Positions 1 through 64,000 of a DNA stretch of 64,000 nucleotides are shown here, piece after piece. Below the pieces are notes generated by a model. The model saw only the letters and a program-made list of their open reading frames with translations. It was not told the DNA's origin and searched no databases. The position numbers were made by a program, and so were the translations under genes. Position 1 is the first letter of the stretch; the number at the start of each line of letters is the position of its first letter. The stretch covers positions 372,001-436,000 of the forward strand of contig NZ_AP031572.1 of assembly GCF_040436315.1 (NCBI RefSeq). The letters are read 5' to 3'. This DNA is from Synechocystis sp. LKSZ1 (GTDB lineage: Bacteria > Cyanobacteriota > Cyanobacteriia > Cyanobacteriales > Microcystaceae).

Positions 1-229
1 CGGTAATTTCTGAAACGATGAAGGGGGCCAAGAAGGACATGAGGGTCTTGATATCTTCTTTTTGCTCGGCCTGTTCGATTTTGGCCATCATTTGACGAAT
101 AGCTTCCTCACTCAAGGCATTGGTATTACTGGTGGCCTGAGCGATGGGATTGGCTGGGCTAGGGAGCGGTAGGGCCAGACAGACGCCGCCCCAGAGCCCG
201 AAGGAAAGAAACAAGGGTAAAAAACGCAT
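1..229 (-). CDS. Exported hypothetical protein, N-terminal fragment
   Basis: The minus-strand frame opens with ATG at 229 and runs off the left edge of the window, giving 76 codons of an incomplete protein. The first ~26 residues (MRFLPLFLSFGLWGGVCLAL, then PLPSPA) look like a signal peptide with an Ala-containing cleavage region. The mature part begins with a helical stretch carrying MMAKIEQAEQKEDIKTLMSF, the kind of opening seen in small NTF2/DUF4440-like exported cyanobacterial proteins. That family guess is weak because only the N-terminus is visible. The glutathione transferase gene ends 35 bp upstream of it on the same strand, so the two could be co-transcribed. Confidence 0.6.
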   Translation of the reverse strand, partial: MRFLPLFLSFGLWGGVCLALPLPSPANPIAQATSNTNALSEEAIRQMMAKIEQAEQKEDIKTLMSFLAPFIVSEIT

Positions 230-264
230 GAAATTCCTCACAAAGGGATGGAAAAGCCGAAAAT

Positions 265-831
265 CTAGTTAGATGAGGGTCGCTGGCCAATGGTTTGTTG
301 GAAGGCCGGACGACTGACTAGACGTTGCACATAATCGGCCACGGCCGGGTAATCATCAAACCCGAGCTTGAGCATGATGGGAACGTAGGCCAGAATCGAA
401 CCCACCGCGACATCGGCCACCGTGAATTGGTCGCCCAGTAGAAAGGGCTGTTGGCCCAGTTGGCTATTGAGCACCGACAGCAGACGCGGCATTTCCTTTT
501 CCCGCAAATGTTCTAGGAAGAGGCCATTGGCTAGTGTCGAATTGGCAAATAAAACCCATTGATAAACCAGCGCCTTGGTTTGAGGGTCATCGCCCAGTTG
601 GCCCTGTTGTTCCGCGAGATAAAGCAAAATGGCCCCGGATTCCCATAGAGAAAACGTATCCTCGGTGATGGCGGGTACCTTGCCGAAGGGATTAAGGGCC
701 AGAAAGGCTTCCTGGCGATGTTCACCAGCCTTCATATCGAGGGTCACAAATTCGTAGGGGACTCCCAGTTCCTCTAAATACCAACGAATAATCGAGGAAC
801 GACTTTGGGGAGCACCGTAGAGTTTCAGCAT
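265..831 (-). CDS. Glutathione S-transferase family protein
   Basis: A 188-residue soluble protein with the two-domain plan of cytosolic glutathione transferases. The N-terminal thioredoxin-like domain has LYGAPQSRSSIIRWYLEELG, the cis-proline loop KVPAI (Pro53) and the glutathione gamma-Glu binding pair Glu64-Ser65 in WESGAILLYLAE. The C-terminal all-helical domain has the N-capping signature FTVADVAVGSILAY. The family conjugates glutathione to electrophiles or reduces peroxides; the substrate cannot be told. The frame extends to a GTG at 840, but the ATG at 831 gives the usual start just before the first strand. No strong ribosome-binding site is visible. Confidence 0.88.
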   Translation of the reverse strand: MLKLYGAPQSRSSIIRWYLEELGVPYEFVTLDMKAGEHRQEAFLALNPFGKVPAITEDTFSLWESGAILLYLAEQQGQLGDDPQTKALVYQWVLFANSTLANGLFLEHLREKEMPRLLSVLNSQLGQQPFLLGDQFTVADVAVGSILAYVPIMLKLGFDDYPAVADYVQRLVSRPAFQQTIGQRPSSN

Positions 832-914
832 GGTTATCACAATCTAGCTTCAAAAGGATTTGTAAAATACGAGAAAAAAACCCTGTTGCTTGGGGCAAGG
901 GAGTAGAGCAATGG

Positions 915-1364
915 TTACAGCGTTTGGTGGGTGAGGGGATGCTGTTTAACATTATCTTCGGGCCGCACCACTTTAGTTGCATTCAAAACCCGCTTGCGCT
1001 CTAGGGAATAGTTAAAATCGCGACTGATGGTTCCCACGGGAATATGGCCCTGGGCTTGGGGCCGACTTTGGTAGGTACGCACCGCTGCCGCGAAGCGCTC
1101 TGGAAAGTCATCACAAAATTGGGCGGTTTCAGGAAAGGCCGGCGGTTTACACCATTGTCCATCCGCCATGACCTCTTGCCCTCTCACGGCCAAGGCCCAT
1201 TGAAAGGAGGTGGGAACCCCCTTGAGGATGGCCTCCAGGGCCGCCGACGGAATGGGTTCGATCACTTCTACGGGGTAAAACTGGCCCTCTTCGCGTAGGT
1301 AGCAGGTTGCTAACCCTAAAACGCAGTAGTCATCAGCACCGATAGCAGGGAAAGCAGTCGTCAT
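915..1364 (-). CDS. Conserved cyanobacterial hypothetical protein, 149 aa
   Basis: A soluble protein of 149 residues with no signal peptide or membrane segment. I recognise no domain with a known function. It has a hydrophobic N-terminal strand region (DDYCVLGLATCYLRE), a central part with three Pro-rich turns and a basic C-terminal tail. Composition and GGCC-rich codons match the neighbouring genes, so it is likely real and resident. The longest frame begins at a TTG (1376); the ATG at 1364 is the more natural start. It lies downstream of fmt on the same strand, separated by about 95 bp that include a perfect hairpin at 1434-1451. Confidence 0.6.
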   Translation of the reverse strand: MTTAFPAIGADDYCVLGLATCYLREEGQFYPVEVIEPIPSAALEAILKGVPTSFQWALAVRGQEVMADGQWCKPPAFPETAQFCDDFPERFAAAVRTYQSRPQAQGHIPVGTISRDFNYSLERKRVLNATKVVRPEDNVKQHPLTHQTL

Positions 1365-1433
1365 AACCAAAGCCAAGCAAGAACAGCCCTATTCTACCGG
1401 GATTTTTCCCTAGGCCCAACTTGAATAGTCGAA

Positions 1434-1451
1434 GAAGCGCTTTCGCGCTTC
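1434..1451. other. Perfect 7-bp hairpin downstream of fmt
   Basis: GAAGCGC at 1434-1440 and GCGCTTC at 1445-1451 pair perfectly around a TTTC loop. It lies between the fmt stop codon (1461) and the next minus-strand gene. No T-run follows on the minus strand, so it may be an mRNA-stabilising or rho-assisted element rather than an intrinsic terminator. Confidence 0.5.
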
Positions 1452-1460
1452 CCTCAGAAG

Positions 1461-2462
1461 CTAGTCCGGCAAAAACTGCTCTCCAATGTTTAAGCGCTGG
1501 CCATTGGCAAAATCCCAACCCGATTGGGGCCGTTTACCAGTGGGTTGAAGCTCACGCAGCAATAATAAACCCACGCCCGTTTGAATAATGGGGCCATAGT
1601 TTTTCAAAATTGCCACCACTTCACCAACTCGGCCTTGCAAACTCGCTAGGCTGGGCCAAGCCTGGATGAGAGGCGCAAAGTCAGGGCCAAGCAGGGGCCA
1701 GTAGGCTTCTCCCAGGGGAAGCGTGGCCAAAATTTTCAGCGGTTGACCCCGGAACGTCGTCAGAGCTTGGGGATAGAAGCCCCGTACTTGGTTATGGAGG
1801 GCCAGGGCCGGTCGTTGCAAATCCAGTACAAAGTTGGCTTTTTGCAGTAGGGGCGCATAGGTGGCCTGGGCCGAGTCTTGGGGAATCGGTGTTAGCTGGC
1901 CTTGATCTAATTGTTGTAGGGTTTCGATCAAAAGATCGGCCCCGAGTTGGGCCAAACGGTCACTAATTGAGGCCAGGGAATCGAGCAATTGCAGGGGAAT
2001 CACGGTCTTGAGCAACATAGCCCCGGTATCCATGCCTTCATCCATTAGCATTGTCGTCACGCCGGTTTCCGTTTCGCCATGGTACAAACTCCATTGCAGA
2101 GGGGCCGCACCGCGATAGGCCGGCAATAGGGAACCATGGACATTAATACATCCCAGGCAAGGCATGGCCAAAATTTCCGGCGATAGCAGTTGACCATAGG
2201 CCACCACCACAAAGACATCGGCCTGACTCTCGGCCAAGTGGGCTAGGGTTTCCGGGCATTTTTTCAGACGAGGGGGTTGCCAGCAAGGAAGCTGATGGGC
2301 CAGGGCCAGTTGTTTAACTGGGGAAGGACTCAGTTGATTGCCCCGACCCCGGCGTTTATCCGGTTGAGTTACGACCCCCAACACTTGAAAGCTAGAATCG
2401 CCCAGGAGTCTGGCCAGGGTAGGAACTGCAAAGTCTGGCGTGCCAAAGAAGACAATTTTCAT
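1461..2462 (-). CDS. fmt: Methionyl-tRNA formyltransferase
   Basis: This enzyme transfers a formyl group from 10-formyl-tetrahydrofolate to the amino group of Met-tRNA(fMet), preparing the initiator tRNA for translation. The 333-residue length is typical. The start [20 protein letters not shown] is the Rossmann-like entry of the family. The folate-site motif [15 protein letters not shown] carries the catalytic Asn and His, and Asp follows in [11 protein letters not shown]. The C-terminal tRNA-binding domain begins near residue 210. Its ATG shares one base with the stop codon of the upstream msrA gene (TAATG), so the two are translationally coupled. The initiator tRNA that it acts on is encoded at 14109. 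Confidence 0.97.
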
Positions 2463-3157
2463 TAGGATTTGAGCTTATCGGGAAAGGCCTGGCGGAATTT
2501 TTGCAACTTGGGAATATCATGTACCAGGACGTAGGGATGGGCTGGGTGATGGGCCACAAAGTCTTGGTGGTAATCCTCGGCGGGGTAAAAAGCCTGGAAG
2601 ATATTAATTTCCGTAACAATGGGTTTCTCAAATAAACCCGAGGCCTTGAGTTGTTCGAGATAGGCCTGGGCGATGGCCCGCTGTTCAGGGGTAGTGGCAA
2701 AAATGGCAGAGCGGTACTGACGACCGACATCGGCCCCCTGACGATTAACCTGGGTGGGGTCGTGGCCCACAGCAAAGAAGATTTTTAGTAATTCCCCGTA
2801 GCTGACTTGACTAGGGTCGTAGGTAATTTGAATTGATTCGGCATGGTCAGTGCCGCCCCCACTAACCCGGGGATAGTTAGCCGTTTCGGCGGTGCCGCCA
2901 GAGTAGCCCGTGAGCACAGTTTCAACCCCTCGCACCTGCTCAAACATGGCCTCTAGGCCCCAAAAACAGCCCCCCGCAAAGACAGCAATTTCCTTTGGAG
3001 TTTCCCCAGAACGACTAAGGGGTTGATCCAGGCCAGGGTCAGGAATGACCCGAAAGCTGGGCTTGAGTAGAAAACTGAGCGCTGTCACGACTAGGCCCAG
3101 GGCCAAAAGACTCAACCAAAGCCGGGAGGAACGCAGAACTTGTAAAACAGCAGTCAT
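2462..3157 (-). CDS. msrA: Peptide methionine-S-sulfoxide reductase, membrane-anchored
   Basis: MsrA reduces the S-epimer of methionine sulfoxide in oxidised proteins, using thioredoxin. The signature [10 protein letters not shown] places the catalytic cysteine at residue 64, followed by the family's GYSGG and [12 protein letters not shown] blocks and [14 protein letters not shown]. Unusually, about 60 residues precede the catalytic core, including a hydrophobic segment at roughly residues 12-32 ([19 protein letters not shown]), which suggests a membrane-anchored or exported enzyme facing the periplasm or thylakoid lumen. The stop codon overlaps the fmt start by one base, forming a repair and initiation pair. 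Confidence 0.95.
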
Positions 3158-3210
3158 AAAACTTTAAATAATGATGACGTAGTTATTACGGCATGGATAG
3201 GACTCATGGA

Positions 3211-4188
3211 TTAGAGAGCGGCGTATTGCTCCAGGGCCTGGCGGGGATTGCCTTGGCGCAGGGCCCGAATTTTCTCATAGTACTCTTTCTCTTGGGGGCT
3301 GGGATTTTTAGGGGGTTCAATCACCAGGCGTACTAATTGGTCACTGCGGCCCTCTTTAGGGAGAGGCCAGCCCTTACCCCGCAGCCGCAGGGATTGACCC
3401 GAACGGACTCCGGCGGGCACTTTGACCGTTACTAGGCCATCGGGCGTCGGCACATCAATGGCGGCCCCCAGTACGGCTTCGTCAGGCGTAATCGGCACTT
3501 CGCAGAGGAGATTGTCTCCTTCAAACTGAAAAAAGGGATGGGCTTCTAGATCCACCTTGAGGTAAAGATCCCCCCGTTGGCCACCGTAAGGACTGGTTTG
3601 ACCCTTGCCCTTTACCCGGACTCGCATGCCCCCTTTGGCCCCCGCCGGAATGCGCACATCAATCACTTCATTGCCCAAGTTAAGTCGTTTTTGTACGCCT
3701 CGGAAGGCCTCGGCAAAGGTTAATTTCAGACTGGCTTCTCGGTCAGCGGCCGGTGCTTGGGCCCCAAAGCCGCCGAAATCCCCAAAGCCCCCAGGACTGG
3801 TGCGATAATTGTAGTTGGCGCCTTGCCCAGGGGTTTGGAATCGCCCCAATAATTCATTAATAAATTCATCGAAATTGCCGTACTGGCTAAAGTCAAAGCC
3901 GCCAAAGTCCACACTCGGCCCGGCTCCGCCATAGCTTGCCCCGGCTTGGCCGGCCTGTTGCCAATAGCGGCCAAACTGGTCATATTTTTGGCGCTTTTCG
4001 GGATCAGACAGAACTTCGTAGGCCTCGCTGATCTGCTTAAATTTTTCTTCGGCGGCCTTGTCCCCTGGATTACGGTCGGGATGGTATTTCAGGGCCAATT
4101 TGCGAAAGACTTTTTTGATCTCATCCTCTTTAGCGGTTTTACTGATCCCTAAAATTTCGTAATAGTCTCTAAAATCCGTAGAAGCCAT
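3211..4188 (-). CDS. J-domain co-chaperone, DnaJ type II (CbpA-like)
   Basis: A 325-residue Hsp70 co-chaperone. The N-terminal J domain (about residues 8-72) has the essential HPD motif at 36-38 and the sequence [21 protein letters not shown] Gly/Phe-rich linker (about 75-140) follows, then two substrate-binding beta domains beginning near LKLTFAEAF and a C-terminal dimerisation stretch. The four-repeat zinc finger of DnaJ type I is absent, so this is a CbpA/DnaJ type II protein that would stimulate a DnaK ATPase. The longest frame begins at 4221, but AGGAG sits correctly upstream of the ATG at 4188, which also gives the normal start. Confidence 0.93.
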
Positions 4189-4296
4189 GGAAAAATCTCC
4201 TCGTGCCGCACGCGCCATCATGCCGCTAGTCTAAACTTAAGCTTAACAAACCTCGGTTCTAAGCCAGGTACGGTTCTCACTCTTCCTTTCCGGTTC

Positions 4297-4743
4297 ATGA
4301 CATCTGCGTTTGCTTGGTACGTTATTTTTGCTGTTACTCTCCAGTGGCTCCTGCGACTCTTTGGGGCCTTTTGGATTTTTGGAGGGTTCTTGGTGTTCCA
4401 GGAAGCCCGCCAGGCAATCTTTATCGACGACGCTCTAGAGGCCCTAACCCAAGAACCAGAAGACCGACTGGTGAGTCGTTTTCTTCTGCTGGGGTCGATC
4501 TTGACTATTCTGAGTGGTGCCTGTTTAGTCTTGGCTAGTCGTTGGGTCTTTCTGCCCCTTAGTTTATTAATTCTTTCCCAGATGGTGTACTTTGCCCTGC
4601 AACGCCAACGCTATCAACGGGCCCAGACCGCTGAAGAGCGAGAAGCGGCCCTGGTCAGCCCAGAAACGGTTAATGCCTTCAAAGTTTGCTGGGTCGTGGC
4701 CCTGGCCTCTGGTTTGGGATGGGTCATGGGAGCTCTCCGCTAA
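4297..4743 (+). CDS. Small integral membrane protein, 148 aa
   Basis: A protein with about four predicted membrane segments: residues ~8-34, 64-82, 84-102 and 128-146. Between the first and second is an acidic amphipathic region (FIDDALEALTQEPEDRL), and between the third and fourth a charged Gln/Arg/Glu-rich loop. I do not recognise a family with a known function. It is divergent from the J-domain gene, with only ~108 bp between the two starts. The next gene also encodes a small membrane protein on the same strand, so the two may form a unit. Confidence 0.65.
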   Translation: MTSAFAWYVIFAVTLQWLLRLFGAFWIFGGFLVFQEARQAIFIDDALEALTQEPEDRLVSRFLLLGSILTILSGACLVLASRWVFLPLSLLILSQMVYFALQRQRYQRAQTAEEREAALVSPETVNAFKVCWVVALASGLGWVMGALR

Positions 4744-4847
4744 AATAGGACAATCAGTATTCAGACTCTATTGGCCCCAGTAGAAACATTCTGCTCTAAG
4801 CAGTGGTCTGAATTGATCGTTAATCTTTCTTTACCCAGGCAAGTACT

Positions 4848-5120
4848 ATGGAACCGGAAAAATTAGAGCTGGAAAAACTTCCCGACGCAAACCTCCCGGC
4901 CACTCCCGGTACTCCAGAGGCGGTCAATGTGATCGAAAAGATTAGCGGTATTTTTTCGCCCTACTTCATCGTCCTTGTGGGCCTATTTCTCTACGAAGAT
5001 AATGTTCTCGTGGGCCTGGCGCTAATTGTAGTAGGCATTTTTTCGCTATTGAAATTATCGTGGCAAGACCTACGTCCTATTATTGACAAGATTAAAGGCT
5101 TTTTCCAGGCCAGTCCCTAG
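4848..5120 (+). CDS. Small membrane protein, 90 aa
   Basis: An acidic, Pro-rich N-terminal tail (about 30 residues) is followed by two hydrophobic segments around residues 34-48 (GIFSPYFIVLVGLFLY) and 52-69 (VLVGLALIVVGIFSLL), then a short basic amphipathic tail. The plan looks like a small helical-hairpin membrane protein; function unknown. Its stop codon overlaps the stop of the convergent TPR gene by four bases, which supports both reading frames. Confidence 0.6.
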   Translation: MEPEKLELEKLPDANLPATPGTPEAVNVIEKISGIFSPYFIVLVGLFLYEDNVLVGLALIVVGIFSLLKLSWQDLRPIIDKIKGFFQASP

Positions 5121-5599
5121 GGTTGCTTGAAAAGGAAGGGCCCTAGGCTCTGATAACCAAACTGATTGCCCTGGGCTTGGTATAGACGCGCGGCCTGTTG
5201 GAAATCCTGTTGGGCCGCCTTCGACTTACCTAATTTTTGCCAGAGCAGGCCCCGTTCGTGGTAAGCCTCGGCATAGTGGGGCGCTAGACGAATCACCTGG
5301 CTATAGTCGGCAATGGCAGCCTGGGTTTGGCCCATGCGGCCGTAGGCAATGCCCCGATTGAAATAGGCCTCAACGTAGCGGGGATGACGCTTAATCAACT
5401 GGGAAAAAACGGCAATGGCCCCGGCATAGTCCCCCTTCATACCTCGATTCATGCCCTGGATTAACATTTCTTCTAAGCGCTCAGCACGGCTTTGACTGAT
5501 CAGGGGAAAAGGCCTTAGATAATTGTCGGTCAGCAGGGGAACCATTGGCATCCCCACAATTCCCCCACTGAACAAGCTGGCTAGTAAGGTGATCTCCAT
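5117..5599 (-). CDS. TPR-repeat protein, 160 aa
   Basis: A protein with two or three tetratricopeptide repeats spanning about residues 50-145. The repeats show the expected W/L-G-Y-A-F-A-P spacing, for example GDYAGAIAVFSQLIKRHPRY and AEAYHERGLLWQKLGKSKAA. TPR arrays bind partner proteins. The N-terminal ~40 residues begin with a hydrophobic stretch (TLLASLFSGGIVGMPMVPLL) that could be a signal or anchor sequence. It ends four bases into the convergent 90-residue membrane protein gene. The partner is unknown. Confidence 0.8.
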   Translation of the reverse strand: MEITLLASLFSGGIVGMPMVPLLTDNYLRPFPLISQSRAERLEEMLIQGMNRGMKGDYAGAIAVFSQLIKRHPRYVEAYFNRGIAYGRMGQTQAAIADYSQVIRLAPHYAEAYHERGLLWQKLGKSKAAQQDFQQAARLYQAQGNQFGYQSLGPFLFKQP

Positions 5600-5621
5600 A
5601 GAAGTATGCCAACTCCTTGTG

Positions 5622-8054
5622 TCAACTCGTCAAGCTATCGGCGGGATTAGGGAGCGTAAAACCGACCAGCAGGCCATAAACCCCCCAGATGGCCATAGCC
5701 CGCAGGTAATGGCTGGCCCGGAAAGTTCCTACGGCAGTAATCGCTTCCGGGGTGCGGAATTGCAGCCCATTCTCATAAATCTGCTTAACCACCGTTTCTG
5801 TTAGGTGCAGGGCCTCGTCCTTCATGCCCATCTGAACCAAAAAGGCCGCCAGGCCAAAATTAATACCTGTCCAGACCTCTAGGGGATGGGTGGCATCGGG
5901 ATTTTCCGGGCGACCATCGGGCAGTAAACCATTAGCCGCGCCAAATTTGCCATCGGCGAAATGCAGGAAACAGGTGTCATAGACCTTGCGCAGGGCCTGT
6001 TCCACGTACTGGTTTTCTACCACATTAGGCAGGCCCAATAAACGGGCATAGAACTGGCCACAGAGCTGATCCGCCATCACCACTTGGGAACCACTTTCGC
6101 TATCGAGGCGGTAGTACTCTCCATTCCAAAGGGTAGGGTGATAAAGTTGGCGTGCCTGGGCTAACCAGGTTTGATAGGTACCGATGGCAGTTTGAATAGC
6201 GGCAGGTTCTAGGGGGGTTTCCTGGGAAGGATGCTCTAGTAACCGTTGGCCAATCGCAATGGCGGCCTCGAGGGCCGCAATCCAGAGGCCCCCACAGTAG
6301 GCGCTAATCCCCTTTAACTGCCAATCATCGAAGGTCTGGTCGGGGGCACCGGAGTTTTCGGGAATGCCATCACCATCCAGATCAAAAGTTTTTAAATAGG
6401 CCAGGGTGGCGACGATACTCGGCCAACAATCCGCCAGAAATTGATAGTCCGGCTCCCCAGTTAAGACAAAATCCCGATACACTTGCAGAACAAAATCACT
6501 ACCCAGATCCTTCCAGAGATTACAGTCTTGATAGCTGGTGTAATTGCTCTTTTCCCAGGGGTGCTCGTTGGGGGCCCCCAGGTCGTGGGGCGTAGCATCC
6601 TTGGCCTTGCGAATGGCCGCGGCCCGGTTATAACCAATGATGCGAGGGGTTTGATCTGCCTGGGGAATGGCCCTGGCAAAGTCAATCATCACCGCTTTGT
6701 CTAAACGGGGCCAATTGATCATCAGGCCAAAGGAACCGTAGAGCCGCACATCCAGGCTTTCGTACCAGCGATAATCCATGCACTCGCAGACCCCAAACTG
6801 GCCCACAGGGGCCGTTTCTGTGGCCGCGGTCCAGAGGGTGCCGCCTTGGGTGAGGAGGTACAACTCGTTAAACAGGGCCATTTTGAACCAATCTGGCAAT
6901 TCAGGATTCTGGAGGATGGGACTCTGCCACTGTTGGATTTGGCCCCGCCAGGTGTCGCCGTGCTTAAGGGCCGTGCGGATCATCGACCACACATTTTGAC
7001 CATTGCGGCCATAGAAATCGGTGTAGCGGCGGTAGTAGCGAACCCCCTGGGCGAATTCAGTAATGGGCAGATCCCAGGCCAAAATCACTGGAACTTTACG
7101 GGTACGCCCTGGTCTAACCGTAAAGCGTAGGGCCATGGCCCCCGCAATCTGCTCACCGGGTTCCGCGGGGGTTTCGTCTTGGAAATCCGGGAGGGAACCG
7201 TTCCCCGCAAAAAAGTCCCAAATTTCGGAGCCGTCACCACTCGGGTTCCAGCGGCTGTGGTAAAAAACCTCTTGACTGGCATTGGTCACGCTAGCAATAC
7301 AAAACTGGCCCTCGCCCTCCTGCACTTCATCCCGTAGTTGAATGCGATTAAAGAGACACCCGACCCGATAATTATCTTCGATCCATTGGTTAAAGTTTCC
7401 TGTACTGTCGCCCCAACGGGGTTGATACTCATAGACCGGACTGCCGTCATCCCGTACCTGCACCGTCGGTGTTTTGATGGCATTGGTGAACCAGCCCACG
7501 GTATTTTGCCACGTCACCAATAAGCTGAGGGTAATCGGTTTATCTGTCGGATTATGAAACGTCCAGTCAAAGAGGGCGACGGGATAACTACTTTCTTGGT
7601 AGTTGTGAGCCCAGACGGGGGAAAACTGCTCACAAATGATCTCACTCCGAAAAACCCCCTGATATTCGTACCAACTGCGGGGATAGAGGGCCGCATAGGT
7701 GCCTTTTTCGGTGGGATACCACTGCCACCGGGATAAACTGCCATCCGCCGGGGCCTCGGTTGCCAGGGCATAGGCTTGGGCCGCTTCTCCTTCCGGCTGT
7801 TCAAACAGACTAAACTGACAGGCGGGTAAGCTCTTGAAAATATGATTGCCCCCGTCCAAGTGCCACAGGTTAAAATCTCCTTTGGAGGAACGCCCAATGC
7901 AACCAGCCCCGAATCCCCCTAGGGGCATGCCATGCCAAGGCCCATCATCTAAATTGCTGGCGTAGCGTACGGTGTAGGGATGTTCCCAACCTTTCCCCAA
8001 CGGACGCTTCCAGGCACAGGACGGAATTTCAGGACGGGAAATCAGCAGGGACAT
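5622..8054 (-). CDS. GH116-family glycosidase (GBA2-like beta-glucosidase)
   Basis: An 810-residue cytosolic protein resembling glycoside hydrolase family 116, which includes non-lysosomal glucosylceramidase (GBA2) and bacterial beta-glucosidases and xylosidases. The N-terminal beta-sandwich domain carries the family opening GMPLGGFGAGCIGRSSKGDF. The C-terminal (alpha/alpha)6 domain carries FGVCECMDYRWYESLDVRLY, whose Glu near residue 424 aligns with the family nucleophile, and PDQTFDDW near residue 570, whose Asp aligns with the acid/base. Full length and intact catalytic residues suggest an active retaining glycosidase; the natural substrate in a cyanobacterium is unclear. No signal peptide is seen. 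It lies on the same strand as the TPR gene, 22 bp upstream of it. Confidence 0.87.
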   Translation of the reverse strand: MSLLISRPEIPSCAWKRPLGKGWEHPYTVRYASNLDDGPWHGMPLGGFGAGCIGRSSKGDFNLWHLDGGNHIFKSLPACQFSLFEQPEGEAAQAYALATEAPADGSLSRWQWYPTEKGTYAALYPRSWYEYQGVFRSEIICEQFSPVWAHNYQESSYPVALFDWTFHNPTDKPITLSLLVTWQNTVGWFTNAIKTPTVQVRDDGSPVYEYQPRWGDSTGNFNQWIEDNYRVGCLFNRIQLRDEVQEGEGQFCIASVTNASQEVFYHSRWNPSGDGSEIWDFFAGNGSLPDFQDETPAEPGEQIAGAMALRFTVRPGRTRKVPVILAWDLPITEFAQGVRYYRRYTDFYGRNGQNVWSMIRTALKHGDTWRGQIQQWQSPILQNPELPDWFKMALFNELYLLTQGGTLWTAATETAPVGQFGVCECMDYRWYESLDVRLYGSFGLMINWPRLDKAVMIDFARAIPQADQTPRIIGYNRAAAIRKAKDATPHDLGAPNEHPWEKSNYTSYQDCNLWKDLGSDFVLQVYRDFVLTGEPDYQFLADCWPSIVATLAYLKTFDLDGDGIPENSGAPDQTFDDWQLKGISAYCGGLWIAALEAAIAIGQRLLEHPSQETPLEPAAIQTAIGTYQTWLAQARQLYHPTLWNGEYYRLDSESGSQVVMADQLCGQFYARLLGLPNVVENQYVEQALRKVYDTCFLHFADGKFGAANGLLPDGRPENPDATHPLEVWTGINFGLAAFLVQMGMKDEALHLTETVVKQIYENGLQFRTPEAITAVGTFRASHYLRAMAIWGVYGLLVGFTLPNPADSLTS

Positions 8055-8372
8055 CGGGAGACGACAATAAACATCTCAAAAATTATAGTCGAGATAGCCG
8101 AGGTCAGTGGAAGGCTCAGAAAACTTTTCCAAAAGGCACTGTAGATTTTAAGATATAAATTCGGGAAGAAATAGGTAGCTTGAAGACAGATATTTTTTAA
8201 ATACTTATATAGGTAATTCGCTCGTCGTGAAGACTCAGTTGCCTCACTGCGTAAACTAACAGCGCTTTGGATAGACTTGGATAGAAAGAGAGATATTAGA
8301 TAGATCTGGGGTTTTCTAAAGCTGCTGAATATACTGATTTCAGTGACGAATCTTTAGAGGAATTAAGATTGC
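8055..8372. other. AT-rich intergenic region upstream of the helicase
   Basis: About 320 bp with no gene. Base composition drops sharply here compared with the GH116 gene and stays low through 13.5 kb. It must hold the helicase promoter and divergent GH116 upstream signals, but I could not pick a convincing -35/-10 pair. It marks the left edge of the AT-rich island. Confidence 0.5.
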
Positions 8373-11300
8373 ATGAATAATCATGGATATGGATTGTATC
8401 AAATTCCATCAGAGGGTGGTAATTTTCTTGATACAGCTTGGGTCAAAGGGCCAACCGATAATTCATTCACCCACTTGGCGTACACAGTAGAGACAACTCA
8501 CAGAAAAAATAATGTGTTAGCTAGAAGAAGCATTAATTTTAATGAGTTAATGCCCAATAGCTATATGAAAGATAATTTCCCTAAACTCTTGGAAAGACTA
8601 AAAGAGCAAAAAACTTACCAAGTTGGTGAAAATGTCATCACAGACGAGGGAATAAAAACCGAGGATCAAATTAGTACAATTCTAAGGCTTGGAGCCCTAG
8701 AACTTTTGGCAAATATCCATTCCGGTCGTATTACAGCCAGTGACAAAGATCCGTTTCCTCATCAACTTGCTCTTCAGCAATATGTCAAAAACAACGAATC
8801 GAGAGTCAAACGAATTTTGATAGCAGATGAAGTTGGCTTAGGAAAAACCATTGAGGTTGGATTGATTTTAAGAGACAGGATGATCTCACAGTCTAACGAC
8901 TTCCGTTGTTTGTATCTGACACCAGGAGGCTTAAAAGAAGATGTAAAAGAAAAACTTTCCAGTGTTATCAAAAGCCCTGAAGGCAATGAGATCATCAAAG
9001 TTATTGACTCCTTTAAAGATTACGGACGAAATATTTCAACCAACGGAATTTGTATAGCTAGTATTGATGCGGCTAAGCGATACTTAAAGTCCAAAGATAA
9101 AGCAAAGTTACAAGCCAGAGTAAGACCCAATATTCTAATTATTGATGAGTGCCATCACTGTAGCAGTAGCTCTGACTTAAGAGGAAAGGAGCCCAAAGAT
9201 ATTGCATGTAAGAAATCAACACAAGCTTACAAAGCGGCGCTTCAAATCATTACAGGGGAGTATTGGACTGACTCAGAGCCTCCTGAATTAGTCATTTTAA
9301 TGAGTGCAACACCATTTCGCTCTGAATCTCAATTCACAAATTTGTTGCGTTTACTCGCCCATCAAACGGTTGTTGACGATGCTTTCAGCAAGGAGATGGA
9401 CAAAGAAGAACTCCTAAAAGTGATCAAACAAGAGGATTCACCTGTCACTATTATTTGGAGGCAACAAGATGAAATCCATAGTTGGACAAGCAATAAGCTA
9501 TTCCCAAAATTAACCATTCGCAGACCCCACTCTGATGAAAACGTCCCACCTCTTGCCAAAGTTGATGAAGATTATTTGCATAGCCTCAGAAAAATAAAAA
9601 TAGCTATTCGGGATATTTATGCAAAACACAGCGAGAATTTTGGAGGATTTTCAACTGCTCATTTAGAAACCGTCTTAACTAGTAGTTCTTTGGCGGGAGC
9701 TTGTTGGATATTTCGCTGGTGTGTTCGTCACCATCCAGGTTGGCAAAATGATACTGTGTATCGTGCTGATACGTCTGAAGAAACGGAAAAACTCAGGGAG
9801 CTAATTAGAGAAATTTCTAAAAAGATGGCATCTTTTGATGAAAACAGAGAATTGGAATATGCAAAAGAAGTGAAATTTCCTTCAGATAGCAATTTCACTT
9901 TTGAATCATCACATTTAAAGGGCACAATCCCTAAAATTCGTGAGTTTCATCGAGAGCTTCGTAATCAAGACGAAGAAGATCCTTTTATTGCAGATGCTTA
10001 CGAAATTGTAGAGCTAGCAGACTTGGCACTTAATCTTTTACGTTCCAACGGAATTGTTGAGAATGCCAAAATTGATTGGCTAAAACAGATGCTTAAGGAA
10101 TATCCTGACTCTCGCTTTTTAGTTTTTACCGAATCTTTGCAAACGACGGCAGTGATCACGGCGACATTTCAAAAAGAAAGCCTGGCTCTTGTCGGCAGTA
10201 TGAGTCAATCCGAAAGACAAGAAGCCGTAAGGAAGTTTTATGATACAAGAAAAAAATATCGCATTCTGGTGGCTACTTCTGCCGCAGATGAAGGATTAGA
10301 CTTTCAAATTGCCAACAAGGTTGTTCATTGGGATTTAAGCCCTGATCCTTCTGTTTTAATGCAAAGAAATGGTCGAGTTGCACGTCTAGGTCAAATCTCT
10401 GATGTTACGGCGTATTATTTGATTTTAGAAGGAACGTTAGCTCACACAAGAGATAGCACTTTACTTACACGATTAAAAAGTGCAGGAATAACTGATCCTA
10501 AACTCATAGAAAAAATCTATGGGAGAGTTTTACCAGAGCTTGAAAAAATCGAACTGGAAGAAATTGAAGAAGGCACAATTGATGAGATCATCAGGAAAGC
10601 AAAAGAAATTAATGACTTTATGGAGCACCAATTTCGTGAACTACGAGAAGAACAGCTAAATGCCGAGTTTGTTGTTGGACGAGATGAACTCATGAAGCGT
10701 CTTAAAAATTGGATGAGGTTAGATTATTCAAAATATGATCTCTACAAACATCAAATTCAATTTGAAACAAGAGAATGGCAACGTCCTATCTTTACAGAGA
10801 ACGGCACAAGCTCAGAAAATTATCAATCAGAAATCTTAAGTATTGCTTCTACACGAGGGGTTGAAGAAAGATATATTGTTGATAAACAGAAGTCAAAGTC
10901 TCCTAAAAAGTTCATTTTTGACCAGGAGTTTGGTTTGTTTGGTCAAGAAAAAAATATTGATGGTTTAGCAGGATTACTCCCCTGGGACGTTCCATCGCAA
11001 GACTTAGAACTAAGACGCTATCAATCCAATCGTTCTAAGGATTACCTTGGAAGTCTTTGTGAGACACTTGCTCGTCAAAGGAATGCAGATTTTGCAGTTA
11101 TAGCCCGAAGCAGTCTCTGCGAGAAATTCAGTTATCTTTCCGATGCTAAATTTTTACTATTTTCAACTCATCCTTTGAGAGAGCTTGAGAGCCTTGATTG
11201 TAGCAATGTCGCCAAATATCTTACTTATTATGCATTTGCAGATGACTTTAATCAACCAATTAATTTTCCTGGTGCATCAGCAACTCAAGTTCATGAAATG

Positions 11301-11501
11301 ATTTCCTTTCTTGAGTGTGAAGCTATCAAAGGTCTCCGAAGCCCATTGACCAACGAAATTTACACTTTAAAAAGTGCCTCAACTCAAATCACAAAATGGG
11401 TTGTCGATAACTTTTCCATCCCTAGCTTTGATAATGACTCATATTTTGTTCCTATCCCTGTCTCTCTAATTGCAATTTACGATGATATTTATTTGCAATA
11501 G
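8373..11501 (+). CDS. SNF2/RapA-like superfamily 2 helicase, 1042 aa
   Basis: A large superfamily 2 ATPase of the SNF2/RapA type. Walker A lies in ADEVGLGKTIEVG (about residues 150-162), the DEAH-type box is DECH in ILIIDECHHC (about 255-264), motif III is MSATPF (about 310), and the C-terminal RecA lobe has FLVFTESLQT, VATSAADEGLDFQIAN and motif VI in RNGRVARLGQ (about 664-673). A ~300-residue C-terminal domain without a recognised motif follows. Related stand-alone SNF2 proteins occur in phage-defence loci such as DISARM, but no methylase or other DISARM gene is adjacent. The gene is AT-rich with many A/T-ending codons, unlike its flanks, consistent with horizontal transfer. It ends at a strong terminator. 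Confidence 0.88.
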   Translation: MNNHGYGLYQIPSEGGNFLDTAWVKGPTDNSFTHLAYTVETTHRKNNVLARRSINFNELMPNSYMKDNFPKLLERLKEQKTYQVGENVITDEGIKTEDQISTILRLGALELLANIHSGRITASDKDPFPHQLALQQYVKNNESRVKRILIADEVGLGKTIEVGLILRDRMISQSNDFRCLYLTPGGLKEDVKEKLSSVIKSPEGNEIIKVIDSFKDYGRNISTNGICIASIDAAKRYLKSKDKAKLQARVRPNILIIDECHHCSSSSDLRGKEPKDIACKKSTQAYKAALQIITGEYWTDSEPPELVILMSATPFRSESQFTNLLRLLAHQTVVDDAFSKEMDKEELLKVIKQEDSPVTIIWRQQDEIHSWTSNKLFPKLTIRRPHSDENVPPLAKVDEDYLHSLRKIKIAIRDIYAKHSENFGGFSTAHLETVLTSSSLAGACWIFRWCVRHHPGWQNDTVYRADTSEETEKLRELIREISKKMASFDENRELEYAKEVKFPSDSNFTFESSHLKGTIPKIREFHRELRNQDEEDPFIADAYEIVELADLALNLLRSNGIVENAKIDWLKQMLKEYPDSRFLVFTESLQTTAVITATFQKESLALVGSMSQSERQEAVRKFYDTRKKYRILVATSAADEGLDFQIANKVVHWDLSPDPSVLMQRNGRVARLGQISDVTAYYLILEGTLAHTRDSTLLTRLKSAGITDPKLIEKIYGRVLPELEKIELEEIEEGTIDEIIRKAKEINDFMEHQFRELREEQLNAEFVVGRDELMKRLKNWMRLDYSKYDLYKHQIQFETREWQRPIFTENGTSSENYQSEILSIASTRGVEERYIVDKQKSKSPKKFIFDQEFGLFGQEKNIDGLAGLLPWDVPSQDLELRRYQSNRSKDYLGSLCETLARQRNADFAVIARSSLCEKFSYLSDAKFLLFSTHPLRELESLDCSNVAKYLTYYAFADDFNQPINFPGASATQVHEMISFLECEAIKGLRSPLTNEIYTLKSASTQITKWVVDNFSIPSFDNDSYFVPIPVSLIAIYDDIYLQ

Positions 11502-11527
11502 AAGATCAATCACCGGCTAAAATTAAA

Positions 11528-11556
11528 GGCGTAGTGTTTTAGGCTACGTCTTTTTT
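11528..11556 (+). terminator. Rho-independent terminator of the helicase gene
   Basis: GGCGTAG at 11528-11534 pairs with CTACGTC at 11544-11550 (six Watson-Crick pairs and one G-T) around a 9-nt loop, followed by six T at 11551-11556. It lies 27 bp after the helicase stop codon and separates it from the convergent FHA gene. Confidence 0.87.
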
Positions 11557-11628
11557 ATTTCTAAATAAAATACTCAGAACCTTACTCATTAAAGTAACCT
11601 TCAATAATTTAAAAAGTCTAAAATGCTT

Positions 11629-12375
11629 CTATTCACAATCAATCTTCAGGATGTATCCTATGGTTGCTTTAGACGTAAACCATTTTTGCCTATCTTTTTT
11701 AGGATTTTGCTCTGCATTTGACAAAATATCTCTAATTCTTTGAGCAATAACATGCAACTGATCTATGTTGCAACTTGCAGGATAATCTTTCTCAAGTACT
11801 TGGCTTAATTCTTTGTAAGTACACACTTGTCCTCTACCATACTTAATATTTTTGTCTGCCATATATTTTAAAATTATTGTTAAGCGAGAGGAAAGGTGCT
11901 CTTCAGTCCGTCTTCCCGCATCAACTCTATACAAAGTCTCTTCTCTGACGTTGAATACCCAAGGACATTTTTCAACTACTGGAGATGGTGAAATAGGTCG
12001 AGTTTTAGCAGGATCTTCAAACCGCAGGCAATAGCCCTGTATTACTACCATGTCATCATGCAGTAACAAATAATCATTCTCAGGGCTTAATCTAAATCTT
12101 TCATTGTTTCTGACTAAATATGTTCCATTACTACTGGTATCTTGGATATTCCATCCCAGTCGATCTTTTTTTAAAAAACAGTGCGTCCTCGAAATAAATG
12201 GATCAGTGTGGTAATCTTCTAATGCAATATCCGGTAATCCAATATCTGGCTTGACATCAGCAATATATCGACCAATTACATACTGATCACCTGGCATTGT
12301 TTTACTCAGCTCAAATGTCCATTCATTTTCATTATCAGTTCTACTTATAATTAGCTTCGCAGAATAGTCACTCAT
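11629..12375 (-). CDS. FHA-domain protein with C-terminal OmpR-type winged helix
   Basis: A 248-residue protein. Residues ~30-120 are a forkhead-associated (FHA) domain, with the hallmark Gly35-Arg36, Ser62-Arg63-Thr64-His65 and Ser82-Asn83-Gly84 residues that bind phosphothreonine. Residues ~145-247 resemble the OmpR/Trans_reg_C winged helix: LSSRLTIILKYM, QRIRDIL and a final WFTSKATIGYIL that matches the family's GxGY hairpin. This plan recalls mycobacterial EmbR, which joins FHA and winged-helix domains in another order and is controlled by a Ser/Thr kinase. The gene lies 41 bp downstream of a Ser/Thr kinase and has an AAGGAG site before its ATG. DNA binding and phospho-control are inferred. 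Confidence 0.85.
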   Translation of the reverse strand: MSDYSAKLIISRTDNENEWTFELSKTMPGDQYVIGRYIADVKPDIGLPDIALEDYHTDPFISRTHCFLKKDRLGWNIQDTSSNGTYLVRNNERFRLSPENDYLLLHDDMVVIQGYCLRFEDPAKTRPISPSPVVEKCPWVFNVREETLYRVDAGRRTEEHLSSRLTIILKYMADKNIKYGRGQVCTYKELSQVLEKDYPASCNIDQLHVIAQRIRDILSNAEQNPKKDRQKWFTSKATIGYILKIDCE

Positions 12376-12416
12376 TTAATAACTCCTTAGTGTTTATTAA
12401 GATAATTAAAAATCAG

Positions 12417-13712
12417 CTAAAATTTCTTTTTTCTGATAAAATTCCCCAGAGACTGAGCTCTTGCTCGAACTCTTTCCGCAAGCTGTTTTGCAATTCTTCT
12501 TTCTCCTTCAGAAGATTGTATTTCTCTCTCCATTGAATTTTGTAAAAGATCCTCATTGCTAGATTCAGCATTAGGTCTAGCCAAACTATAAATCTCTTGC
12601 TTAAAAATTTGTGGACTTACCTCTATTGGCGATGAAGATGATTGAGAAACTCCTGAAAGGGTTTGGAGAGCCAATCGATATGTTTCCAATGATTCTTTAG
12701 TTCTTCCCAGACAACAATAGGCATCTGCTTTATTTTGCCATGCGTCGATGCAATTAGGCTTAATATAAAGAATAATATCACACAAATTAATGATGGCATG
12801 ATAATCATCATGCTGCTTTAAATATTCAATCTTTTCATGTATTTTTTGTCGAAAAACTTCAATAGCCGCTTCACTTCTATTATTTTCTTTTGTAACCTCA
12901 AAATATTCCGAGACTTGTAATGCTGTCCAGCGTTCTACTCTGGATTTGATGAGGCATCCTTGAATAATGGCTTGATACAGGATGTTTATATTTGTGGGTA
13001 GGATAGGAGCATTATGCTGGATCTTATAAAACCGTTGCATATCGTTATCCGCTGGGAAAGGATGTTCTTTTGTGAACAACCGTGTGATTAAGATCCCTAG
13101 AGACCACATGTCCCACGCAGGGGAAATAATTCCATCTACCGCTTCAGGAGGCATAAACAGGAATGTGCCATTCATTTGCATTGTCTGAGTACTAGTCTTG
13201 GTATTTAGTCGCCTGGAAATCCCAAAATCTGCAACCTTCCAGACTTCACCAACTTTTAAAACATTGCCTGGCTTGATATCACGATGAACAATGCCCTGAC
13301 TATGAATAAAAATCAAAGCTTGTAATGCAGAGCTAATGATAGCTTCTCGTACTGGCAAGTCAATGCATTGGTTAGCGAAGCCATCAAGATATTGTTCCAA
13401 AGAATAATCTGCTAATTCCATTACCAGCCCTAGGACAGGACTTTCGTCAATTACGACCCGAAAAAATTCATGACAATCAATGAGGTGTGGGTGTTTTAGC
13501 GTTGTTGCAATTTCAAGTTCCCTAATTTGCTCATCTTCTTTATCTGTATCTAGCCCAATTAATTTAATCGCAACTTGTTGAAGGGGGGGCTCCCCCACCA
13601 AGGTTTCGGCCCGAAAGACGACGCTGTCTCCGCCATAGCCAAGCAGTTCCTTGAGCAAATACTTATCGTTGATGCAACGCCCCGTCAAACCAATCAACAC
13701 GGCTAAAAACAT
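12417..13712 (-). CDS. Eukaryotic-type Ser/Thr protein kinase with C-terminal TPR-like region
   Basis: A Hanks-type kinase of about 431 residues. The kinase domain (about 18-270) has the glycine loop LLGYGGDSVVFRAE, the VAIK lysine near residue 50, the catalytic HRDIKPGN near 145, DFG near 162 and MPPEAVDG as the APE-equivalent. Residues ~290-350 look like a pair of TPR-type helices (HDDYHAIINLCDIILYIKPN, then CLGRTKESLETYRLALQ), and the tail is basic and charged. No transmembrane segment follows the kinase domain. The frame extends to a TTG at 13736; the ATG at 13712 follows a weak GGGTAAGAG. The FHA/winged-helix gene follows in the same operon and is the likely substrate. The first ~50 codons are more GC-rich than the rest. 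Confidence 0.87.
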   Translation of the reverse strand: MFLAVLIGLTGRCINDKYLLKELLGYGGDSVVFRAETLVGEPPLQQVAIKLIGLDTDKEDEQIRELEIATTLKHPHLIDCHEFFRVVIDESPVLGLVMELADYSLEQYLDGFANQCIDLPVREAIISSALQALIFIHSQGIVHRDIKPGNVLKVGEVWKVADFGISRRLNTKTSTQTMQMNGTFLFMPPEAVDGIISPAWDMWSLGILITRLFTKEHPFPADNDMQRFYKIQHNAPILPTNINILYQAIIQGCLIKSRVERWTALQVSEYFEVTKENNRSEAAIEVFRQKIHEKIEYLKQHDDYHAIINLCDIILYIKPNCIDAWQNKADAYCCLGRTKESLETYRLALQTLSGVSQSSSSPIEVSPQIFKQEIYSLARPNAESSNEDLLQNSMEREIQSSEGERRIAKQLAERVRARAQSLGNFIRKKKF

Positions 13713-14067
13713 ACTCTTACCCACGGATCGCACCAAAAACTCAGACGGCTATCGGCTCTTACCGCTTAGCGATACTTGATTATCATAATACTAAGGAAAA
13801 ATACGAAGTATAGCCCTAACTAATACGAAAATTAACTAACGATAGGTAGATACTACGTGACGAACATCGCCCCACAACGCTCAATACTTATTGACCATTT
13901 ATTCATGGTTGACAAGATTTTAGCACCAGGTTGGTCAAATTACTTTAACGTATAAATATTTTTCTGGGAAAGATTTTATGTTTGTTTGAGTCGGACGAGA
14001 TTTCCCCGCTTTACTAGTCCAGATTGATTCCGCAACGTATCCCCAGGAAAGCAACTCTCCAAATTAG
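13713..14067. other. Intergenic region between the kinase gene and the tRNA-fMet promoter
   Basis: About 355 bp without a convincing gene. It is AT-rich near the kinase and forms the right edge of the AT-rich island. It should contain the kinase operon promoter on the minus strand, which I could not assign. No integrase, direct repeat or attachment site was seen next to the tRNA. Confidence 0.4.
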
Positions 14068-14097
14068 TTGCTAATTGCTGGAACATAGGGTTATAAT
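14068..14097 (+). promoter_or_regulatory. Sigma-70-type promoter of tRNA-fMet
   Basis: TTGCTA at 14068-14073 and a perfect TATAAT at 14092-14097 are separated by 18 bp. The tRNA begins 12 bp downstream of the -10 box. Confidence 0.75.
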
Positions 14098-14108
14098 TAC
14101 AAAGGCGA

Positions 14109-14182
<74 letters not shown>

Positions 14183-14271
14183 TTTAACTCTTGATAAACC
14201 TTCAATGTTCTTGGACTACCGAGGACATTTTTTTCAAGACGAGTTTCCAGAAAAAGTCCTAAACTAAGGCT

Positions 14272-14642
14272 AGAGAGTTGACGAGGGAGTTGCGGATTTC
14301 TAAATTTTTAGGAATCTGAGGAAAGTCCGGGCTTCCGAAAGACCACACTTGCTGGGTAACGCCCAGTGCGCGCGAGCGTGAGGATAGTGCCACAGAAAGA
14401 TACCGCCTGATTCAGGTAAGGGTGCAAAGGTGTGGTAAGAGCACACCAGCAGTATCGTGAGGTACTGGCTCGGTAAACCCCGGTGGGAAGCAAGGTCGGA
14501 GGGAGTTGGTTGGTCTTTTTCCATTCCCGCTTTTGGTGGAACCGCTTGAGGGGTTTGGTAACAAACTTCCCAGATAGATAACTCCCCAGGGGAGATCTGA
14601 GTATCGCCCCTAGAACAGAACCCGGCTTATGTTCAACTCTCT
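14272..14642 (+). ncRNA. rnpB: RNase P RNA
   Basis: The catalytic RNA of ribonuclease P, which trims the 5' leader of precursor tRNAs. The conserved core element GAGGAAAGTCCGGGCT (about 14318-14333) and the 3' core ending in AGAACAGAACCCGGCTTATG are both present. The ends pair as AGAGAGTTG at 14272-14280 with CAACTCTCT at 14634-14642. A run of eight T follows the last stem, serving as terminator. A possible -10 (TAAACT, 14260-14265) lies seven bases before the 5' end. It follows tRNA-fMet by about 90 bp and precedes rnc, forming an RNA-processing group. Confidence 0.96.
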
Positions 14643-14649
14643 TTTTTTT
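14642..14649 (+). terminator. T-run after the rnpB end stem
   Basis: The closing P1-like stem of rnpB is followed at once by a run of eight T, so the structured end of the RNA itself provides the termination hairpin. Confidence 0.65.
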
Positions 14650-14687
14650 GCCTATTTTTCTTAAGTACTTGTGTTTCGCTGACTGCT

Positions 14688-15416
14688 ATGACCTTAGACC
14701 TCCGTCGTCACAAGCAATTACAGATGTTAATTCGCAAACTGGGACTGCTCGAAAATACCTTAGTAGATTGGCCTTTGTTAGATCTGGCCCTGACTCATCC
14801 CAGTGTTTCTGTCCAGCGCAATTACCAACAACTGGAATTTACGGGGGATGCCGTCATTCGTTTAGCGGCCGCTGAAGTCTTAATGGAAAACTACCCCCAG
14901 GCCCCGGTGGGAGAACTGGCCTCCCTGCGCTCCATGATGGTTAGTGATCGCACCCTGGCCCAGTGGGCCGATCTTTATGGTCTGGAACGCTATCTTTGGA
15001 TTAGTTCGAGCGCCTTGGGCGATAAGGCCGGTCGGATATCTCGCTTGGCGGATGCCTTTGAAGCCGTGCTGGGAGCCTTGTACTTGAGCACCCACGATAT
15101 GCGCTTAGTACGGCCCTGGCTGGATGAACACCTGCGGGCCAAGGCCGCCGAGATTCGTCAAGATCCGGCCCGTCAGAATTATAAAGATGCGCTCCAGGAA
15201 TGGACTCAGGCCAAACATAAGTGTTTACCGGAATATCGAGTCCGGGAAACCTTGCCGCCCGTGGTGGAGCAGGAGCGCTTTGAAGCCGAAGTCTGGCTCA
15301 AGGAAGACTGCCTAGGCAAAGGAACTGGCCCTTCTAAAAAAATGGCCGAACAAACGGCGGCTCGCAATGCTTTTTTTAGTTTTGTTCAGCCCCAATCGAC
15401 CACCCAAATGCAATGA
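14688..15416 (+). CDS. rnc: Ribonuclease III
   Basis: RNase III cleaves double-stranded RNA in rRNA processing and mRNA or antisense decay. The 242-residue protein has the catalytic-domain signature QLEFTGDAVIRLAAAEVL (about residues 46-63), whose Glu and Asp bind the metal, and the second acidic pair in RLADAFEAVLGALYL. The C-terminal double-stranded RNA-binding domain covers about 160-235 (NYKDALQEWTQ... GTGPSKKMAEQTAARNAF). The ATG at 14688 gives the normal start. It sits directly after rnpB, so two RNA-processing components are neighbours. Confidence 0.96.
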   Translation: MTLDLRRHKQLQMLIRKLGLLENTLVDWPLLDLALTHPSVSVQRNYQQLEFTGDAVIRLAAAEVLMENYPQAPVGELASLRSMMVSDRTLAQWADLYGLERYLWISSSALGDKAGRISRLADAFEAVLGALYLSTHDMRLVRPWLDEHLRAKAAEIRQDPARQNYKDALQEWTQAKHKCLPEYRVRETLPPVVEQERFEAEVWLKEDCLGKGTGPSKKMAEQTAARNAFFSFVQPQSTTQMQ

Positions 15417-15493
15417 CCGCTACTTCGTCAGGGACAGTCCATCTCTTAAAATCAGCGTTGTTACCTAACTTAACAATTCCCTAGCCTTCTGCC

Positions 15494-15817
15494 ATGTCTA
15501 GTAGTGACCGTAAACGACGCATTCTTGACCACGTAGCCAAAAGTAGTAGTGGATCTCAATTTTTAACCCCCAAGGTTACCCCGAAAACCGCCGTTGACCT
15601 GCCCCGCGTAGAACCGATGCCATCACCAGAACCTGTGGCCCCCGCCCCCGTGGTGATGTCCTCGCCGGCCCTGGCGGATAAGCCCAGTCAGGAAGAACGC
15701 AAACGCAAAATCATGAACCACGTTAGCCAAAGTAGTGGCGATTTTGGTAGTTTCTCCCTCAGTGAACCGGCCCAGAAAAAGCAAATTCTAGAGCACATTC
15801 GTAAAAGTATTGGCTAA
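15494..15817 (+). CDS. Small protein with three short helical repeats, 107 aa
   Basis: An unrecognised, mostly disordered-looking protein. A motif of roughly basic-K/R-x-I-L/M-x-H-V/I-x-x-S occurs three times: DRKRRILDHVAKSSSG near residue 5, ERKRKIMNHVSQSSGD near residue 70 and KKQILEHIRKSIG at the C-terminus. The linkers are rich in Pro, Ser and Val (ends of the linker EPMPSPEPVAPAPVV). The first two copies are followed by a Ser-rich patch and an F-L/F-S step. The plan suggests multivalent short linear motifs that dock on one partner. It lies 78 bp after rnc on the same strand; whether they share a transcript is unknown. Confidence 0.7.
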   Translation: MSSSDRKRRILDHVAKSSSGSQFLTPKVTPKTAVDLPRVEPMPSPEPVAPAPVVMSSPALADKPSQEERKRKIMNHVSQSSGDFGSFSLSEPAQKKQILEHIRKSIG

Positions 15818-15853
15818 CCCCTGTCCAGGCCCCTCTCCAGGGGGCCAATCGGC

Positions 15854-16387
15854 TTAGGATGATGGGGAAAACGACCAAAAAGTAACCATTTCTATCAAGA
15901 CCAACGCTAGGGCAAAGCCCAAGAGAATCAAATACATCCAGGGTTGGGCCAGGGGTTTGATATCTGTGGTATCAATGCCGGTTTTTTCTTGAACCAGTCG
16001 TGTTAACTGGGCAAAGCCCGCGATCCGCATCGGCAATAGATAGGCCCGGTCTCGCTGATGGGTCACAAAATAATACACTAAACCGCCCTGGCCCGTTGTC
16101 CTAGAGTTGAGTTCAGCAATCTCTGACCAGGGTAGTGACCAACCGGGGCGCAGCCATTGGGGAACCCAGCGGGGATAGCCTACTTGAATACCAACGTCAT
16201 CAAGCATCACTTGTTCGCTCAAAGCGCCTCCTAGGGCCAAGAAGCCCAGGGCTAATCCAAGCCATAACCAAACCGTTGAGTCCATGGCCTGGGTTTGTTG
16301 GGCCAATAGCGGCAGGGGAAACGTCAGGGCCAGGTAGAGGGTCAAGAGGGTGAATTTAATGAGGGGAGATAGCCGAAAGATAGTCAT
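15854..16387 (-). CDS. Membrane protein with PH-like cytoplasmic region, 177 aa
   Basis: A protein with predicted membrane segments near residues 8-28, 36-54 and 150-172. Between the second and third lies a ~90-residue soluble region with beta-rich character (VMLDDVGIQVGYPRWVPQWL, WSLPWSEIAELNSRTTGQGG), which resembles bacterial PH-like membrane-protein domains in general plan. That resemblance is tentative. The open frame extends back to 16603, but the extra part crosses intergenic repeats; the ATG at 16387 gives a normal start before the first membrane helix. Confidence 0.62.
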   Translation of the reverse strand: MTIFRLSPLIKFTLLTLYLALTFPLPLLAQQTQAMDSTVWLWLGLALGFLALGGALSEQVMLDDVGIQVGYPRWVPQWLRPGWSLPWSEIAELNSRTTGQGGLVYYFVTHQRDRAYLLPMRIAGFAQLTRLVQEKTGIDTTDIKPLAQPWMYLILLGFALALVLIEMVTFWSFSPSS

Positions 16388-16412
16388 AAAAATATTCAGC
16401 GCTTTCTTGTGT

Positions 16413-16498
16413 TTATACCAAATCTCTAAAGTCTGACGACACCACTGACTCCCCCCGCCAAAGGCGTACTGTGCGACCCGCCCTTTGGCAAGGGCGGG
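16413..16498. repeat. Degenerate intergenic repeat copy plus 9-bp palindrome
   Basis: The complement of 16413-16450 matches 51043-51080 at 28 of 38 positions, including a shared AGATTT and GTATAA block. Just beside it, CCCGCCCTT at 16477-16485 and AAGGGCGGG at 16490-16498 form a perfect 9-bp stem around TGGC. Similar short C-rich palindromes occur near 35607 and 51014. It appears to be one copy of a dispersed noncoding repeat. Confidence 0.6.
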
Positions 16499-16658
16499 GC
16501 CATAGGCTCTAAAGGAGTGTGGCCTGGTCTTCTCCCAAAACACTTTCTGCCGGGCTGGCCCTCGACCGACATATTCGTTCACCGTGAGCAATCCCACCCG
16601 CAAGAAATTTGCTAGCCTGAGAGGTTAACGCGCCCCTGGCTAACCCTTGCTGTTTTCT

Positions 16659-18356
16659 ATGATTGCCGACTCCGTGACTGTTCAGGCTTCCCATGTTCCC
16701 TCCCTTGCGACAACCATTCGTCCCCTAGCGGCTAGTTCTCTCCATGGCCTGGCCTTCGATGGCTCACGGTTGCTGGCGGTAGATACCAAGAGTGGTTATT
16801 TGTTAGCGATTGATCCCAGAACTCAAAATACTCACATCCTCAATCAAAACCATTGGCAGGAATTCGTGGGGGCCACGGGCCTGGCCCTAGCGGGGGATGA
16901 ACTGTGGTTCACCTCGGGCCAGAGTGTTTATACTTGCTCTCTCGCCCAAGGAGATTTTCAACCCGAACGATTCGCTTGGCTGAGTGACCCCGTCAGTGGC
17001 GTGGCCGTTGCGGGTAATACGGTCTATATTACCTGCCAAAAAAGTGGTGATATTCTCGTGTACAGCCGGGATACTCGCCATCTCATTACTCGCTTCTATG
17101 CCCCAGGAATTGGCACAGAAAATATTACGCTTCGGGATGAAGAAATTTGGTTGACCGACACCCTGGAGCAGACGGTCTATTGCCTCGACCGGGCCACGGG
17201 GGAGGTGAAATTTAGCATCCTAACGCCCTTTGAGTCACCGACGGGCCTGGCTTTTTATGATGACCCGCAGACAGGAGAAAGCTGGCTTTATGTGGCCTAC
17301 GTGCAACAGGAACCCTACATCCGCGATAATCCCAACGCTGACCCTAATCACGAACTCCAGTATCGGCCCCGTTCCTTTATTCATCCCCTCTACTTCCGCT
17401 ACTACCCCGACCAGCACTATACCCTCTCCAACGGGTTCTTAGTGGAGATGACCTATGCGGAGGAGTTGGCCCCTCTAGACCCCTTAGATTTGAAGCAGGT
17501 GGAATGGCGCATTGCCTTGCCGGCCGAAACGCCGCGCCAGAAAATTCGCAGTATTGAACCGGCGGGCATTCCCTTCAGCGAAATTGTGGAAGAAAAGGGC
17601 CAAAAAATTGCAATTTTTTGTTTTGACCAGTTGACCCTAGAGAGCCGGGCCATCTTTGGCTGGAAAGTGGTGATGGAGATGTGGGGCATTAAGTATCGCA
17701 TTCAACCCAAGGATTGTGAGAATCCCCCACCGTTACCAGAGGATTTCCCGGAACGCTACCTGGTGGATAACGACAACCTGACCATGGACAGCGATATTAT
17801 TCAGCGGGCGGCCCAGGCGGCCATTGGCCGGGAAACCAATCTTCTGCGCCAGATGTATAGTATCCGTAACTACGTTTACGACCATCTGTCCTATGGTATT
17901 AAGCCCCATATTGACACTCCCGATCTGGCCCTGCGCCGGGGAGTGGGTTCCTGTGGGGAATACGTCGGGGTGCTATTGGCCCTGGCTCGTCTGAATGGTA
18001 TTGCCTGTCGTACTGCCGGCCGCTACAAGTGTCCACCCCAGCCCTTTAGTCGCAATATTCCCCTGGAACCCGACTTTAACCATGTCTGGTTCGAGTTTTA
18101 TCTTCCCGGTTTCGGCTGGCTACCAATGGAATCCAATCCCGATGATCTCTTTGACGGTGGCCCCTATCCGACGCGCTTTTTTATGGCCCTGGCCTGGTAC
18201 CACGCAGAAATGGCCAAGGATGTACCCTTTGAACGGCTGTTAAGTGAGGGACTGGTGGTGGATAAGCAACGGGTTTCCATTGGTGAATTGGCCATTAACC
18301 ACGTGCAATTTACGGTGTTACAAGAACTGATTCCTCCCGCCTCGGTGGCGGCATAA
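16659..18356 (+). CDS. Beta-propeller plus transglutaminase-like domain protein
   Basis: A 565-residue protein. The first ~300 residues show repeated strand blades of a WD/SMP-30-like beta-propeller (GLAFDGSRLLAVDTKSGYLL, GVAVAGNTVYITCQKSGDIL, WLTDTLEQTVYCLDRATGEV). The C-terminal ~200 residues form a transglutaminase-like cysteine peptidase core: GSCGEYVGVLLALARL (Cys near 432), FNHVWFEFYLPGFGW (His near 475) and Asp in SNPDD near 490. All three catalytic residues are present. Such domains act as peptidases or in protein crosslinking; the substrate is unknown. No signal peptide is evident. The longest frame starts at TTG 16647; ATG 16659 is preferred. Confidence 0.82.
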   Translation: MIADSVTVQASHVPSLATTIRPLAASSLHGLAFDGSRLLAVDTKSGYLLAIDPRTQNTHILNQNHWQEFVGATGLALAGDELWFTSGQSVYTCSLAQGDFQPERFAWLSDPVSGVAVAGNTVYITCQKSGDILVYSRDTRHLITRFYAPGIGTENITLRDEEIWLTDTLEQTVYCLDRATGEVKFSILTPFESPTGLAFYDDPQTGESWLYVAYVQQEPYIRDNPNADPNHELQYRPRSFIHPLYFRYYPDQHYTLSNGFLVEMTYAEELAPLDPLDLKQVEWRIALPAETPRQKIRSIEPAGIPFSEIVEEKGQKIAIFCFDQLTLESRAIFGWKVVMEMWGIKYRIQPKDCENPPPLPEDFPERYLVDNDNLTMDSDIIQRAAQAAIGRETNLLRQMYSIRNYVYDHLSYGIKPHIDTPDLALRRGVGSCGEYVGVLLALARLNGIACRTAGRYKCPPQPFSRNIPLEPDFNHVWFEFYLPGFGWLPMESNPDDLFDGGPYPTRFFMALAWYHAEMAKDVPFERLLSEGLVVDKQRVSIGELAINHVQFTVLQELIPPASVAA

Positions 18357-18481
18357 CCAGTTGCCTAAGTGGCCAGGGCCTATCCCATTTTTTAAGGCCT
18401 ACGGTAGAGGTGAACATTCCAAAGAATTCGTTAAGCTACTTGACAATTCTTAAATTTCCCCTGGCCTGCTGAGGAACTGCC

Positions 18482-20038
18482 ATGACTCAACCCCAACTGA
18501 TCGAAGCACCTGAGCCTTCAGAGGAACGATCCCCAGGAACTCTCGCAACTGCCCTGCCATCAGCTAAGCTGACTCGTCACTGGCTTAAGGGCCTACTACT
18601 GATTCTCTTATTAGGAGGTGGCGGTGCCGGTTACTGGTGGTTTAGTCAGTCCCAGGCTCGGCCGGGGGCCGGGCCGATGATAGCTGGCCCGCGGGCAGTA
18701 CCCGTGAAATGGCAAGTCCTCGAACCTAAACCCGTGGAGCAAGCAACGGTTTTGGTCGGCACCCTAGAGGCCAATCGGGCCTCGAATATTACCTCTGAGG
18801 TAGATGGGCGCATCAGCCAAATTTTGGTGCAAGAAGGAGAAGCTGTCACCGCAGGGCAGGAGATTATACATCTAGACAGTGAGACTCTTCAGGCAGAATT
18901 AACCCAGGCACGGGCGGCCCTAGCGCGGAATCAGGCCGCCTTGGCAGAGCTTAAAGCAGGTACCCGCCGAGAAGACATTGCCGAAGCTCAGGCTACGCTC
19001 CAGCAGTCCCAGGCTCGTTTGGCCAATGCCAAGGGCGGTAGTAGTCCTGAGGCCATTGCCCAGGCCCAGGCCCAACTGAATGCCGCTAAAGCCACAGCAG
19101 AATTGGCCAGTAGTCGTGTCCAGCGCTATAAAAACCTGCGGGATGAAGGGGTGATTCCCCTCGATACCTACGACCAACAGGTCAAGGAACAACGCCAGAC
19201 CTTGGCAGAAGTACAATCGGCCCAGCGTCGTCTCTCGGAACTGAAAAAGGAACGTGGGTCGGAGCTAGAGCAATTAACAGCCGAGGTAGAGCAGCAACGC
19301 CAGAATTTAACCCGACTGAAAAATGGCCCCCGGCCCGAAGATATTGCCCAGGCCCAGGCCCAAGTAGCCGAATCCTTAGCACGGATTAGATCTGTTGAAG
19401 TACAACTGGCCAAGCTCAAGATTACGGCGCCCTTTGCCGGTACTATCGGCTACATTCCCGCTAAGGTTGGTAACTACGTCCAGGCCGGAGACCGTCTCAC
19501 CACCATTACTGAAAATCAAGATATTGATCTGAATCTATCCGTTCCCCTCGGCCAGGCGGGGCAATTACATCGGGGCCTACCGGTAGAAATCCTTGATAGT
19601 CAAAATCAACCTTTGGCCAAGGGCCGCATTAGCTTTATTTCGCCCAATGTGAACAACGAGGCCCAGACCGTTCTGGCTCGGGCTAGCTTTAGCAATGCCA
19701 AGCGTCAGCTGCTCAACCAGCAATTAGTACAAGCTAAGATTGTCTGGAATCAAGGCCAAGGTTTACTAGTGCCCGCGACAGCTATTGCTCGGGTGGGAGG
19801 AGAAACCTTTATTTACTTAGCCCAATCCGTGCCCGATAAAAAAACAGGGAAACCCCAACTGGTGGCGGTACAAAAAGCAGTCCAATTGGGCGCGCTCCAG
19901 GGTAACGACTACCAAGTAGTGGAGGGCGTTCAGGCTGGGGCAAAAGTCATTACCTCTGGTCTGCTCAACCTCCAGGACGGTGTTCCTATTATGGAAGCCG
20001 GTAAACCATTACCCCCTGCCGGGCCAGGGAAGGGTTAA
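18482..20038 (+). CDS. RND efflux periplasmic adaptor (membrane fusion protein)
   Basis: The adaptor links an inner-membrane RND pump to an outer-membrane TolC-type channel. The 518-residue protein has a membrane anchor near residues 37-57 (GLLLILLLGGGGAGYWWF), a lipoyl/barrel-sandwich half-motif (GRISQILVQEGEAVTAGQEI), a long coiled-coil hairpin (about 130-290) with internal near-repeats such as REDIAEAQATLQQSQARLA, the second lipoyl half (ITAPFAGTIGYIPAKVGNYV) and membrane-proximal beta domains. The coiled coil is longer than in AcrA. The transporter gene begins five bases after its stop, so they form one operon. No TolC gene is nearby. Confidence 0.93.
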   Translation: MTQPQLIEAPEPSEERSPGTLATALPSAKLTRHWLKGLLLILLLGGGGAGYWWFSQSQARPGAGPMIAGPRAVPVKWQVLEPKPVEQATVLVGTLEANRASNITSEVDGRISQILVQEGEAVTAGQEIIHLDSETLQAELTQARAALARNQAALAELKAGTRREDIAEAQATLQQSQARLANAKGGSSPEAIAQAQAQLNAAKATAELASSRVQRYKNLRDEGVIPLDTYDQQVKEQRQTLAEVQSAQRRLSELKKERGSELEQLTAEVEQQRQNLTRLKNGPRPEDIAQAQAQVAESLARIRSVEVQLAKLKITAPFAGTIGYIPAKVGNYVQAGDRLTTITENQDIDLNLSVPLGQAGQLHRGLPVEILDSQNQPLAKGRISFISPNVNNEAQTVLARASFSNAKRQLLNQQLVQAKIVWNQGQGLLVPATAIARVGGETFIYLAQSVPDKKTGKPQLVAVQKAVQLGALQGNDYQVVEGVQAGAKVITSGLLNLQDGVPIMEAGKPLPPAGPGKG

Positions 20039-20043
20039 GTCTT

Positions 20044-23000
20044 ATGTTCGTTGATTTTTTTATTAAGCGCCCGGTTTTTTCAAGCGTTTGTGCTCTGCTG
20101 ATTCTACTGGTGGGCCTGATCAGCTTGGTAAATTTGCCCGTTGCCCAATTCCCCGAAGTAGCCCCAACGGAGATCCAAGTCACCTCCAACTACCGTGGGG
20201 CTAGTGCGGAAGTGGTGGAAAAGGCCGTGACCGACATTTTGGAACGACAAATTAACGGAGCACAAGGCCTGCGCTATATTTCCTCTACCAGTAGCAACGA
20301 CGGTACGAGCAGTATTAGCGTCATTTTCGACCGGGAGCGAGATAAAGACATTGCCGCGGTGGATGTCCAAAACCGCGTTTCTCTAGCAGAGCCCCAACTC
20401 CCCGATGCAGTGAAACGGACGGGGATTAATGTCAATAAACAATCTACCAGTCTGCTGTTAGGGATTGGCCTGTTTAGCCCCAATGGCAAGTACGACAATG
20501 TTTTCCTAAGTAACTACGCCGACCGCTATCTAGTAGACCCGATCAAGCGAATTAAAGGGGTGGGGGGGGTTCGTATTTTTGGGGAACGCCTCTACGCCAT
20601 GCGCCTCTGGATTGACCCCCTGCGCCTAGCCAGCCAGGGCCTAACCGTGGCCGACATTAGCCAGGCCCTGGAAGAACAAAATATTCAAGTGGGGGCCGGT
20701 AAAATTGGGTCAGAACCGGTTCCCAAGGGCCAGGAGTATCAGATTGATCTACGGGCTACTAGCCAACTCACCAGCGTAGAAGAATTTGAAAATCTGATCC
20801 TCAAAACTGGTGAGAATGGACTAATCGTGCGCCTTAAGGATGTGGGACGAGCGGAATTGGGGGCTCAAAATTACGATAGTTTTCTGCGTTATAAAGGTAA
20901 AGAGGCCGTCGGTCTGGGCATTTATCAGCTGATTGATAGTAATGCTTTAGAAGTGGCTGGCTTGGTGAAACAGGAAATGGTGCGCTTATCGGCTAATTTT
21001 CCGCCGGATATGACCTACCAAGTGGCCTTTGACACCACCGATTTTGTGAAGGAATCTCTGAATGAAGTAGTTCATAACCTGGTTGTGGCCGTCATTCTCG
21101 TGGTGCTAATTATTCTGCTGTTCTTGCAGGACTGGCGAACGACTCTAATTCCGGCCCTAACTATTCCCCTATCCCTGATTGGCACCTTTGCCTTTGTTAA
21201 AGTTTTCAATTTCTCCATCAATAGCTTGACCCTCTTTGGCCTGACTCTAGCCACAGGGATGGTAGTGGATGATGCCATCATTGTGGTGGAGCAGATCAGC
21301 CGTGTGATTCAAAGCCAGGGCCAAGAAGCCAAAGCCGCAGCCAGCCAGGCGATGAAAGAATTATCCAGTGCGGTTATTGCTACTTCATTAGTACTAATGG
21401 CGGTGTTTGTCCCCGTGGCTTTTTTTCCAGGAACGACGGGGGCTCTCTACCAACAATTTGCCCTGACCATTGCTTTTTCGATCACGATTTCCACCTTCTT
21501 GGCCCTGACCCTGACCCCCTCCCTTTGTGGACTACTCCTGCGGCAAGGGCAACATGCACCCCCTTGGATTAGTTGGCTGTTTGATGGGTTTAATCATTTC
21601 CTCGATAAGCTAACCCAGGCCTACCGCCAAATCCTCTACGGTCTAGTTAAGCTCAAACTCATTATCCTTGGCCTCTTTGCCGCGTTATTGGTCTTCACGG
21701 TCTGGCTCTATATGGTAGTCCCCACCGCCTTTTTACCCGACGAAGATCAAGGGTATTTTATTACTATTATTCAAGGGCCCCAAGGTGTCTCTCTCCAGTA
21801 CACCAGTGATGTCATCGCCAAAGTGGAAAAGGAACTCCTGCAGTTACCAGAAACAGCGGCCACCTTTGCTGTGGGAGGCTTTAGTTTTAGCGGTAATAGC
21901 GCCAACCAGGGTATTATTTTTACTCGTCTTACCCCTTGGGCAGAACGCAAGGCCCCAAATCAATCAGTACAGGCTCTGATCGGCCAGATGTTTGGCAAAT
22001 TTTCCCAAATTCCCGAGGCCCTTATCTTGCCCGTTAATCCCCCGGCCATTCGCGGCCTGGGCAGTTTTGGTGGTTTTAATTTTCAACTCCAGGATCTCCG
22101 GGTGAATGGCGACCTGGGTTCCCTGGTACAGACCATGGGCCAACTGCTGGGGGCTGCCAATCAAAACCCCAATCTCCAGCGGGTGTTTAGTACCTTCCAA
22201 GCCAACAGTCCCCAGCTGTTGATCGAAGTCAATCGTAATAAAGCTAAAACCCTCGGCGTCGGCGTGGACGATATTTTCCGAACCTTGGAAACGGCCCTCG
22301 GCTCAGCCTACGTCAATGATTTTATTCTGCAAGACCGCACCTATCGAGTTTATCTGCAAGCTGACCAACAATTCCGTGATAATCCTGAAGATATCGGGAA
22401 ACTTTACGTTCGCAGTCAAAAAAACCAAATGATTCCCCTGACCAATTTGGTCCAAATTACCCCCACCGTGGGGGCCCAAACCATTAACCACTACAATCTC
22501 TTCCGGGCTATTGCCATCAACGGCTCTTCTGCACCAGGCGTAAGCTCCGGCAAAGCCGTCGAAACCATGGAGACGATCAGTAAACAAATTCTGCCACCGG
22601 GCTTTGGCTACGAATGGTCGGGTACCTCTCTTGAGGAAATCGAATCCCAGGGCCAAGCGCCGATTATTTTTGGTCTGGGGTTACTCTTTGTTTTTTTAGT
22701 ACTGGCAGCTCAGTACGAGAATTACGTCGATCCAGTCATTATTATGTTGGCGGTTCCCCTGGCCATCATGGGGGCCTTGGTGGCCCAAACCCTGCGGGGG
22801 TTTCCCAACGATATTTATTGCCAGATCGGTTTGGTCATGCTGATTGGCCTAGCCAGCAAAAACTCGATCCTGATCGTGGAATTTGCCAACCAACTACGAG
22901 CTGAGGGTTTGCCGATTGTCAAAGCAGCGGTGGAAGCTGCCCAGACACGCCTGCGACCCATTCTAATGACGGCCCTTTCCACCCTCCTAGGGATTTTTCC

Positions 23001-23172
23001 GCTAATGATTGCAACGGGGGCCGGGGCCGGCAGTCGTCAGACCCTAGGGACAGCGGTCTTTGGGGGGATGTTAATCGCTACTTTTCTGAGCTTATTTCTG
23101 GTGCCCATTCTTTACATTGGCATCAAAGGGGCTATGGCCAAACTTCTACCGCCGAAGGTCGAAGCCTCCTAG
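20044..23172 (+). CDS. RND multidrug efflux transporter (HAE1/AcrB type)
   Basis: A 1042-residue proton-driven exporter. The opening [20 protein letters not shown] is the first membrane helix of the family. The two six-helix membrane bundles are separated by large periplasmic loops, as in AcrB. The proton-relay aspartates lie in [13 protein letters not shown] in helix 4, and the partner lysine in [16 protein letters not shown] in helix 10. The porter and docking domains have [20 protein letters not shown] after helix 7. It starts five bases after the adaptor gene and its stop overlaps the convergent miaB by four bases. The substrate cannot be told from sequence. Confidence 0.95.
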
Positions 23173-24539
23173 GCCAGGGCCAAGGACTGGGGGACAGTAA
23201 CCACTGCTTCCCCGGTGAGACTAAAGGCCCGCACTTCCGTGATGCTCACCGGTACAATCTGGCCCCGGAATTGCTCAATATTACCGGGGAAAAAGGTGAG
23301 ACGGTTGCCCCGGGTTCGTCCCATCACCTGCCGGGGGTCTTTGCTATTTTGTTCCTCCACCAGCACGTCTTCCACTCGTCCCAGGTAGCGCTGGGAACGT
23401 TCCGCCGCCGTGAGGGCCACCAGATGATTTAAGCGTTGCAGTCGGTCGGCCTTGACCTCCTCCGAGAGTTGATTGTCCCAGAGGGCCGCCGGAGTGCCTG
23501 GCCGGGGAGAATAGGCCGCCGTATTCAACAGATCAAAACCAATTTCCTCCACCACGCGCAGGGTATTTTCAAACTGGGCCTCCGTTTCTCCCGGAAAGCC
23601 GACGATCACATCGGCACTGATGGCGGCATCAGGCATGTAGGCACGAATCTTATCGATAATTTGGCGGTAGCGCTCAATGGTATAGCCCCGCTTCATGGCT
23701 TTAAGGATGTCGTTATCCCCCGACTGGAAGGGAATATGGAAATGCTCACAGACCTTGGGCAATTCCTGACAGGCCTTAATTAATCGCTCGGTGAAGTAAC
23801 GGGGGTGGCTGGTAGCAAAGCGAATCCGTTCAATACCATCAATATCGTGAACAAAGTAGAGCAGATCCGTGAGGGTGTGTAAATGGCGGCCCGTTTCCGT
23901 CACCCCCGGCAGATCCCGACCGTAGGCATCAATATTTTGGCCTAGCAAGGTCACTTCTTTATACCCTTGTTGGGCCAGGGCTTCCATCTCGGCTCGGATG
24001 GCCCCCGGTGGGCGGGATTGCTCGACGCCCCGCACATTGGGCACCACGCAGTAGCTACAGCGTTCGTTACAGCCATAGATCACATTTACCCAGGCCGTGA
24101 CGGCACTATCCCGACGAGGCTTGGTAATATCCTCCATGATGTGGACAGCCTCCGTGGCCACCACCTGATTGCCGGCAAAGACTTGTTCCAACAAATCCCC
24201 CAGGCGGTTAGCGTGCTGGGGCCCCATGACCAGATCCAATTCCGGTACACGGCGGAGCAACTGTTCTCCCTCCTGCTGGGCCACACAACCCGCCACAATG
24301 AGGGTCAAGTCTGGTTTCTCCTGTTTCCGTTTAGCTTGGCGGCCGAGGTAGGAATAGACTTTTTGTTCGGCATTATCACGAATCGTGCAGGTGTTGTAGA
24401 GAATTAAATCCGCTTGGTTGGGGTCTTCCGACCAGGCCATGCCCAGGCCTTCTAAAATTCCGGCCATCCGCTCCGAGTCAGCTTTATTCATCTGACAGCC
24501 AAAGGTGGTGATGTGGTAGCGGCGGGGAACAGGGGTCAT
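23169..24539 (-). CDS. miaB: tRNA-2-methylthio-N6-dimethylallyladenosine synthase
   Basis: A radical SAM methylthiotransferase that adds a methylthio group to i6A37 of tRNAs reading codons that start with U. The 456-residue protein has three domains. The N-terminal UPF0004 domain has three cluster cysteines in [17 protein letters not shown] and VAGCVAQQ. The radical SAM domain has [11 protein letters not shown] (CxxxCxxC). The C-terminal TRAM domain begins near [18 protein letters not shown]. All six cluster cysteines are intact. RimO is excluded by the [12 protein letters not shown] start and the overall spacing. Its stop overlaps the RND transporter stop by four bases. Confidence 0.95.
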
Positions 24540-24658
24540 GGCTAACCGTTAAATGTCTTAATAAAGTCCAGTCTAGTATTGTAGCAAGGAATTTCCAGGG
24601 AGCTTGGCCCCCATCTGCGTTAGATTAAGTGTAAAGTTTTGTTACGAGCTTCTCTCCT

Positions 24659-25168
24659 ATGACCACCTCTACAACGCCCTCGATCTACGATTTCACCGTC
24701 AATACCTTGGCGGGACAACCCATTGCCCTCAGTACTTTTAAAGGTAAAGTTCTACTGATTGTTAATACCGCTAGTCAGTGTGGCTTCACCCCCCAATACG
24801 CTGGTCTGCAAGCCCTCTACGAAAAATGTGCTGCCCAAGGCCTCGAAATTCTAGGATTTCCCTGCAATCAGTTTGGTCAACAAGAACCGGGTTCCGCCCA
24901 AGACATCCAAACCTTCTGCACCAGTCGCTACGGTGTCAGCTTTCCTCTCTTTGAAAAAATTGAGGTCAATGGCCCCAGCGCCCATCCCCTCTATCAGTTC
25001 TTGACCCGTTCTAAACCGGGCCTGGGTATTCCAGGCTTGATGGCCTCGGAAGCAATCAAATGGAACTTCACTAAGTTTTTAGTAAACCGCCAAGGTCAGG
25101 TGGTGCAACGTTACGCCTCCATGGCTAAGCCAGAAGAGCTCGAAAAAGATATTCAGGCCCTGCTCTAG
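24659..25168 (+). CDS. Glutathione peroxidase family protein
   Basis: A 169-residue thioredoxin-fold peroxidase that reduces lipid or hydrogen peroxides. The active site is NTASQCGFTPQY with a peroxidatic Cys in place of selenocysteine. The conserved Gln/Trp partners lie in GFPCNQFGQQEPGS and KWNFTKFLV. The Cys in GFPCNQF is conserved in GPX proteins generally, so it does not settle whether the electron donor is thioredoxin, NADPH or glutathione. The ATG at 24659 is the only sensible start. It follows the divergently placed miaB by about 120 bp. Confidence 0.93.
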   Translation: MTTSTTPSIYDFTVNTLAGQPIALSTFKGKVLLIVNTASQCGFTPQYAGLQALYEKCAAQGLEILGFPCNQFGQQEPGSAQDIQTFCTSRYGVSFPLFEKIEVNGPSAHPLYQFLTRSKPGLGIPGLMASEAIKWNFTKFLVNRQGQVVQRYASMAKPEELEKDIQALL

Positions 25169-25231
25169 GCTAATAACGAGGGGCTGGGATCGGGGGGAAT
25201 CCGGGCTGTCTGAAAAAAATCCCCCCAAACC

Positions 25232-25262
25232 TTGACAACATCCCGGTAGCTGTAGTTAAAAT
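25232..25262 (+). promoter_or_regulatory. Sigma-70-type promoter of tRNA-Gln
   Basis: A perfect TTGACA at 25232-25237 and TAAAAT at 25257-25262 with a 19-bp spacer. The tRNA begins 17 bp after the -10 box. Confidence 0.65.
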
Positions 25263-25278
25263 TATTAAGGTTCGTCGA

Positions 25279-25350
25279 TGGGGCGTAGCCAAGCGGTAAG
25301 GCAGCGGGTTTTGGTCCCGCCATTCCTAGGTTCGAATCCTAGCGCCCCAG
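25279..25350 (+). tRNA. tRNA-Gln (TTG)
   Basis: A 72-nt cloverleaf: acceptor TGGGGCG pairs with CGCCCCA, the D-arm is TAGCCAAGCGGTAAGGCA, the anticodon loop reads TTTTGGT with anticodon TTG, and the T-arm is CCTAGGTTCGAATCCTAGG-like. Discriminator G. No CCA is encoded. Confidence 0.96.
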
Positions 25351-25360
25351 TTAATCACAG

Positions 25361-25672
25361 TCAATCCTTTTCGGATTCGGAGTGATGTTCCCAAGCTTCC
25401 CTATAGCGTTCCAATAGGGTCTGTAGTTTGCCCCTTTCAATATAGGGCCAGCCGCCGCTTTCTTCCACATCTCGCAAAAAAGCATAGAGGTCATGGCGGG
25501 TGTTGGGGAGCGAAGGCTCAAATAACTCAGTACGAATTTGTCTATGCAGTTGTTCTAGAGTTCTCAAAAGGGCCAGAAGACGGTCACTATCGGGATGGTA
25601 GGATTGCGCTAGAGCTTCGACGAGGTTGACCAGGGATTGTAACTCTTGTTCAGTATTGTGCGTACTTGCCAT
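25361..25672 (-). CDS. Conserved cyanobacterial hypothetical protein, 103 aa
   Basis: A small, acidic, helical protein with a Leu-rich central region (LQSLVNLVEALAQSY, RLLALLRTLEQLHRQIRTEL) and a conserved-looking DLYAFLRDVEESGGWPYIERGKLQTLL block. No signal peptide or membrane segment. I do not recognise a domain of known function. The open frame runs back to 25807, but the ATG at 25672 has AAGGGT at the right distance and gives a plausible start. Its 3' end lies only 11 bp from tRNA-Gln on the other strand. Confidence 0.65.
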   Translation of the reverse strand: MASTHNTEQELQSLVNLVEALAQSYHPDSDRLLALLRTLEQLHRQIRTELFEPSLPNTRHDLYAFLRDVEESGGWPYIERGKLQTLLERYREAWEHHSESEKD

Positions 25673-25902
25673 GGAAGACCCTTGAAAACAGTGGTATGGA
25701 ATTAGCCCTCCATCAAAGAAGAGCGCAGGACACCAGAATTCTCCCACAGAGGACGCAGGAAGGTAACGAAAGTTTGCTAGAGTAGATCCCGATAACAACA
25801 GCCGCATTTGTCCTTTTAAATTATAGTTTGCAATATTGCGTAAGACTTATCGGGACAAGGCTCTATTTAATTTAATCTGAGATTGACCAAGCGAGGTTAA
25901 CC

Positions 25903-26736
25903 ATGAGGTTTCGTGTATCCATCGTTGCCTTTCTATCGATATGTCTAGGGATTCTTACTTTTTTAAGTGCGGGATCGGCCTTAGCCGTCGATAAAAGCCA
26001 ACTCACCTATGATGATATTTTGAATACGGGATTAGCTAACTCCTGCCCTGAGATCTCCTCCTTTAGCCGAGGAACGATCCCGGTGGAGCCCAATAGCTCC
26101 TACGTCGTCTCCGACTTTTGCATGGAGCCGACTCAGTTTTTTGTCAAAGAAGAACCTTTAAACAAACGTCAGGAAGCTGAATTTGTCGAAGGAAAACTCC
26201 TCACTCGCTATACGACTAGCCTAGAACAAATCCGGGGTTCTATTGCGGTTGGTGCCGATGGTGTTCTGACCTTTAAAGAAAAAGATGGTATTGATTTTCA
26301 ACCCATCACAGTACTCTTACCCGGTGGCGAAGAAGTCCCCTTCTTTTTCACCATCAAGAGTTTTGTCGGTAAAACAGAACCCGGCTTCACCTCCATTAAT
26401 AGCTCTACGGATTTTGTAGGTTCCGTCAAGGTGCCTTCCTATCGTGGTGCTGGCTTCCTCGATCCCAAGGCTCGGGGGGTTTATACCGGTTATGATAATG
26501 CTGTTGCCTTACCTGCTTCTGCCGATAGTAAGGAGTTGCAACGCACCAATGTTAAACAAACTCCCATTGGCAAAGGCACCCTTTCCCTACAAGTAACCCA
26601 AGTCGATGGCGCAACGGGGGAAATCGGGGGCATTTTTGAAAGCATTCAACCCTCTGATACCGACCTTGGGGCCAAGGATCCTGTGGACGTTAAGATTCGT
26701 GGTATTTTCTACGCTCGGGTTGGAGCCAAAGTCTAG
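25903..26736 (+). CDS. psbO: Photosystem II manganese-stabilising protein PsbO
   Basis: PsbO is the 33-kDa extrinsic protein that stabilises the Mn4CaO5 cluster on the lumenal face of photosystem II. The 277-residue precursor has a signal peptide with predicted cleavage after Ala28 (SALA before VDKSQLTYDDIL). The two cysteines that form the conserved disulfide are Cys48 (ANSCPEISS) and Cys73 (VSDFCMEP). The beta-barrel signatures GGEEVPFFFTIK, GFLDPKARGVYTGYDNAVALP and the C-terminal GIFESIQPSD are intact. A GAGG ribosome-binding site lies six bases before the ATG, and a strong terminator follows. Confidence 0.98.
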   Translation: MRFRVSIVAFLSICLGILTFLSAGSALAVDKSQLTYDDILNTGLANSCPEISSFSRGTIPVEPNSSYVVSDFCMEPTQFFVKEEPLNKRQEAEFVEGKLLTRYTTSLEQIRGSIAVGADGVLTFKEKDGIDFQPITVLLPGGEEVPFFFTIKSFVGKTEPGFTSINSSTDFVGSVKVPSYRGAGFLDPKARGVYTGYDNAVALPASADSKELQRTNVKQTPIGKGTLSLQVTQVDGATGEIGGIFESIQPSDTDLGAKDPVDVKIRGIFYARVGAKV

Positions 26737-26769
26737 GCTTGTTGGTTACTCTGTAACTGGGTAATTTTT

Positions 26770-26789
26770 GGGGCAATCGCCCCTTTTTT
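26770..26789 (+). terminator. Rho-independent terminator of psbO
   Basis: GGGGC at 26770-26774 pairs with GCCCC at 26779-26783 around an AATC loop, followed by six T. It lies 34 bp after the psbO stop. Confidence 0.9.
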
Positions 26790-27085
26790 ATTGAGTTTTA
26801 TATTTGTTTTAGAAAGGCATCGGAATAGGCCCGCTATAATTTGTTTAGACGCCTGTGACAGTATTACGGATATTGACAAATAGGCGGGGAATCACTGAGT
26901 GCAAATACGGAAATGCCAGAATGTCTTTTTGGGTATTCTAGATGAATTTTCCCTTGTGCTGAGGTGAATCATTGCGTAGAGTAAAGGATGCTGGTTTGTA
27001 CCCCTGAATCCCCTGAATATTACGACCTTGTCCGCTCACTGCGACTTTTAATAGTTCTTCCTGCCTTTAACCCTTAAGCACTATT
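26790..27085. promoter_or_regulatory. Leader region upstream of the sigma factor gene
   Basis: About 300 bp between the psbO terminator and the sigF-like gene without a gene. A TATAAT occurs at 26835-26840, but no -35 box at a proper distance was found. The length suggests a regulated promoter or long leader; SigF genes are often autoregulated, but I saw no matching motif. Confidence 0.35.
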
Positions 27086-27862
27086 ATGTCCCCTTCCATC
27101 AAAGAATCCCTCAAGTTAGAAACCCTGAATTTGCTCAAGCAGTATCGGGTTTCAGCTAGCACAGGCCTCCGCAATCAAATCATGGAACTCAATCTAGGAT
27201 TGGTGCGAAAGGAAGCTTACCACTGGGTCGGACAATGTGGTGAAAATTATGAAGACCTGGTGCAGGTGGGCTGTATGGGGTTGATTCGGGCCATTGAACG
27301 ATTTGATGTGGAAAAGGGCCACGCTTTTAGCTCCTTTGCCATCCCCTACATCCGGGGAGAAATTCAACATTTCCTGCGAGATAAGGGCCATTGTGTTCGT
27401 ATTCCCCGACGCTGGTTAGAGTTAGGACAACAGGCCATGGTGGAACAACAAAAATTCCGAACCCTATTCCAACGGCCGGCAACGGATGGAGAAATAGCTC
27501 AAATTCTGGAAATTTCCCTGGCGGAATGGCAGGAAATCAAGCTGGCTTTTCAAAACCGGGAACCCCTGAGTCTGGATGTTAAGGTAAGTTCCGAGGAAGA
27601 TTGTCAACTCAACCTGGGAGACTGTTTGTCGGATCATGAATTTCGCAGTTTCCAACTGAGCCAAGAAGACCAAATTCGCCTCCAGCAGGCCCTGGCCCAA
27701 CTGGAAGAGCGCACCCGGCGGATCCTCGAATTTGTCTTTCTGCACGACCTCACCCAACGGGAAACGGCAGAGGAGCTGGGCATTAGCGTGATTACGGTGT
27801 CTCGTCGCCTGAAAAAAGGCCTACAGGTGTTAAAAAAATCCTTACTGACGGAAATTTTTTGA
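27086..27862 (+). CDS. sigF: Group 3 RNA polymerase sigma factor, SigF type
   Basis: A 258-residue alternative sigma factor of the SigB/SigF/SigG type. Region 2 has LVRKEAYHWVGQ and EDLVQVGCMGLIRAIERFDVEKG, with the -10-binding helix in FSSFAIPYIRGEIQHFLRD. Region 3 has VRIPRRWLELGQQ and RPATDGEIAQILEIS. Region 4 has the helix-turn-helix LTQRETAEELGISVITVSRRLKKG. No long N-terminal region 1.1 is present. In Synechocystis, SigF directs pilus and motility genes; a prepilin peptidase is encoded at 41543. No anti-sigma factor gene lies beside it, unlike in Bacillus. Confidence 0.92.
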   Translation: MSPSIKESLKLETLNLLKQYRVSASTGLRNQIMELNLGLVRKEAYHWVGQCGENYEDLVQVGCMGLIRAIERFDVEKGHAFSSFAIPYIRGEIQHFLRDKGHCVRIPRRWLELGQQAMVEQQKFRTLFQRPATDGEIAQILEISLAEWQEIKLAFQNREPLSLDVKVSSEEDCQLNLGDCLSDHEFRSFQLSQEDQIRLQQALAQLEERTRRILEFVFLHDLTQRETAEELGISVITVSRRLKKGLQVLKKSLLTEIF

Positions 27863-28054
27863 GCTCTATCGCGACTTAGAGTCTTGCTTTAGTAAAAAGT
27901 CGAATTCAGTGCAGTCTGTGCTAAGGCCCAGATATTCACTAAATCTGAACCCCGATTGAGGCTGTCTTGAAGACTGGGTAAGGCCCGCAGAACGCCCTAA
28001 ACCGATAGACTAAGATTACTTGGACTTAATAGGCGTTAGGGCGCAGAAAATCCG

Positions 28055-28222
28055 ATGTTTGGACTCGGCTGGACGGAAGTGGTATTGATTCTTCTTGCGG
28101 TGTTATTGATCTTTGGACCCAAAAAATTGCCGGAAATTGGCGCAGCCCTCGGCAAGACGCTGCGGGGATTTAAGGAAGAAATTCAGCCCGATACCCAAAC
28201 CCCGGAGGAAGAAGACCACTAA
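28055..28222 (+). CDS. tatA: Sec-independent translocase subunit TatA/E
   Basis: A 55-residue protein found by reading the gap. It has the TatA plan: a short N-terminal membrane helix ([20 protein letters not shown]), the conserved hinge [14 protein letters not shown] and an amphipathic helix ([10 protein letters not shown]), then an acidic tail ending [10 protein letters not shown]. TatA multimers form the pore for folded, twin-arginine proteins with TatC. The Phe-Gly-Pro hinge is intact. The rsmD ATG lies 13 bp after its stop on the same strand. Confidence 0.93.
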
Positions 28223-28235
28223 GTCTTAGTTGGCT

Positions 28236-28829
28236 ATGCGCATCTATGGTAATCGTCTCCTCAAGACTTTGCCTGGCCCCCTGACCCGCCCGACAACAGG
28301 AAAAGTCCGCACCGCCGTCTTTAATATTTGGCAGGGCCCGTTTGGGGGTCAATCCTGGCTCGACCTCTGTGCCGGCAATGGTTCCATGGGCGCAGAGGCC
28401 CTCTGTCGAGGTATCCATCATGTTGTGGGCATTGAACAGTCTGGTAAAGCCTGTGCCCTGATTCAGGCCAATTGGCAAAAAGTGGCCCGACCGGAGCAAT
28501 CTTTCCAGGTGTTACGGGGGGATATTCTTAAAATTCTTCCTAGCTTAGCCGGTCAACAATTCGACTGGATCTATTTTGACCCGCCCTACGCCAGTGATTT
28601 GTATTTACCCGTTTTAACCCTGGTCGCCGAGCACAAACTCCTGGCCCCGGCAGGTGAAATGGCAGTAGAACACGATGTCCAATCCCCTCCCCCTATCGGT
28701 ATTGGGCCACTAAAACAATGTCGGCAAAAACGTTACGGCAAGACGGGGGTCAGTTTCTATGACTGGGGAGTGGCTGATGAGGGCCCTTTCCATAACAATA
28801 GCCAACCGCTAGAGACACCTTTGACGTGA
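28236..28829 (+). CDS. rsmD: 16S rRNA (guanine-966-N2)-methyltransferase
   Basis: An SAM-dependent methyltransferase of about 197 residues. The opening MRIYGNRLLKTLPG and RPTTGKVRTAVFNIW is the RsmD family N-terminus. The SAM site is WLDLCAGNGSMGAEALCRG and the catalytic motif is FDPPY, which is the N/DPPY motif of amino-group methylases. In E. coli it methylates G966 of 16S rRNA during 30S assembly. A TTG at 28230 extends the frame by two codons; ATG 28236 is preferred. It closely follows tatA. Confidence 0.92.
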   Translation: MRIYGNRLLKTLPGPLTRPTTGKVRTAVFNIWQGPFGGQSWLDLCAGNGSMGAEALCRGIHHVVGIEQSGKACALIQANWQKVARPEQSFQVLRGDILKILPSLAGQQFDWIYFDPPYASDLYLPVLTLVAEHKLLAPAGEMAVEHDVQSPPPIGIGPLKQCRQKRYGKTGVSFYDWGVADEGPFHNNSQPLETPLT

Positions 28830-28834
28830 AGAAT

Positions 28835-28848
28835 GTACCTATTGTTAC
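28835..28848 (+). promoter_or_regulatory. NtcA-type binding site upstream of glnB
   Basis: GTA at 28835-28837 and TAC at 28846-28848 separated by exactly eight bases match the NtcA consensus GTA-N8-TAC. A TAGAAA, an imperfect -10, begins 23 bp downstream at 28872, the spacing of NtcA class II promoters. A second -10-like TAAAAT lies at 28887-28892. NtcA is the global nitrogen activator, and glnB is a known target in other cyanobacteria. Confidence 0.75.
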
Positions 28849-28881
28849 AAAAAGTTGCCCATCTAAAGTGTTAGAAAATGA

Positions 28882-29265
<384 letters not shown>

Positions 29266-29290
29266 GCCAATTTTGGCAACGGATATCAGG

Positions 29291-29321
29291 GATGGCTTGG
29301 GCAACCAGCCATCTTTGTTTT
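29291..29321 (+). terminator. Rho-independent terminator of glnB
   Basis: GATGGCTTGG at 29291-29300 and CCAGCCATC at 29305-29313 pair with one bulged T around GCAA, followed by a T-rich run (TTTGTTTT). It sits 26 bp after the glnB stop and before the convergent rdgB. Confidence 0.85.
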
Positions 29322-29344
29322 AGAGCAGTTATGGCCCATGGGAA

Positions 29345-29914
29345 TTATCCCCTCGGCCATTGGGTTAGCAGTTTGGCAAAGGCCCGGCCTCGATGGCTGA
29401 TGTGGTGTTTCATTTCTGGACTCATTTCGGCAAAGGTTTGACCCACTTCGGGCACATAAAAAATAGGATCATAGCCAAAGCCTCCCTGGCCCTGGGCTTG
29501 GTAAAGAATTTCCCCAACGCAAATGCCCTCACTTTCGGCAGCAATGGTGCCATCGGGGCGGGCGATAGCAATGGCGCAAACAAATTGAGCCGTTCGTTCT
29601 GGGCTGGGGCCTAGTTCCTGGAGTAGCCGTTCAATCCGGGCCAGATCGCTAGGGCCATAGCGAGCGGAATAGAGGCCTGGCGCACCGTTGAGGGCCTTGA
29701 CTTCCAAGCCTGAGTCATCCGCAATAGCCCATTGGCCGAGGCCCTGCGCCACCTGGCTGGCCTTGAGACAGGCATTGGCCCGGAAAGTCGTCCCCGTTTC
29801 CTCAATCTCTAACGTCGTAGGCTTGAGGCGGAGTTCGCATTCTAGACCCGTCAAGTAGCCCTGCATTTCCAGCAATTTGCCAGGATTACTCGTCGCCACA
29901 ATCAAAGTTTTCAT
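29345..29914 (-). CDS. rdgB: Non-canonical purine NTP pyrophosphatase (RdgB/HAM1)
   Basis: The enzyme hydrolyses ITP, dITP and XTP to monophosphates, cleaning the nucleotide pool. The start MKTLIVATSNPGKLLEMQGYL is the substrate-binding N-terminus with the SNPGK loop. WAIADDSGLEVKALNGAPG is the metal-binding motif, GFGYDPIFYVPE is the base-recognition loop and SHRGRAFAKL closes the site. Upstream in-frame starts exist at 29920 and 29971; 29914 was chosen because AGGG lies about nine bases before it. It is the last gene of a serA-prmA-rdgB run on the minus strand. Confidence 0.95.
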   Translation of the reverse strand: MKTLIVATSNPGKLLEMQGYLTGLECELRLKPTTLEIEETGTTFRANACLKASQVAQGLGQWAIADDSGLEVKALNGAPGLYSARYGPSDLARIERLLQELGPSPERTAQFVCAIAIARPDGTIAAESEGICVGEILYQAQGQGGFGYDPIFYVPEVGQTFAEMSPEMKHHISHRGRAFAKLLTQWPRG

Positions 29915-29934
29915 CACCATTGGCCCTGGGGTAA

Positions 29935-30834
29935 TTAGAGGGAATCGGTACGTCGAATCTGGAAACAGCACCAGTTTTGGCGCTTCCAGAGGGCTGCAAT
30001 ATCCCAGCCGTTTTGTTCTAGGCTATCCGCCACCGCCTGGGTTTGTTCCAACAAAATACCACTGAGAATGGCCCAGCCATCAGGTTTAACCAGGGTTGTG
30101 AATTCCGGCAATAACTCGATAATGACATCGGCCAAGATATTGCAGACGAGGCCGTCAACGCCCTCAGGTACGAGGGTTTTTAGTTCAGCCACACTGCCTT
30201 GATTAATCACCAAGGCATCGGGATGGATGTGGTTCAAGTGACGATTTTCCCGCGCTGAGGCCACCGCAAGGGGGTCGTTATCGACGGCATAGACCTTTTG
30301 GGCCCCGAGCAAAACGGCCCCAATCGATAAAATACCTGAGCCGCAACCCACATCGGCCAAGGTTAGGGCCGCGTTATCCAGAGCCAGACGCATTTCTAGC
30401 GACTCCAGACACAACTGGGTGGTGGGATGGGTGCCAGTACCAAAGGCAACCCCTGGGTCTAGGCGCAGAACCAGGCGGTCTATTTCCGAGGGGGGCTCTA
30501 GCCAGGCGGGATAAATAATAAGTCGATCCCCAATTTCCGTGGGTTGCCAATACTGCTTCCAGCTACTCGACCAATCTTCCTCATCAATTAATTTCCAGTG
30601 TAGAAGGGGCTGGGGTAGACCCACGATCACGGCGTCCTGTTGTAGCCAGAGGGCCAGGGCGGCCAAATCGAGCAATTGGGCTTTGGACTGGGGCAGATAG
30701 GCCCGAATCATTAATGAGGCCCCTTGATTTTCCGTTGCTGTGCCGGAACAGCCAAAGCGGTTTAATCGCCAAAAAACCGACTCCTCCAAATGGGGATGGC
30801 ATAACACCTGAATTTCCCACCAGCTATTGGCCAT
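29935..30834 (-). CDS. prmA: Ribosomal protein L11 methyltransferase
   Basis: PrmA trimethylates lysines and the N-terminus of ribosomal protein L11. The 299-residue protein has the N-terminal substrate-recognition domain ([20 protein letters not shown]) and a C-terminal SAM domain with [36 protein letters not shown] and a post-I motif VYAVDNDP; the NILADV motif follows. The frame extends to 30903, but ATG 30834 has GGAAAG just upstream and matches the family start. It lies between serA and rdgB on the same strand. Confidence 0.95.
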
Positions 30835-30945
30835 GATCTTTCCAGTGATGAAACGGAGTGAAAAGGGAAAAGCCCGTGATGTCCCGAAGCCGTCCCTTTC
30901 CACCTCTGGTTACTTGCTGATCTATATCCGAAAATGGGGCAAAAA

Positions 30946-32523
30946 TCAAAGTTTCACAATGTAGGCATCGCGAATCCCCGGCACTTTGATAATTTCTGCC
31001 AAGAGGCCCTCTGGCAGGGGGTCATCTAAGCTGAGGGCCATGACCGCATCTCCCCGCACAATTTTGCGTCCCACCTGCATACTGGCGATGTTGACATTGA
31101 AACTGCCCAGGAGGGAGCCAATTTTGCCAATAATACCCGGCATATCGCGGTGCAGAGTAAAGAGCATGTAGTTGCTGGGGGGGACGTTGAGGGGGAAGCC
31201 ATCGACATCCGTAATCCGAATTTCGCCATTGCTGAGCAGAACGCCCGTCGCAGAATGTTCTCCCATCGATCCCGTGGCCTGGAGATGCAGGGAGCCGGAA
31301 TAGTCACGGATGGCCGCATCACGAGTTTCAATCACACGGATGCCCCGTTCCTTGGCCTCTAGGGCCGCATTGACGTAATTAACGCGTTCGCGCAGGGCCT
31401 GGGAGAGGAGGCCTTTGATGGAGGCCACCACGATCGGCTGACCCACGTTTTCGGCCAGATCGCCCTGTAGACGTACGGTGAGTTGCTCGATCCGGCCCCC
31501 GGCTAATTGGCCGACCAAGGTACCCAGGGTTTCGGCAAGCTGGAGGTAGGGGCGTAGCTTCTCCATCACATCGGGGGTGAGACCGGGGATATTGACCGCA
31601 GAACGCGCCGGCAGGCCCAATAGCACATCCCGAATTTGTTCTGCTACATCGATGGAAACATTCACCTGGGCTTCAGCGGTGGATGCGCCGAGGTGGGGGG
31701 TTAGGATCACGTTGCTAAACTCGCGCAGACGGGATTCTCCCAAGGGTTCTTCGTTGAAAACATCCAGGGCCGCTCCGGCAATTTGGCCCGCTTCAATGGC
31801 AGCGGCCAGGGCCGCTTCGTCAATAATGCCTCCCCGAGAACAGTTAATTAGCCGAGCCGTCGGTTTCATTTTGGCCAGGGTTTCGGCGTTGATCAGGTTA
31901 GTGGTCTCCGGGGTTTTGGGGATATGAAGCGTAATAAAGTCAGACTCAGAAAATAGTAAATCTAAGTCAACCAGGGTACAGCCCAATTGGTCAGCCCGCT
32001 CCTTAGAGATAAAGGGGTCGTAGGCCAAGAGTTTCATGCCCATGGACTTGGCAACGGTAGCCACATGAGAACCAATCTTGCCGAGACCCACAACGCCTAG
32101 GGTTTTTTTGTAGACTTCTGTGCCGATAAAACGCTTCCGGTCCCATTGGCCCGCTTTTACGGACTGATTGGCATCAGGAATGTGGCGTGCGAGGGCCATC
32201 ATCATGGCCAGGGCATGTTCTGCCGCCGCAATGGTATTGCCTTCGGGCGAATTAACCACAACAATGCCCTGACGGGTGGCCGCTGGGACATCAATATTAT
32301 CTACCCCGACACCGGCCCGGCCAATAATCTTGAGTTGCGTGCCCGCTTCAATGATGGGCCGAGTGACCTTTGTCCCCGACCGCAACATCATGGCATCGTA
32401 CTCAGGAATGATTTTGATAATCTCCGCTTCCGGCAGGCCCGTTTTGATATCGACTTGGGCGACTTGCTGAAGAATATTAATACCAACTTGATCGATGGGG
32501 TCAGAGACCAGAATTTTGGCCAT
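30946..32523 (-). CDS. serA: D-3-phosphoglycerate dehydrogenase, long form
   Basis: First enzyme of the phosphorylated serine pathway, oxidising 3-phosphoglycerate to 3-phosphohydroxypyruvate with NAD. The 525-residue length marks the type with an extra intervening domain. It has the substrate motif GRAGVGVDNIDVPAATRQG, the Rossmann motif GVVGLGKIGSHVATVAKSMG, the catalytic Arg in NCSRGGIIDEAAL, Glu in DVFNEEP and His in HLGASTAEAQ. The allosteric-substrate domain covers about 318-450 and the C-terminal ACT domain about 453-525 (LFTLHRDMPGIIGKIGSLL). Serine feedback is possible but not certain. Confidence 0.97.
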   Translation of the reverse strand: MAKILVSDPIDQVGINILQQVAQVDIKTGLPEAEIIKIIPEYDAMMLRSGTKVTRPIIEAGTQLKIIGRAGVGVDNIDVPAATRQGIVVVNSPEGNTIAAAEHALAMMMALARHIPDANQSVKAGQWDRKRFIGTEVYKKTLGVVGLGKIGSHVATVAKSMGMKLLAYDPFISKERADQLGCTLVDLDLLFSESDFITLHIPKTPETTNLINAETLAKMKPTARLINCSRGGIIDEAALAAAIEAGQIAGAALDVFNEEPLGESRLREFSNVILTPHLGASTAEAQVNVSIDVAEQIRDVLLGLPARSAVNIPGLTPDVMEKLRPYLQLAETLGTLVGQLAGGRIEQLTVRLQGDLAENVGQPIVVASIKGLLSQALRERVNYVNAALEAKERGIRVIETRDAAIRDYSGSLHLQATGSMGEHSATGVLLSNGEIRITDVDGFPLNVPPSNYMLFTLHRDMPGIIGKIGSLLGSFNVNIASMQVGRKIVRGDAVMALSLDDPLPEGLLAEIIKVPGIRDAYIVKL

Positions 32524-32704
32524 AGTATTAAATTTAATGCACTAAACATAACAAAAATAAACATTACCGAAAAAAGGGAGGTAAATCTAGACCCCCCTCT
32601 CAAACCAGGGCTATTTATTCCCCAGATCTAAACACTTCCTGACATTGTTAGACCCGATGGAAGCAAGGCCGGCTTAAGCGTGAGCAATGGTGGCAGAGAA
32701 ACCG

Positions 32705-33565
32705 TTAGCTTAAGGCCGAGCCCGCAATCACCCGGACTTCCCGTTGGGGGAAGGGAATGGAGATACCTGCCGCCGTTAGACGTTTTTTGGCCTGCTCGGT
32801 CAGGGCAAACAGAACGGCAAAATAATCATCGGGAATCACCCAGGCCCGCAGGGTTAAATGGATAGCGCTGTCGCCCAACTCTGTCACCAAAACCTCCGGG
32901 GCCGGTTCCTGGAGTAATCGACTTTCCTGCTGGAGGAGATGGATCAAAATATCCTTTGCCTGATCCAGGTTGTCATCGTAGCCAATGCCCACCACCAGAT
33001 CAATGCGTCGTTGCTGGGAGCGGGAATAATTTTTAATCACCCGGTTCCAAAGGTTCGCATTGGGAACTTCCTGGTAAACCCCCTCAAAGGTCGTCATGCG
33101 AGTGGTAAACAAGCCAATTTCATCCACTGTCCCGGCAATGCCGTCGGCATCAATGTAATCTCCGACATTAAACGGCCGGAGAAACAGCAACATAATTCCA
33201 GAGGCAATGTTCGTCAGTGTTCCCTGGAGAGCTAAACCAATCGCCAGAGTGGCACCACCGAGAATCGTAATAATACTAGCCGTTTGAACACCGAATTCTG
33301 CCAATACCGCAATGATGGCAAGAAGTAGTATGCCGTAGCGGACTAACTCCGCCAGTAGGGGCTTAAGGGTATTATCAATGCGCTGGAAACGTCGGAGGTA
33401 TTTAGTCGTTTGGCGGCGAGCCCAGTTGGAAAGCATCCAACCGAGAATAATAACAATCAGGGCATGGATAATTTGTTGTCCATAACTAATGAGCAAGGAC
33501 AGCCAATTGTCTTTGTTAAATTGTGCGAAGGAGAAGATAGCAAAAACTTGAGCTTGAGGTTGCAT
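32705..33565 (-). CDS. Small-conductance mechanosensitive channel (MscS family)
   Basis: A 286-residue MscS-type channel that would open under membrane tension to release solutes. Predicted membrane helices lie near 22-45 (LSLLISYGQQIIHALIVIILG), 68-92 and the pore-lining 93-122, which has the Gly/Ala-rich pattern GGATLAIGLALQGTLTNIASG. The soluble vestibule has FNVGDYIDADGIAGTVDEIGLFTTRMTTFEGV, the classic beta domain. AATG at 33580 is an alternative start; ATG 33565 has GAGG at a better distance. It resembles the E. coli MscS size. Confidence 0.93.
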   Translation of the reverse strand: MQPQAQVFAIFSFAQFNKDNWLSLLISYGQQIIHALIVIILGWMLSNWARRQTTKYLRRFQRIDNTLKPLLAELVRYGILLLAIIAVLAEFGVQTASIITILGGATLAIGLALQGTLTNIASGIMLLFLRPFNVGDYIDADGIAGTVDEIGLFTTRMTTFEGVYQEVPNANLWNRVIKNYSRSQQRRIDLVVGIGYDDNLDQAKDILIHLLQQESRLLQEPAPEVLVTELGDSAIHLTLRAWVIPDDYFAVLFALTEQAKKRLTAAGISIPFPQREVRVIAGSALS

Positions 33566-33785
33566 TGTCTTTGGCCTCATGATAATGGCGTCAGGCTAGG
33601 GTTTACAGCACCAGAGATATTAACGATCTCACCCCAACTGACGTTGGTACGGAATGAACTAGTCTTTGTTCACATAGTTACCGTGCAGGATTTTCACCGA
33701 TCTGTCAAGCTGTCATTACAAATAAGAGCAAATGTACCGCAATGAGCGCGGGGGAGGAGAATGGGAGAGGTTGACCGATGATAGA

Positions 33786-33856
33786 AGCGGGTGGGGGGAA
33801 TCGAACCCCCATCATTAGCTTGGAAGGCTAAGGTTTTACCACTAAACTACACCCGC
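33786..33856 (-). tRNA. tRNA-Gly (TCC)
   Basis: A 71-nt cloverleaf on the minus strand: acceptor GCGGGTG pairs with CACCCGC, the D-arm is TAGTTTAGTGGTAAAACC, the anticodon stem and loop read CTTAGCCTTCCAAGCTAA with anticodon TCC, and the T-loop is GGGTTCGATTCCC. Discriminator T, as usual for bacterial tRNA-Gly. An extended -10-like TGCTATCCT lies upstream on the minus strand. Confidence 0.95.
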
Positions 33857-33909
33857 AAATTCAAGCCTTGACTAGGATAGCACATTTTATTTTCTAAGCC
33901 CACAGGAAT

Positions 33910-34749
33910 TTAAAAAGTCGGGTACCAAGGGGCCTGGGGAAATAACCACCAGAGGGCAACCCCCGTCATGCCGAGACACAGTAGGCCGGCCACGCCGGCT
34001 AGGGGCTGATTGCCTTTACCCAGTAACCAATTACCCTCCTGAGAAGGATAGTGCAGTAATTGAGCGGCATCCAAGGAGGCTAGACCAAACACCCAAGCAC
34101 TGTGGAGCCCCCAAGCAATCCCCAAGCCACCGTCATCAACCCCCCGGGCCATGGCCAAGACCATCCCCATCAGCCATAAACCTGGTAGTTGAGGCAGGGT
34201 CAGGGGACGCTCCCAGAAAAGATGGAGCAAAGCAAACAGCAGACTAATGAGCACGGCAGAACCAAGACCAGACCCGTTTTGACTAAGCTGGGTCAAAAAT
34301 AGGCCCCGAAAAATAAATTCTTCAGTTAGACCAATCCAGAGGGAGAGCAGGGCCAAGGGAACCAACAAACGCCACCACTGGCCCCAACCCTCGCCACGCC
34401 ACTGAATCCAGCCGCCGATGGTTTCTAGACCAAAAACAAGGGCTAAACTTCCTAGACCCAACAGCCAACCCAGACCCAGAGAGGAAGCCAACGGAGGCTG
34501 CCATTGCCAACCATAGTCCGATAAGGGTCGGCCCTCCCAATGAATCATGACCCAGAGCACCAGGGGAGCCAAGCAGTAGAGAGAGGCGACTAAAGGCAGT
34601 TTTTGGAATGGCAAAGTTCCCTGACGAGGGTGCCATTGTAATCGTCGCCCTAATACGACGGCTATCGGCAACCACAGTAGGCCCCAGAGCAGTAGAAATA
34701 GGAGGATTTTCAATCCAGGAATCACAAGAACTTGAAAACTAAGTGCCAT
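33910..34749 (-). CDS. CPBP family intramembrane metalloprotease (CAAX/Abi)
   Basis: A 279-residue polytopic membrane protein with about eight hydrophobic segments. The CPBP (Abi) catalytic signature is intact: EEFIFRGLFLTQL near residue 143 (Glu-Glu and Arg), FALLHLFWERP (His) and a later conserved GLHSAWVFG (His). Members are related to the eukaryotic Rce1 CAAX protease and in bacteria are linked to bacteriocin immunity and regulated proteolysis. The substrate here is unknown. The start MALSFQVLVIPGLKILLFLL leads straight into helix 1. Confidence 0.9.
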   Translation of the reverse strand: MALSFQVLVIPGLKILLFLLLWGLLWLPIAVVLGRRLQWHPRQGTLPFQKLPLVASLYCLAPLVLWVMIHWEGRPLSDYGWQWQPPLASSLGLGWLLGLGSLALVFGLETIGGWIQWRGEGWGQWWRLLVPLALLSLWIGLTEEFIFRGLFLTQLSQNGSGLGSAVLISLLFALLHLFWERPLTLPQLPGLWLMGMVLAMARGVDDGGLGIAWGLHSAWVFGLASLDAAQLLHYPSQEGNWLLGKGNQPLAGVAGLLCLGMTGVALWWLFPQAPWYPTF

Positions 34750-34907
34750 GGCAATGGTGTATCGAAGGAAGACGGAGTAAGTACTTTCGTATGATATTCT
34801 TGAACCTATTAAGGTATCCCTGGGGCTATTAATAGAAAGAGGGAGATACTTTAACTTTAAGCATCTCCCAATTCAAGCCAAGACATAGAAAAGATTGAAT
34901 TACCGCA

Positions 34908-35300
34908 CTACTCTTCTTCTATGCTGATCTCACCGTTGCTGTCCACTTGCTTCAAATGAATATGTTTGTAGCCCAGCTTAATTTCAAACTCATCACCTGA
35001 TTTCAAGCCCATTTGCTCAGTGTAGGTGGAGCCGATGACTATTTGTCCATTTTTATGGACACTGACACGAAAGGTCGGCTCACGTCCTCGACCATCTTTG
35101 ACTCCCCCTGGTTCTAGGGGAACACCTCTTGCAGCAAGGACTGCATCGTAGAAGTCAGTCAAATTGACACGGATTTGACCGTCTTTCGTCTTAGAGTAGT
35201 AGCCGCAAGCTTTCGCTGTTTCACGGCGGGGCATTTGCGCACACTCTCTGACTTTTTGTAAGAGTGCTTTGCCGCTTAAAGGGATAGCTGTTTCAGGCAT
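34908..35300 (-). CDS. Cyanobacterial AbrB-family transcriptional regulator (cyAbrB2-like)
   Basis: A 130-residue DNA-binding regulator of the cyanobacteria-specific AbrB group. The N-terminal half has GKALLQKVRECAQMPRRETA, KACGYYSKTKDGQIRVNLTD and FYDAVLAARGVPL. The C-terminal half is the AbrB-type beta-rich DNA-binding domain: TFRVSVHKNGQIVIGSTYTE, LKSGDEFEIKLGYKHIHLKQ. In Synechocystis, cyAbrB2 (Sll0822) helps tune carbon and nitrogen genes. I assign it to the second clade because of the PRRETAK and GGVKDGRGREP pattern, but this is from memory. A paralogue lies at 41129. The tail is acidic (EISIEEE). Confidence 0.9.
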   Translation of the reverse strand: MPETAIPLSGKALLQKVRECAQMPRRETAKACGYYSKTKDGQIRVNLTDFYDAVLAARGVPLEPGGVKDGRGREPTFRVSVHKNGQIVIGSTYTEQMGLKSGDEFEIKLGYKHIHLKQVDSNGEISIEEE

Positions 35301-35752
35301 AAGGCAAAAAAAATCCTTAATTGTTGGGGAGCGATCTTTAATCTTAGGGAGAATTGATCATATTCAAAATATAGCACCAAATCCTATCTGAAATCAAAAC
35401 AATAGGAATTTTTAAGTTGTTGAAGCCGATGTCATTGTAGGTAGCAAAGGGGTCTAAGTCTATCGGTTTCCCTGACATTTCCGTCTCTGCTTTATCGGGA
35501 ATTTGTCATATTGGAGGAGCGAACAGGGCCAAGATTGTTGGCGCTACAAAAGAATCCCTCCGAGACGACTAGCATGAACCCTGGGAAGCCTAAAAGATTG
35601 GGCTTCTCTCCCCTCTGCAAGGGAGCTAAAACAAAAAACACCAGGGGCCAGTTGACAAGTTTCTTAAATTTTTGGAGTTCCTGAGAAGGGTCGTTTTAGA
35701 CTGGTAGAGGTGTTCCTGCTTCCCTTTTCTCCAGGGACGTCCCCCAACGGCT
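35301..35752. other. Intergenic region with two hairpins upstream of sdhB
   Basis: About 450 bp between the divergent AbrB-like gene and sdhB with no gene. GAAGCC...GGCTTC (35585-35606) forms a 6-bp stem, followed by a palindrome CTCCCCT...AAGGGAG (35608-35625). The C-rich palindrome resembles those near 16477 and 51014. A TTGACA occurs at 35652 but has no good -10 partner. Confidence 0.5.
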
Positions 35753-36748
35753 ATGCAAGTTCAATTTCAGGTGCTACGTCAGACCACTGGCGATGCCCCC
35801 CGCTGGCAAACCTACTCTCTAGAAGTGGAGCCGGGGGCCACGATTTTAGATTGCCTCAATCGTTTGAAATGGGAGCAAGATGGCAGTCTGGCCTTTCGCA
35901 AAAATTGCCGTAATACGATCTGTGGAAGCTGTAGTATCCGTATCAATGGCAGGGCGGCCCTGGCCTGTAAGGAAAGTGTCGGTCAAGAATTGACGAATGG
36001 GTTGGTCGATCCCAGCCAGGCCGTCCCAACGATTACTCTGGCCCCCCTCGGTAACTTACCCGTTATCACGGATCTAGTGGTCAATATGCAGCCGTTTTGG
36101 GAGGACTTGAACCGCATTACTCCCTACGTCCAGCCGACCGCATCGGCCCTGTCCGAACGAGAATTTTTGCAAAGTCCTCAGGAGCGTGACCAGTTGAATC
36201 AGACGGGCAACTGCATTCTCTGCGGGGCCTGTTATTCCGACTGTAATGGTAAAACCGCTAATCCTCATTTTGTTGGCCCCCATGCCCTGGCTAAGGCCCA
36301 ACGTCTGCTGGGGGATAGTCGGGATAGCCAGCGAGAACATCGTCTTGCAGACTACAGTCAGGGAACGGAAGGCGTCTGGGGCTGTACTCGCTGTTATTGG
36401 TGTAATACGGTTTGTCCCATGGCCGTCGCCCCCATGGATCAAATTGGTCAGATTAAGCAACAAATTCTCCAACGCCAAACAGCCCAGGCCAGTCGTCCGG
36501 TTCGGCACCGTAAAGTACTCGTCGATTTGGTCAAAGCAGGGGGCTGGGTGGATGAACGGAAATTCGGTCTTCAGGTGGTGGGCAATTACTTCCGGGATCT
36601 ACGGGGAATTGCTAGTATTTTGCCCCTCGGCCTACGGATGCTAAGCCGGGGGAAATTTCCCCTCTCCTTTGAGCCTTCGACGGGAACCTCAGTGGTGCGT
36701 CATCTGATTGAACAGGTGCAAGGGGCCACCTCTCCGCCCCGTCCCTAG
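35753..36748 (+). CDS. sdhB: Succinate dehydrogenase/fumarate reductase iron-sulfur subunit
   Basis: SdhB carries electrons from the flavin subunit to quinone in the thylakoid or plasma membrane. The N-terminal ferredoxin domain binds a 2Fe-2S cluster through Cys52, Cys57, Cys60 and Cys72 (CRNTICGSC...AC). The C-terminal domain has CILCGACYSDC for the 4Fe-4S cluster and CTRCYWCNTVCPMAVAP for the 3Fe-4S and final ligands. At 331 residues it is longer than E. coli SdhB (238), with an extension of ~70 residues after the last cluster, as in other cyanobacteria. No sdhA is adjacent; cyanobacterial sdh genes are usually scattered. Confidence 0.94.
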   Translation: MQVQFQVLRQTTGDAPRWQTYSLEVEPGATILDCLNRLKWEQDGSLAFRKNCRNTICGSCSIRINGRAALACKESVGQELTNGLVDPSQAVPTITLAPLGNLPVITDLVVNMQPFWEDLNRITPYVQPTASALSEREFLQSPQERDQLNQTGNCILCGACYSDCNGKTANPHFVGPHALAKAQRLLGDSRDSQREHRLADYSQGTEGVWGCTRCYWCNTVCPMAVAPMDQIGQIKQQILQRQTAQASRPVRHRKVLVDLVKAGGWVDERKFGLQVVGNYFRDLRGIASILPLGLRMLSRGKFPLSFEPSTGTSVVRHLIEQVQGATSPPRP

Positions 36749-36814
36749 GCCCCGTGGAGATAGTACCGGGGGTGTATGCTAAGCTACGGATCGCCTTTCC
36801 CCTCTTAACTTTTC

Positions 36815-37492
36815 ATGTCCGATCTTGCTGGCCTGCTACATCAAATTCGTCAAGAAGCGGAACGCCAAGAATTCCCCCTAGACCTGCCGGTATATCAATC
36901 GGCTCGTAAGGATGCGCTGACGCCCATTCTCTACGCTGGTAATCTGAAAAGTCAGCTTTGTTTTTTTGGGCGGGACCTAGGACGTGATGAAGTTCACGCT
37001 GGCCAGCCGTTGATTGGTGCCGCTGGTACCTTGGTGCGAGAAGGCTTTTTTCAGGCTTGGTACGGCCGCAAGGCCAAGAATCGTGCTGAATTAAATAGTG
37101 TCTGTGACCGCTTGTTGCTGACCAATACCGTTCCCTACAAGCCACCGGGAAATAAGGCCTACGCCCCGGAGGTCAAGGAACGTTTTCGTCCCTTTATTGA
37201 ACAGTTGCTGGTGATCCATTGGCGGGGAAAACAGATTATTACCCTCGGTACTGAGGCCTTCAAATGGTTCACTCCCTACGGACGTAAAGGGGAGGTCAAT
37301 GACTTCTTCAGTCGAGAAGACCGGTTTTCAAGTCATTTAAATGTTACGCTGACTGCCCAAGATGAACAGGGCCTCCTTCACCAACGCCTCGTCAGCCTGA
37401 TGCCCCTGCCGCATCCTTCGCCTCTGAACCAACGTTACTACGCTCAATTTCCACAAATGTTACAAAATCGATTGAATGACGTGGCCTTTTAG
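36815..37492 (+). CDS. Uracil-DNA glycosylase superfamily protein
   Basis: A 225-residue protein with the layout of the uracil-DNA glycosylase superfamily. LCFFGRDLGRDEVHAGQPL followed by IGAAGTLVREGF is the first active-site loop (motif A), LLTNTVPYKPPGNKAY is the uracil-pocket strand, and PLPHPSPLNQRYY is the DNA-minor-groove intercalation loop (HPSP). No 4Fe-4S cysteine set is visible, so it differs from family 4. The exact family and base excised are uncertain; a role in base-excision repair is inferred. It lies 66 bp after sdhB on the same strand. Confidence 0.85.
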   Translation: MSDLAGLLHQIRQEAERQEFPLDLPVYQSARKDALTPILYAGNLKSQLCFFGRDLGRDEVHAGQPLIGAAGTLVREGFFQAWYGRKAKNRAELNSVCDRLLLTNTVPYKPPGNKAYAPEVKERFRPFIEQLLVIHWRGKQIITLGTEAFKWFTPYGRKGEVNDFFSREDRFSSHLNVTLTAQDEQGLLHQRLVSLMPLPHPSPLNQRYYAQFPQMLQNRLNDVAF

Positions 37493-38118
37493 TCGGTTGA
37501 TCAACGCCAATTCCTCCCTTCTGATAATCTGAAGTGAGCACTTTGATTAGAAATTCTAATATTAAGCGAGGGTAATGGGGATGAACCGACCCTGTTAATA
37601 GGCCTATTCTGATTATTTTTTTTAATGTTTTTAGCAAAATTTGATTAAACTTCCAGGAAATCCATTCAAACACGCAGGCCTCAAAATACATCTTCTTATC
37701 GTAGAATTACGGAGATCCGCACAGTTCTCTTGGAAAGAGGGGGTTACGCCTAAGCGGGAAAAAAGGTCATTCCATCAGGATCGCTCTCCCTCATTGGCCC
37801 CAATATGGGCTTAGAACCCTCTAGCCGAATACAGCAAATATTTAAAAACTTCTCATCTTCTTTCAAAGCAAGGGTTGATGTCAAGACAATTTTGAAAATC
37901 TTATCTATTGATGATTGATAAATAAGAAGTCACAGGATTTCTACTCAGATCAGCATGTTAGTCTGTGACAGTTCGTAAATCGCACTTTGGTTGTTAACAA
38001 CTTCTTTGTGAACCGTTCTCTGTAGTGAATTCCGATGCTAGGCCCTGGGTCTGGCGTTGTTACCCCTTTGTTCTAACCCTGTTTTCTTGGTTTGAATTCC
38101 CTACACCAACTAACACAA
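37493..38118. other. Long AT-rich intergenic region upstream of the RlpA-like gene
   Basis: About 625 bp without a supportable gene. It is more AT-rich than the flanking genes, particularly from 37800 to 38030, and probably contains the promoter of the RlpA-like gene. No tRNA, clear terminator or attachment site was seen. It could hold a small RNA or a regulatory leader, but nothing in the sequence proves it. Confidence 0.4.
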
Positions 38119-39063
38119 ATGCTTATGAAGAAATTTTTTGTTAAGGGGTTAACCCTCTCCGTTTTAACCGCGCTGAGTACCCCCCTGCTTCTCGGTAACA
38201 GCCAACAGGCTCTTTGGGCTTCTAGTCTAGAAGCCGCCACTACCTCGCCGACCATTACAACAGCGGATCCGGCACCCGCTAAAGTTCTAGACCCCCGTGC
38301 GTCTGAAAAGAACCTCACAAGTTTAGCTTCCTTTGCTCAGGCTGATGGCAGATTTGCCGTCATTCTACGTCTACGGGATATTCCCGTGATCACCTTCCTG
38401 GGGTCAACGGCCGAATTAACCGCCTTTAGCGCTGGCCAACCCCTCGTAACAACCGATAGCGCCATGGGACGTGCCCAGGCCGTAGCCAAGCAACTAGAGC
38501 AACTCGCTCAACAGCCCGATTTTGATGCCCAGGCAATTCAAGTCCGCCGTGGCCCTGGCAAAACCAACTATCAAATCAGCTATCAGCAACAGGTTTTGGT
38601 CACCCTCGATGGTCAGACCTTCCTACCGGGCCAAACCCGTAACCTTGGCCAGAATGCCCTACAAATGGCTAATCGCTTGCGTCGTCTCTTGGGGGATGCT
38701 CCTCCCTTGGCCCAAATCGCCCCAACGCAACCCCAGACGCTGGTGGGCCAGGCGGGTAGCTCAATCCGTCGCCTTAAAAGCGGGGTAGCCTCTTGGTATG
38801 GACCCGGTTTCCATGGTCGTCGGACGGCCAACGGTGAACGCTTCAATCAAAATGACCTCACAGCCGCCCATCGTAGCCTCCCCTTTGGAACTCGAGTACG
38901 GGTTACCAACCTTCGCAATGGCCAATCAGTAGTTGTCCGGATTAATGACCGGGGCCCTTTTTCCCAAGGCCGGGTAATTGACCTTTCGACCCAGGCCGCT
39001 CGCCTCATCGGAGTCCATAGCAGTGGCGTTGCTCCCGTCGCCTTGGACATCCTATCTCAATAG
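38119..39063 (+). CDS. RlpA-like double-psi beta-barrel protein, exported
   Basis: An exported cell-envelope protein of about 314 residues. The signal peptide is [20 protein letters not shown] with cleavage near the Ala-rich SQQALWASS. The C-terminal ~95 residues are the RlpA double-psi beta-barrel: [20 protein letters not shown], then [20 protein letters not shown], then [20 protein letters not shown]. The catalytic Asp-Arg-Gly-Pro (NDRGPF) and the GERF/AAH residues are intact, so lytic transglycosylase activity is plausible. The middle has no known domain. ATG 38125 is an alternative start. Its end overlaps the convergent cbiB by seven bases. Confidence 0.9.
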
Positions 39064-40037
39064 GCTAAGAGTAGTCGCGCTAGCGTAGCGAAACTCAACC
39101 ATAGTAACAAGCAAGTCCGACTCAGGTACAAGGCCTGGCGGACTTTTTCCGCACTAGGGAGATTTACTGGATCTCCCAGTAGGGGTTTTTCTTTAGGGAT
39201 ACCTTGATAGGTGTTCACTCCCCCTAGTTGGATGTTGAGAATAGCGGCATAGACACATTCACTCCAGCCGGAGTTGGGGCTAGGATCCTGAGGGGCATCC
39301 CGGCAACACAGGGCCAGAACTTGACGGGGCCGGCCGGACCAGAGGGCCAGCGTCAGAACCGTTAAGCGACAGGGGAACCAGGTTAAATAATCTTCAAGAC
39401 GAGCACTACACCAGCCCAAATCGGTGTAGGGTTCCCGACGATAACCCACCATCGAATCTAACGTGCTGGCGGCCTTGTAGGCCAGGGTAAGAGGCAGAGG
39501 GCCAACGCCGGGTAAACCAGCGCCAAGGATGGCATAGAACAGTGGGGCGGTTGCGCCATCAACGGTATTCTCGGCAATGCTTTCTAAGGTGGCCCGTAAA
39601 ATTTCTGTTTCTGTCAGGTGCTCAGTGTCCCGGCCGACGAAATAGCTCAGTCGTTGACGTGCCAGTTCTAGATTGCCTAACGCCAGGGCCGAGAGGACGT
39701 CTTCAGCCGCCAGGGCCAAACTACGCCCGGCAAAACAACTAGCCAAGCCGATGATTTGTAGTAGTAAAGCTAGGGCAGGGGAGAATTGATCAAGGCCCCA
39801 TAGGGCTATCCACGCGAGGCCGCCGGTGCCACCAATTATAGTGACGGCAAGGACAATACCCGCTAAACGTCTTGGGCTAGGACGTCGAAACCAGCGTAGA
39901 AATAATTGACTGAGGCCCTGGATACCCCAACCAATCACCTGAACGGGATGGAGCCAGGCTTGAGGATCTGCCAACCAATAGTCCAGGCCCGCCGCCGCCA
40001 CTAATACCCCGAGGGAAGACCAATGGGCGGGAATCAT
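39057..40037 (-). CDS. cbiB: Adenosylcobinamide-phosphate synthase
   Basis: CbiB (CobD) attaches the aminopropanol arm to adenosylcobyric acid in cobalamin synthesis. The 326-residue membrane protein has the family start [21 protein letters not shown], the hydrophobic bundle [17 protein letters not shown], and the characteristic [17 protein letters not shown]-like block ([20 protein letters not shown]), [20 protein letters not shown] and LGGVNTYQG near the C-terminus. It overlaps the upstream GFA gene by four bases (ATGA) and the convergent RlpA-like gene. No cobalamin riboswitch was seen. Confidence 0.94.
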
Positions 40038-40441
40038 AGCCTAGGTCTTTTTTCCCGGAGGGAGGAGATATTGTCTTCCCAGTTTTCGCCATCAAAGTCT
40101 TCAATTTCAAACTGGTCTTCTAGGGGCCCATCTAGACAATGAACATTCACATCAATTTTGTCAGGATGAGAACGGGGCGAATAAAAGGCATGAATACCAC
40201 AGAAACGGCAGAAACGGTGCTGAGCCGTGTGGGTATTGAAGGTATAGGTCGTCAGGGCATCCTGACCTTGGAGGAGGGTAAATTGGGCCGGCGCCACAAT
40301 CAGATGTAAAAATCCTTTTTTACGACAAATCGAGCAATTGCAACGGATGGCCCGATGCTCTGAAATGGTGACTTGAAAACGCACTGCTCCACAATGACAG
40401 CCTCCGAAGTAGGTATGGCTCTGGGTCTGGCAATTATTCAT
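40034..40441 (-). CDS. GFA-family zinc protein (CENP-V/GFA domain)
   Basis: A 135-residue protein with the GFA fold. Conserved zinc ligands appear as GGCHCGAVRF, CNCSICRKKGF and FCRFCGIHAFY, a CxC...CxxC...CxxC pattern. The best-known member is the glutathione-dependent formaldehyde-activating enzyme, but most members have no proven substrate, so the chemistry is not assigned. It overlaps cbiB by four bases and is followed upstream by an Rrf2-type regulator on the same strand, so the three may form an operon. Confidence 0.9.
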   Translation of the reverse strand: MNNCQTQSHTYFGGCHCGAVRFQVTISEHRAIRCNCSICRKKGFLHLIVAPAQFTLLQGQDALTTYTFNTHTAQHRFCRFCGIHAFYSPRSHPDKIDVNVHCLDGPLEDQFEIEDFDGENWEDNISSLREKRPRL

Positions 40442-40450
40442 AGATTTTCC

Positions 40451-40894
40451 CTAAATGATGAAGTTAGCTTTCTCTCCCTGGGCCGCTTGCCAGCTGCGGG
40501 CATCATAATATAAATCGGCCAGAGTAATTGTGTAGAGCGCTTTCATGAATTTAAGGTGAAGCTGTTGCCAAAGGCTATGGGTCACCCAATCTTCTGCCTG
40601 ACTTTCATGGGCAGGGGTCTGGGGAAACGGCTCTATCGTTTCGCCAACGGCCTCTAGAATCTGTCCCACGGAAATCTGCTGGGGAGGGTAGGCAAGCTGG
40701 TAACCCCCTTGAACTCCCCGTAGGGCCTGGACTAAACCAGCCCGCCGCATTTCTATCAGTAACTTTTCCAAATAAGGGGCGGGTAAATCTTGGCGCTCGG
40801 CAATGGCTTTGACGGAGGTCGGCCCATAGTTGGGCTGTAGACTCAGATCCAGTAGCGCCTTGACACTATAGTGACTTTTTGTAGTTAATTTCAT
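40451..40894 (-). CDS. Rrf2-family transcriptional regulator
   Basis: A 147-residue winged-helix regulator of the Rrf2/IscR group. MKLTTKSHYSVKALLDLSLQ, SVKAIAERQDLPAPYLEKLL and AGLVQALRGVQGGYQLAYPP are the DNA-binding and wing motifs. The three Cys that bind the iron-sulfur cluster in IscR and NsrR are absent (no Cys in the protein), so it is not an orthodox cluster sensor. The frame runs to 40963, but ATG 40894 with GGAA upstream is the family start. It is the first gene of the possible Rrf2-GFA-cbiB unit, nine bases from the GFA gene. Confidence 0.93.
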   Translation of the reverse strand: MKLTTKSHYSVKALLDLSLQPNYGPTSVKAIAERQDLPAPYLEKLLIEMRRAGLVQALRGVQGGYQLAYPPQQISVGQILEAVGETIEPFPQTPAHESQAEDWVTHSLWQQLHLKFMKALYTITLADLYYDARSWQAAQGEKANFII

Positions 40895-41128
40895 GCTTTT
40901 AATTTCCGGCAGGCCCTGGTCAGCATTATCTCCAGCGAAGTAGAAGTTAGGAAGACAGACCACAGACTTTGTTTTAAAATTTTAGGGATGACGCAATCAT
41001 TATTGCTGACGCCGTGTAAGATAGAAAAGTAGAGAAACCAAGGAAGATCATAAGCTTTTTGAGTGGTGTTCCGATGACCTCTCTATCCTAGCAATCTAGC
41101 AAACTAAAATTACTCAACGGCAATATTA

Positions 41129-41521
41129 ATGGCTAAAACAATCACTGTGACTAAACCCCTGACTGGCTTTGAGTTACTGGAAAAAGTCAGAGAACTAGGC
41201 ACCTTAAGCAAAGAAGAAAAAGCTAAGGCCTGTGGCTATATCACCATCACAAAAAGGGGAGTTCCTCGGGTCAATATGATGAAATTTCTCAATGCCTTAA
41301 TTGATGCTGAGGGCATTGAATTAGATAGCACTCTGGGCGGTCAGGGCCGGGGCGGCCGCTCAGCCAGTTACCGCATTAGTGTCCAATCCAACGGCAATTT
41401 GTTAATTGGTTCTGCTTACACTAAAAAGATGAATCTGGTACCGGGGGATGAATTTGAAATTACGCTGGGACGTAAACATATTCATCTGAAACAGGTCGGG
41501 GCTACCGACGACGAGGAGTAA
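41129..41521 (+). CDS. Cyanobacterial AbrB-family transcriptional regulator (cyAbrB1-like)
   Basis: A 130-residue paralogue of the regulator at 34908. It has the same layout: an N-terminal KPLTGFELLEKVRELGTLSK and KACGYITITKRGVPRVNMMK, then a C-terminal AbrB domain SYRISVQSNGNLLIGSAYTK and GDEFEITLGRKHIHLKQVGA. The first clade (CalA / Sll0359) is essential in several species; assignment here rests on the pattern KEEKAKACG and is tentative. It precedes the prepilin peptidase gene by 21 bp. A short acidic tail (DDEE) is shared with the paralogue. Confidence 0.9.
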   Translation: MAKTITVTKPLTGFELLEKVRELGTLSKEEKAKACGYITITKRGVPRVNMMKFLNALIDAEGIELDSTLGGQGRGGRSASYRISVQSNGNLLIGSAYTKKMNLVPGDEFEITLGRKHIHLKQVGATDDEE

Positions 41522-41542
41522 ACCAACCTCCTCCCATCGGTT

Positions 41543-42352
41543 ATGGCATCATTACTAGACTACGTTGCCTTTGCCTTGGTGCTTGCCTTGGGTTGTGCCA
41601 TTGGCAGTTTTTTAAACGTAGTGGTTTATCGTTTACCAGCCGGTCTTTCCCTACTCTATCCCCCCTCCCGTTGTCCCCGTTGCCTCCATCGCTTAGGTAA
41701 AACCGAAAATGTCCCTGTCCTGGGGTGGCTCTGGCTTCGAGGACAGTGTCGTTGGTGTCGGACGGCAATTTCCCCCCGCTATCCTCTGGTAGAAGCTCTG
41801 ACGGGAGGCCTTTTTATGCTGATTTTTGGGTATTTTGGCTGGACTTGGCAAACCCCTGGCTACTGGCTCTTAACCAGTTTCCTGATTGTATTGACGCTAA
41901 TCGATTGGGATACGATGACCCTACCCAGTGTATTAACGAAGTCGGGACTCGTGCTGGGTATTGTCTTTCAGACTAGTTGGGGCTGGTTCCAGGGCCAAGG
42001 CTTAGAGGGCTTCTGGCAGGCAATCCTTGGTGCCCTTGTCGGTTTATGGCTGTTTGATGGCATTCGTCTGGGGGGGACGCTATGCCTCAACCAGGAGGCG
42101 ATGGGAGATGGCGACCCAAAACTTGCCGCGATGCTGGGGGCCTGGCTGGGTTGGCCCCTCCTGCTGGTCGCCAGTTTTTTGGCCTGTGTTTCGGGGGCCC
42201 TGGCCGGTGGTCTGGGGATGGCCAGTGGCTGGCTGAAGTGGCGCCAAGGTTTTCCCTTCGGCCCCTTTTTAGCCTTGGGGGGTCTGGGCAGTTTACTCTG
42301 GGGAGCACAACTGCTACAGCTATATCGCCAGGTTTTTCTACTACCCCTATGA
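41543..42352 (+). CDS. pilD: Prepilin peptidase / N-methyltransferase
   Basis: PilD (A24 aspartyl protease) cleaves prepilin leader peptides and N-methylates the mature end. The 269-residue membrane protein has the N-terminal methylase loop with [13 protein letters not shown], the paired Cys motifs CPRC and CRWC, the first catalytic Asp in [16 protein letters not shown] and the second in the GxGD motif [14 protein letters not shown]. All key residues are intact. It is required for type IV pili and competence. It starts 21 bp after the cyAbrB1-like regulator, on the same strand. Confidence 0.96.
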
Positions 42353-42439
42353 GCCTAGGATAACTGTCCAGGGATAGAGGAATCGGCAACTGAATCAGCT
42401 AAGATCTTTGAGATCTTCCCGATGGACTTCCTCTACCTG

Positions 42440-43402
42440 ATGTCTTCTCGTAAGCTTAATTTTTTGAGTGCCGTTGGCCTCACCGTGGCTATCACACTTT
42501 TTTTTCACCAAGCCTGGGTTGCCGCCCAACCCTTGCCTCCCGCCGTCTCTACGGGCCTTTCTCCCCAGATAGATTGGTTCCAGGCCATTATTTTAGGAGT
42601 CGTACAGGGCCTAACGGAATTTCTTCCCATCAGTAGCACCGCTCACCTGAAGGTCATTCCTATTGCTCTCGGTTGGGGAGATCCTGGTGTAGCTTATACC
42701 GCTGTCATTCAGTTGGGAAGTATTGTGGCGGTTATCGGTTACTTCTGGGCCGATTTAAGCCAAATTAGTCGGGGTATGGTGAAAGCAATCCAAACTCAGC
42801 AATACGATTCCCTCGAATTTAAGCTGGCCCTCGGCATTGGTATCGGCACTCTCCCCATTGTCATTGACGGTCTACTACTGAAGCTTTTTGTACCGGATTT
42901 TGATAACTCCCCCCTACGGAGTTTAACCACTATTGCGTTGGCTTCGATTGTCATGGCTTTATTATTGGCCCTGGCTGAAAAAGTCGGTTCCCATCGTCGT
43001 CCCTTCAAACGATTACGCTGGCAGGATGGCCTGGTCATGGGTTTGGCCCAATCGTTAGCCCTAATTCCTGGGGTCTCCCGCTCTGGCTCTACCCTAACAG
43101 CGGGTCTGTTTATTAATCTAGAACGGGCCGCGGCCGCCCGTTTTTCTTTTCTGCTAGGGATTCCAGCTATCGTGCTCGCAGGGCTGGTGGAATTACGAGA
43201 CGTGCTGAAAACTGGAATTTCCAGTGAAGTTCTTTTCCCCTTGGTGATTGGGGTGATTTCCGCCACGATCTTTTCCTATCTGGCCATTGCCTGGTTAATT
43301 CAGTTCTTGCAAAAACGAAGTACTTGGGTGTTCGTTTGGTATCGTCTCGTCTTTGGTGTCGTCATTCTCTTGTTTGTTGGTTTTAATCGTGCTCCGGCCT
43401 AA
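42440..43402 (+). CDS. uppP: Undecaprenyl-diphosphatase (BacA/UppP)
   Basis: UppP dephosphorylates undecaprenyl diphosphate to recycle the lipid carrier for peptidoglycan and other polymers. The catalytic motifs are VVQGLTEFLPISSTAHLKV and PGVSRSGSTLTAGLFINLE. The protein is about 320 residues against 273 in E. coli, because of an N-terminal extension that looks like a signal or extra helix (KLNFLSAVGLTVAITLFF). The frame starts at ATG 42422; ATG 42440 (MSSRKLNF) is also possible. A PAP2 phosphatase gene begins four bases after its stop. Confidence 0.93.
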   Translation: MSSRKLNFLSAVGLTVAITLFFHQAWVAAQPLPPAVSTGLSPQIDWFQAIILGVVQGLTEFLPISSTAHLKVIPIALGWGDPGVAYTAVIQLGSIVAVIGYFWADLSQISRGMVKAIQTQQYDSLEFKLALGIGIGTLPIVIDGLLLKLFVPDFDNSPLRSLTTIALASIVMALLLALAEKVGSHRRPFKRLRWQDGLVMGLAQSLALIPGVSRSGSTLTAGLFINLERAAAARFSFLLGIPAIVLAGLVELRDVLKTGISSEVLFPLVIGVISATIFSYLAIAWLIQFLQKRSTWVFVWYRLVFGVVILLFVGFNRAPA

Positions 43403-43406
43403 GCCT

Positions 43407-44132
43407 ATGCCTCCTGTCTCTCAACCTCTCCCCTGGCGTAAAGCAGTGGGTAAGTTTCCTCTAATTCTTTGTGTAGCTATTGTGGTTCTAATCGCAACGG
43501 TAGGGCCCCAATTCCACGGTGATCGAGAAATAGCCTTCGATATTGCCTTTTTAAAATGGCTTCATCAAATCATTCCGGATAGCTTTGCCCCCTTTTTTCG
43601 TTTGACCTATAAAGGAACCGGCATTGCCTTAACCGCAGTGCTAGTGGCCCTGAGCCTTGGTATCTTGCTCTGGAAGCGTCGTTGGCTTGAAGCCCAGTAT
43701 TTGGCAATGGGCACCCTCGGCATTTTGATTATTGTCGATCAGATCCTCAAACCGCTTTTTAACCGTCGTCGTCCCTTGGAAAGCCTAGTAGAAGTGGATG
43801 GCCGCAGTTTTCCCAGTGGCCATGCCACCGGTAACGTAGTCTTTTACTTTTACATCGCTACCTTACTCGCCACCCATTTTCCCCAATACCGTCGCTATAT
43901 CTTTCTTGGGGCTACAGTTTGGGTCGGGTTGATTGGCCTCAGTAGTATGTACTGTCGAGTCCATTGGGCCAGCGATATTATGGCAGGCTATGCGGTGGGT
44001 TATGTCTGGTTGACAGTGACCTTAGCCTGTTTGAAGCGGGCTGATCCAGATACCTACTATTACGGCTACTACGGCAAGCCGGTTCCCCGGACCCAGAAGC
44101 CGTCCCTAGAACTGCCTCCAACTGAGCATTAA
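43407..44132 (+). CDS. PAP2-family phosphatase, membrane
   Basis: A 241-residue lipid phosphatase. Motif 1 is KPLFNRRRPLE (KxxxxxxRP), motif 2 is PSGHATG, motif 3 is CRVHWASDIMAG with the catalytic His. Five or six membrane helices surround these loops. PAP2 enzymes release phosphate from lipid phosphates or pyrophosphates, so an overlap of role with UppP, encoded four bases upstream, is plausible. The longest frame begins at 43353 inside uppP; ATG 43407 is the likely start. The C-terminal tail has a Tyr-rich stretch. Confidence 0.93.
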   Translation: MPPVSQPLPWRKAVGKFPLILCVAIVVLIATVGPQFHGDREIAFDIAFLKWLHQIIPDSFAPFFRLTYKGTGIALTAVLVALSLGILLWKRRWLEAQYLAMGTLGILIIVDQILKPLFNRRRPLESLVEVDGRSFPSGHATGNVVFYFYIATLLATHFPQYRRYIFLGATVWVGLIGLSSMYCRVHWASDIMAGYAVGYVWLTVTLACLKRADPDTYYYGYYGKPVPRTQKPSLELPPTEH

Positions 44133-44203
44133 AAAAGCACCCCTAAGGATGCCCGTTCAGAAAGAGAGATGCAACTCCCCCATTGCAATGCCAAGTTTGC
44201 CAC

Positions 44204-44341
44204 TTATTTAAAACCAACGGCGGCTTGCCAAACAAAGGCGAGGGCTAAGAAGAACAGAGGGATGATCGGTAACACATCCACAAGGGGGTCAAAGATTTGA
44301 TAGGCTTCTGGTAATTTGGCGAATAATAATAGGGTTTCCAT
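44204..44341 (-). CDS. psbK: Photosystem II reaction centre protein K
   Basis: A 45-residue membrane protein found in the gap by reading the minus strand. It starts [20 protein letters not shown], then [20 protein letters not shown] and ends AVGFK. The mature PsbK begins at KLPEAY after an N-terminal leader, as in other cyanobacteria, and the single membrane helix ends in the invariant [10 protein letters not shown]. PsbK binds near CP43 and stabilises PSII dimers. It is isolated from other psb genes. Confidence 0.97.
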
Positions 44342-44527
44342 TGCTTGAATTCTCTTATCAACAGACGACATTAGCTCTAGATCCTAGCATGAGTTGCCTC
44401 GAAGTTCCTGCTTGATCTCTTTCCCGGTGGGGTGTCCAAGGCCTTCCTGAACGGGCTACTATCGAAACGGCCCAGCGTAGAGGATTAGCCCTCTTCAAGT
44501 CTTTTGTTAGGTATTGTTAGGTACTGA

Positions 44528-45136
44528 ATGATTAAACACCTATTCACTCGGCTCCACACGAGTCACCGCCTGCAATGTCTGGGGGCGGCCCTCTTGACCG
44601 GCCTGGTGTTGAGTTGTAGTTCTTGGAATCCCCTCGGTTTGGCCCAAGGCCAGGTTCAAATTGAACAAATTAGACAAACGCCAGAACCCCGTACCGTCCA
44701 AATTCAGGGAACAGTAACCAAGCTAGCTCCTTTTCTTCAGGGGGGGGCCTACCAACTCCAGGATGCGACGGGGAGTATCTGGGTGAAAACAGACCGCCCC
44801 TTACCCAAGTCTGGCGAGAATTTAGTGGTGACGGGCCAAGTTAATCGCCAGGTAGTCACAGTGGATCAGACCCAATGGGATGAAGTTTATCTCCAGGAAG
44901 TGACCTATAGTGGTGCCACGGCTCCACAACCAAGCCCTCTACCGTCCCCCTCTCCCCAGCCAATCAATTCTCCTAGCATTGCTCCCGTCCCGTCTCCTGT
45001 CCCAGCGGTTTCTAGTACCTCTCCTTCACCGCCGCCTTCGGCTTCTATTCCAGCGCCCCCCCAGCCCTCAAAGTCCCCTGCAACGCCAACGCTCAATCTC
45101 CATGAACAATTCCTTCCCCATAAACGCCTCAAATAA
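44528..45136 (+). CDS. Putative lipoprotein with OB-fold, Pro/Ser-rich tail
   Basis: A 202-residue exported protein. LTGLVLSC at about residues 23-30 is a lipobox, predicting lipidation at Cys30. Residues ~42-130 look like a small OB-fold domain, with EPRTVQIQGTVTKLAPFLQG and AYQLQDATGSIWVKT, as in bacterial OB-fold proteins. The last ~60 residues are dominated by Pro and Ser, a likely flexible spacer. Function unknown. Its 3' end overlaps the Nudix gene by 35 bp in another frame. Confidence 0.72.
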   Translation: MIKHLFTRLHTSHRLQCLGAALLTGLVLSCSSWNPLGLAQGQVQIEQIRQTPEPRTVQIQGTVTKLAPFLQGGAYQLQDATGSIWVKTDRPLPKSGENLVVTGQVNRQVVTVDQTQWDEVYLQEVTYSGATAPQPSPLPSPSPQPINSPSIAPVPSPVPAVSSTSPSPPPSASIPAPPQPSKSPATPTLNLHEQFLPHKRLK

Positions 45137-45563
45137 TGTTCCTCGGGAGGTGGCCTTGGCGATTCTTTACCAAGAAGACCGCTACCTATTGCAACTCCGC
45201 GATAATATTCCTACCATTCTTTACCCTGGCCATTGGGGCCTCTTTGGCGGCCATTTAGAGACCGGAGAAACACCCCTAGAAGCAGTAAAACGGGAAATTT
45301 GGGAAGAAATTCGCTTTTCCTTGGTGGCCCCCCAGTATTTCGATTGCTATAGTGACGAACAAGCAATCCGTCATGTGTTTGCGGCTCCCTTGACCTGTTC
45401 CTTAAACGATTTAACGCTCTTAGAAGGCTGGGACTGGGCCTTGGTCACCCCGACAGAGATCAAAACGGGCTGCATTTATTCTCCTAAGGCCCAGGGGGCC
45501 TATCCCCTCGGTCAACGACACCAACGAATCCTACTCGATTTTTGTAAGGCCGCATTAAAGTAG
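45102..45563 (+). CDS. Nudix hydrolase
   Basis: A 153-residue Nudix protein. The Nudix box is GGHLETGETPLEAVKREIWEE followed by IRFSL, matching GX5EX7REUXEEXGU apart from the last Gly. Typical substrates are nucleoside diphosphates linked to X; the specific one is unknown. The long frame starts at 44910, but the ATG at 45102 removes an implausible Arg/Leu/Pro-rich stretch that is a shadow of the preceding gene's Pro/Ser tail. It overlaps that gene by 35 bp, suggesting co-transcription. Confidence 0.88.
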   Translation: MNNSFPINASNNVPREVALAILYQEDRYLLQLRDNIPTILYPGHWGLFGGHLETGETPLEAVKREIWEEIRFSLVAPQYFDCYSDEQAIRHVFAAPLTCSLNDLTLLEGWDWALVTPTEIKTGCIYSPKAQGAYPLGQRHQRILLDFCKAALK

Positions 45564-45682
45564 TAAAAAGTAGGCATTTTACTGATGGCCCTTCTGTCCT
45601 CCCTAAAAATCTTCTTTCCGAGAAAATACGGTTCTTCCCGCCATCTCTCTGCCGAATCTACCCCTTGGTTTGCCTTCCTGCC

Positions 45683-47065
45683 ATGACCCAGCCCGCCGTC
45701 TTCTCCCCTTTCCCCCAATGGTTTTTGACCGCTTTCACTGCTTTTAGTTTGAGCCTAGGTGTTTCTAGTGTCTCTGCCCAGACCCTCAGTGCTAGCGCTA
45801 ATCTGCCTACTGTTCCGCCACCACCAGTCCCTAGTGAAACTAATCTGGCCACTATTGTGCCGCTAGACAATAGCCCCAAGGCTGTAGTCGATGAGGTTTG
45901 GCAACTCGTTCAGAATGAATTTATCGGCAAAAACTTCAACCGTAGTGACTGGTTAGCCAAACGTCAGGAACTGCTAAGTGCCTCCTACGCCGACCGCAAA
46001 GACGCCTATCGCACTATCACTAAAATCCTGAAGCAGTTGGGCGACCCCTACACCCGTTTTATGGCCCCTGAAGATTTTTCGGCTCTTACCAGTCAAACTT
46101 CTGGCGAAATTTCTGGTGTGGGCCTGCAACTAGTGATTGATAAACGTAGTAGCGATCTAGTCGTTGCCGATGCCCTCCGTAACACCCCGGCGGCCAAGGC
46201 GGGTATCCTACCTGGAGACCGTTTAATTCGCATTGATGGCAAACCGACAGCTCTAATGAACTTGGAACAAGCGAGCCAAGCCATCCAGGGAGACGTGGGC
46301 ACGGAAGTGAACCTACAACTCTCCCGCCAGGGCAAGGGAGTCTTTACCGTAACCCTGCAACGGGTGCAAATTGAGCTTGATGCCGTCACCTACAGCGTCA
46401 AACAGGACGGCAACCTACGGGTCGGCTATATCCGGCTAGATGAATTTAGTTCCCATGCTGCTGAACAGATGAAAGCGGCCATTGAAGCCCTGAATAACCA
46501 AAATATCACGGGTTATATTCTCGATCTGCGGGGCAATCCTGGTGGGCTTCTCTTTGCCAGCGTAGATATTGCTCGATTCTGGCTAGACCGGGGAGAAATT
46601 GTGAGTACCATCGACCGCAAAGGGGGTGACCGTCATTTTTCGGCTAACGGCACCCGTCTGACCAGTCTACCCCTAGTAATCTTAGTCAATCAGCGTTCTG
46701 CCAGTGCCAGCGAAATTCTGACTGGGGCCCTGAAGGAAAATGGCCGGGCTACCATTGTCGGAACCGAAACCTACGGTAAGGGAACGGTTCAGTCTGTTCA
46801 CTCCCTGTCCGACGGTTCTGGCCTCGCTGTTACCATTGCCCACTACTACCCACCCAGTGGAACGGATATCAACCAGAAGGGCATCAGTCCGGATATTTAT
46901 CTGGATTTATCCTCGGAGCAGCAACTCCAACTCCGCAATGACCCCTCCCTCGTGGGAACTGCCGCCGACCCCCAGTATAACCGGGCCCTAACCGTACTTA
47001 AGCGTCATCAGGCCAGCCTGGGAGAACCACCATTGATGCCTAAATCCGTTGGTATCCGTCCCTAG
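45683..47065 (+). CDS. S41 C-terminal processing peptidase (Ctp), exported
   Basis: A serine peptidase of about 460 residues with a signal peptide (FPQWFLTAFTAFSLSLGVSS, cleaved near SAQ). A PDZ domain at about 120-200 (GVGLQLVIDK, AGILPGDRLIRIDGK) recognises C-termini. The catalytic Ser lies in RSASASEILTGAL and the Lys in ETYGKGTVQS. Cyanobacteria have several Ctp proteins; CtpA matures the D1 protein of photosystem II. I cannot say whether this is CtpA, B or C. A TTG start at 45665 would add six residues. Confidence 0.93.
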   Translation: MTQPAVFSPFPQWFLTAFTAFSLSLGVSSVSAQTLSASANLPTVPPPPVPSETNLATIVPLDNSPKAVVDEVWQLVQNEFIGKNFNRSDWLAKRQELLSASYADRKDAYRTITKILKQLGDPYTRFMAPEDFSALTSQTSGEISGVGLQLVIDKRSSDLVVADALRNTPAAKAGILPGDRLIRIDGKPTALMNLEQASQAIQGDVGTEVNLQLSRQGKGVFTVTLQRVQIELDAVTYSVKQDGNLRVGYIRLDEFSSHAAEQMKAAIEALNNQNITGYILDLRGNPGGLLFASVDIARFWLDRGEIVSTIDRKGGDRHFSANGTRLTSLPLVILVNQRSASASEILTGALKENGRATIVGTETYGKGTVQSVHSLSDGSGLAVTIAHYYPPSGTDINQKGISPDIYLDLSSEQQLQLRNDPSLVGTAADPQYNRALTVLKRHQASLGEPPLMPKSVGIRP

Positions 47066-47127
47066 GGGTTTCTGTATCGGTAGAGGAATTTTTACCGGAA
47101 AATTTTAGTTTTGCCGAGGGGGTCTGC

Positions 47128-47133
47128 TACAAT
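47128..47133 (+). promoter_or_regulatory. Extended -10 element before plsX
   Basis: TGCTACAAT at 47125-47133 is an extended -10 (TGnTACAAT) 26 bp before the plsX ATG. A clear -35 was not seen, which is normal for this promoter type. Confidence 0.5.
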
Positions 47134-47159
47134 TCTCTTGGCTTTCATCACATTGACCA

Positions 47160-48206
47160 ATGGCAGGAACGCGCGCAAGAATTGCATTAGATGCGATGGG
47201 GGGAGACCATGCTCCCGATGAAATTATTGCCGGGGCGGTTCGCGCTGGCGCGGAGCTAGATGTTGAGATCCTCTTGGTGGGTGACCGAGCCCAGATTGAA
47301 GCTTATCTAGAGCAGCACCCCAGTACCCCGCAAAATTTGACCATTGTGGATGCGGAGGGGGTTGTCTCCATGGAAGAAGAACCGCTGACTGCTCTACGTC
47401 GCAAGCCCAAGGCCTCGATCAATGTGGCGATGAATCTCGTTAAGGAAAACCAAGCGGACGCGGTTGTCTCCGCCGGTCACTCTGGGGCCGCCATGGCCTC
47501 AGCCTTGTTACGACTAGGACGGCTCAAGGGGATAGACCGCCCAGCCATTGGTACCGTTTTTCCGACAATGTTGGCTAATAAGTCGGTGATTGTCCTGGAT
47601 GTCGGGGCCAACGTAGATTGTAAGCCCAAATATTTAGAACAATTTGCCCTAATGGGCACCATCTACAGCAAGTATGTTCTGGGTACAGAAAATCCCAAGG
47701 TGGGCCTGCTTAATATTGGGGAAGAACCCACTAAGGGTAACGACCTAGCCCTGCAAACCTACCAGCGTCTAGCGGCTAACTCAGAAATTCCCTTTGTGGG
47801 CAATGCGGAAGGACGAGATATTCTTTCTGGCAACTTTGATGTGATTGTCTGTGATGGTTTTGTCGGCAATGTGGTGCTCAAGTTTGCCGAGGCTGTCGGA
47901 GAAATTATCCTCAGCATTTTTAAAGAAGAATTGCCCCAAGGGTGGCGGGGAGCTGTGGGGACGGCCCTGCTGAAACCCAATTTAAAACGCATTAAACAGC
48001 GGATCGACCATGCAGAACATGGGGGAGCCCTGTTATTCGGGGTTGACGGCATCTGTATTATCAGCCACGGTAGTTCTCGTGCCCCTTCTATCTTTAATGC
48101 TATTCGCCTGGCGAAGGAGGCCTACGATAATCGCGTGTCCGAGCGCATTCATGCCTGGACAGCCGGCCTAACAGAAACCGAAACGGTTCCTAGTCTAGAG
48201 GCCTAG
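47160..48206 (+). CDS. plsX: Phosphate acyltransferase
   Basis: PlsX makes acyl-phosphate from acyl-ACP, feeding PlsY in phospholipid synthesis. The 348-residue soluble protein begins with IALDAMGGDHAPDEIIAGAV, the family hallmark, and has VVSAGHSGAAMASALLRLGR, DVGANVDCKPKYLEQFALMG and LLNIGEEPTKGNDLALQTY. It is the classic upstream neighbour of fabH, which begins 44 bp downstream here. Confidence 0.97.
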   Translation: MAGTRARIALDAMGGDHAPDEIIAGAVRAGAELDVEILLVGDRAQIEAYLEQHPSTPQNLTIVDAEGVVSMEEEPLTALRRKPKASINVAMNLVKENQADAVVSAGHSGAAMASALLRLGRLKGIDRPAIGTVFPTMLANKSVIVLDVGANVDCKPKYLEQFALMGTIYSKYVLGTENPKVGLLNIGEEPTKGNDLALQTYQRLAANSEIPFVGNAEGRDILSGNFDVIVCDGFVGNVVLKFAEAVGEIILSIFKEELPQGWRGAVGTALLKPNLKRIKQRIDHAEHGGALLFGVDGICIISHGSSRAPSIFNAIRLAKEAYDNRVSERIHAWTAGLTETETVPSLEA

Positions 48207-48250
48207 GGTATCTCTTGATATCAGCACGACACCAGTAGGAGAACAGTAAC

Positions 48251-49249
48251 TTGACTAGCGTGGGAGCCGGGGTGAGGGTCATAGGCAGTGGAGCAGCCAC
48301 GGCCCCCCAATGCTTGACCAATGAAGATCTAAGCCAGATGGTCGATACCTCCGATGAATGGATCTGGACAAGAACGGGCATCGGTCAACGCCAGCTTTGT
48401 ACGGAGGAAACCTCCTTGGCGATGCTAGCGGCCGAAGCAGGACGACAGGCCCTGTCGGCTGCTCAGCTAGATCCCCAGGCCTTGGATCTAATTATTCTAG
48501 CCACTTCAACACCAGATGATTTGTTTGGTAGTGCAGGCCAGGTTCAACAACTGCTGGGGGCTGAGCGAGCCGTTGCTTTTGATTTAACCGCTGCCTGTTC
48601 TGGTTTTGTCTTTGCCTTGACGACAGCGGCCCAGTTTATTCGCACAGGGGCCTATCGAAATATCCTAGTGATTGGCGCGGATGTTCTATCTCGTTGGGTA
48701 GACTGGTCAGATCGCAGTACCTGTGTTTTGTTTGGGGATGGGGCCGGTGCGGTACTTCTCCAGGCCAGCGACGAAACCGATAATCTCTTGGCCTTTGATC
48801 TCTATACCAATGGTTCTCTGAATAGTTGCCTTAATCTGCCCTATCAGGGCCAGCCAAAAACCCTGATCGCGGATAAACAGGTGACCCAGGGTAATTATCA
48901 ACCCATTTCGATGAATGGCCGCGAGGTCTATCGTTTTGCGGTGGCCCGGGTTCCCGAAGTAATCGAAAAGGTATTATTTCAGGCCCAATGCCAGACCAGT
49001 GACATCGATTGGCTCATTTTGCACCAGGCCAACCAACGTATTATGGACGCGGTTGGGGAACGCTTAAAAATTCCTGCCGAGCGTATTCTGAGTAACTTAG
49101 CCCACTACGGCAATACCTCCGCCGCCTCCATTCCCCTGGCCCTGGATGAAGCGGTGCGTCAAGGTAAAATTAAACCTGGAGACCTACTGGCTCTGTCAGG
49201 TTTTGGGGCCGGCCTGAGCTGGGGAGCGGCCCTCCTACGTTGGGGTTGA
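48251..49249 (+). CDS. fabH: 3-oxoacyl-ACP synthase III
   Basis: FabH starts fatty-acid synthesis by condensing acetyl-CoA with malonyl-ACP. The 332-residue protein has the catalytic Cys in FDLTAACSGFVFALTTAAQ, the His in ILHQANQRIMDAVG and the Asn in HYGNTSAASIPLALDEAVRQ. The C-terminal GFGAGLSWGAALLRW closes the fold. Translation probably starts at TTG 48251 (MTSVGAGVRVIGSGAATAPQ). The plsX-fabH order is conserved in bacteria, but the usual fabD does not follow; trmB does. Confidence 0.96.
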   Translation: MTSVGAGVRVIGSGAATAPQCLTNEDLSQMVDTSDEWIWTRTGIGQRQLCTEETSLAMLAAEAGRQALSAAQLDPQALDLIILATSTPDDLFGSAGQVQQLLGAERAVAFDLTAACSGFVFALTTAAQFIRTGAYRNILVIGADVLSRWVDWSDRSTCVLFGDGAGAVLLQASDETDNLLAFDLYTNGSLNSCLNLPYQGQPKTLIADKQVTQGNYQPISMNGREVYRFAVARVPEVIEKVLFQAQCQTSDIDWLILHQANQRIMDAVGERLKIPAERILSNLAHYGNTSAASIPLALDEAVRQGKIKPGDLLALSGFGAGLSWGAALLRWG

Positions 49250-49312
49250 GCTCCTGTTGCCTACTGTCCTCGGTTCTATCCTCTGAAACTGTGCTAATTC
49301 CAGGAGTTTCCC

Positions 49313-49957
49313 TTGGCCCGAGTCCGCGTCCGTCAACACGTTAATCCCCTCAGTCAAAAATATCGTACTCCCATTGCTTGTCCCGACTGGTCAATGATTT
49401 ATGCTGATGGGGGCCGGCCCTTGCACTTGGATATTGGCTGTGCCCGAGGCAAGTTTTTACTAAACCTGGCCCAAGCGCAAACCGATTGGAATTTTCTGGG
49501 AGTGGAAATCCGAGAGCCTTTAGTCCTTGAAGCGAATGAACAGGTCGTACACCTCGGGCGAAACAATGTCCATTTTCTTTTTGGCAATATTAATATCGCG
49601 CCCCTTCTATTTTTACAGGCCCTAGCACCGAACCTCAGGCGCGTTTCCATTCAATTTCCCGACCCCTGGTTTAAACAACGCCACAGTAAACGCCGAGTCA
49701 TGCAACCAGAACTGGTGGTGGCCCTAGCCCAGGTACTTCCCCTCGGCGGCCAGGTGTTTATCCAGTCTGATGTGCTGGCCATGGCCGAAGCAATGGGGGC
49801 CCGCCTAGCTGAACAGCCCTGTTTCCAGCGAACCCATCATGACCCTTGGTTAGCGGAGAATCCTTTTTCTGTGCCGACGGAACGAGAAATCGCTTGTGCC
49901 AAGCTTGGCCGGCCGGTTTACCGTTTACTCTTTGAGAAATCAGACTCGATAACTTGA
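49313..49957 (+). CDS. trmB: tRNA (guanine-N7-)-methyltransferase
   Basis: TrmB methylates G46 of tRNA variable loops. The 214-residue SAM enzyme has LHLDIGCARGKFLLNLAQAQ (motif I), NFLGVEIREPLV (motif II) and the catalytic Asp-Pro-Trp region VSIQFPDPWFKQRHSKRRVM. Length is typical. A TTG start at 49313 (MARVRVRQHVNPLSQKY) matches the cyanobacterial family. It follows fabH by 63 bp and converges with the channel gene. Confidence 0.95.
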   Translation: MARVRVRQHVNPLSQKYRTPIACPDWSMIYADGGRPLHLDIGCARGKFLLNLAQAQTDWNFLGVEIREPLVLEANEQVVHLGRNNVHFLFGNINIAPLLFLQALAPNLRRVSIQFPDPWFKQRHSKRRVMQPELVVALAQVLPLGGQVFIQSDVLAMAEAMGARLAEQPCFQRTHHDPWLAENPFSVPTEREIACAKLGRPVYRLLFEKSDSIT

Positions 49958-49967
49958 GAAATTTGTA

Positions 49968-50648
49968 TTAGCTGTCAGTCTTATCTTCTAGGGAGTAGAG
50001 ACTGACCAGGCGAGCAATAAACACGGCTGGATAAAGTTGGCCGATAATCGCTTCCATATTCGTTAATCCCATGGAGACTGAGCTGGTGGGAGTGATATCG
50101 CCGTAGCCAAGGGTGGTTAGGGTTGTAAAACTGAAGTAGAGCAGACTAAAACGGGGATCCGTCGGCAGGGCCTCTAGATCCAAAAAAGCATCAGGAGAAA
50201 ACTGAAAAACAACTTGGTAAAGTAAAGTCCAAACAATTCCTATCAGCAGATAGACGGAGACGCCACCAATAACGACATCTGCGTTAACGTGATTGACATG
50301 GATTAAGTGAAGCGAAAGAAAAATCACCGCCGCTCCGAGGAAACAGATGAATAGAACAAGACTTCCTAGGGCACAGGCCTGGTTAAACGGGTGCTCATGA
50401 TTCAAATCACCAACCATGCCCAGAACTAAGGCCAAGAGACCCAGAATTTGTAAACAATGCCTGAAAAAATTAGAGAGGGGGAAGGTTCTCACCGCCAGGA
50501 TAGTAGTGAAGCTAAACAGGGGAATTAAGACAAAGGTGTCGAGAAACCAGAGGTCAAAAAAAGAAATGGAAAAGAACAGTAAGAGGATCGACCAAAGTAG
50601 TTGACGATAGCGGCGAGTATTGACGGGGGAAACACCAAATTTCAGCAC
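49968..50648 (-). CDS. Voltage-independent K+ channel-like protein (2TM pore)
   Basis: A 226-residue membrane protein. Helices near 12-32, 34-53, 57-79 and 88-111 precede a pore module of 132-160 (ISVYLLIGIVWTLLYQVVFQ), a pore helix and the selectivity filter FTTLTTLGYGDITPTS at about 188, then a final inner helix (MGLTNMEAIIGQLYPAVFIA). The TxGYGD filter indicates K+ selectivity. The S1-S4 region lacks a regular series of Arg, so voltage gating is unlikely. No RCK domain is present. Confidence 0.9.
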   Translation of the reverse strand: MLKFGVSPVNTRRYRQLLWSILLLFFSISFFDLWFLDTFVLIPLFSFTTILAVRTFPLSNFFRHCLQILGLLALVLGMVGDLNHEHPFNQACALGSLVLFICFLGAAVIFLSLHLIHVNHVNADVVIGGVSVYLLIGIVWTLLYQVVFQFSPDAFLDLEALPTDPRFSLLYFSFTTLTTLGYGDITPTSSVSMGLTNMEAIIGQLYPAVFIARLVSLYSLEDKTDS

Positions 50649-50797
50649 GGGTACCAGTTCCTCCTAGGGGTCAGTGGGGCCAGTCGTTGACTGCGGGCCA
50701 TTATAAAAGCCTGGCGGAAGGGAGACGCCTCTTCATTGCCGAATATTGAGGCTTGTGTTTTATCTAAAAGTTATGCTAGACTTAGTTCTGCTCTAAC

Positions 50798-50878
50798 GCG
50801 GATGTGGCGGAATTGGTATACGCGCACGTTTGAGGGGCGTGTGGCTTTGCCTTGCGAGTTCGAGTCTCGCCATCCGCA
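50798..50878 (+). tRNA. tRNA-Leu (GAG)
   Basis: An 81-nt class II tRNA. Acceptor GCGGATG pairs with CATCCGC, the D-arm is TGGCGGAATTGGTATACGCG, the anticodon loop reads TTTGAGG with anticodon GAG, a variable arm follows, and the T-loop is GAGTTCGAGTCTC. Discriminator A. CCA is not encoded. Confidence 0.95.
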
Positions 50879-50906
50879 TACCAATCCATAATCAACAATC
50901 TTTACT

Positions 50907-50934
50907 GGGCAATGTCTATCATTGTCCTTTTTAA
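50907..50934 (+). terminator. Rho-independent terminator of tRNA-Leu
   Basis: GGGCAATG at 50907-50914 pairs with CATTGTCC at 50920-50927 (seven Watson-Crick pairs and one G-T) around TCTAT, followed by a T-rich tail (CTTTTTAATTTTTT). Confidence 0.85.
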
Positions 50935-50999
50935 TTTTTTATTGGGTCAAAAAGGAATCTAATACCAATCCTCCAAGTTATCGCTACAGATTTTTACCC

Positions 51000-51096
51000 C
51001 TCCGCCTACGGCATCTCCCCTTTGCAAGGAGAAGACGGATGGGGTCAGTCGTGTAGCTGGGCTTCAAAGATTTAGTATAAGCCCGCGCTGGCGGGC
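51000..51096. repeat. Dispersed intergenic repeat copy with palindromes
   Basis: 51043-51080 matches the complement of 16413-16450 (28 of 38) and most of 63000-63032. An imperfect palindrome around TTTGCAAGG lies at 51014-51032, and a perfect 6-bp stem GCCCGC/GCGGGC with loop GCTG at 51081-51096. It separates tRNA-Leu from the DUF4132-like gene and ends before its stop codon. Confidence 0.6.
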
Positions 51097-51159
51097 CATC
51101 TGCATGGGCCCCCAGGGCCGTCTCCGTGGGAGGAAGCAGTATGGTTCCAGGGCCAAGGC

Positions 51160-53652
51160 CTAGGGTTGAATTTGACGAAGAATAGTCTGGTCGGTGATCT
51201 TCCTATCTTCAGCCAGAAGAAAAGCTTTACTTAAAATAACCGCTAGGGTTTTATCTCCTTCAAAGGGCAGAAAAATGGGTTCGCTCCCCCCGCCCCGCTC
51301 TGGTGCTTTGACAATGCAAAGATATTGATCGCTGGGTTCCATCAGGATGTTGCCGCTACCCAAATGAATTTTATAGGTACGCAAGTCCCCCCGAACCACC
51401 AGAAAACGCTCTTGGAAGGAACAACGGTCACGAATCTTTTTCAGGCGGGGAATCAAGGCCTCTAGCACTTGACGCCGGGTTTGGGCCGTGGCGGACAACT
51501 CCCCAAAGGAATAGTCGTGCCAATAGACTTGATGACGACCTTCCGGGCCCCCATCGGCCCAGTTGGGGTCATTCCCCACGCTAGCCACTCCCACAAACAA
51601 ATCCACATCCCGCAGGACTTCCGACAACACCAGGGCCGGAATTACTGTAAGGGGGAGGGGGTCAAAGGGGGTTTGCCGAAATATACCGTAGCCCCCACCG
51701 GCCGCATGGGCATAGTTTTCTGGGGCCTCGATAGGATAAAAACGGACTTGGTCGGTAGTCAGATAGAGAAAGGTACCCGAGTCATTGGTGTCACTGCCGT
51801 ACTGGTCGCCAATGCCTTCAATCCAGAATTCAGCCCGTAAATTCCATTGCGGTAAAATCAGACAGGCGGGAGGATAGTCGTCGTCCACCAGCAGGCGCAG
51901 TTTATTTTTCCAGCCCTGCTGGGCACAGAGGGCATTGAATTGGTGTTGTTTGAGGATGTGGGCCGCAAAGCGATTGGAATAAACGCGGGTGGTTTCCTCC
52001 GCTGGGGTAAGAAGATAAATTTCTCGATGGGCCTGTTTAAAGGGCTGTTGAATTTGCCGTTCCATTAACCAACTACGCCAGGCCTGAATCATCTCCGGGC
52101 TTGCATTGATGGGGTGCCACAGGGTGACCTTTGTTTCAGCGGTTAACCAGGGAATAACTTCCCCGGCTCGGTCTCGTAGGGCCCCGTCGTACCAAATTCC
52201 CACAGCATGGTTTTCTCCTAGTTCCAATTGCCATAGGAGTCGCCGGGCCAGACAGCCCATGAGGGGGTGATCGAGGTAGCGTTCCTGCCAGGTCGCGAAA
52301 TCCCAGGCCCTGGGTTGTTGGTAGAGAGCCTCTAGGCGCTGGGCCTGGGCCGGCAACATTTTTTGAATATCTTTTTCGGCCTGTTTTAAGGCCTTCAGTT
52401 CGTCGGCATATTCAGTCTTAACGGCCTGGGGAACGGATTTTTGCGGTTTACCAGCGGCATTCCGCCAACTCAGTGTGGTACTGTGAGTTCCCGTGACCAC
52501 CAGTTCCGCCGTAAAATCTCCGAAGGTTTCCCGCCGCCGTCCGACTTCTGTCAGGCCATAGGTGGGAACCGACAATTCTTCAATTTCTTCTCGGGAAATA
52601 CCCGCCCGGTTGGCCGTTTCTACAAAGGCTTTTTCGATGCCCTTTTGGGCCGTCCCAAATTTAACACGCACCTTGAGCAGGGCCAGTTGGGCCATGGCCT
52701 CGGCGGTCGGCATCTGGCTCAAGGCCCAGATACAGGCATTGCCTAATTTGACACAGCGGGGGCCAATCTGGGGAACTTTGCGGTAGGCCGAAATCGCCAG
52801 AGAACTCAAGGCCCGAGCGAGGCTTGCATCTTCCAGGTCGGCACAGAGCCACACCAAGGCCCGTAGGATCTCCGCATTTTGATCGGCGATCAGATCAACC
52901 ATGCCTCGCCAATCTACCAAGGGCTTTGTCCGTGGCCGATCCACTGGGGGAAACCAGCTTAATAGGGCCTGTTTAAACGACTCAAGGCCAATACTGTCTC
53001 GATAGCCTTGGGCCATTTTGAGCCATTTAGCACTGGGTTTACTGCCAGAAAGCGTTGCACTGCTTTTTAGGAGGGCCCGCCACGGTTCAGCCTGGGCATC
53101 GGATAGCGTTGCGAGAAACAATAGAGCCTGGTCGGCCCAGGGTTCCCCTGCTAGAAGGGGATATCTATCAGCCTTGTCTGGCAATAATTGACGGAGTTTG
53201 GCCGCCGATTTTCGTTGAGAGGCCCCCAGGCCCTCTAGGCGTTGGCAAACCGTTTCAACAGTAGCGCTGAGTTCAGGGGTGATAGGATGTTCCTTGAGAT
53301 AATGGCCGATGAGGTGGGGAAGTCGCTCCGTCCCAGCAGCATAAAGGAGGTACTGCTCGTTTTCCATAGCCTTGAGCAGTTCGAGAATTTCCGCTAAAGA
53401 CAAGGGTAATTTTTGCTTGAGCAACTGAAATAGGGCGTTAACAATCACCCAAATTTTATGCTGGTGGACTCCCTGGCCATTGGCTTGATACCAACGTAAA
53501 AGGGCCAGGGCCATTTGGGCTTGCTCTGGAGGGTCAAGATGACTAAAAAACTCTACGGGGGACAAGCCCGGCTGAAGAAAGGCTAGATTATTTTCGCGCA
53601 GAAGGGTAGCGATCATTTCTTGACAGAAATCATCTGTTAAGGAGCCAGCCAT
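51160..53652 (-). CDS. DUF4132-like large protein, 830 aa
   Basis: A large soluble protein of unknown function. The N-terminal ~400 residues are Leu/Ala-rich helical repeats. The part from about 430 carries the DUF4132/MolR-family hallmarks as I recognise them: YLDHPLMGCLARRLLWQLEL, WHPINASPEMIQAWRSWLME and QIQQPFKQAHREIYLLTPAE, followed by SNRFAAHILKQHQFNALCAQ. The C-terminal ~180 residues are beta-rich (LRAEFWIEGIGDQYGSDTND). No signal peptide. It begins two bases after the stop of a 135-residue gene, and the ribosome-binding GGAGG for it overlaps that gene's last codons, so the two are translationally coupled. The longest frame fits this start. Confidence 0.8.
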   Translation of the reverse strand: MAGSLTDDFCQEMIATLLRENNLAFLQPGLSPVEFFSHLDPPEQAQMALALLRWYQANGQGVHQHKIWVIVNALFQLLKQKLPLSLAEILELLKAMENEQYLLYAAGTERLPHLIGHYLKEHPITPELSATVETVCQRLEGLGASQRKSAAKLRQLLPDKADRYPLLAGEPWADQALLFLATLSDAQAEPWRALLKSSATLSGSKPSAKWLKMAQGYRDSIGLESFKQALLSWFPPVDRPRTKPLVDWRGMVDLIADQNAEILRALVWLCADLEDASLARALSSLAISAYRKVPQIGPRCVKLGNACIWALSQMPTAEAMAQLALLKVRVKFGTAQKGIEKAFVETANRAGISREEIEELSVPTYGLTEVGRRRETFGDFTAELVVTGTHSTTLSWRNAAGKPQKSVPQAVKTEYADELKALKQAEKDIQKMLPAQAQRLEALYQQPRAWDFATWQERYLDHPLMGCLARRLLWQLELGENHAVGIWYDGALRDRAGEVIPWLTAETKVTLWHPINASPEMIQAWRSWLMERQIQQPFKQAHREIYLLTPAEETTRVYSNRFAAHILKQHQFNALCAQQGWKNKLRLLVDDDYPPACLILPQWNLRAEFWIEGIGDQYGSDTNDSGTFLYLTTDQVRFYPIEAPENYAHAAGGGYGIFRQTPFDPLPLTVIPALVLSEVLRDVDLFVGVASVGNDPNWADGGPEGRHQVYWHDYSFGELSATAQTRRQVLEALIPRLKKIRDRCSFQERFLVVRGDLRTYKIHLGSGNILMEPSDQYLCIVKAPERGGGSEPIFLPFEGDKTLAVILSKAFLLAEDRKITDQTILRQIQP

Positions 53653-53654
53653 GG

Positions 53655-54062
53655 TTAACCTCCGACCAAGGGCACTAATTTTAGAAAGGTGACGGTTGTT
53701 TCTGGGGTAATGGTAATTTCATCCTCGAGTTCCGTGAGTTGCTCTTCGCCAACCAGAATCAGAAAGCCATTATTTTCAAAGGCTTGTAAGGCCTTAGAAA
53801 ATTGTTGCTCCCAATCCAACTGCCGGGGTTGACGGAGGCGATAACCATTGAGACTGCGTTCTGTGTCCGTGGGCTGTACCAGTCCCTTAAAATAGTCTGG
53901 TTGGCGAGTATTAAAATCCTTCACTTCTTGGTAAACCCGACTCCGAATTACTTCTCGAACTGTAATGCACTCAGTCAAAAAATCTAAAACGAAACAGGAC
54001 TCTTGCTTGGAGTTTTCAAGGTCAAGAGTATTGGCATCCTGGATTTTTAAGCTGTTTCCCAT
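53655..54062 (-). CDS. Small protein with ubiquitin-like C-terminal third ending in Gly-Gly
   Basis: A 135-residue acidic protein that I do not recognise. Residues ~20-50 read as strand then helix (ESCFVLDFLTECITVREVIR). The C-terminal 37 residues (from GFLILVGEEQLTELEDEITI to TVTFLKLVPLVGG) resemble the last strands of ubiquitin (residues 41-76): hydrophobic LI, a Gly, Gln-Leu, an Asp-hydrophobic turn, T-T/V, then alternating strand to Gly134-Gly135. The final two codons GGA GGT form part of the GGAGG ribosome-binding site of the DUF4132-like gene two bases downstream, so translation constraints could explain the Gly-Gly. Function is unknown; the beta-grasp reading is inference. Confidence 0.7.
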   Translation of the reverse strand: MGNSLKIQDANTLDLENSKQESCFVLDFLTECITVREVIRSRVYQEVKDFNTRQPDYFKGLVQPTDTERSLNGYRLRQPRQLDWEQQFSKALQAFENNGFLILVGEEQLTELEDEITITPETTVTFLKLVPLVGG

Positions 54063-54166
54063 GGGCGTTACCGTTGATTTACCTTCAAAATACTCAATCA
54101 GTCCTTATTAGTTCTGTGAATTTTTGTAAATAAATGAGGCGGTCTTTAAACCGGCAATCAGCCAGC

Positions 54167-54691
54167 TTAGATATCAAAGTAGTAACGCACAGAACCCGTC
54201 TCTGGATCGTTGCCCACATGGACAATCCCCTTCTTCATGGCCTCCCGTAACAGAGTTTCCACTTCACTGGCTTCTAGGCCGGTAATAAGTATGGCTTGAG
54301 CCAGGGACAACACTCCTTGTTGCTGGGCCGCTCCTTCAATCAAACGATGTAGGGCACTCTTTTCTGGTTGTTTAGGGGTTTGCAGGGTACTCTGCAGTTT
54401 CTGGTCAAGACGGTCAATTTTCTCCAGTACTTGATGACTTAGATGGAGCGGGCCGTACCCACTGTCCTGGGGCAGAAACATGCGGAAGTCTCGATTACGG
54501 GACTGTACCATGCCGGGGATGAGAAACAGGTCAAGGAATTGGCCCACGAAACACAGGCCACCGCTAAAAAACCAGAGAATGCCGGTGATGGGTTTGCCGA
54601 GATAGAAACGATGAATGCCGCAAAAACCAAAACAGCCGCAGGCCCAGAGCAGATAGGCAATGGCCATGTTTTTTTCGGTGGGAGGAGTCAT
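54167..54691 (-). CDS. TM2-domain membrane protein, 174 aa
   Basis: The N-terminal ~65 residues form the TM2 domain: two membrane helices around the conserved turn AIAYLLWACGCFGFCGIHRF, YLGKPITGILWFFSGGLCFVG and FLDLFLIPGMV. The remaining ~100 residues are a soluble helical tail (LHRLIEGAAQQQGVLSLAQA, VETLLREAMKKGIVHVGND) that looks like a small winged-helix or scaffold domain. TM2 domains occur widely without a clear common function. The gene sits between mutS2 and the small ubiquitin-like gene on the same strand. Confidence 0.85.
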   Translation of the reverse strand: MTPPTEKNMAIAYLLWACGCFGFCGIHRFYLGKPITGILWFFSGGLCFVGQFLDLFLIPGMVQSRNRDFRMFLPQDSGYGPLHLSHQVLEKIDRLDQKLQSTLQTPKQPEKSALHRLIEGAAQQQGVLSLAQAILITGLEASEVETLLREAMKKGIVHVGNDPETGSVRYYFDI

Positions 54692-54753
54692 GGGAAGGAG
54701 ATCCGCTTTTCCCTAGAATTCTAACCAACCTATTTTCGGATTGGCCGGTCGTT

Positions 54754-57135
54754 TCATTGGAGATAGGCCAAGGTGACACCGGCCCCGCCTTCCTCAGAAG
54801 AAGCCAACTCAAAACGCTCGACCTGGGGATGATGACTCAGGAAAGCATGAACGCCTTCTCGAAGTTTCCCCGTACCCTTACCGTGGATAATCCACAGCAC
54901 CCCTTGGTCGTCAGCACGACGCAGGGCCGCCTCTAACTGGCTTTCGGCCATTTCTACCCGCTGGCCCCGGAGATCTATAGTATTTCGCTCGGTTCTCACC
55001 AAAACCGGGGCCGCTTTAACTGGAGGTGGGGGCGGGGAGGCCGGCTTGGGGGGTGGTTCTACTTTTTTGCCATCTAGGGATTCAATCTCCGTCAGAGGTA
55101 GGGTCATCTTCATCAGGCCAAATTTGACACTGACTTCCCCGGCAGCTTCCGAAAGTTGGGTGACTTCAGCGGTTTGGCCCAGGCTGGGGAGGCGCACCCG
55201 TTCTCCCACTTTGGGTAGGTAACCCAGAGGTTTGGCTTGGGTTTTGGCCTGCTCCTTAGCCACAATTTGATTCAGGGCCTCGGTGGCCTGTTGGGCTTTT
55301 TGTCCTGAGGGTTTCCCCCGCTGGAGTTGGCGAATCACCTGGGCAATTTCGGCCTTGGCGGCCAGGATCGCCTGCTGTATTTCCTGTTCTTGGTATTGTT
55401 TGAGTTCCCGTTCCCGCGCCTGGAGGGCCGTGGCCTTGCGGGACACTTCTTGATAAAAGACCTCGGTCTGCTGGAGCAGTTTTTGGGCATTCGAAGCCTT
55501 GGCTTCCTGCTCCCGACGCTGACTTTCTAGCCCCGCAATCACCTGATTAATCTCTTCAGAAAATCCCCCTAATCGCTGTTTGGCTGTTTCAACAATCTCT
55601 GGATGTAGGCCCAGACGCTGGGCAATGGTGAGAGCATTGGAGCGGCCGGGAATGCCCCAGAGCAGACGATAGGTGGGGGAAAGGGTCTGGTCGTCAAATT
55701 CCACTGAAGCATTTTCAAAGCGTTCATCCTGGTACTTCAGGGCCTTGAGTTCGCCGTAGTGGGTACTCACCAGGGTCAGGTGGGCATGATCCGCCAGATA
55801 TTGTAACAGCGCAATGGCTAGGGCACTACCTTCCACGGGATCTGTACCAGCCCCAACTTCATCCAACAGCACCAGGGCCGAGGTCAGACCTTCAGGAGAC
55901 TGCTTCAAAGCCGCAATAATGCGAATAATCCGACGAATATGCCCCGAAAAAGTCGATAAACTCTGCTCTAGGGATTGCTCATCGCCAATATCGGCAAGTA
56001 TCTGCTCTAACCAGGGAATTTCGATCGGTTCCTTGGCAGGTAGGTAAAGGCCAACCTTCGCCATCAACATCGCCAAACCGAGGGTCTTGAGGGTAACGGT
56101 TTTGCCTCCTGTATTCGGGCCCGTGATGGCAATGACCCGAATTTTCGGATCAATCTGAACTGTAATGGGGACTACTTCAGGCCCTTTCTCCCGTTTCTGT
56201 TTCCAGACCAGCAGGGGATGGCGTAATTGCCGCAGAGTAATCGCTTGCTCTCGTGTGACCCATTGGGGGGGATTCCCTTCTAACCAAAGGCTATAGCGCA
56301 GACGAGCCGTGGCTAAATCGAGGCGAGTGGCAACGATCAACAGATGTTCCAGGTCTTCTAAACAGGCCCCGACCCGGTCACTTAGTTGGCGCAGAACAAT
56401 TTCTTCTTCTACCTGCTCCTGACGACGGGCCTGACGAAGTTTATTGCCTAAATCCACAATGGCCTGGGGTTCGACGTAGAGGGTCGCCCCACTGCTGGAG
56501 GTATCGTGAATAATGCCGGGAATCTGTTCCTTATGACTGGCCTTGATGGGAATAACAAAACGGTCATCCCGTTGGGTAATCACGGCCTCTTGAACTGCAC
56601 TTAGTTGGCGTTGCAGAAGACGATGCAGTTTTTGATAAATTTGGTCGCGGATATCCTTAAGTTTTTGACGAATGCCTGCCAGTTTGGCACTGGCCCGGTC
56701 AGCTACTTTGCCGGCCTCATCAATACAGTGGTGGATCTCCTGCTCCAGTTCAGGATAGGTACGAACATCCTCAACCAGGGCCATGAGACAAGGCAAATCT
56801 TCCTGGCCCTCGATTACCCGCCGCAAGCGTCTAACCCCGGCCAAGGTAGTGGCAATGGCCAATAGCTCAGGGCCAGACAGCAATCCTCCCAATTCCGCCC
56901 GCTCCAAGGCCTCAGTAATATCTGCAATGCCATTAAATTTCCAGTTGCTGTTTAGACTGGCCTCAATGCGTTCTACTTCCTGGGTTTGATTCAACAAGGT
57001 ACGGCTTTCGGCTTCCGTCTCCGGGGGCAGGAGTTGTTGGGCCGCGACTACCCCCAAGGACGTTTCCGCAAAGGTCGAGAGATGATGGCAAAGGCGGTTC
57101 CATTCCAGCAGGGAGAGTGTTTCGGCTTGAATCAA
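54754..57135 (-). CDS. mutS2: Endonuclease MutS2
   Basis: A 793-residue MutS2-type ATPase with a C-terminal nuclease domain. It lacks the N-terminal mismatch-recognition domain of MutS. The core and clamp helices fill the first ~300 residues, including the conserved QREDRFVIPIKASHKEQIPG-like block (ITQRDDRFVIPIKASHKE). Walker A is ITGPNTGGKTVTLKTLGLAM (about 336), Walker B LVLLDEVGAGTDPVEGSALA (about 420), and the C-terminal Smr domain has DLRGQRVEMAESQLEAAL with WIIHGKGTGKLREGVHAFL. MutS2 limits recombination and in some bacteria acts in ribosome rescue. The N-terminus starts at ATG 57135. Confidence 0.96.
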   Translation of the reverse strand: MIQAETLSLLEWNRLCHHLSTFAETSLGVVAAQQLLPPETEAESRTLLNQTQEVERIEASLNSNWKFNGIADITEALERAELGGLLSGPELLAIATTLAGVRRLRRVIEGQEDLPCLMALVEDVRTYPELEQEIHHCIDEAGKVADRASAKLAGIRQKLKDIRDQIYQKLHRLLQRQLSAVQEAVITQRDDRFVIPIKASHKEQIPGIIHDTSSSGATLYVEPQAIVDLGNKLRQARRQEQVEEEIVLRQLSDRVGACLEDLEHLLIVATRLDLATARLRYSLWLEGNPPQWVTREQAITLRQLRHPLLVWKQKREKGPEVVPITVQIDPKIRVIAITGPNTGGKTVTLKTLGLAMLMAKVGLYLPAKEPIEIPWLEQILADIGDEQSLEQSLSTFSGHIRRIIRIIAALKQSPEGLTSALVLLDEVGAGTDPVEGSALAIALLQYLADHAHLTLVSTHYGELKALKYQDERFENASVEFDDQTLSPTYRLLWGIPGRSNALTIAQRLGLHPEIVETAKQRLGGFSEEINQVIAGLESQRREQEAKASNAQKLLQQTEVFYQEVSRKATALQARERELKQYQEQEIQQAILAAKAEIAQVIRQLQRGKPSGQKAQQATEALNQIVAKEQAKTQAKPLGYLPKVGERVRLPSLGQTAEVTQLSEAAGEVSVKFGLMKMTLPLTEIESLDGKKVEPPPKPASPPPPPVKAAPVLVRTERNTIDLRGQRVEMAESQLEAALRRADDQGVLWIIHGKGTGKLREGVHAFLSHHPQVERFELASSEEGGAGVTLAYLQ

Positions 57136-57217
57136 AGGGGCACCCGGTCAAAAGTCTGCATCCTCCAAAATAGCAATAAACTTAGAGAATATCAGAAGAA
57201 AATCAACCCATCTGCCC

Positions 57218-57679
57218 ATGCTTTTACTCCCCATCTCCGCTGGCCTCTTGAGCCTGGCCCTAACGACCCAGTCCGCCCCTCTACCAACTATCCCGGTCGC
57301 GCAATCCCTCTGGCTAAGCCAAAAAGCCACGACCGCCAGTGATCTTCTGCTTAAGCTTCCCCGGCCTAAAGGCGCCCCCAGCAAACTTCAGACCCTGTTC
57401 ATGGCCAATGCCTACCAACAACAGGGCCTCAACTTTCAAACCAAGGGATTACCGGCCCCTACGGTGGACTTCTACCGTCAGGCCCTAACGAAATTGGGCT
57501 ACCAGGAAAGAACCATCAACGCCACCCAGGGCGATTGGGGTTTTAGTATTGTTTTTGATACACCTACGAGTATTAACCTGGCCCCCAAAGATAGTAGTAA
57601 GAAAGTGGTTTTGGTCATTCAGGGCACCATGATTGGCCCTGATACGATCAACCTCAACCTCCGCTGTGAAGAAATCTAG
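57218..57679 (+). CDS. Exported hypothetical protein, 153 aa
   Basis: A protein with an N-terminal hydrophobic signal (MLLLPISAGLLSLALTTQSA) followed by a Pro-rich stretch. The central region has helical LPAPTVDFYRQALTKLGYQE and a beta region (GDWGFSIVFDTPTSINLAP, KVVLVIQGTMIGPDTINLNL). I recognise no named domain. It starts 83 bp from the divergent mutS2 start. The intact IS element at 57959 sits downstream of it, so this gene and the O-methyltransferase may once have been adjacent. Confidence 0.6.
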   Translation: MLLLPISAGLLSLALTTQSAPLPTIPVAQSLWLSQKATTASDLLLKLPRPKGAPSKLQTLFMANAYQQQGLNFQTKGLPAPTVDFYRQALTKLGYQERTINATQGDWGFSIVFDTPTSINLAPKDSSKKVVLVIQGTMIGPDTINLNLRCEEI

Positions 57680-57949
57680 GCCTGGTTTAATGGCGAGAAA
57701 ACAGGTAGAAAATCTTTGGCTGTTTTGATCTGTCTAATGCAGTTTACAAGGATTTTCTGTATAGTTATCTGTCTAGTTGCTCACTAAGCTGGAAAAGCAA
57801 GCAAGATTTCATAGTAGCTTCTAGTTCAGTAAAGTACTGATTGATTTTTGAATGCCTTATTAAGCGAGGGTCTTACTCGAGGATCCTGTACCTCACTTAG
57901 TAAAAACTACTATGAGGAATTTACTAAGCCTTTGTATCTTTATCTAAAA
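57680..57949. other. Intergenic region upstream of the IS element
   Basis: About 270 bp with no gene, AT-rich and without a clear terminator or promoter. With 59144 onward it forms the original intergenic space split by the IS insertion. Confidence 0.5.
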
Positions 57950-57958
57950 GGTTCTAAT
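57950..57958. repeat. Left 9-bp target-site duplication (GGTTCTAAT)
   Basis: Identical to 59135-59143. Together they flank the IS element exactly, as expected for an IS4-family insertion. Confidence 0.9.
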
Positions 57959-58025
57959 CAGAAATATTGAATGGTTTATTTGAACCACCAAGGAATAGAC
58001 ACAACGATTCTGTAAAAGCCCAGAT

Positions 58026-59048
58026 TCAACAATTTACCACTAACTCTCTTAGCCAGTGTACATAACTTATTTTTTCACACATAAATGCCTGTAAATACCG
58101 TAGCTTATCTAATAAAGATTCCCCAAACTCTTTCGGAATTCTTACCAATCTCAACATTAAATATCCAATCAGGCAACTATAAATCTGAATCTCTATTCCG
58201 TTTGTATTTTTAGTGATTAGCCTGTCCAACTTTAAGTGCATTTTTAAGAACTTCCATAATAGTTCTATTTGCCAACGCAATCGATAAAACTCAGCTATCT
58301 CTTCATTACTTATTCCTCCCTCTCCCTCTTCTGGTAAATTTGTTGCCAACCTAAACTCTGTTCTTTCTTCTCTATCACTAAATACTACTACTCTTCCTTC
58401 TAGCTTTTCCTTCCCACTTCCTATTTCATACTTTCCATTTTCCAGCATATTTAAGCTTATATTGTTCTTTGTTCTTAACACAAAGTAACGCTCTTTCTCT
58501 TCTTGCAGTTTTGCTATTCTTGCTAGACTACAAAATCCTCTATCCATTATCCCAACTCCATTCTCTGGCGTTGCTTCTATCGTTTCATTCCCATATTTAC
58601 TATCATGCCCTTGACCAAAATTAATTACTATTCCTCCTGGGGCTCCTGTGTCTAAATTAATCCCACTAAATAGTTTTACCTGATGATGTCCTTGTCTCCA
58701 TAATAATTTGCTCGTTAACGATATCACTGTTGAGTCCAGTGGAAACAAAACCAGTTCCCTTTTTTCTGGTTCTCGAGAGACTTCTACTTCTTTTTTTAGC
58801 TTTTTTAATATTTCTTTAAAAACCTTTGGGTTTCGCTTTTTACTTGCTTTTGAGAAGGTCGATATATCTACTGACTCTCCTCTCGCGTTTAATCTCTTGA
58901 ATTGACTTCTCATGCTTGTTTGGCTTTGGTCTAGCACGAAACTTAGCCAAATTGAGACAAACTTAAAGGTGTCCAGTTCTGGATAATCCTTTTTGGGCAA
59001 GTGACCCAGATGCTTTTGCACAACTTGAGGAAAGTTTGATATAATCAT
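58026..59048 (-). CDS. IS4-family transposase
   Basis: A 340-residue DDE transposase. The N-terminal region (PQVVQKHLGHLPKKDYPELD) is a DNA-binding part. The first catalytic Asp is in VLFPLDSTVISLTS, the second in GVGIMDRGFCS, and the Glu in the IS4 signature YRLRWQIELLWKFLKMHLKL (Y-2-R-3-E-6-K). All key residues are intact and there is no frameshift, so it could be active. It is the only gene of the element at 57959-59134. Confidence 0.92.
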   Translation of the reverse strand: MIISNFPQVVQKHLGHLPKKDYPELDTFKFVSIWLSFVLDQSQTSMRSQFKRLNARGESVDISTFSKASKKRNPKVFKEILKKLKKEVEVSREPEKRELVLFPLDSTVISLTSKLLWRQGHHQVKLFSGINLDTGAPGGIVINFGQGHDSKYGNETIEATPENGVGIMDRGFCSLARIAKLQEEKERYFVLRTKNNISLNMLENGKYEIGSGKEKLEGRVVVFSDREERTEFRLATNLPEEGEGGISNEEIAEFYRLRWQIELLWKFLKMHLKLDRLITKNTNGIEIQIYSCLIGYLMLRLVRIPKEFGESLLDKLRYLQAFMCEKISYVHWLRELVVNC

Positions 59049-59069
59049 ATTCAGTTATTTTGATTTTGT

Positions 59070-59095
59070 GCCCCTAATTATACAAGTTTAGGGGC
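59070..59095. other. Perfect 8-bp hairpin at the IS right end
   Basis: GCCCCTAA at 59070-59077 pairs exactly with TTAGGGGC at 59088-59095 around a 10-nt loop, 22 bp upstream of the transposase start on the minus strand. Such hairpins in some IS elements block or attenuate outside transcription into the transposase. Confidence 0.7.
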
Positions 59096-59134
59096 TTTAC
59101 CTTTTTGATTTTCTTCTAACATTCAACACTTCTG

Positions 59135-59143
59135 GGTTCTAAT
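59135..59143. repeat. Right 9-bp target-site duplication (GGTTCTAAT)
   Basis: Identical to 57950-57958, directly after the right inverted repeat of the IS element. Confidence 0.9.
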
Positions 59144-59175
59144 ATATCCTTTTATACACAGGCTTTAAAGACAAA

Positions 59176-60240
59176 ATGATGCAGACATCATCTCAAGTTG
59201 AAACGACTTCAATGTCATCTCAGGCCATGGAATCACCTCCACCGCAAATGGCCCTGATGCAAATGATCACTAGCTATTGGGTGTCACAATCTATTTACGC
59301 CGCGGCTAAGCTTGGCATTGCTGACCATTTAGCCACTGGAGAAAAGAGCTACAAAGAGCTGGCAACAGTAACCTATACCCATGAGCAGTCTCTCTATCGT
59401 CTGTTGCGGGCCCTGGCCAGTGTAGGCATCTTCACTGAAACGTCAGTAGGACAATTTGCCATGACACCGTTATCAGCTTTTCTCCAGAGTGATACTCCCA
59501 GCTCCTTGCGAGATGTCGCGATCATGATGGGGGATCGTGAACACTATGGCAGTTGGGGCAACATTTTGCACGCCATTAAGACGGGTAACAGCGGATTTGA
59601 GCAACTTTTTGGCATGAATGTGTTTGAGTATTATGCTCAAAACCCTGAACCTGCTGACATTTTCGACCGGGCGATGACGAGTTTTTCTAGTATTGAAAAT
59701 GCCGCCGTGAGTTCGGATTATGACTTCTCATCTATCAATACTCTGGTGGATGTGGCTGGTGGTCATGGTAGTTTGCTGACCTCTATCCTGAAAGCCAATC
59801 CCAGCCTGAATGGGATTTTGTTTGATATGCCAGAGGTAATTGAGCGGGCCAAGGCTCACATGGCAACCAGTGGAGTCAGCGATCGCTGCCAATTATTGAG
59901 CGGCAACTTTTTTGAATCCGTTCCTGGTGGAGCAGATGCCTATATTCTTAAACACATCATCCATGATTGGGACGATGAACGGGCGGCAGTCATACTCAAG
60001 CAATGCCATCAGGCCATGGCAAATAATGGCAGAGTTTTGGTTGTAGAGCAAGTCATTCCTCCTGGGAACGATCCCTTTGTCGGCAAACTTTTAGATGTCA
60101 ATATGTTAGTGATGTGTCCCGGCGGCAAGGAGCGCACATCAGAGGAATTCCGCGCTCTATTGGCTCAAGCTGGATTTAACATGACCCGAATTGTCCCGAC
60201 CCAAGGCCTTGTCAGCGTTATCGAAGGTATAAAGATGTAA
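59176..60240 (+). CDS. SAM-dependent O-methyltransferase (ASMT-like)
   Basis: A 354-residue small-molecule O-methyltransferase of the plant OMT/ASMT/hydroxyneurosporene type. The N-terminal dimerisation winged-helix has ITSYWVSQSIYAAAKLGIAD and LYRLLRALASVGIF. The SAM site is TLVDVAGGHGSLLTSILKAN, followed by LFDMPEVIERA. The catalytic His is in LKHIIHDWDDERA. Both parts are complete. The natural substrate is unknown; such enzymes act in carotenoid, phenolic and secondary metabolism. The only HIP1 octamer I saw in the window is at 59879-59886 inside it, which could mean foreign origin. It starts 33 bp after the IS duplication. Confidence 0.9.
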   Translation: MMQTSSQVETTSMSSQAMESPPPQMALMQMITSYWVSQSIYAAAKLGIADHLATGEKSYKELATVTYTHEQSLYRLLRALASVGIFTETSVGQFAMTPLSAFLQSDTPSSLRDVAIMMGDREHYGSWGNILHAIKTGNSGFEQLFGMNVFEYYAQNPEPADIFDRAMTSFSSIENAAVSSDYDFSSINTLVDVAGGHGSLLTSILKANPSLNGILFDMPEVIERAKAHMATSGVSDRCQLLSGNFFESVPGGADAYILKHIIHDWDDERAAVILKQCHQAMANNGRVLVVEQVIPPGNDPFVGKLLDVNMLVMCPGGKERTSEEFRALLAQAGFNMTRIVPTQGLVSVIEGIKM

Positions 60241-60251
60241 ATCGCACCCTA

Positions 60252-60425
60252 ATGATCGATGGAAACTGGCTACCCCAAGGAGAGTTAACCCATGCAAAGT
60301 GGGAGAGCCCCCTACTGTTGTCGATGCTGACTTGGCAGTTTCGGACACAGAATAGCCTGGCCCTCTGGCCCACTCATCTTTCTAAGGGATTGCTTGTCCT
60401 TCGGCAGGGGGCCTGGACGAGATAG
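60252..60425 (+). CDS. Possible small ORF, 57 aa
   Basis: An open frame with ATG 60252 and stop 60423-60425, reading MIDGNWLPQGELTHAKWESP to the C-terminus WTR. It is Trp- and Leu-rich and has no recognised domain. It begins 11 bp after the methyltransferase stop, and may be a real small protein, a remnant or chance. No clear ribosome-binding site was seen. Confidence 0.25.
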   Translation: MIDGNWLPQGELTHAKWESPLLLSMLTWQFRTQNSLALWPTHLSKGLLVLRQGAWTR

Positions 60426-60434
60426 TTTCAACCC

Positions 60435-60512
60435 ATGACAGGGGTGATGATCTTAGAAATCTTGATTTTAGGGAGTATTGTTGCCGCTTGGTTGATTTCC
60501 CTACTGAAATAA
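60435..60512 (+). CDS. Possible 25-aa single-helix membrane peptide
   Basis: ATG 60435 to TAA 60512 gives MTGVMILEILILGSIVAAWL followed by ISLLK. It is almost entirely one membrane helix with a Lys at the end, like many cyanobacterial one-helix subunits, but it does not match PetN, PetL, PsbM, Psb30 or PsaM as I know them. Support is limited to hydrophobicity and an uninterrupted frame. Confidence 0.3.
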   Translation: MTGVMILEILILGSIVAAWLISLLK

Positions 60513-60686
60513 TCAGTAATAATCAGTGTTGGATTGAGTTGAAAGTTCAGACCTGTGCATTAACGCTTTCTTCGTACCCAGAAAGCTGAGCGATGACTTC
60601 TCCTCATTTTTGTGCCCCAGCTTGCAGGGGGGAGTCAGTCTATTCGCTATGCTGAATGATCGAGAATTTCTTTGCCTGAAACCAGC

Positions 60687-62078
60687 ATGGCCAATTTAAC
60701 CCCTAATCCCAGCTATAGTCTTAACCTCCGCCTTGAATTACCCAACCAATCGGGCACCCTGGCCCGTGTTACCCAGGCCATTGCCGACCAAGGGGGTAGT
60801 TTTGGTCAAATCTCCCTCATTGACAGCAACCTCAAAATTACCCAACGAGAGATTACTGTTAATGCCTCTAGTGAAGAGCATGCCGATAGGATTGTGGAAG
60901 CGGTTAAAGGCCTAGAGGGGATCCAGTTACTCAGTGTATCTGACCGAACCTTTGACCTGCACCAAGGGGGCAAAATCACTGTCCAAAGTCGTATTCCTCT
61001 AACCGCCCAATCGGACTTGGCCATGGCTTATACTCCTGGGGTTGGCCGCATTTGCAAGGCCATTGCCCAGGATCCCGAACAGGTTTATAAGCTGACCATT
61101 AAGCGTAATACAGTGGCCGTCGTGACCGATGGCAGTGCGGTTTTAGGTCTGGGAAATCTTGGCCCTGAGGCGGCCCTGCCGGTGATGGAAGGCAAGGCCA
61201 TGCTCTTTAAGGAGTTTGCGGGCATTGATGCTTTTCCCATTTGCCTAGCGACCCAGGATACGGAGGAAATTATTACAGCGGTTAAACAGATTGCTCCTGT
61301 CTTTGGTGGGGTGAACCTAGAGGATATTGCGGCCCCCCGCTGCTTTGAAATTGAGGCTCGTCTGCGGGCGGAATTGAATATTCCCGTTTTCCACGACGAC
61401 CAACATGGCACCGCTATTGTTACTCTGGCGGCCCTCTTCAATGCTCTCAAACTGGTTCATAAAACTCTCGAAAGTGTCCGTATTGTGATCAATGGGGCCG
61501 GGGCCGCAGGCCTGGCCATCGCCGCTCTCTTGCAAAAAGCCGGAGCTACCAACATTTGGATTTGTGATTCTAAAGGGATTTTGTCCAAAGCCCGGACTGA
61601 CCTCAATCCCCAAAAATTGGCCTACGCGGTTGAGGCTCAGGGAAGCCTCGCCGATGCGATGCAAGGGGCCGATGTCTTTCTGGGGGTCAGTGCGCCGGGG
61701 GTGGTTTCCCCGGTTATGGTACGTTCCATGGCCCAGGAGCCGATTGTCTTTGCCATGGCTAATCCAATTCCCGAAATTCAACCGGAGCTCATTCACGATG
61801 ACGTTGCCGTGATGGCCACAGGGCGCAGTGACTATCCCAATCAAATTAACAATGTCTTGGCCTTCCCTGGTGTCTTTCGTGGGGCTTTGGACTGCCGTGC
61901 TCGCACGATTACGGATACGATGTATTTAGAAGCCGCAAAGGCCATTGCTTCACTGGTCTCTCCCAGTACCCTAGACCGAGAACATATTGTCCCCTCCGTC
62001 TTTGATGCTCGGGTGGCCAGCACCGTTGCCAGTGCCGTACTATTGGCAGCACGAGCTGAGGGAATTGCCGCTTGCTAA
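60687..62078 (+). CDS. Malic enzyme with N-terminal ACT domain
   Basis: A 463-residue NAD(P)-dependent malic enzyme that converts malate to pyruvate and CO2. The N-terminal ~75 residues are an ACT domain (LELPNQSGTLARVTQAIADQ) that suggests amino-acid control. The catalytic part has SDLAMAYTPGVGRICKAIAQ, DGSAVLGLGNLGPEAALPVM, and the metal site EDIAAPRCFEIEARL plus HDDQHGTAIV. The Rossmann dinucleotide motif is VINGAGAAGLAIAALLQKAG. It matches the cyanobacterial ACT-malic enzyme type (Synechocystis Slr0721-like). TTG 60672 would add five codons; ATG 60687 was chosen. Confidence 0.94.
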   Translation: MANLTPNPSYSLNLRLELPNQSGTLARVTQAIADQGGSFGQISLIDSNLKITQREITVNASSEEHADRIVEAVKGLEGIQLLSVSDRTFDLHQGGKITVQSRIPLTAQSDLAMAYTPGVGRICKAIAQDPEQVYKLTIKRNTVAVVTDGSAVLGLGNLGPEAALPVMEGKAMLFKEFAGIDAFPICLATQDTEEIITAVKQIAPVFGGVNLEDIAAPRCFEIEARLRAELNIPVFHDDQHGTAIVTLAALFNALKLVHKTLESVRIVINGAGAAGLAIAALLQKAGATNIWICDSKGILSKARTDLNPQKLAYAVEAQGSLADAMQGADVFLGVSAPGVVSPVMVRSMAQEPIVFAMANPIPEIQPELIHDDVAVMATGRSDYPNQINNVLAFPGVFRGALDCRARTITDTMYLEAAKAIASLVSPSTLDREHIVPSVFDARVASTVASAVLLAARAEGIAAC

Positions 62079-62100
62079 TGACACGATTACGCTAGGCATT

Positions 62101-62868
62101 ATGGGGAAAGTTAATCGGCCGCCACGGTCATCCAATCGTCAAGATACTGGAGAAATTCCCGAGATTCTGCGTGACGGGCCGACGGTCGCCAGCCCAAGCC
62201 GAGGGGGGGCGGTCTATGTTTGGTTGATGGGGGTCGCAGGGGCTTTACTTTTAGGCTTAGGCAGTCTGTGGTGGTTCCAATCTCGGCCAGTACCGGTCGT
62301 TCAATCAACCCCCTCCCCCCAGGCTAGTCCCCCCCCAGAGAAAATTGATAATATTCTCGGTCATCTTCCCTATGCGGAAGCGCCTGCCCAAGAATTAAAA
62401 GTCATTCGTGCCGATGGGCAACTGCGCCTACGGCGGACTGCTGCAGTTCAATTCCTCTCAATGCAAGCCGCCGCTCGGGCCAGCGGGGTAAATTTAGTCC
62501 CGCTGTCGGCCTTTCGTTCTATTGAAGAGCAGAATCGCCTATTTTTTACCGTCAAACAACAGCGGAACCAGGCCACCCGTAAACGGGCCGAGGTTAGTGC
62601 TCCCCCTGGTTACAGCGAACATCACACGGGTTATGCCCTTGATATTGGGGATGGTAATGTTCCCGCCACCAATCTCCTGGTTACCTTTGAAAAAACCCCA
62701 GCCTTCCGATGGCTCCAGGCTAATGCAGCCCGCTATAGTTTTGAGCTTTCCTTTGCCCCCAATAATCCTCAGGGCGTTAGTTATGAACCTTGGCATTGGC
62801 GTTACGTGGGAGACCGTCAGAGCCTAGAAACGTTCTACAAGGCCCGTAATCTTCCGAAGGCCCAGTAA
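62101..62868 (+). CDS. D-alanyl-D-alanine carboxypeptidase (VanY family), membrane-anchored
   Basis: A 255-residue zinc peptidase. A membrane anchor lies near residues 37-58 (VYVWLMGVAGALLLGLGSLW), so the catalytic domain faces the periplasm. The VanY core has LSAFRSIEEQNRLFF, the zinc motif GYSEHHTGYALDIGDG (His and Asp) and the second His in EPWHWRYVG. It trims the terminal D-Ala of peptidoglycan stem peptides. The frame is open from 61987 inside malic enzyme; ATG 62101 gives a sensible start 22 bp after that gene's stop. Confidence 0.92.
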   Translation: MGKVNRPPRSSNRQDTGEIPEILRDGPTVASPSRGGAVYVWLMGVAGALLLGLGSLWWFQSRPVPVVQSTPSPQASPPPEKIDNILGHLPYAEAPAQELKVIRADGQLRLRRTAAVQFLSMQAAARASGVNLVPLSAFRSIEEQNRLFFTVKQQRNQATRKRAEVSAPPGYSEHHTGYALDIGDGNVPATNLLVTFEKTPAFRWLQANAARYSFELSFAPNNPQGVSYEPWHWRYVGDRQSLETFYKARNLPKAQ

Positions 62869-62999
62869 GTATCTGTTTCGGTTAAGCAACTATAAGCATA
62901 GCCAATCAAGTAATGCTTAACCTAACCGTTGTAGTGTCGTGGACTGAAGAAAGGTACTAGTGCTGAGTTCAAAGAGAGTGGCAACGGCTGACTGCACCC

Positions 63000-63050
63000 C
63001 TTGTGTAGTAGAGCTTCAGAGATTTAGGATGGTCTACTAGGCCTACACAA
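63000..63050. repeat. Dispersed intergenic repeat copy with inverted ends
   Basis: 63000-63032 resembles 51049-51080 (shared GTGTAG, GCTTCA and GATTTAG blocks). Its ends TTGTGTAG at 63001-63008 and CTACACAA at 63043-63050 are perfect inverted repeats, and TAGA/TCTA adjoin them. The last part includes the aat stop codon, so the structure may act as a terminator for aat. Confidence 0.6.
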
Positions 63051-63624
63051 AAGTACGAGGGAGTAGAAGGCTCTGGGCCAATAGCCTCTGGTAATGGGCT
63101 TCGTCGATAACGTAGGCCCCAAAGCGCTCTAGATGGGGGTTTTGCAGCTGGGCATCAAATAGGACAAAACCTCGCTGACGCAGACGCTGAACCAACATCA
63201 CCATGGCCGCCTTGGAGGCCTCGGGAACCGTATAGAACATGGATTCCCCAATAAAGACGCCACCGATGCTAATTCCCAGAATTCCCCCGGCCAGTCGATC
63301 TCCAGCCCAGGCCTCAAAACTATGGGCCCAGCCGAACTGATGGAGCAATTGGTAAATCTCTAAAAGCGCTGGAGAAATCCAGGTACTCTCCCGGCCCGCA
63401 CAGCCCCGACACACCCCGACAAAATCACGGTTAATGGCCAAACTGAAACGGCTTTGATTCAGAACCCGACGCAGGGATTTAGGATAGCGAAAACGATGGT
63501 CTAGGGGAATTAGAGCGTGGGACTGACTGGCATACCATCCCAACTGGCCCTGATCATCCGCCATGAGAAAATAGCCCTGGGCGTAGCCCTGTATAATGGA
63601 TTCAACCCTTGCGCTTAGCTCCAT
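63043..63624 (-). CDS. aat: Leucyl/phenylalanyl-tRNA-protein transferase
   Basis: Aat adds Leu or Phe to N-terminal Arg or Lys of proteins, making an N-degron for ClpS/ClpAP. The 193-residue protein has YAQGYFLMADDQGQLGWY, then GCAGRESTWISPALLEIYQL, FGWAHSFEAWAGDRLAGGIL, GISIGGVFIGESMFYTVPEA and LFDAQLQNPHLERFGA, all characteristic. The N-terminal ~20 residues are shorter than in E. coli (234 aa), so it is a compact form. The start codon overlaps the divergent 111-aa gene's leader region. Confidence 0.95.
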   Translation of the reverse strand: MELSARVESIIQGYAQGYFLMADDQGQLGWYASQSHALIPLDHRFRYPKSLRRVLNQSRFSLAINRDFVGVCRGCAGRESTWISPALLEIYQLLHQFGWAHSFEAWAGDRLAGGILGISIGGVFIGESMFYTVPEASKAAMVMLVQRLRQRGFVLFDAQLQNPHLERFGAYVIDEAHYQRLLAQSLLLPRTFV

Positions 63625-63661
63625 TGGGTCTTGTTTTCCTTACTGTTCAGTTCTTGCAATT

Positions 63662-63997
63662 ATGGCTGTTGACCCCATTGCTCCCATTACGCTTCCTCCC
63701 CTCCAGGATCCGGCGCAGGAAGGAACTTGGCTCCGGGAAGCGCTTCAGTCTTGGCTTAATAATGAATTTATTCCCGAGGCCATCAATACCATTATTGCGG
63801 AACGGGCCGCCCAAATTTTTGTGCGTCAACGCCTCGAAGGGGAAAATGACCTGGGGTCACTAGTAATTGCCATTGTGACAGAAATGCAGGCCTTTGATTT
63901 TCGGGAAAGTTTCTACAGCGAGTTTGCCATCGCAAATGCCGTTAGTGACCTCATTTTAGAGAGCTTGGGCTACGACCGCTGTTGTGGCCAGTCCTAG
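63662..63997 (+). CDS. Conserved cyanobacterial hypothetical protein, 111 aa
   Basis: A small acidic protein. The sequence DPAQEGTWLREALQSWLNNE and PEAINTIIAERAAQIFVRQR, then FDFRESFYSEFAIANAVSDL, is helical and soluble with no signal peptide. The C-terminus ends YDRCCGQS, with two adjacent Cys. I recognise no known domain. The frame runs back to 63596, but ATG 63662 (MAVDPIAPITL) is the more natural start. It ends three bases before the window edge. Confidence 0.65.
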   Translation: MAVDPIAPITLPPLQDPAQEGTWLREALQSWLNNEFIPEAINTIIAERAAQIFVRQRLEGENDLGSLVIAIVTEMQAFDFRESFYSEFAIANAVSDLILESLGYDRCCGQS

Positions 63998-64000
63998 ACT

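Follow-up and report, generated by a model that had tools for sequence, protein, structure and literature searches.

The sulfur carriers MoaD, ThiS and Urm1 end in Gly-Gly, and the partners of the known sulfur carriers are MoaE, ThiG and Ncs6. Proteins combining ThiF with a rhodanese domain are of a type feeding sulfur to MoaD/Urm1 proteins. Bil and CBASS Cap2 systems have their own E1, often together with E2 and JAB. PMC1779556 and PMC7159879 describe prokaryotic operons for ubiquitin-like proteins (Ubls) that include an E1 of their own and in many cases E2 and JAB. In Thermus, according to PMC3980101, the C-terminal glycine of the small Ubl TtuB is activated by the E1 TtuC, which is common to MoaD and ThiS, and TtuB is also attached to proteins.

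A two-gene pair of Deinococcus radiodurans, DR_A0165 (SEP068184) and DRA0166, belongs to the same family and shows the same arrangement as the pair analysed here (L037). PMC9650054 reports DR_A0165 being upregulated by radiation and hydrogen peroxide, its deletion resulting in higher hydrogen peroxide survival, the protein binding thioredoxin Trx1, and, as noted in 2022, its structure being likened to MoaD/SAMP1. In PMC8533742, the pair is a putative operon with a DdrO site, upregulated on DdrO depletion, and the induction of DRA0166 by mitomycin is IrrE-dependent; the motif listed there is visible about 83 bases upstream. Word searches returned neither 'ubiquitin', 'glycine' nor 'DUF4132' from the text of PMC9650054 and neither 'ubiquitin' nor 'DUF7737' from that of PMC8533742. 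In PMC1779556, DUF4132, MolR, YehI and DRA0165 are absent and Deinococcus radiodurans appears only in the species list of a figure. Among the papers covered by our word search, three name DUF4132, none joins it with ubiquitin-like proteins and none names DUF7737. The small-protein relatives reported here span at least eight phyla and usually adjoin a DUF4132 protein, and the data point to an undescribed ubiquitin-like system consisting of a Ubl and a large cysteine partner.

Results

The window, i.e. the whole analysed stretch of 64,000 nucleotides from Synechocystis sp. LKSZ1, encodes on its minus strand a small protein of 135 residues (53655..54062, stop codon included), predicted to be ubiquitin-like with a beta-grasp fold based on its open reading frame, an AlphaFold2 model and matches in Foldseek and VIA-align. 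Its C-terminal end, TTVTFLKLVPLVGG, is directly followed by TAA, and the tail LVPLVGG (residues 129-135; 53658..53678, minus strand) is evident from the sequence, the last six coding bases being the Gly-Gly codons GGA GGT. Two bases separate the stop codon from the ATG (start 53652) of a gene for an 830-residue protein, which also lies on the minus strand. The sequence-only reading had described this Gly-Gly end two bases ahead of the DUF4132 gene and its codons coinciding with the expected ribosome-binding site of that gene, and both are confirmed, the overlap being located at 53658-53663. Only one of the 105 stop-to-stop frames of at least 100 codons in the window ends in GG, and as this is the 135-residue frame, the GG end is more than chance.

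The AlphaFold2 model of the small protein (pLDDT 83.5) shows the beta-grasp topology of two strands (residues 3-11 and 22-28), a helix (35-53) and further strands (100-104, 107-109, 115-117 and 123-128), with an additional helix at 84-96 and a floppy tail following strand 123-128 (mean pLDDT 59 over residues 131-135). Its best structural matches in Foldseek and VIA-align are MoaD, SAMP1, ubiquitin, ISG15 and Urm1 (structure 1wgk, which we take to be Urm1); Foldseek by itself gave no match at E <=0.001, and these five proteins make up the main VIA-align rows with Z 7.3-8.8 (human MoaD subunit 5mpo_B: Z 8.8, rmsd 3.0, 79 aligned; SAMP1: Z 7.4; ubiquitin chains: Z up to 7.6). The model and these matches support the beta-grasp fold anticipated from the last residues, and, as far as prediction goes, it is almost certain that the small protein folds as a beta-grasp of the MoaD/ubiquitin type, its Gly-Gly tail being free. 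The window protein matches no Pfam family at E <=10, a PDB sequence search with the small-protein profile gave no relatives, and for 69 members a MoaD/ThiS/Urm1 family is absent from the best 25 of 31 Pfam families at E <=1. Assignment to a known Pfam, NCBIfam, PHROGs or PADLOC family was rejected, none being convincing and the matches being weak and scattered.

A protein search of 98 related genomes gave a match at E <=1 in 35, of which the eight with E <=6.7e-7 were counted and the weaker ones (E >=0.0013) treated as chance. The family is patchy, with five strong matches and one borderline match across 386 genomes of the window's phylum, and one homologue compared with 50,697 phage records gave no match. 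Among the loci examined there is no fusion of Ubl and DUF4132, long open frames containing the Ubl having it at the end only.

All seven strong homologues in the related genomes (protein search, E <=6.7e-7) end in PLVGG*, and L129, L132, G134 and G135 are invariant in 69 aligned sequences including that of the window, a set in whose selection this end played a part. Alignment A5 omits 12 of the 80 scan loci, either as fragments (L046, L074, L084-L086, L116) or as near-copies (L045, L058, L059, L062, L063, L072). Profile search identified 30 Streptomycetales loci, 29 with a GG end and one ending in GS (L174/L232). With a tail-free pattern 20 of 23 complete matches end in GG and the other three in GGYF, and with a pattern containing GG but no stop the chain stops at GG in 69 of 71 matches, the other two being GGYF. 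The Gly-Gly end is not universal in the family: a Bacteroidota clade, which includes one Parabeggiatoa, carries tails of the type G[S/A/T/R][Y/L]W or GGYF. Conservation of the terminal Gly-Gly holds for the protein of the window and for the majority of its family but fails for this clade and the GS-ending Streptomycetales protein.

The overlap of GGA GGT with the expected ribosome-binding site in the window would fit the Gly-Gly being merely the translated ribosome-binding site of the next gene. As a general explanation this is refuted and has practically no probability left, since Gly-Gly is retained where no partner gene follows, i.e. in all seven loci with the small gene downstream of DUF4132, in three loci with DUF4132 on the opposite strand (L093, L106, L108) and in four loci whose stretch lacks DUF4132 (L002/L240, L204, L205, L206), and since all 16 codon pairs are used for Gly-Gly, GGAGG occurring in 30 of 87 loci (a set partly derived from the GG-containing pattern). 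Loss of GG once the ribosome-binding site is no longer shared, which the sequence-only reading had named as counter-evidence, is not what most lineages show: there the Gly-Gly stays.

A gene matching the partner profile adjoins the small gene in 81 of 92 loci, two being cut off by contig ends and nine not being part of that test; in this set at least one place is counted twice (as L006 and L049). Small protein and DUF7737 are present in the same eight of the 98 related genomes, a co-occurrence predicted ahead of the search. Among 293 Streptomycetales, DUF7737 is found in 55 of 59 Ubl carriers, with 59 genomes having DUF7737 over cut-off (Fisher p 1e-49, a value ignoring kinship); no more than 14 candidates per genome were scored by the profile search, so that missed Ubls are possible. 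The Ubl is present with no DUF7737 over cut-off in G787, G809, G934 and G966 and with no DUF4132 in G845, G934, G966 and G1000, in-frame stops being seen in G934 and G1000 and a partial match in G966. In four Streptomycetales genomes DUF7737 is present with no Ubl found (G782, G1030, G944, G822), and G079 has DUF4132 with neither Ubl nor DUF7737. Adjacency and co-occurrence support the coupling of small and large protein proposed earlier, and a physical partnership with the DUF7737 protein is very probable.

The large partner (830 residues, 51160..53652, minus strand; AlphaFold2 pLDDT 87.4) is composed of a helical-repeat N-terminus, DUF4132 and DUF7737. Pfam places it in both domain families, each with a cut-off of 27 bits: DUF4132 (PF13569; E 7.5e-49, 166.5 bits) and DUF7737 (PF24879; E 8.3e-40, 135.4 bits). 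This bears out the DUF4132-like nature ascribed to it by the sequence-only reading and adds a second domain lying beyond that reader's knowledge. The DUF4132 core covers residues 401-581 (51910..52452, minus strand), as delimited by Pfam, alignment A6 and comparison with unpaired DUF4132 proteins, and DUF7737, the domain co-occurring with the small protein, covers residues 723-828 (51169..51486, minus strand). Predicted secondary structure and VIA-align suggest HEAT/ARM-like repeats at residues about 1-360 (52573..53652, minus strand), which match Integrator, CAND1, importins, TOG and similar proteins with Z 8 to 10.9, a level common for helical repeats. In the whole-partner VIA-align fold search such matches fill the list, and a search for sequence relatives in the PDB gave chance-level matches only. 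A long form of the partner has DUF5724 in place of the helical-repeat N-terminus.

In alignment A6, comprising 49 partner proteins from scan loci and that of the window, Cys779 is the sole conserved cysteine of the partner (48 of 50 rows; next best column 20 of 50). It sits within DUF7737 in the motif YLCIV (codon 51316..51318, minus strand) and is preceded by sixteen residues by the near-invariant His763 (48/50). Ten DUF4132 proteins with no Ubl pairing, including E. coli YehI (MolR), all have H513, P537, Q540, R543, E552, R561 and W581, and nine have Q536; they differ from the partner at E544 (kept in 0/10) and R681 (in one of the six aligned there) and show no similarity in the DUF7737 region and hence no Cys779. 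The stretches examined around yehI and other unpaired DUF4132 genes contain no Ubl.

Counting identical DUF7737 sequences once and leaving out those below 80 residues, position 779 is Cys in all 73 distinct partners of GG-ending proteins and Ser, Asn or Ala in all eight partners of tails with two residues past the glycine (GxYW, GRLW, GGYF). These eight form a single clade in a quick tree, many rows of which have unlike letter make-up; in the same tree the two partners with no Ubl found in which Cys779 is replaced by Pro and Tyr (G782 and G1030) form another. Cys779 is retained with no Ubl found in G944, where the partner is intact, and in G822, where it is truncated, and also in the partner of the GS-ending protein. 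The Cys/GG pairing is based on few tree events, and we regard the prospects of a putative tail chemistry at Cys779 as evenly balanced.

Alternatively, the small protein would be a docking subunit, its tail inserting in DUF7737 and regulating or completing the enzyme unactivated, with the glycines fitting a narrow channel by Cys779. The Bacteroidota clade keeps the pair with neither a free GG nor Cys779, showing that the partnership can work independently of that chemistry, and the single GS end alongside Cys as well as the absence of a dedicated activating enzyme from the listed neighbour families agree with docking. We nevertheless consider it unlikely, as outside this clade the chain nearly always stops at Gly-Gly (69/71; the other two GGYF) and as one clade has neither Cys779 nor the free end and another neither Cys779 nor the Ubl. 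Cys779 could also be the nucleophile of a Ubl-specific protease, a deconjugase or tail trimmer rather than a transferase, which would suit a single conserved Cys with His763 sixteen residues earlier and GGYF-ending proteins in need of trimming. However, the partners of the proteins requiring trimming are the ones having no Cys, and the Gly-Gly-ending forms are made mature, rendering a protease very improbable.

Up to two neighbouring genes to either side of the pair were taken from 80 loci, and of the resulting 223 proteins 205 were scanned. A dedicated E1, E2, JAB or protease is absent from the 25 most frequent neighbour families of each scan, a range in which single E1, E2 or JAB cases may be missed, and there is no conserved third gene among the listed families, which are mixed, the commonest occurring in 7 of 125 proteins. 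With no E1, E2 or JAB among these listed families, conjugation is something we infer. The window genome encodes a 392-residue ThiF-plus-rhodanese protein and a 274-residue ThiF protein, both over the ThiF-family cut-off. The ThiF-plus-rhodanese E1, together with MoaD and SAMP1 being among the closest fold matches, a catalytic Cys that would fit and one E1 being common to several sulfur-carrier Ubls (PMC3980101), accords with a sulfur carrier, in which the glycine would be converted to a thiocarboxylate in the manner of MoaD/ThiS/Urm1 and DUF4132-DUF7737 would use the sulfur with Cys779 acting via a persulfide or acyl-disulfide. We judge this rather unlikely: the neighbour families listed include no prominent one for sulfur metabolism, DUF4132 has no evident small-molecule or RNA substrate, and the helical-repeat N-terminus would rather suggest a protein target.

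Discussion

We give about even weight to a two-protein Ubl system in which a shared E1 activates the terminal glycine, which then reacts with Cys779 or is transferred to it. Adenylation would be the activating step and its most likely enzyme a shared MoeB-type E1 of the cell carrying a rhodanese domain, for which Thermus TtuC, serving several Ubls, provides the model. Cys779 in DUF7737 would then receive the activated Ubl or act on it, in the simplest form as a Ubl~Cys thioester, while the helical repeats might hold the target, DUF4132-DUF7737 acting as a one-protein transferase. As the D. radiodurans pair is under DNA-damage control, a stress-induced modification of proteins would be the likely role. 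Conjugation of the small protein to other proteins is a tentative proposal, somewhat more doubtful than probable, and we know of no conjugate reported.

The small protein resembles MoaD, ThiS and Urm1 in its beta-grasp fold, tail and terminal Gly-Gly but is longer, has no such Pfam family among the best 25 of 31 for 69 members and has DUF4132-DUF7737 as partner. It shares with the archaeal SAMPs its fold, SAMP1 being among the matches. The present system differs from TtuB/TtuC and the SAMPs in its large partner, which has a conserved cysteine, and in the additional helices that its small protein has after the first helix and ahead of the third strand. In common with prokaryotic Ubl-E1-E2-JAB clusters, Bil and CBASS Cap2 is a Ubl or Ubl-like chemistry at the C-terminal glycine; unlike these, no E1, E2 or JAB is among the matches listed for the neighbours.

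Known bacterial Ubl conjugation is performed by operons with their own E1, often with E2 and JAB, or in Thermus, and likewise in archaea, with one shared E1. If true, the system proposed here would represent a simpler, so far unrecognised layout, in which a Ubl spanning at least eight phyla has one constant partner and a Cys is missing along with the free glycine end. DUF4132-DUF7737 might, though this is doubtful, be a new class of ubiquitin-like transferase, one not recognisably related in sequence to E1, E2, HECT or RING proteins and carrying the Ubl as thioester on Cys779 and targets on its helical repeats in a stress pathway of cyanobacteria, Streptomyces, Deinococcus and others. DUF4132 and DUF7737, both domains of unknown function, would gain a first testable role, and D. 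radiodurans, in which DNA damage is already known to control both genes, is a non-pathogenic, radiation-resistant model.

Results

The small gene (window 53655-54062, minus strand) encodes 135 residues with the C-terminal end TTVTFLKLVPLVGG; its TAA is followed by two bases and then by the ATG of the gene for the 830-aa partner, in which Pfam places DUF4132 at residues 401-581 and DUF7737 at residues 723-828. The small protein is without any Pfam match and has a single NCBIfam match (E 0.045), far under that family's cut-off. Among the 105 long reading frames of the window, its own is the only one with a Gly-Gly (GG) end. The genome assembly is a single 3.67-Mb contig, probably cyanobacterial to judge from the species in which related loci occur. 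A TM2-domain protein gene lies just upstream on the same strand (54167-54691), and a nearby 340-aa ORF (58026-59048) is presumably transposase-like.

An AlphaFold2 model built from this protein and 68 homologues (pLDDT 83.5, pTM 0.78) shows two N-terminal strands, helices 35-53, 66-71 and 84-96 and strands up to residue 128, with residues 131-135 at a mean pLDDT of 59. Foldseek against the PDB returned no match at E <= 0.001; near the top, at probabilities of 0.95-0.99, were 1wgk, which we take to be Urm1, MoaD subunits and SAMP1, with staphylococcal superantigen-like proteins, which contain a beta-grasp domain, ranking likewise high. The best VIA-align 2 match was a human MoaD subunit (Z 8.8, rmsd 3.0, 79 aligned), followed at Z 7.3-8.4 by U11 snRNP chains, a ubiquitin-fold protein, mycobacterial MoaD, ubiquitin, SAMP1, ISG15 and Urm1, a Z near 8 possibly reflecting a common arrangement, but most of the list being one fold class. 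The beta-grasp fold suggested by the sequence-only reading is thus supported by the predicted model. Several of the same structures are named for the Deinococcus member in the accessible part of PMC9650054.

Besides the window's own protein, 7 strong homologues (E <= 6.7e-7; matches at E >= 0.0013 were treated as chance) emerged when 98 related genomes were searched at the protein level, and all 7 end in PLVGG before the stop. Plasmid records added Deinococcus (4), Bacteroides (1) and Nonomuraea (1), and in the 5 of these 6 loci that were opened the small gene lies directly upstream of a long DUF4132-family frame, the annotation agreeing in 4. A one-genome-per-species scan yielded 92 relatives, many from metagenome assemblies, of which 80 were kept; record titles place the relatives in Cyanobacteriota, Chloroflexota, Armatimonadota, Planctomycetota, Deinococcota, Actinomycetota, Pseudomonadota and Bacteroidota. 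These loci were gathered with two peptide patterns, one containing the GG end and therefore biased, the other without it. Profile searches not requiring GG found the small protein in 59 of 293 genomes of a Streptomyces genome's order and matches in 8 of 296 genomes of a Saprospiraceae genome's phylum; the family is uncommon in the phylum to which the window belongs, where 386 genomes yielded 5 strong matches and 1 borderline one. One Ktedonospora genome (G446, source of locus L089) carries three differing copies (L144, L152, L155), each ending PLVGG.

Conservation of the ubiquitin-like GG end holds in most lineages, e.g. in 29 of 30 fetched Streptomyces-order loci, the other ending in GS, and fails where GxYW, GRLW, GGYF or GS ends occur. 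The pattern without GG matched 24 loci, 23 with complete C-terminus (GG 20/23, GGYF 3/23); the Saprospiraceae-phylum copies end in GG (3), G[S/A/T]YW (5) or GGYF (2, same genome), with 1 cut, and the Bacteroides finegoldii plasmid copy ends in GRLW. That plasmid (L038) also carries a gene for a rhomboid protease (7167-8921), whose end lies 7 bases ahead of the small gene. Across 87 GG-ending loci all 16 of 16 Gly-Gly codon pairs are in use, and a GGAGG core is present in 30. The GG end is kept under changed gene arrangement: directly before the stop in 7/7 loci where DUF4132 precedes a co-oriented small gene (L195-L201), in three with DUF4132 on the opposite strand (L093, L106, L108) and in four without DUF4132 in the stretch (L002/L240, L204, L205, L206). 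The 16 codon pairs and the retention of GG where the partner gene does not follow rule out, as a general explanation, a mere artefact of the partner gene's ribosome-binding site.

The pairing with DUF4132, proposed from the window, recurs in homologues: in 81 of the 92 loci, the small gene is adjoined by a gene matching the partner profiles, which lies downstream of it or on the opposite strand. Of the other 11, two are cut by contig ends and nine are without an adjoining match; among these nine, L005 has a 1,037-aa DUF4132 frame close downstream after all, L118 (Bradyrhizobium manausense) has DUF4132 after an intervening 363-aa gene (9171-10259) whose product lacks a Pfam match, and L094 offers just 851 bases of room. 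DUF4132 occurs in 9 of the 98 relatives, 8 being genomes with the ubiquitin-like protein (Ubl), and in the Streptomyces order in 177/293 genomes, including 55 of the 59 Ubl genomes; the Ubl thus accompanies a subset of DUF4132 proteins. In DUF4132 proteins without paired Ubl (8 Streptomycetales, E. coli YehI, cyanobacterial G079), similarity to the partners ends before the DUF7737 region. The prediction that DUF7737 follows the Ubl was made ahead of its search, which found DUF7737 in the 8 Ubl genomes among the 98 relatives and in none of the others, G079 included, over cut-off in 59/293 Streptomyces-order genomes (55 being Ubl genomes) and in 0/14 control genomes. Fisher p for co-occurrence with the Ubl in this order, not kinship-corrected, is 1e-49 for DUF7737 versus 6e-10 for DUF4132. 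A long partner form of about 1,600 aa (L037, 9402-14282) has DUF5724 filling most of the stretch before DUF4132-DUF7737. Three genomes (G754, G758, G774) have at least 10 DUF4132 matches each, several clustered on one contig, with neither Ubl nor DUF7737 found; these appear to be another, expanded DUF4132 branch.

The column of partner residue Cys779 holds Cys in 48 of 50 aligned partners, the runner-up column for cysteine reaching 20/50; in the 2 cases without it, the accompanying small protein ends in GGYF. Counting all distinct DUF7737 sequences of at least 80 residues, it is Cys in 73/73 partners of GG-ending proteins and Ser, Asn or Ala in 8/8 partners of GxYW, GRLW or GGYF proteins; the partner of the GS-ending protein keeps Cys. 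Twelve loci without Ubl in the stretch have Cys (10), Pro (1) or Tyr (1); no Ubl was found in the genomes of the Pro and Tyr cases (G782, G1030), 8 of the 10 Cys loci come from genomes that encode a Ubl at another site, and none was detected in the genomes of the remaining two (G944 and truncated G822). When 87 partners are placed on a maximum-likelihood tree built by a quick method, the 8 non-GG rows group in one clade and the Pro/Tyr pair in another, both sitting beside or inside GG/Cys lineages, which is suggestive, not proof, of two joint losses.

The D. radiodurans pair, drA0165-drA0166, is putatively a single operon. For this pair the available part of PMC8533742 lists a DdrO motif at position -83, and it reports that DdrO depletion strongly upregulates the pair and that mitomycin induces DRA0166 in an IrrE-dependent manner. 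This palindromic motif can be seen in L037 some 83 bases ahead of the small gene, contrary to the accessible text of PMC9650054, which states its absence in D. radiodurans; similar palindromes precede the pair in two further Deinococcus records (L040, L041). PMC9650054 further reports for D. radiodurans that radiation and hydrogen peroxide raise the small protein, that its deletion mutant survives hydrogen peroxide better and that it binds Trx1, the product of the thioredoxin gene (annotated trxC; L037, 8439-8867) directly upstream of the pair.

Discussion

The predicted fold, the tail, the partnership, the domain co-occurrence and the lone conserved cysteine are computed features of this system, and two clades lack Cys779, one together with a free glycine end, the other together with the Ubl. 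We propose a model according to which the terminal glycine of the small protein would be adenylated and would then react with Cys779, while the helical repeats of the partner could hold a protein target. A ThiF+rhodanese protein is present in the window genome and could be the E1, with Thermus TtuC, one E1 serving several Ubls, as precedent for a shared E1 (PMC3980101, available part). Sulfur transfer by the small protein and its partner is a possible alternative, as is simple docking of one on the other; the Bacteroidota clade, which lacks both GG and Cys, shows that the pair can persist in their absence.

The Ubls of published surveys, in contrast, sit in operons with E1, E2 or JAB, and the accessible portions of these surveys do not mention the small protein/DUF4132 pair (PMC1779556, PMC7159879); a word search of PMC1779556 gave no DUF4132, MolR, YehI or DRA0165. 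A literature search covering few subscription papers returned nothing joining DUF4132 with ubiquitin-like, and no mention of DUF7737. The small protein and its partner appear to be a variant of bacterial Ubl systems not previously described, in which the adenylated glycine and Cys779 of our model would make the partner a possible new kind of transferase.
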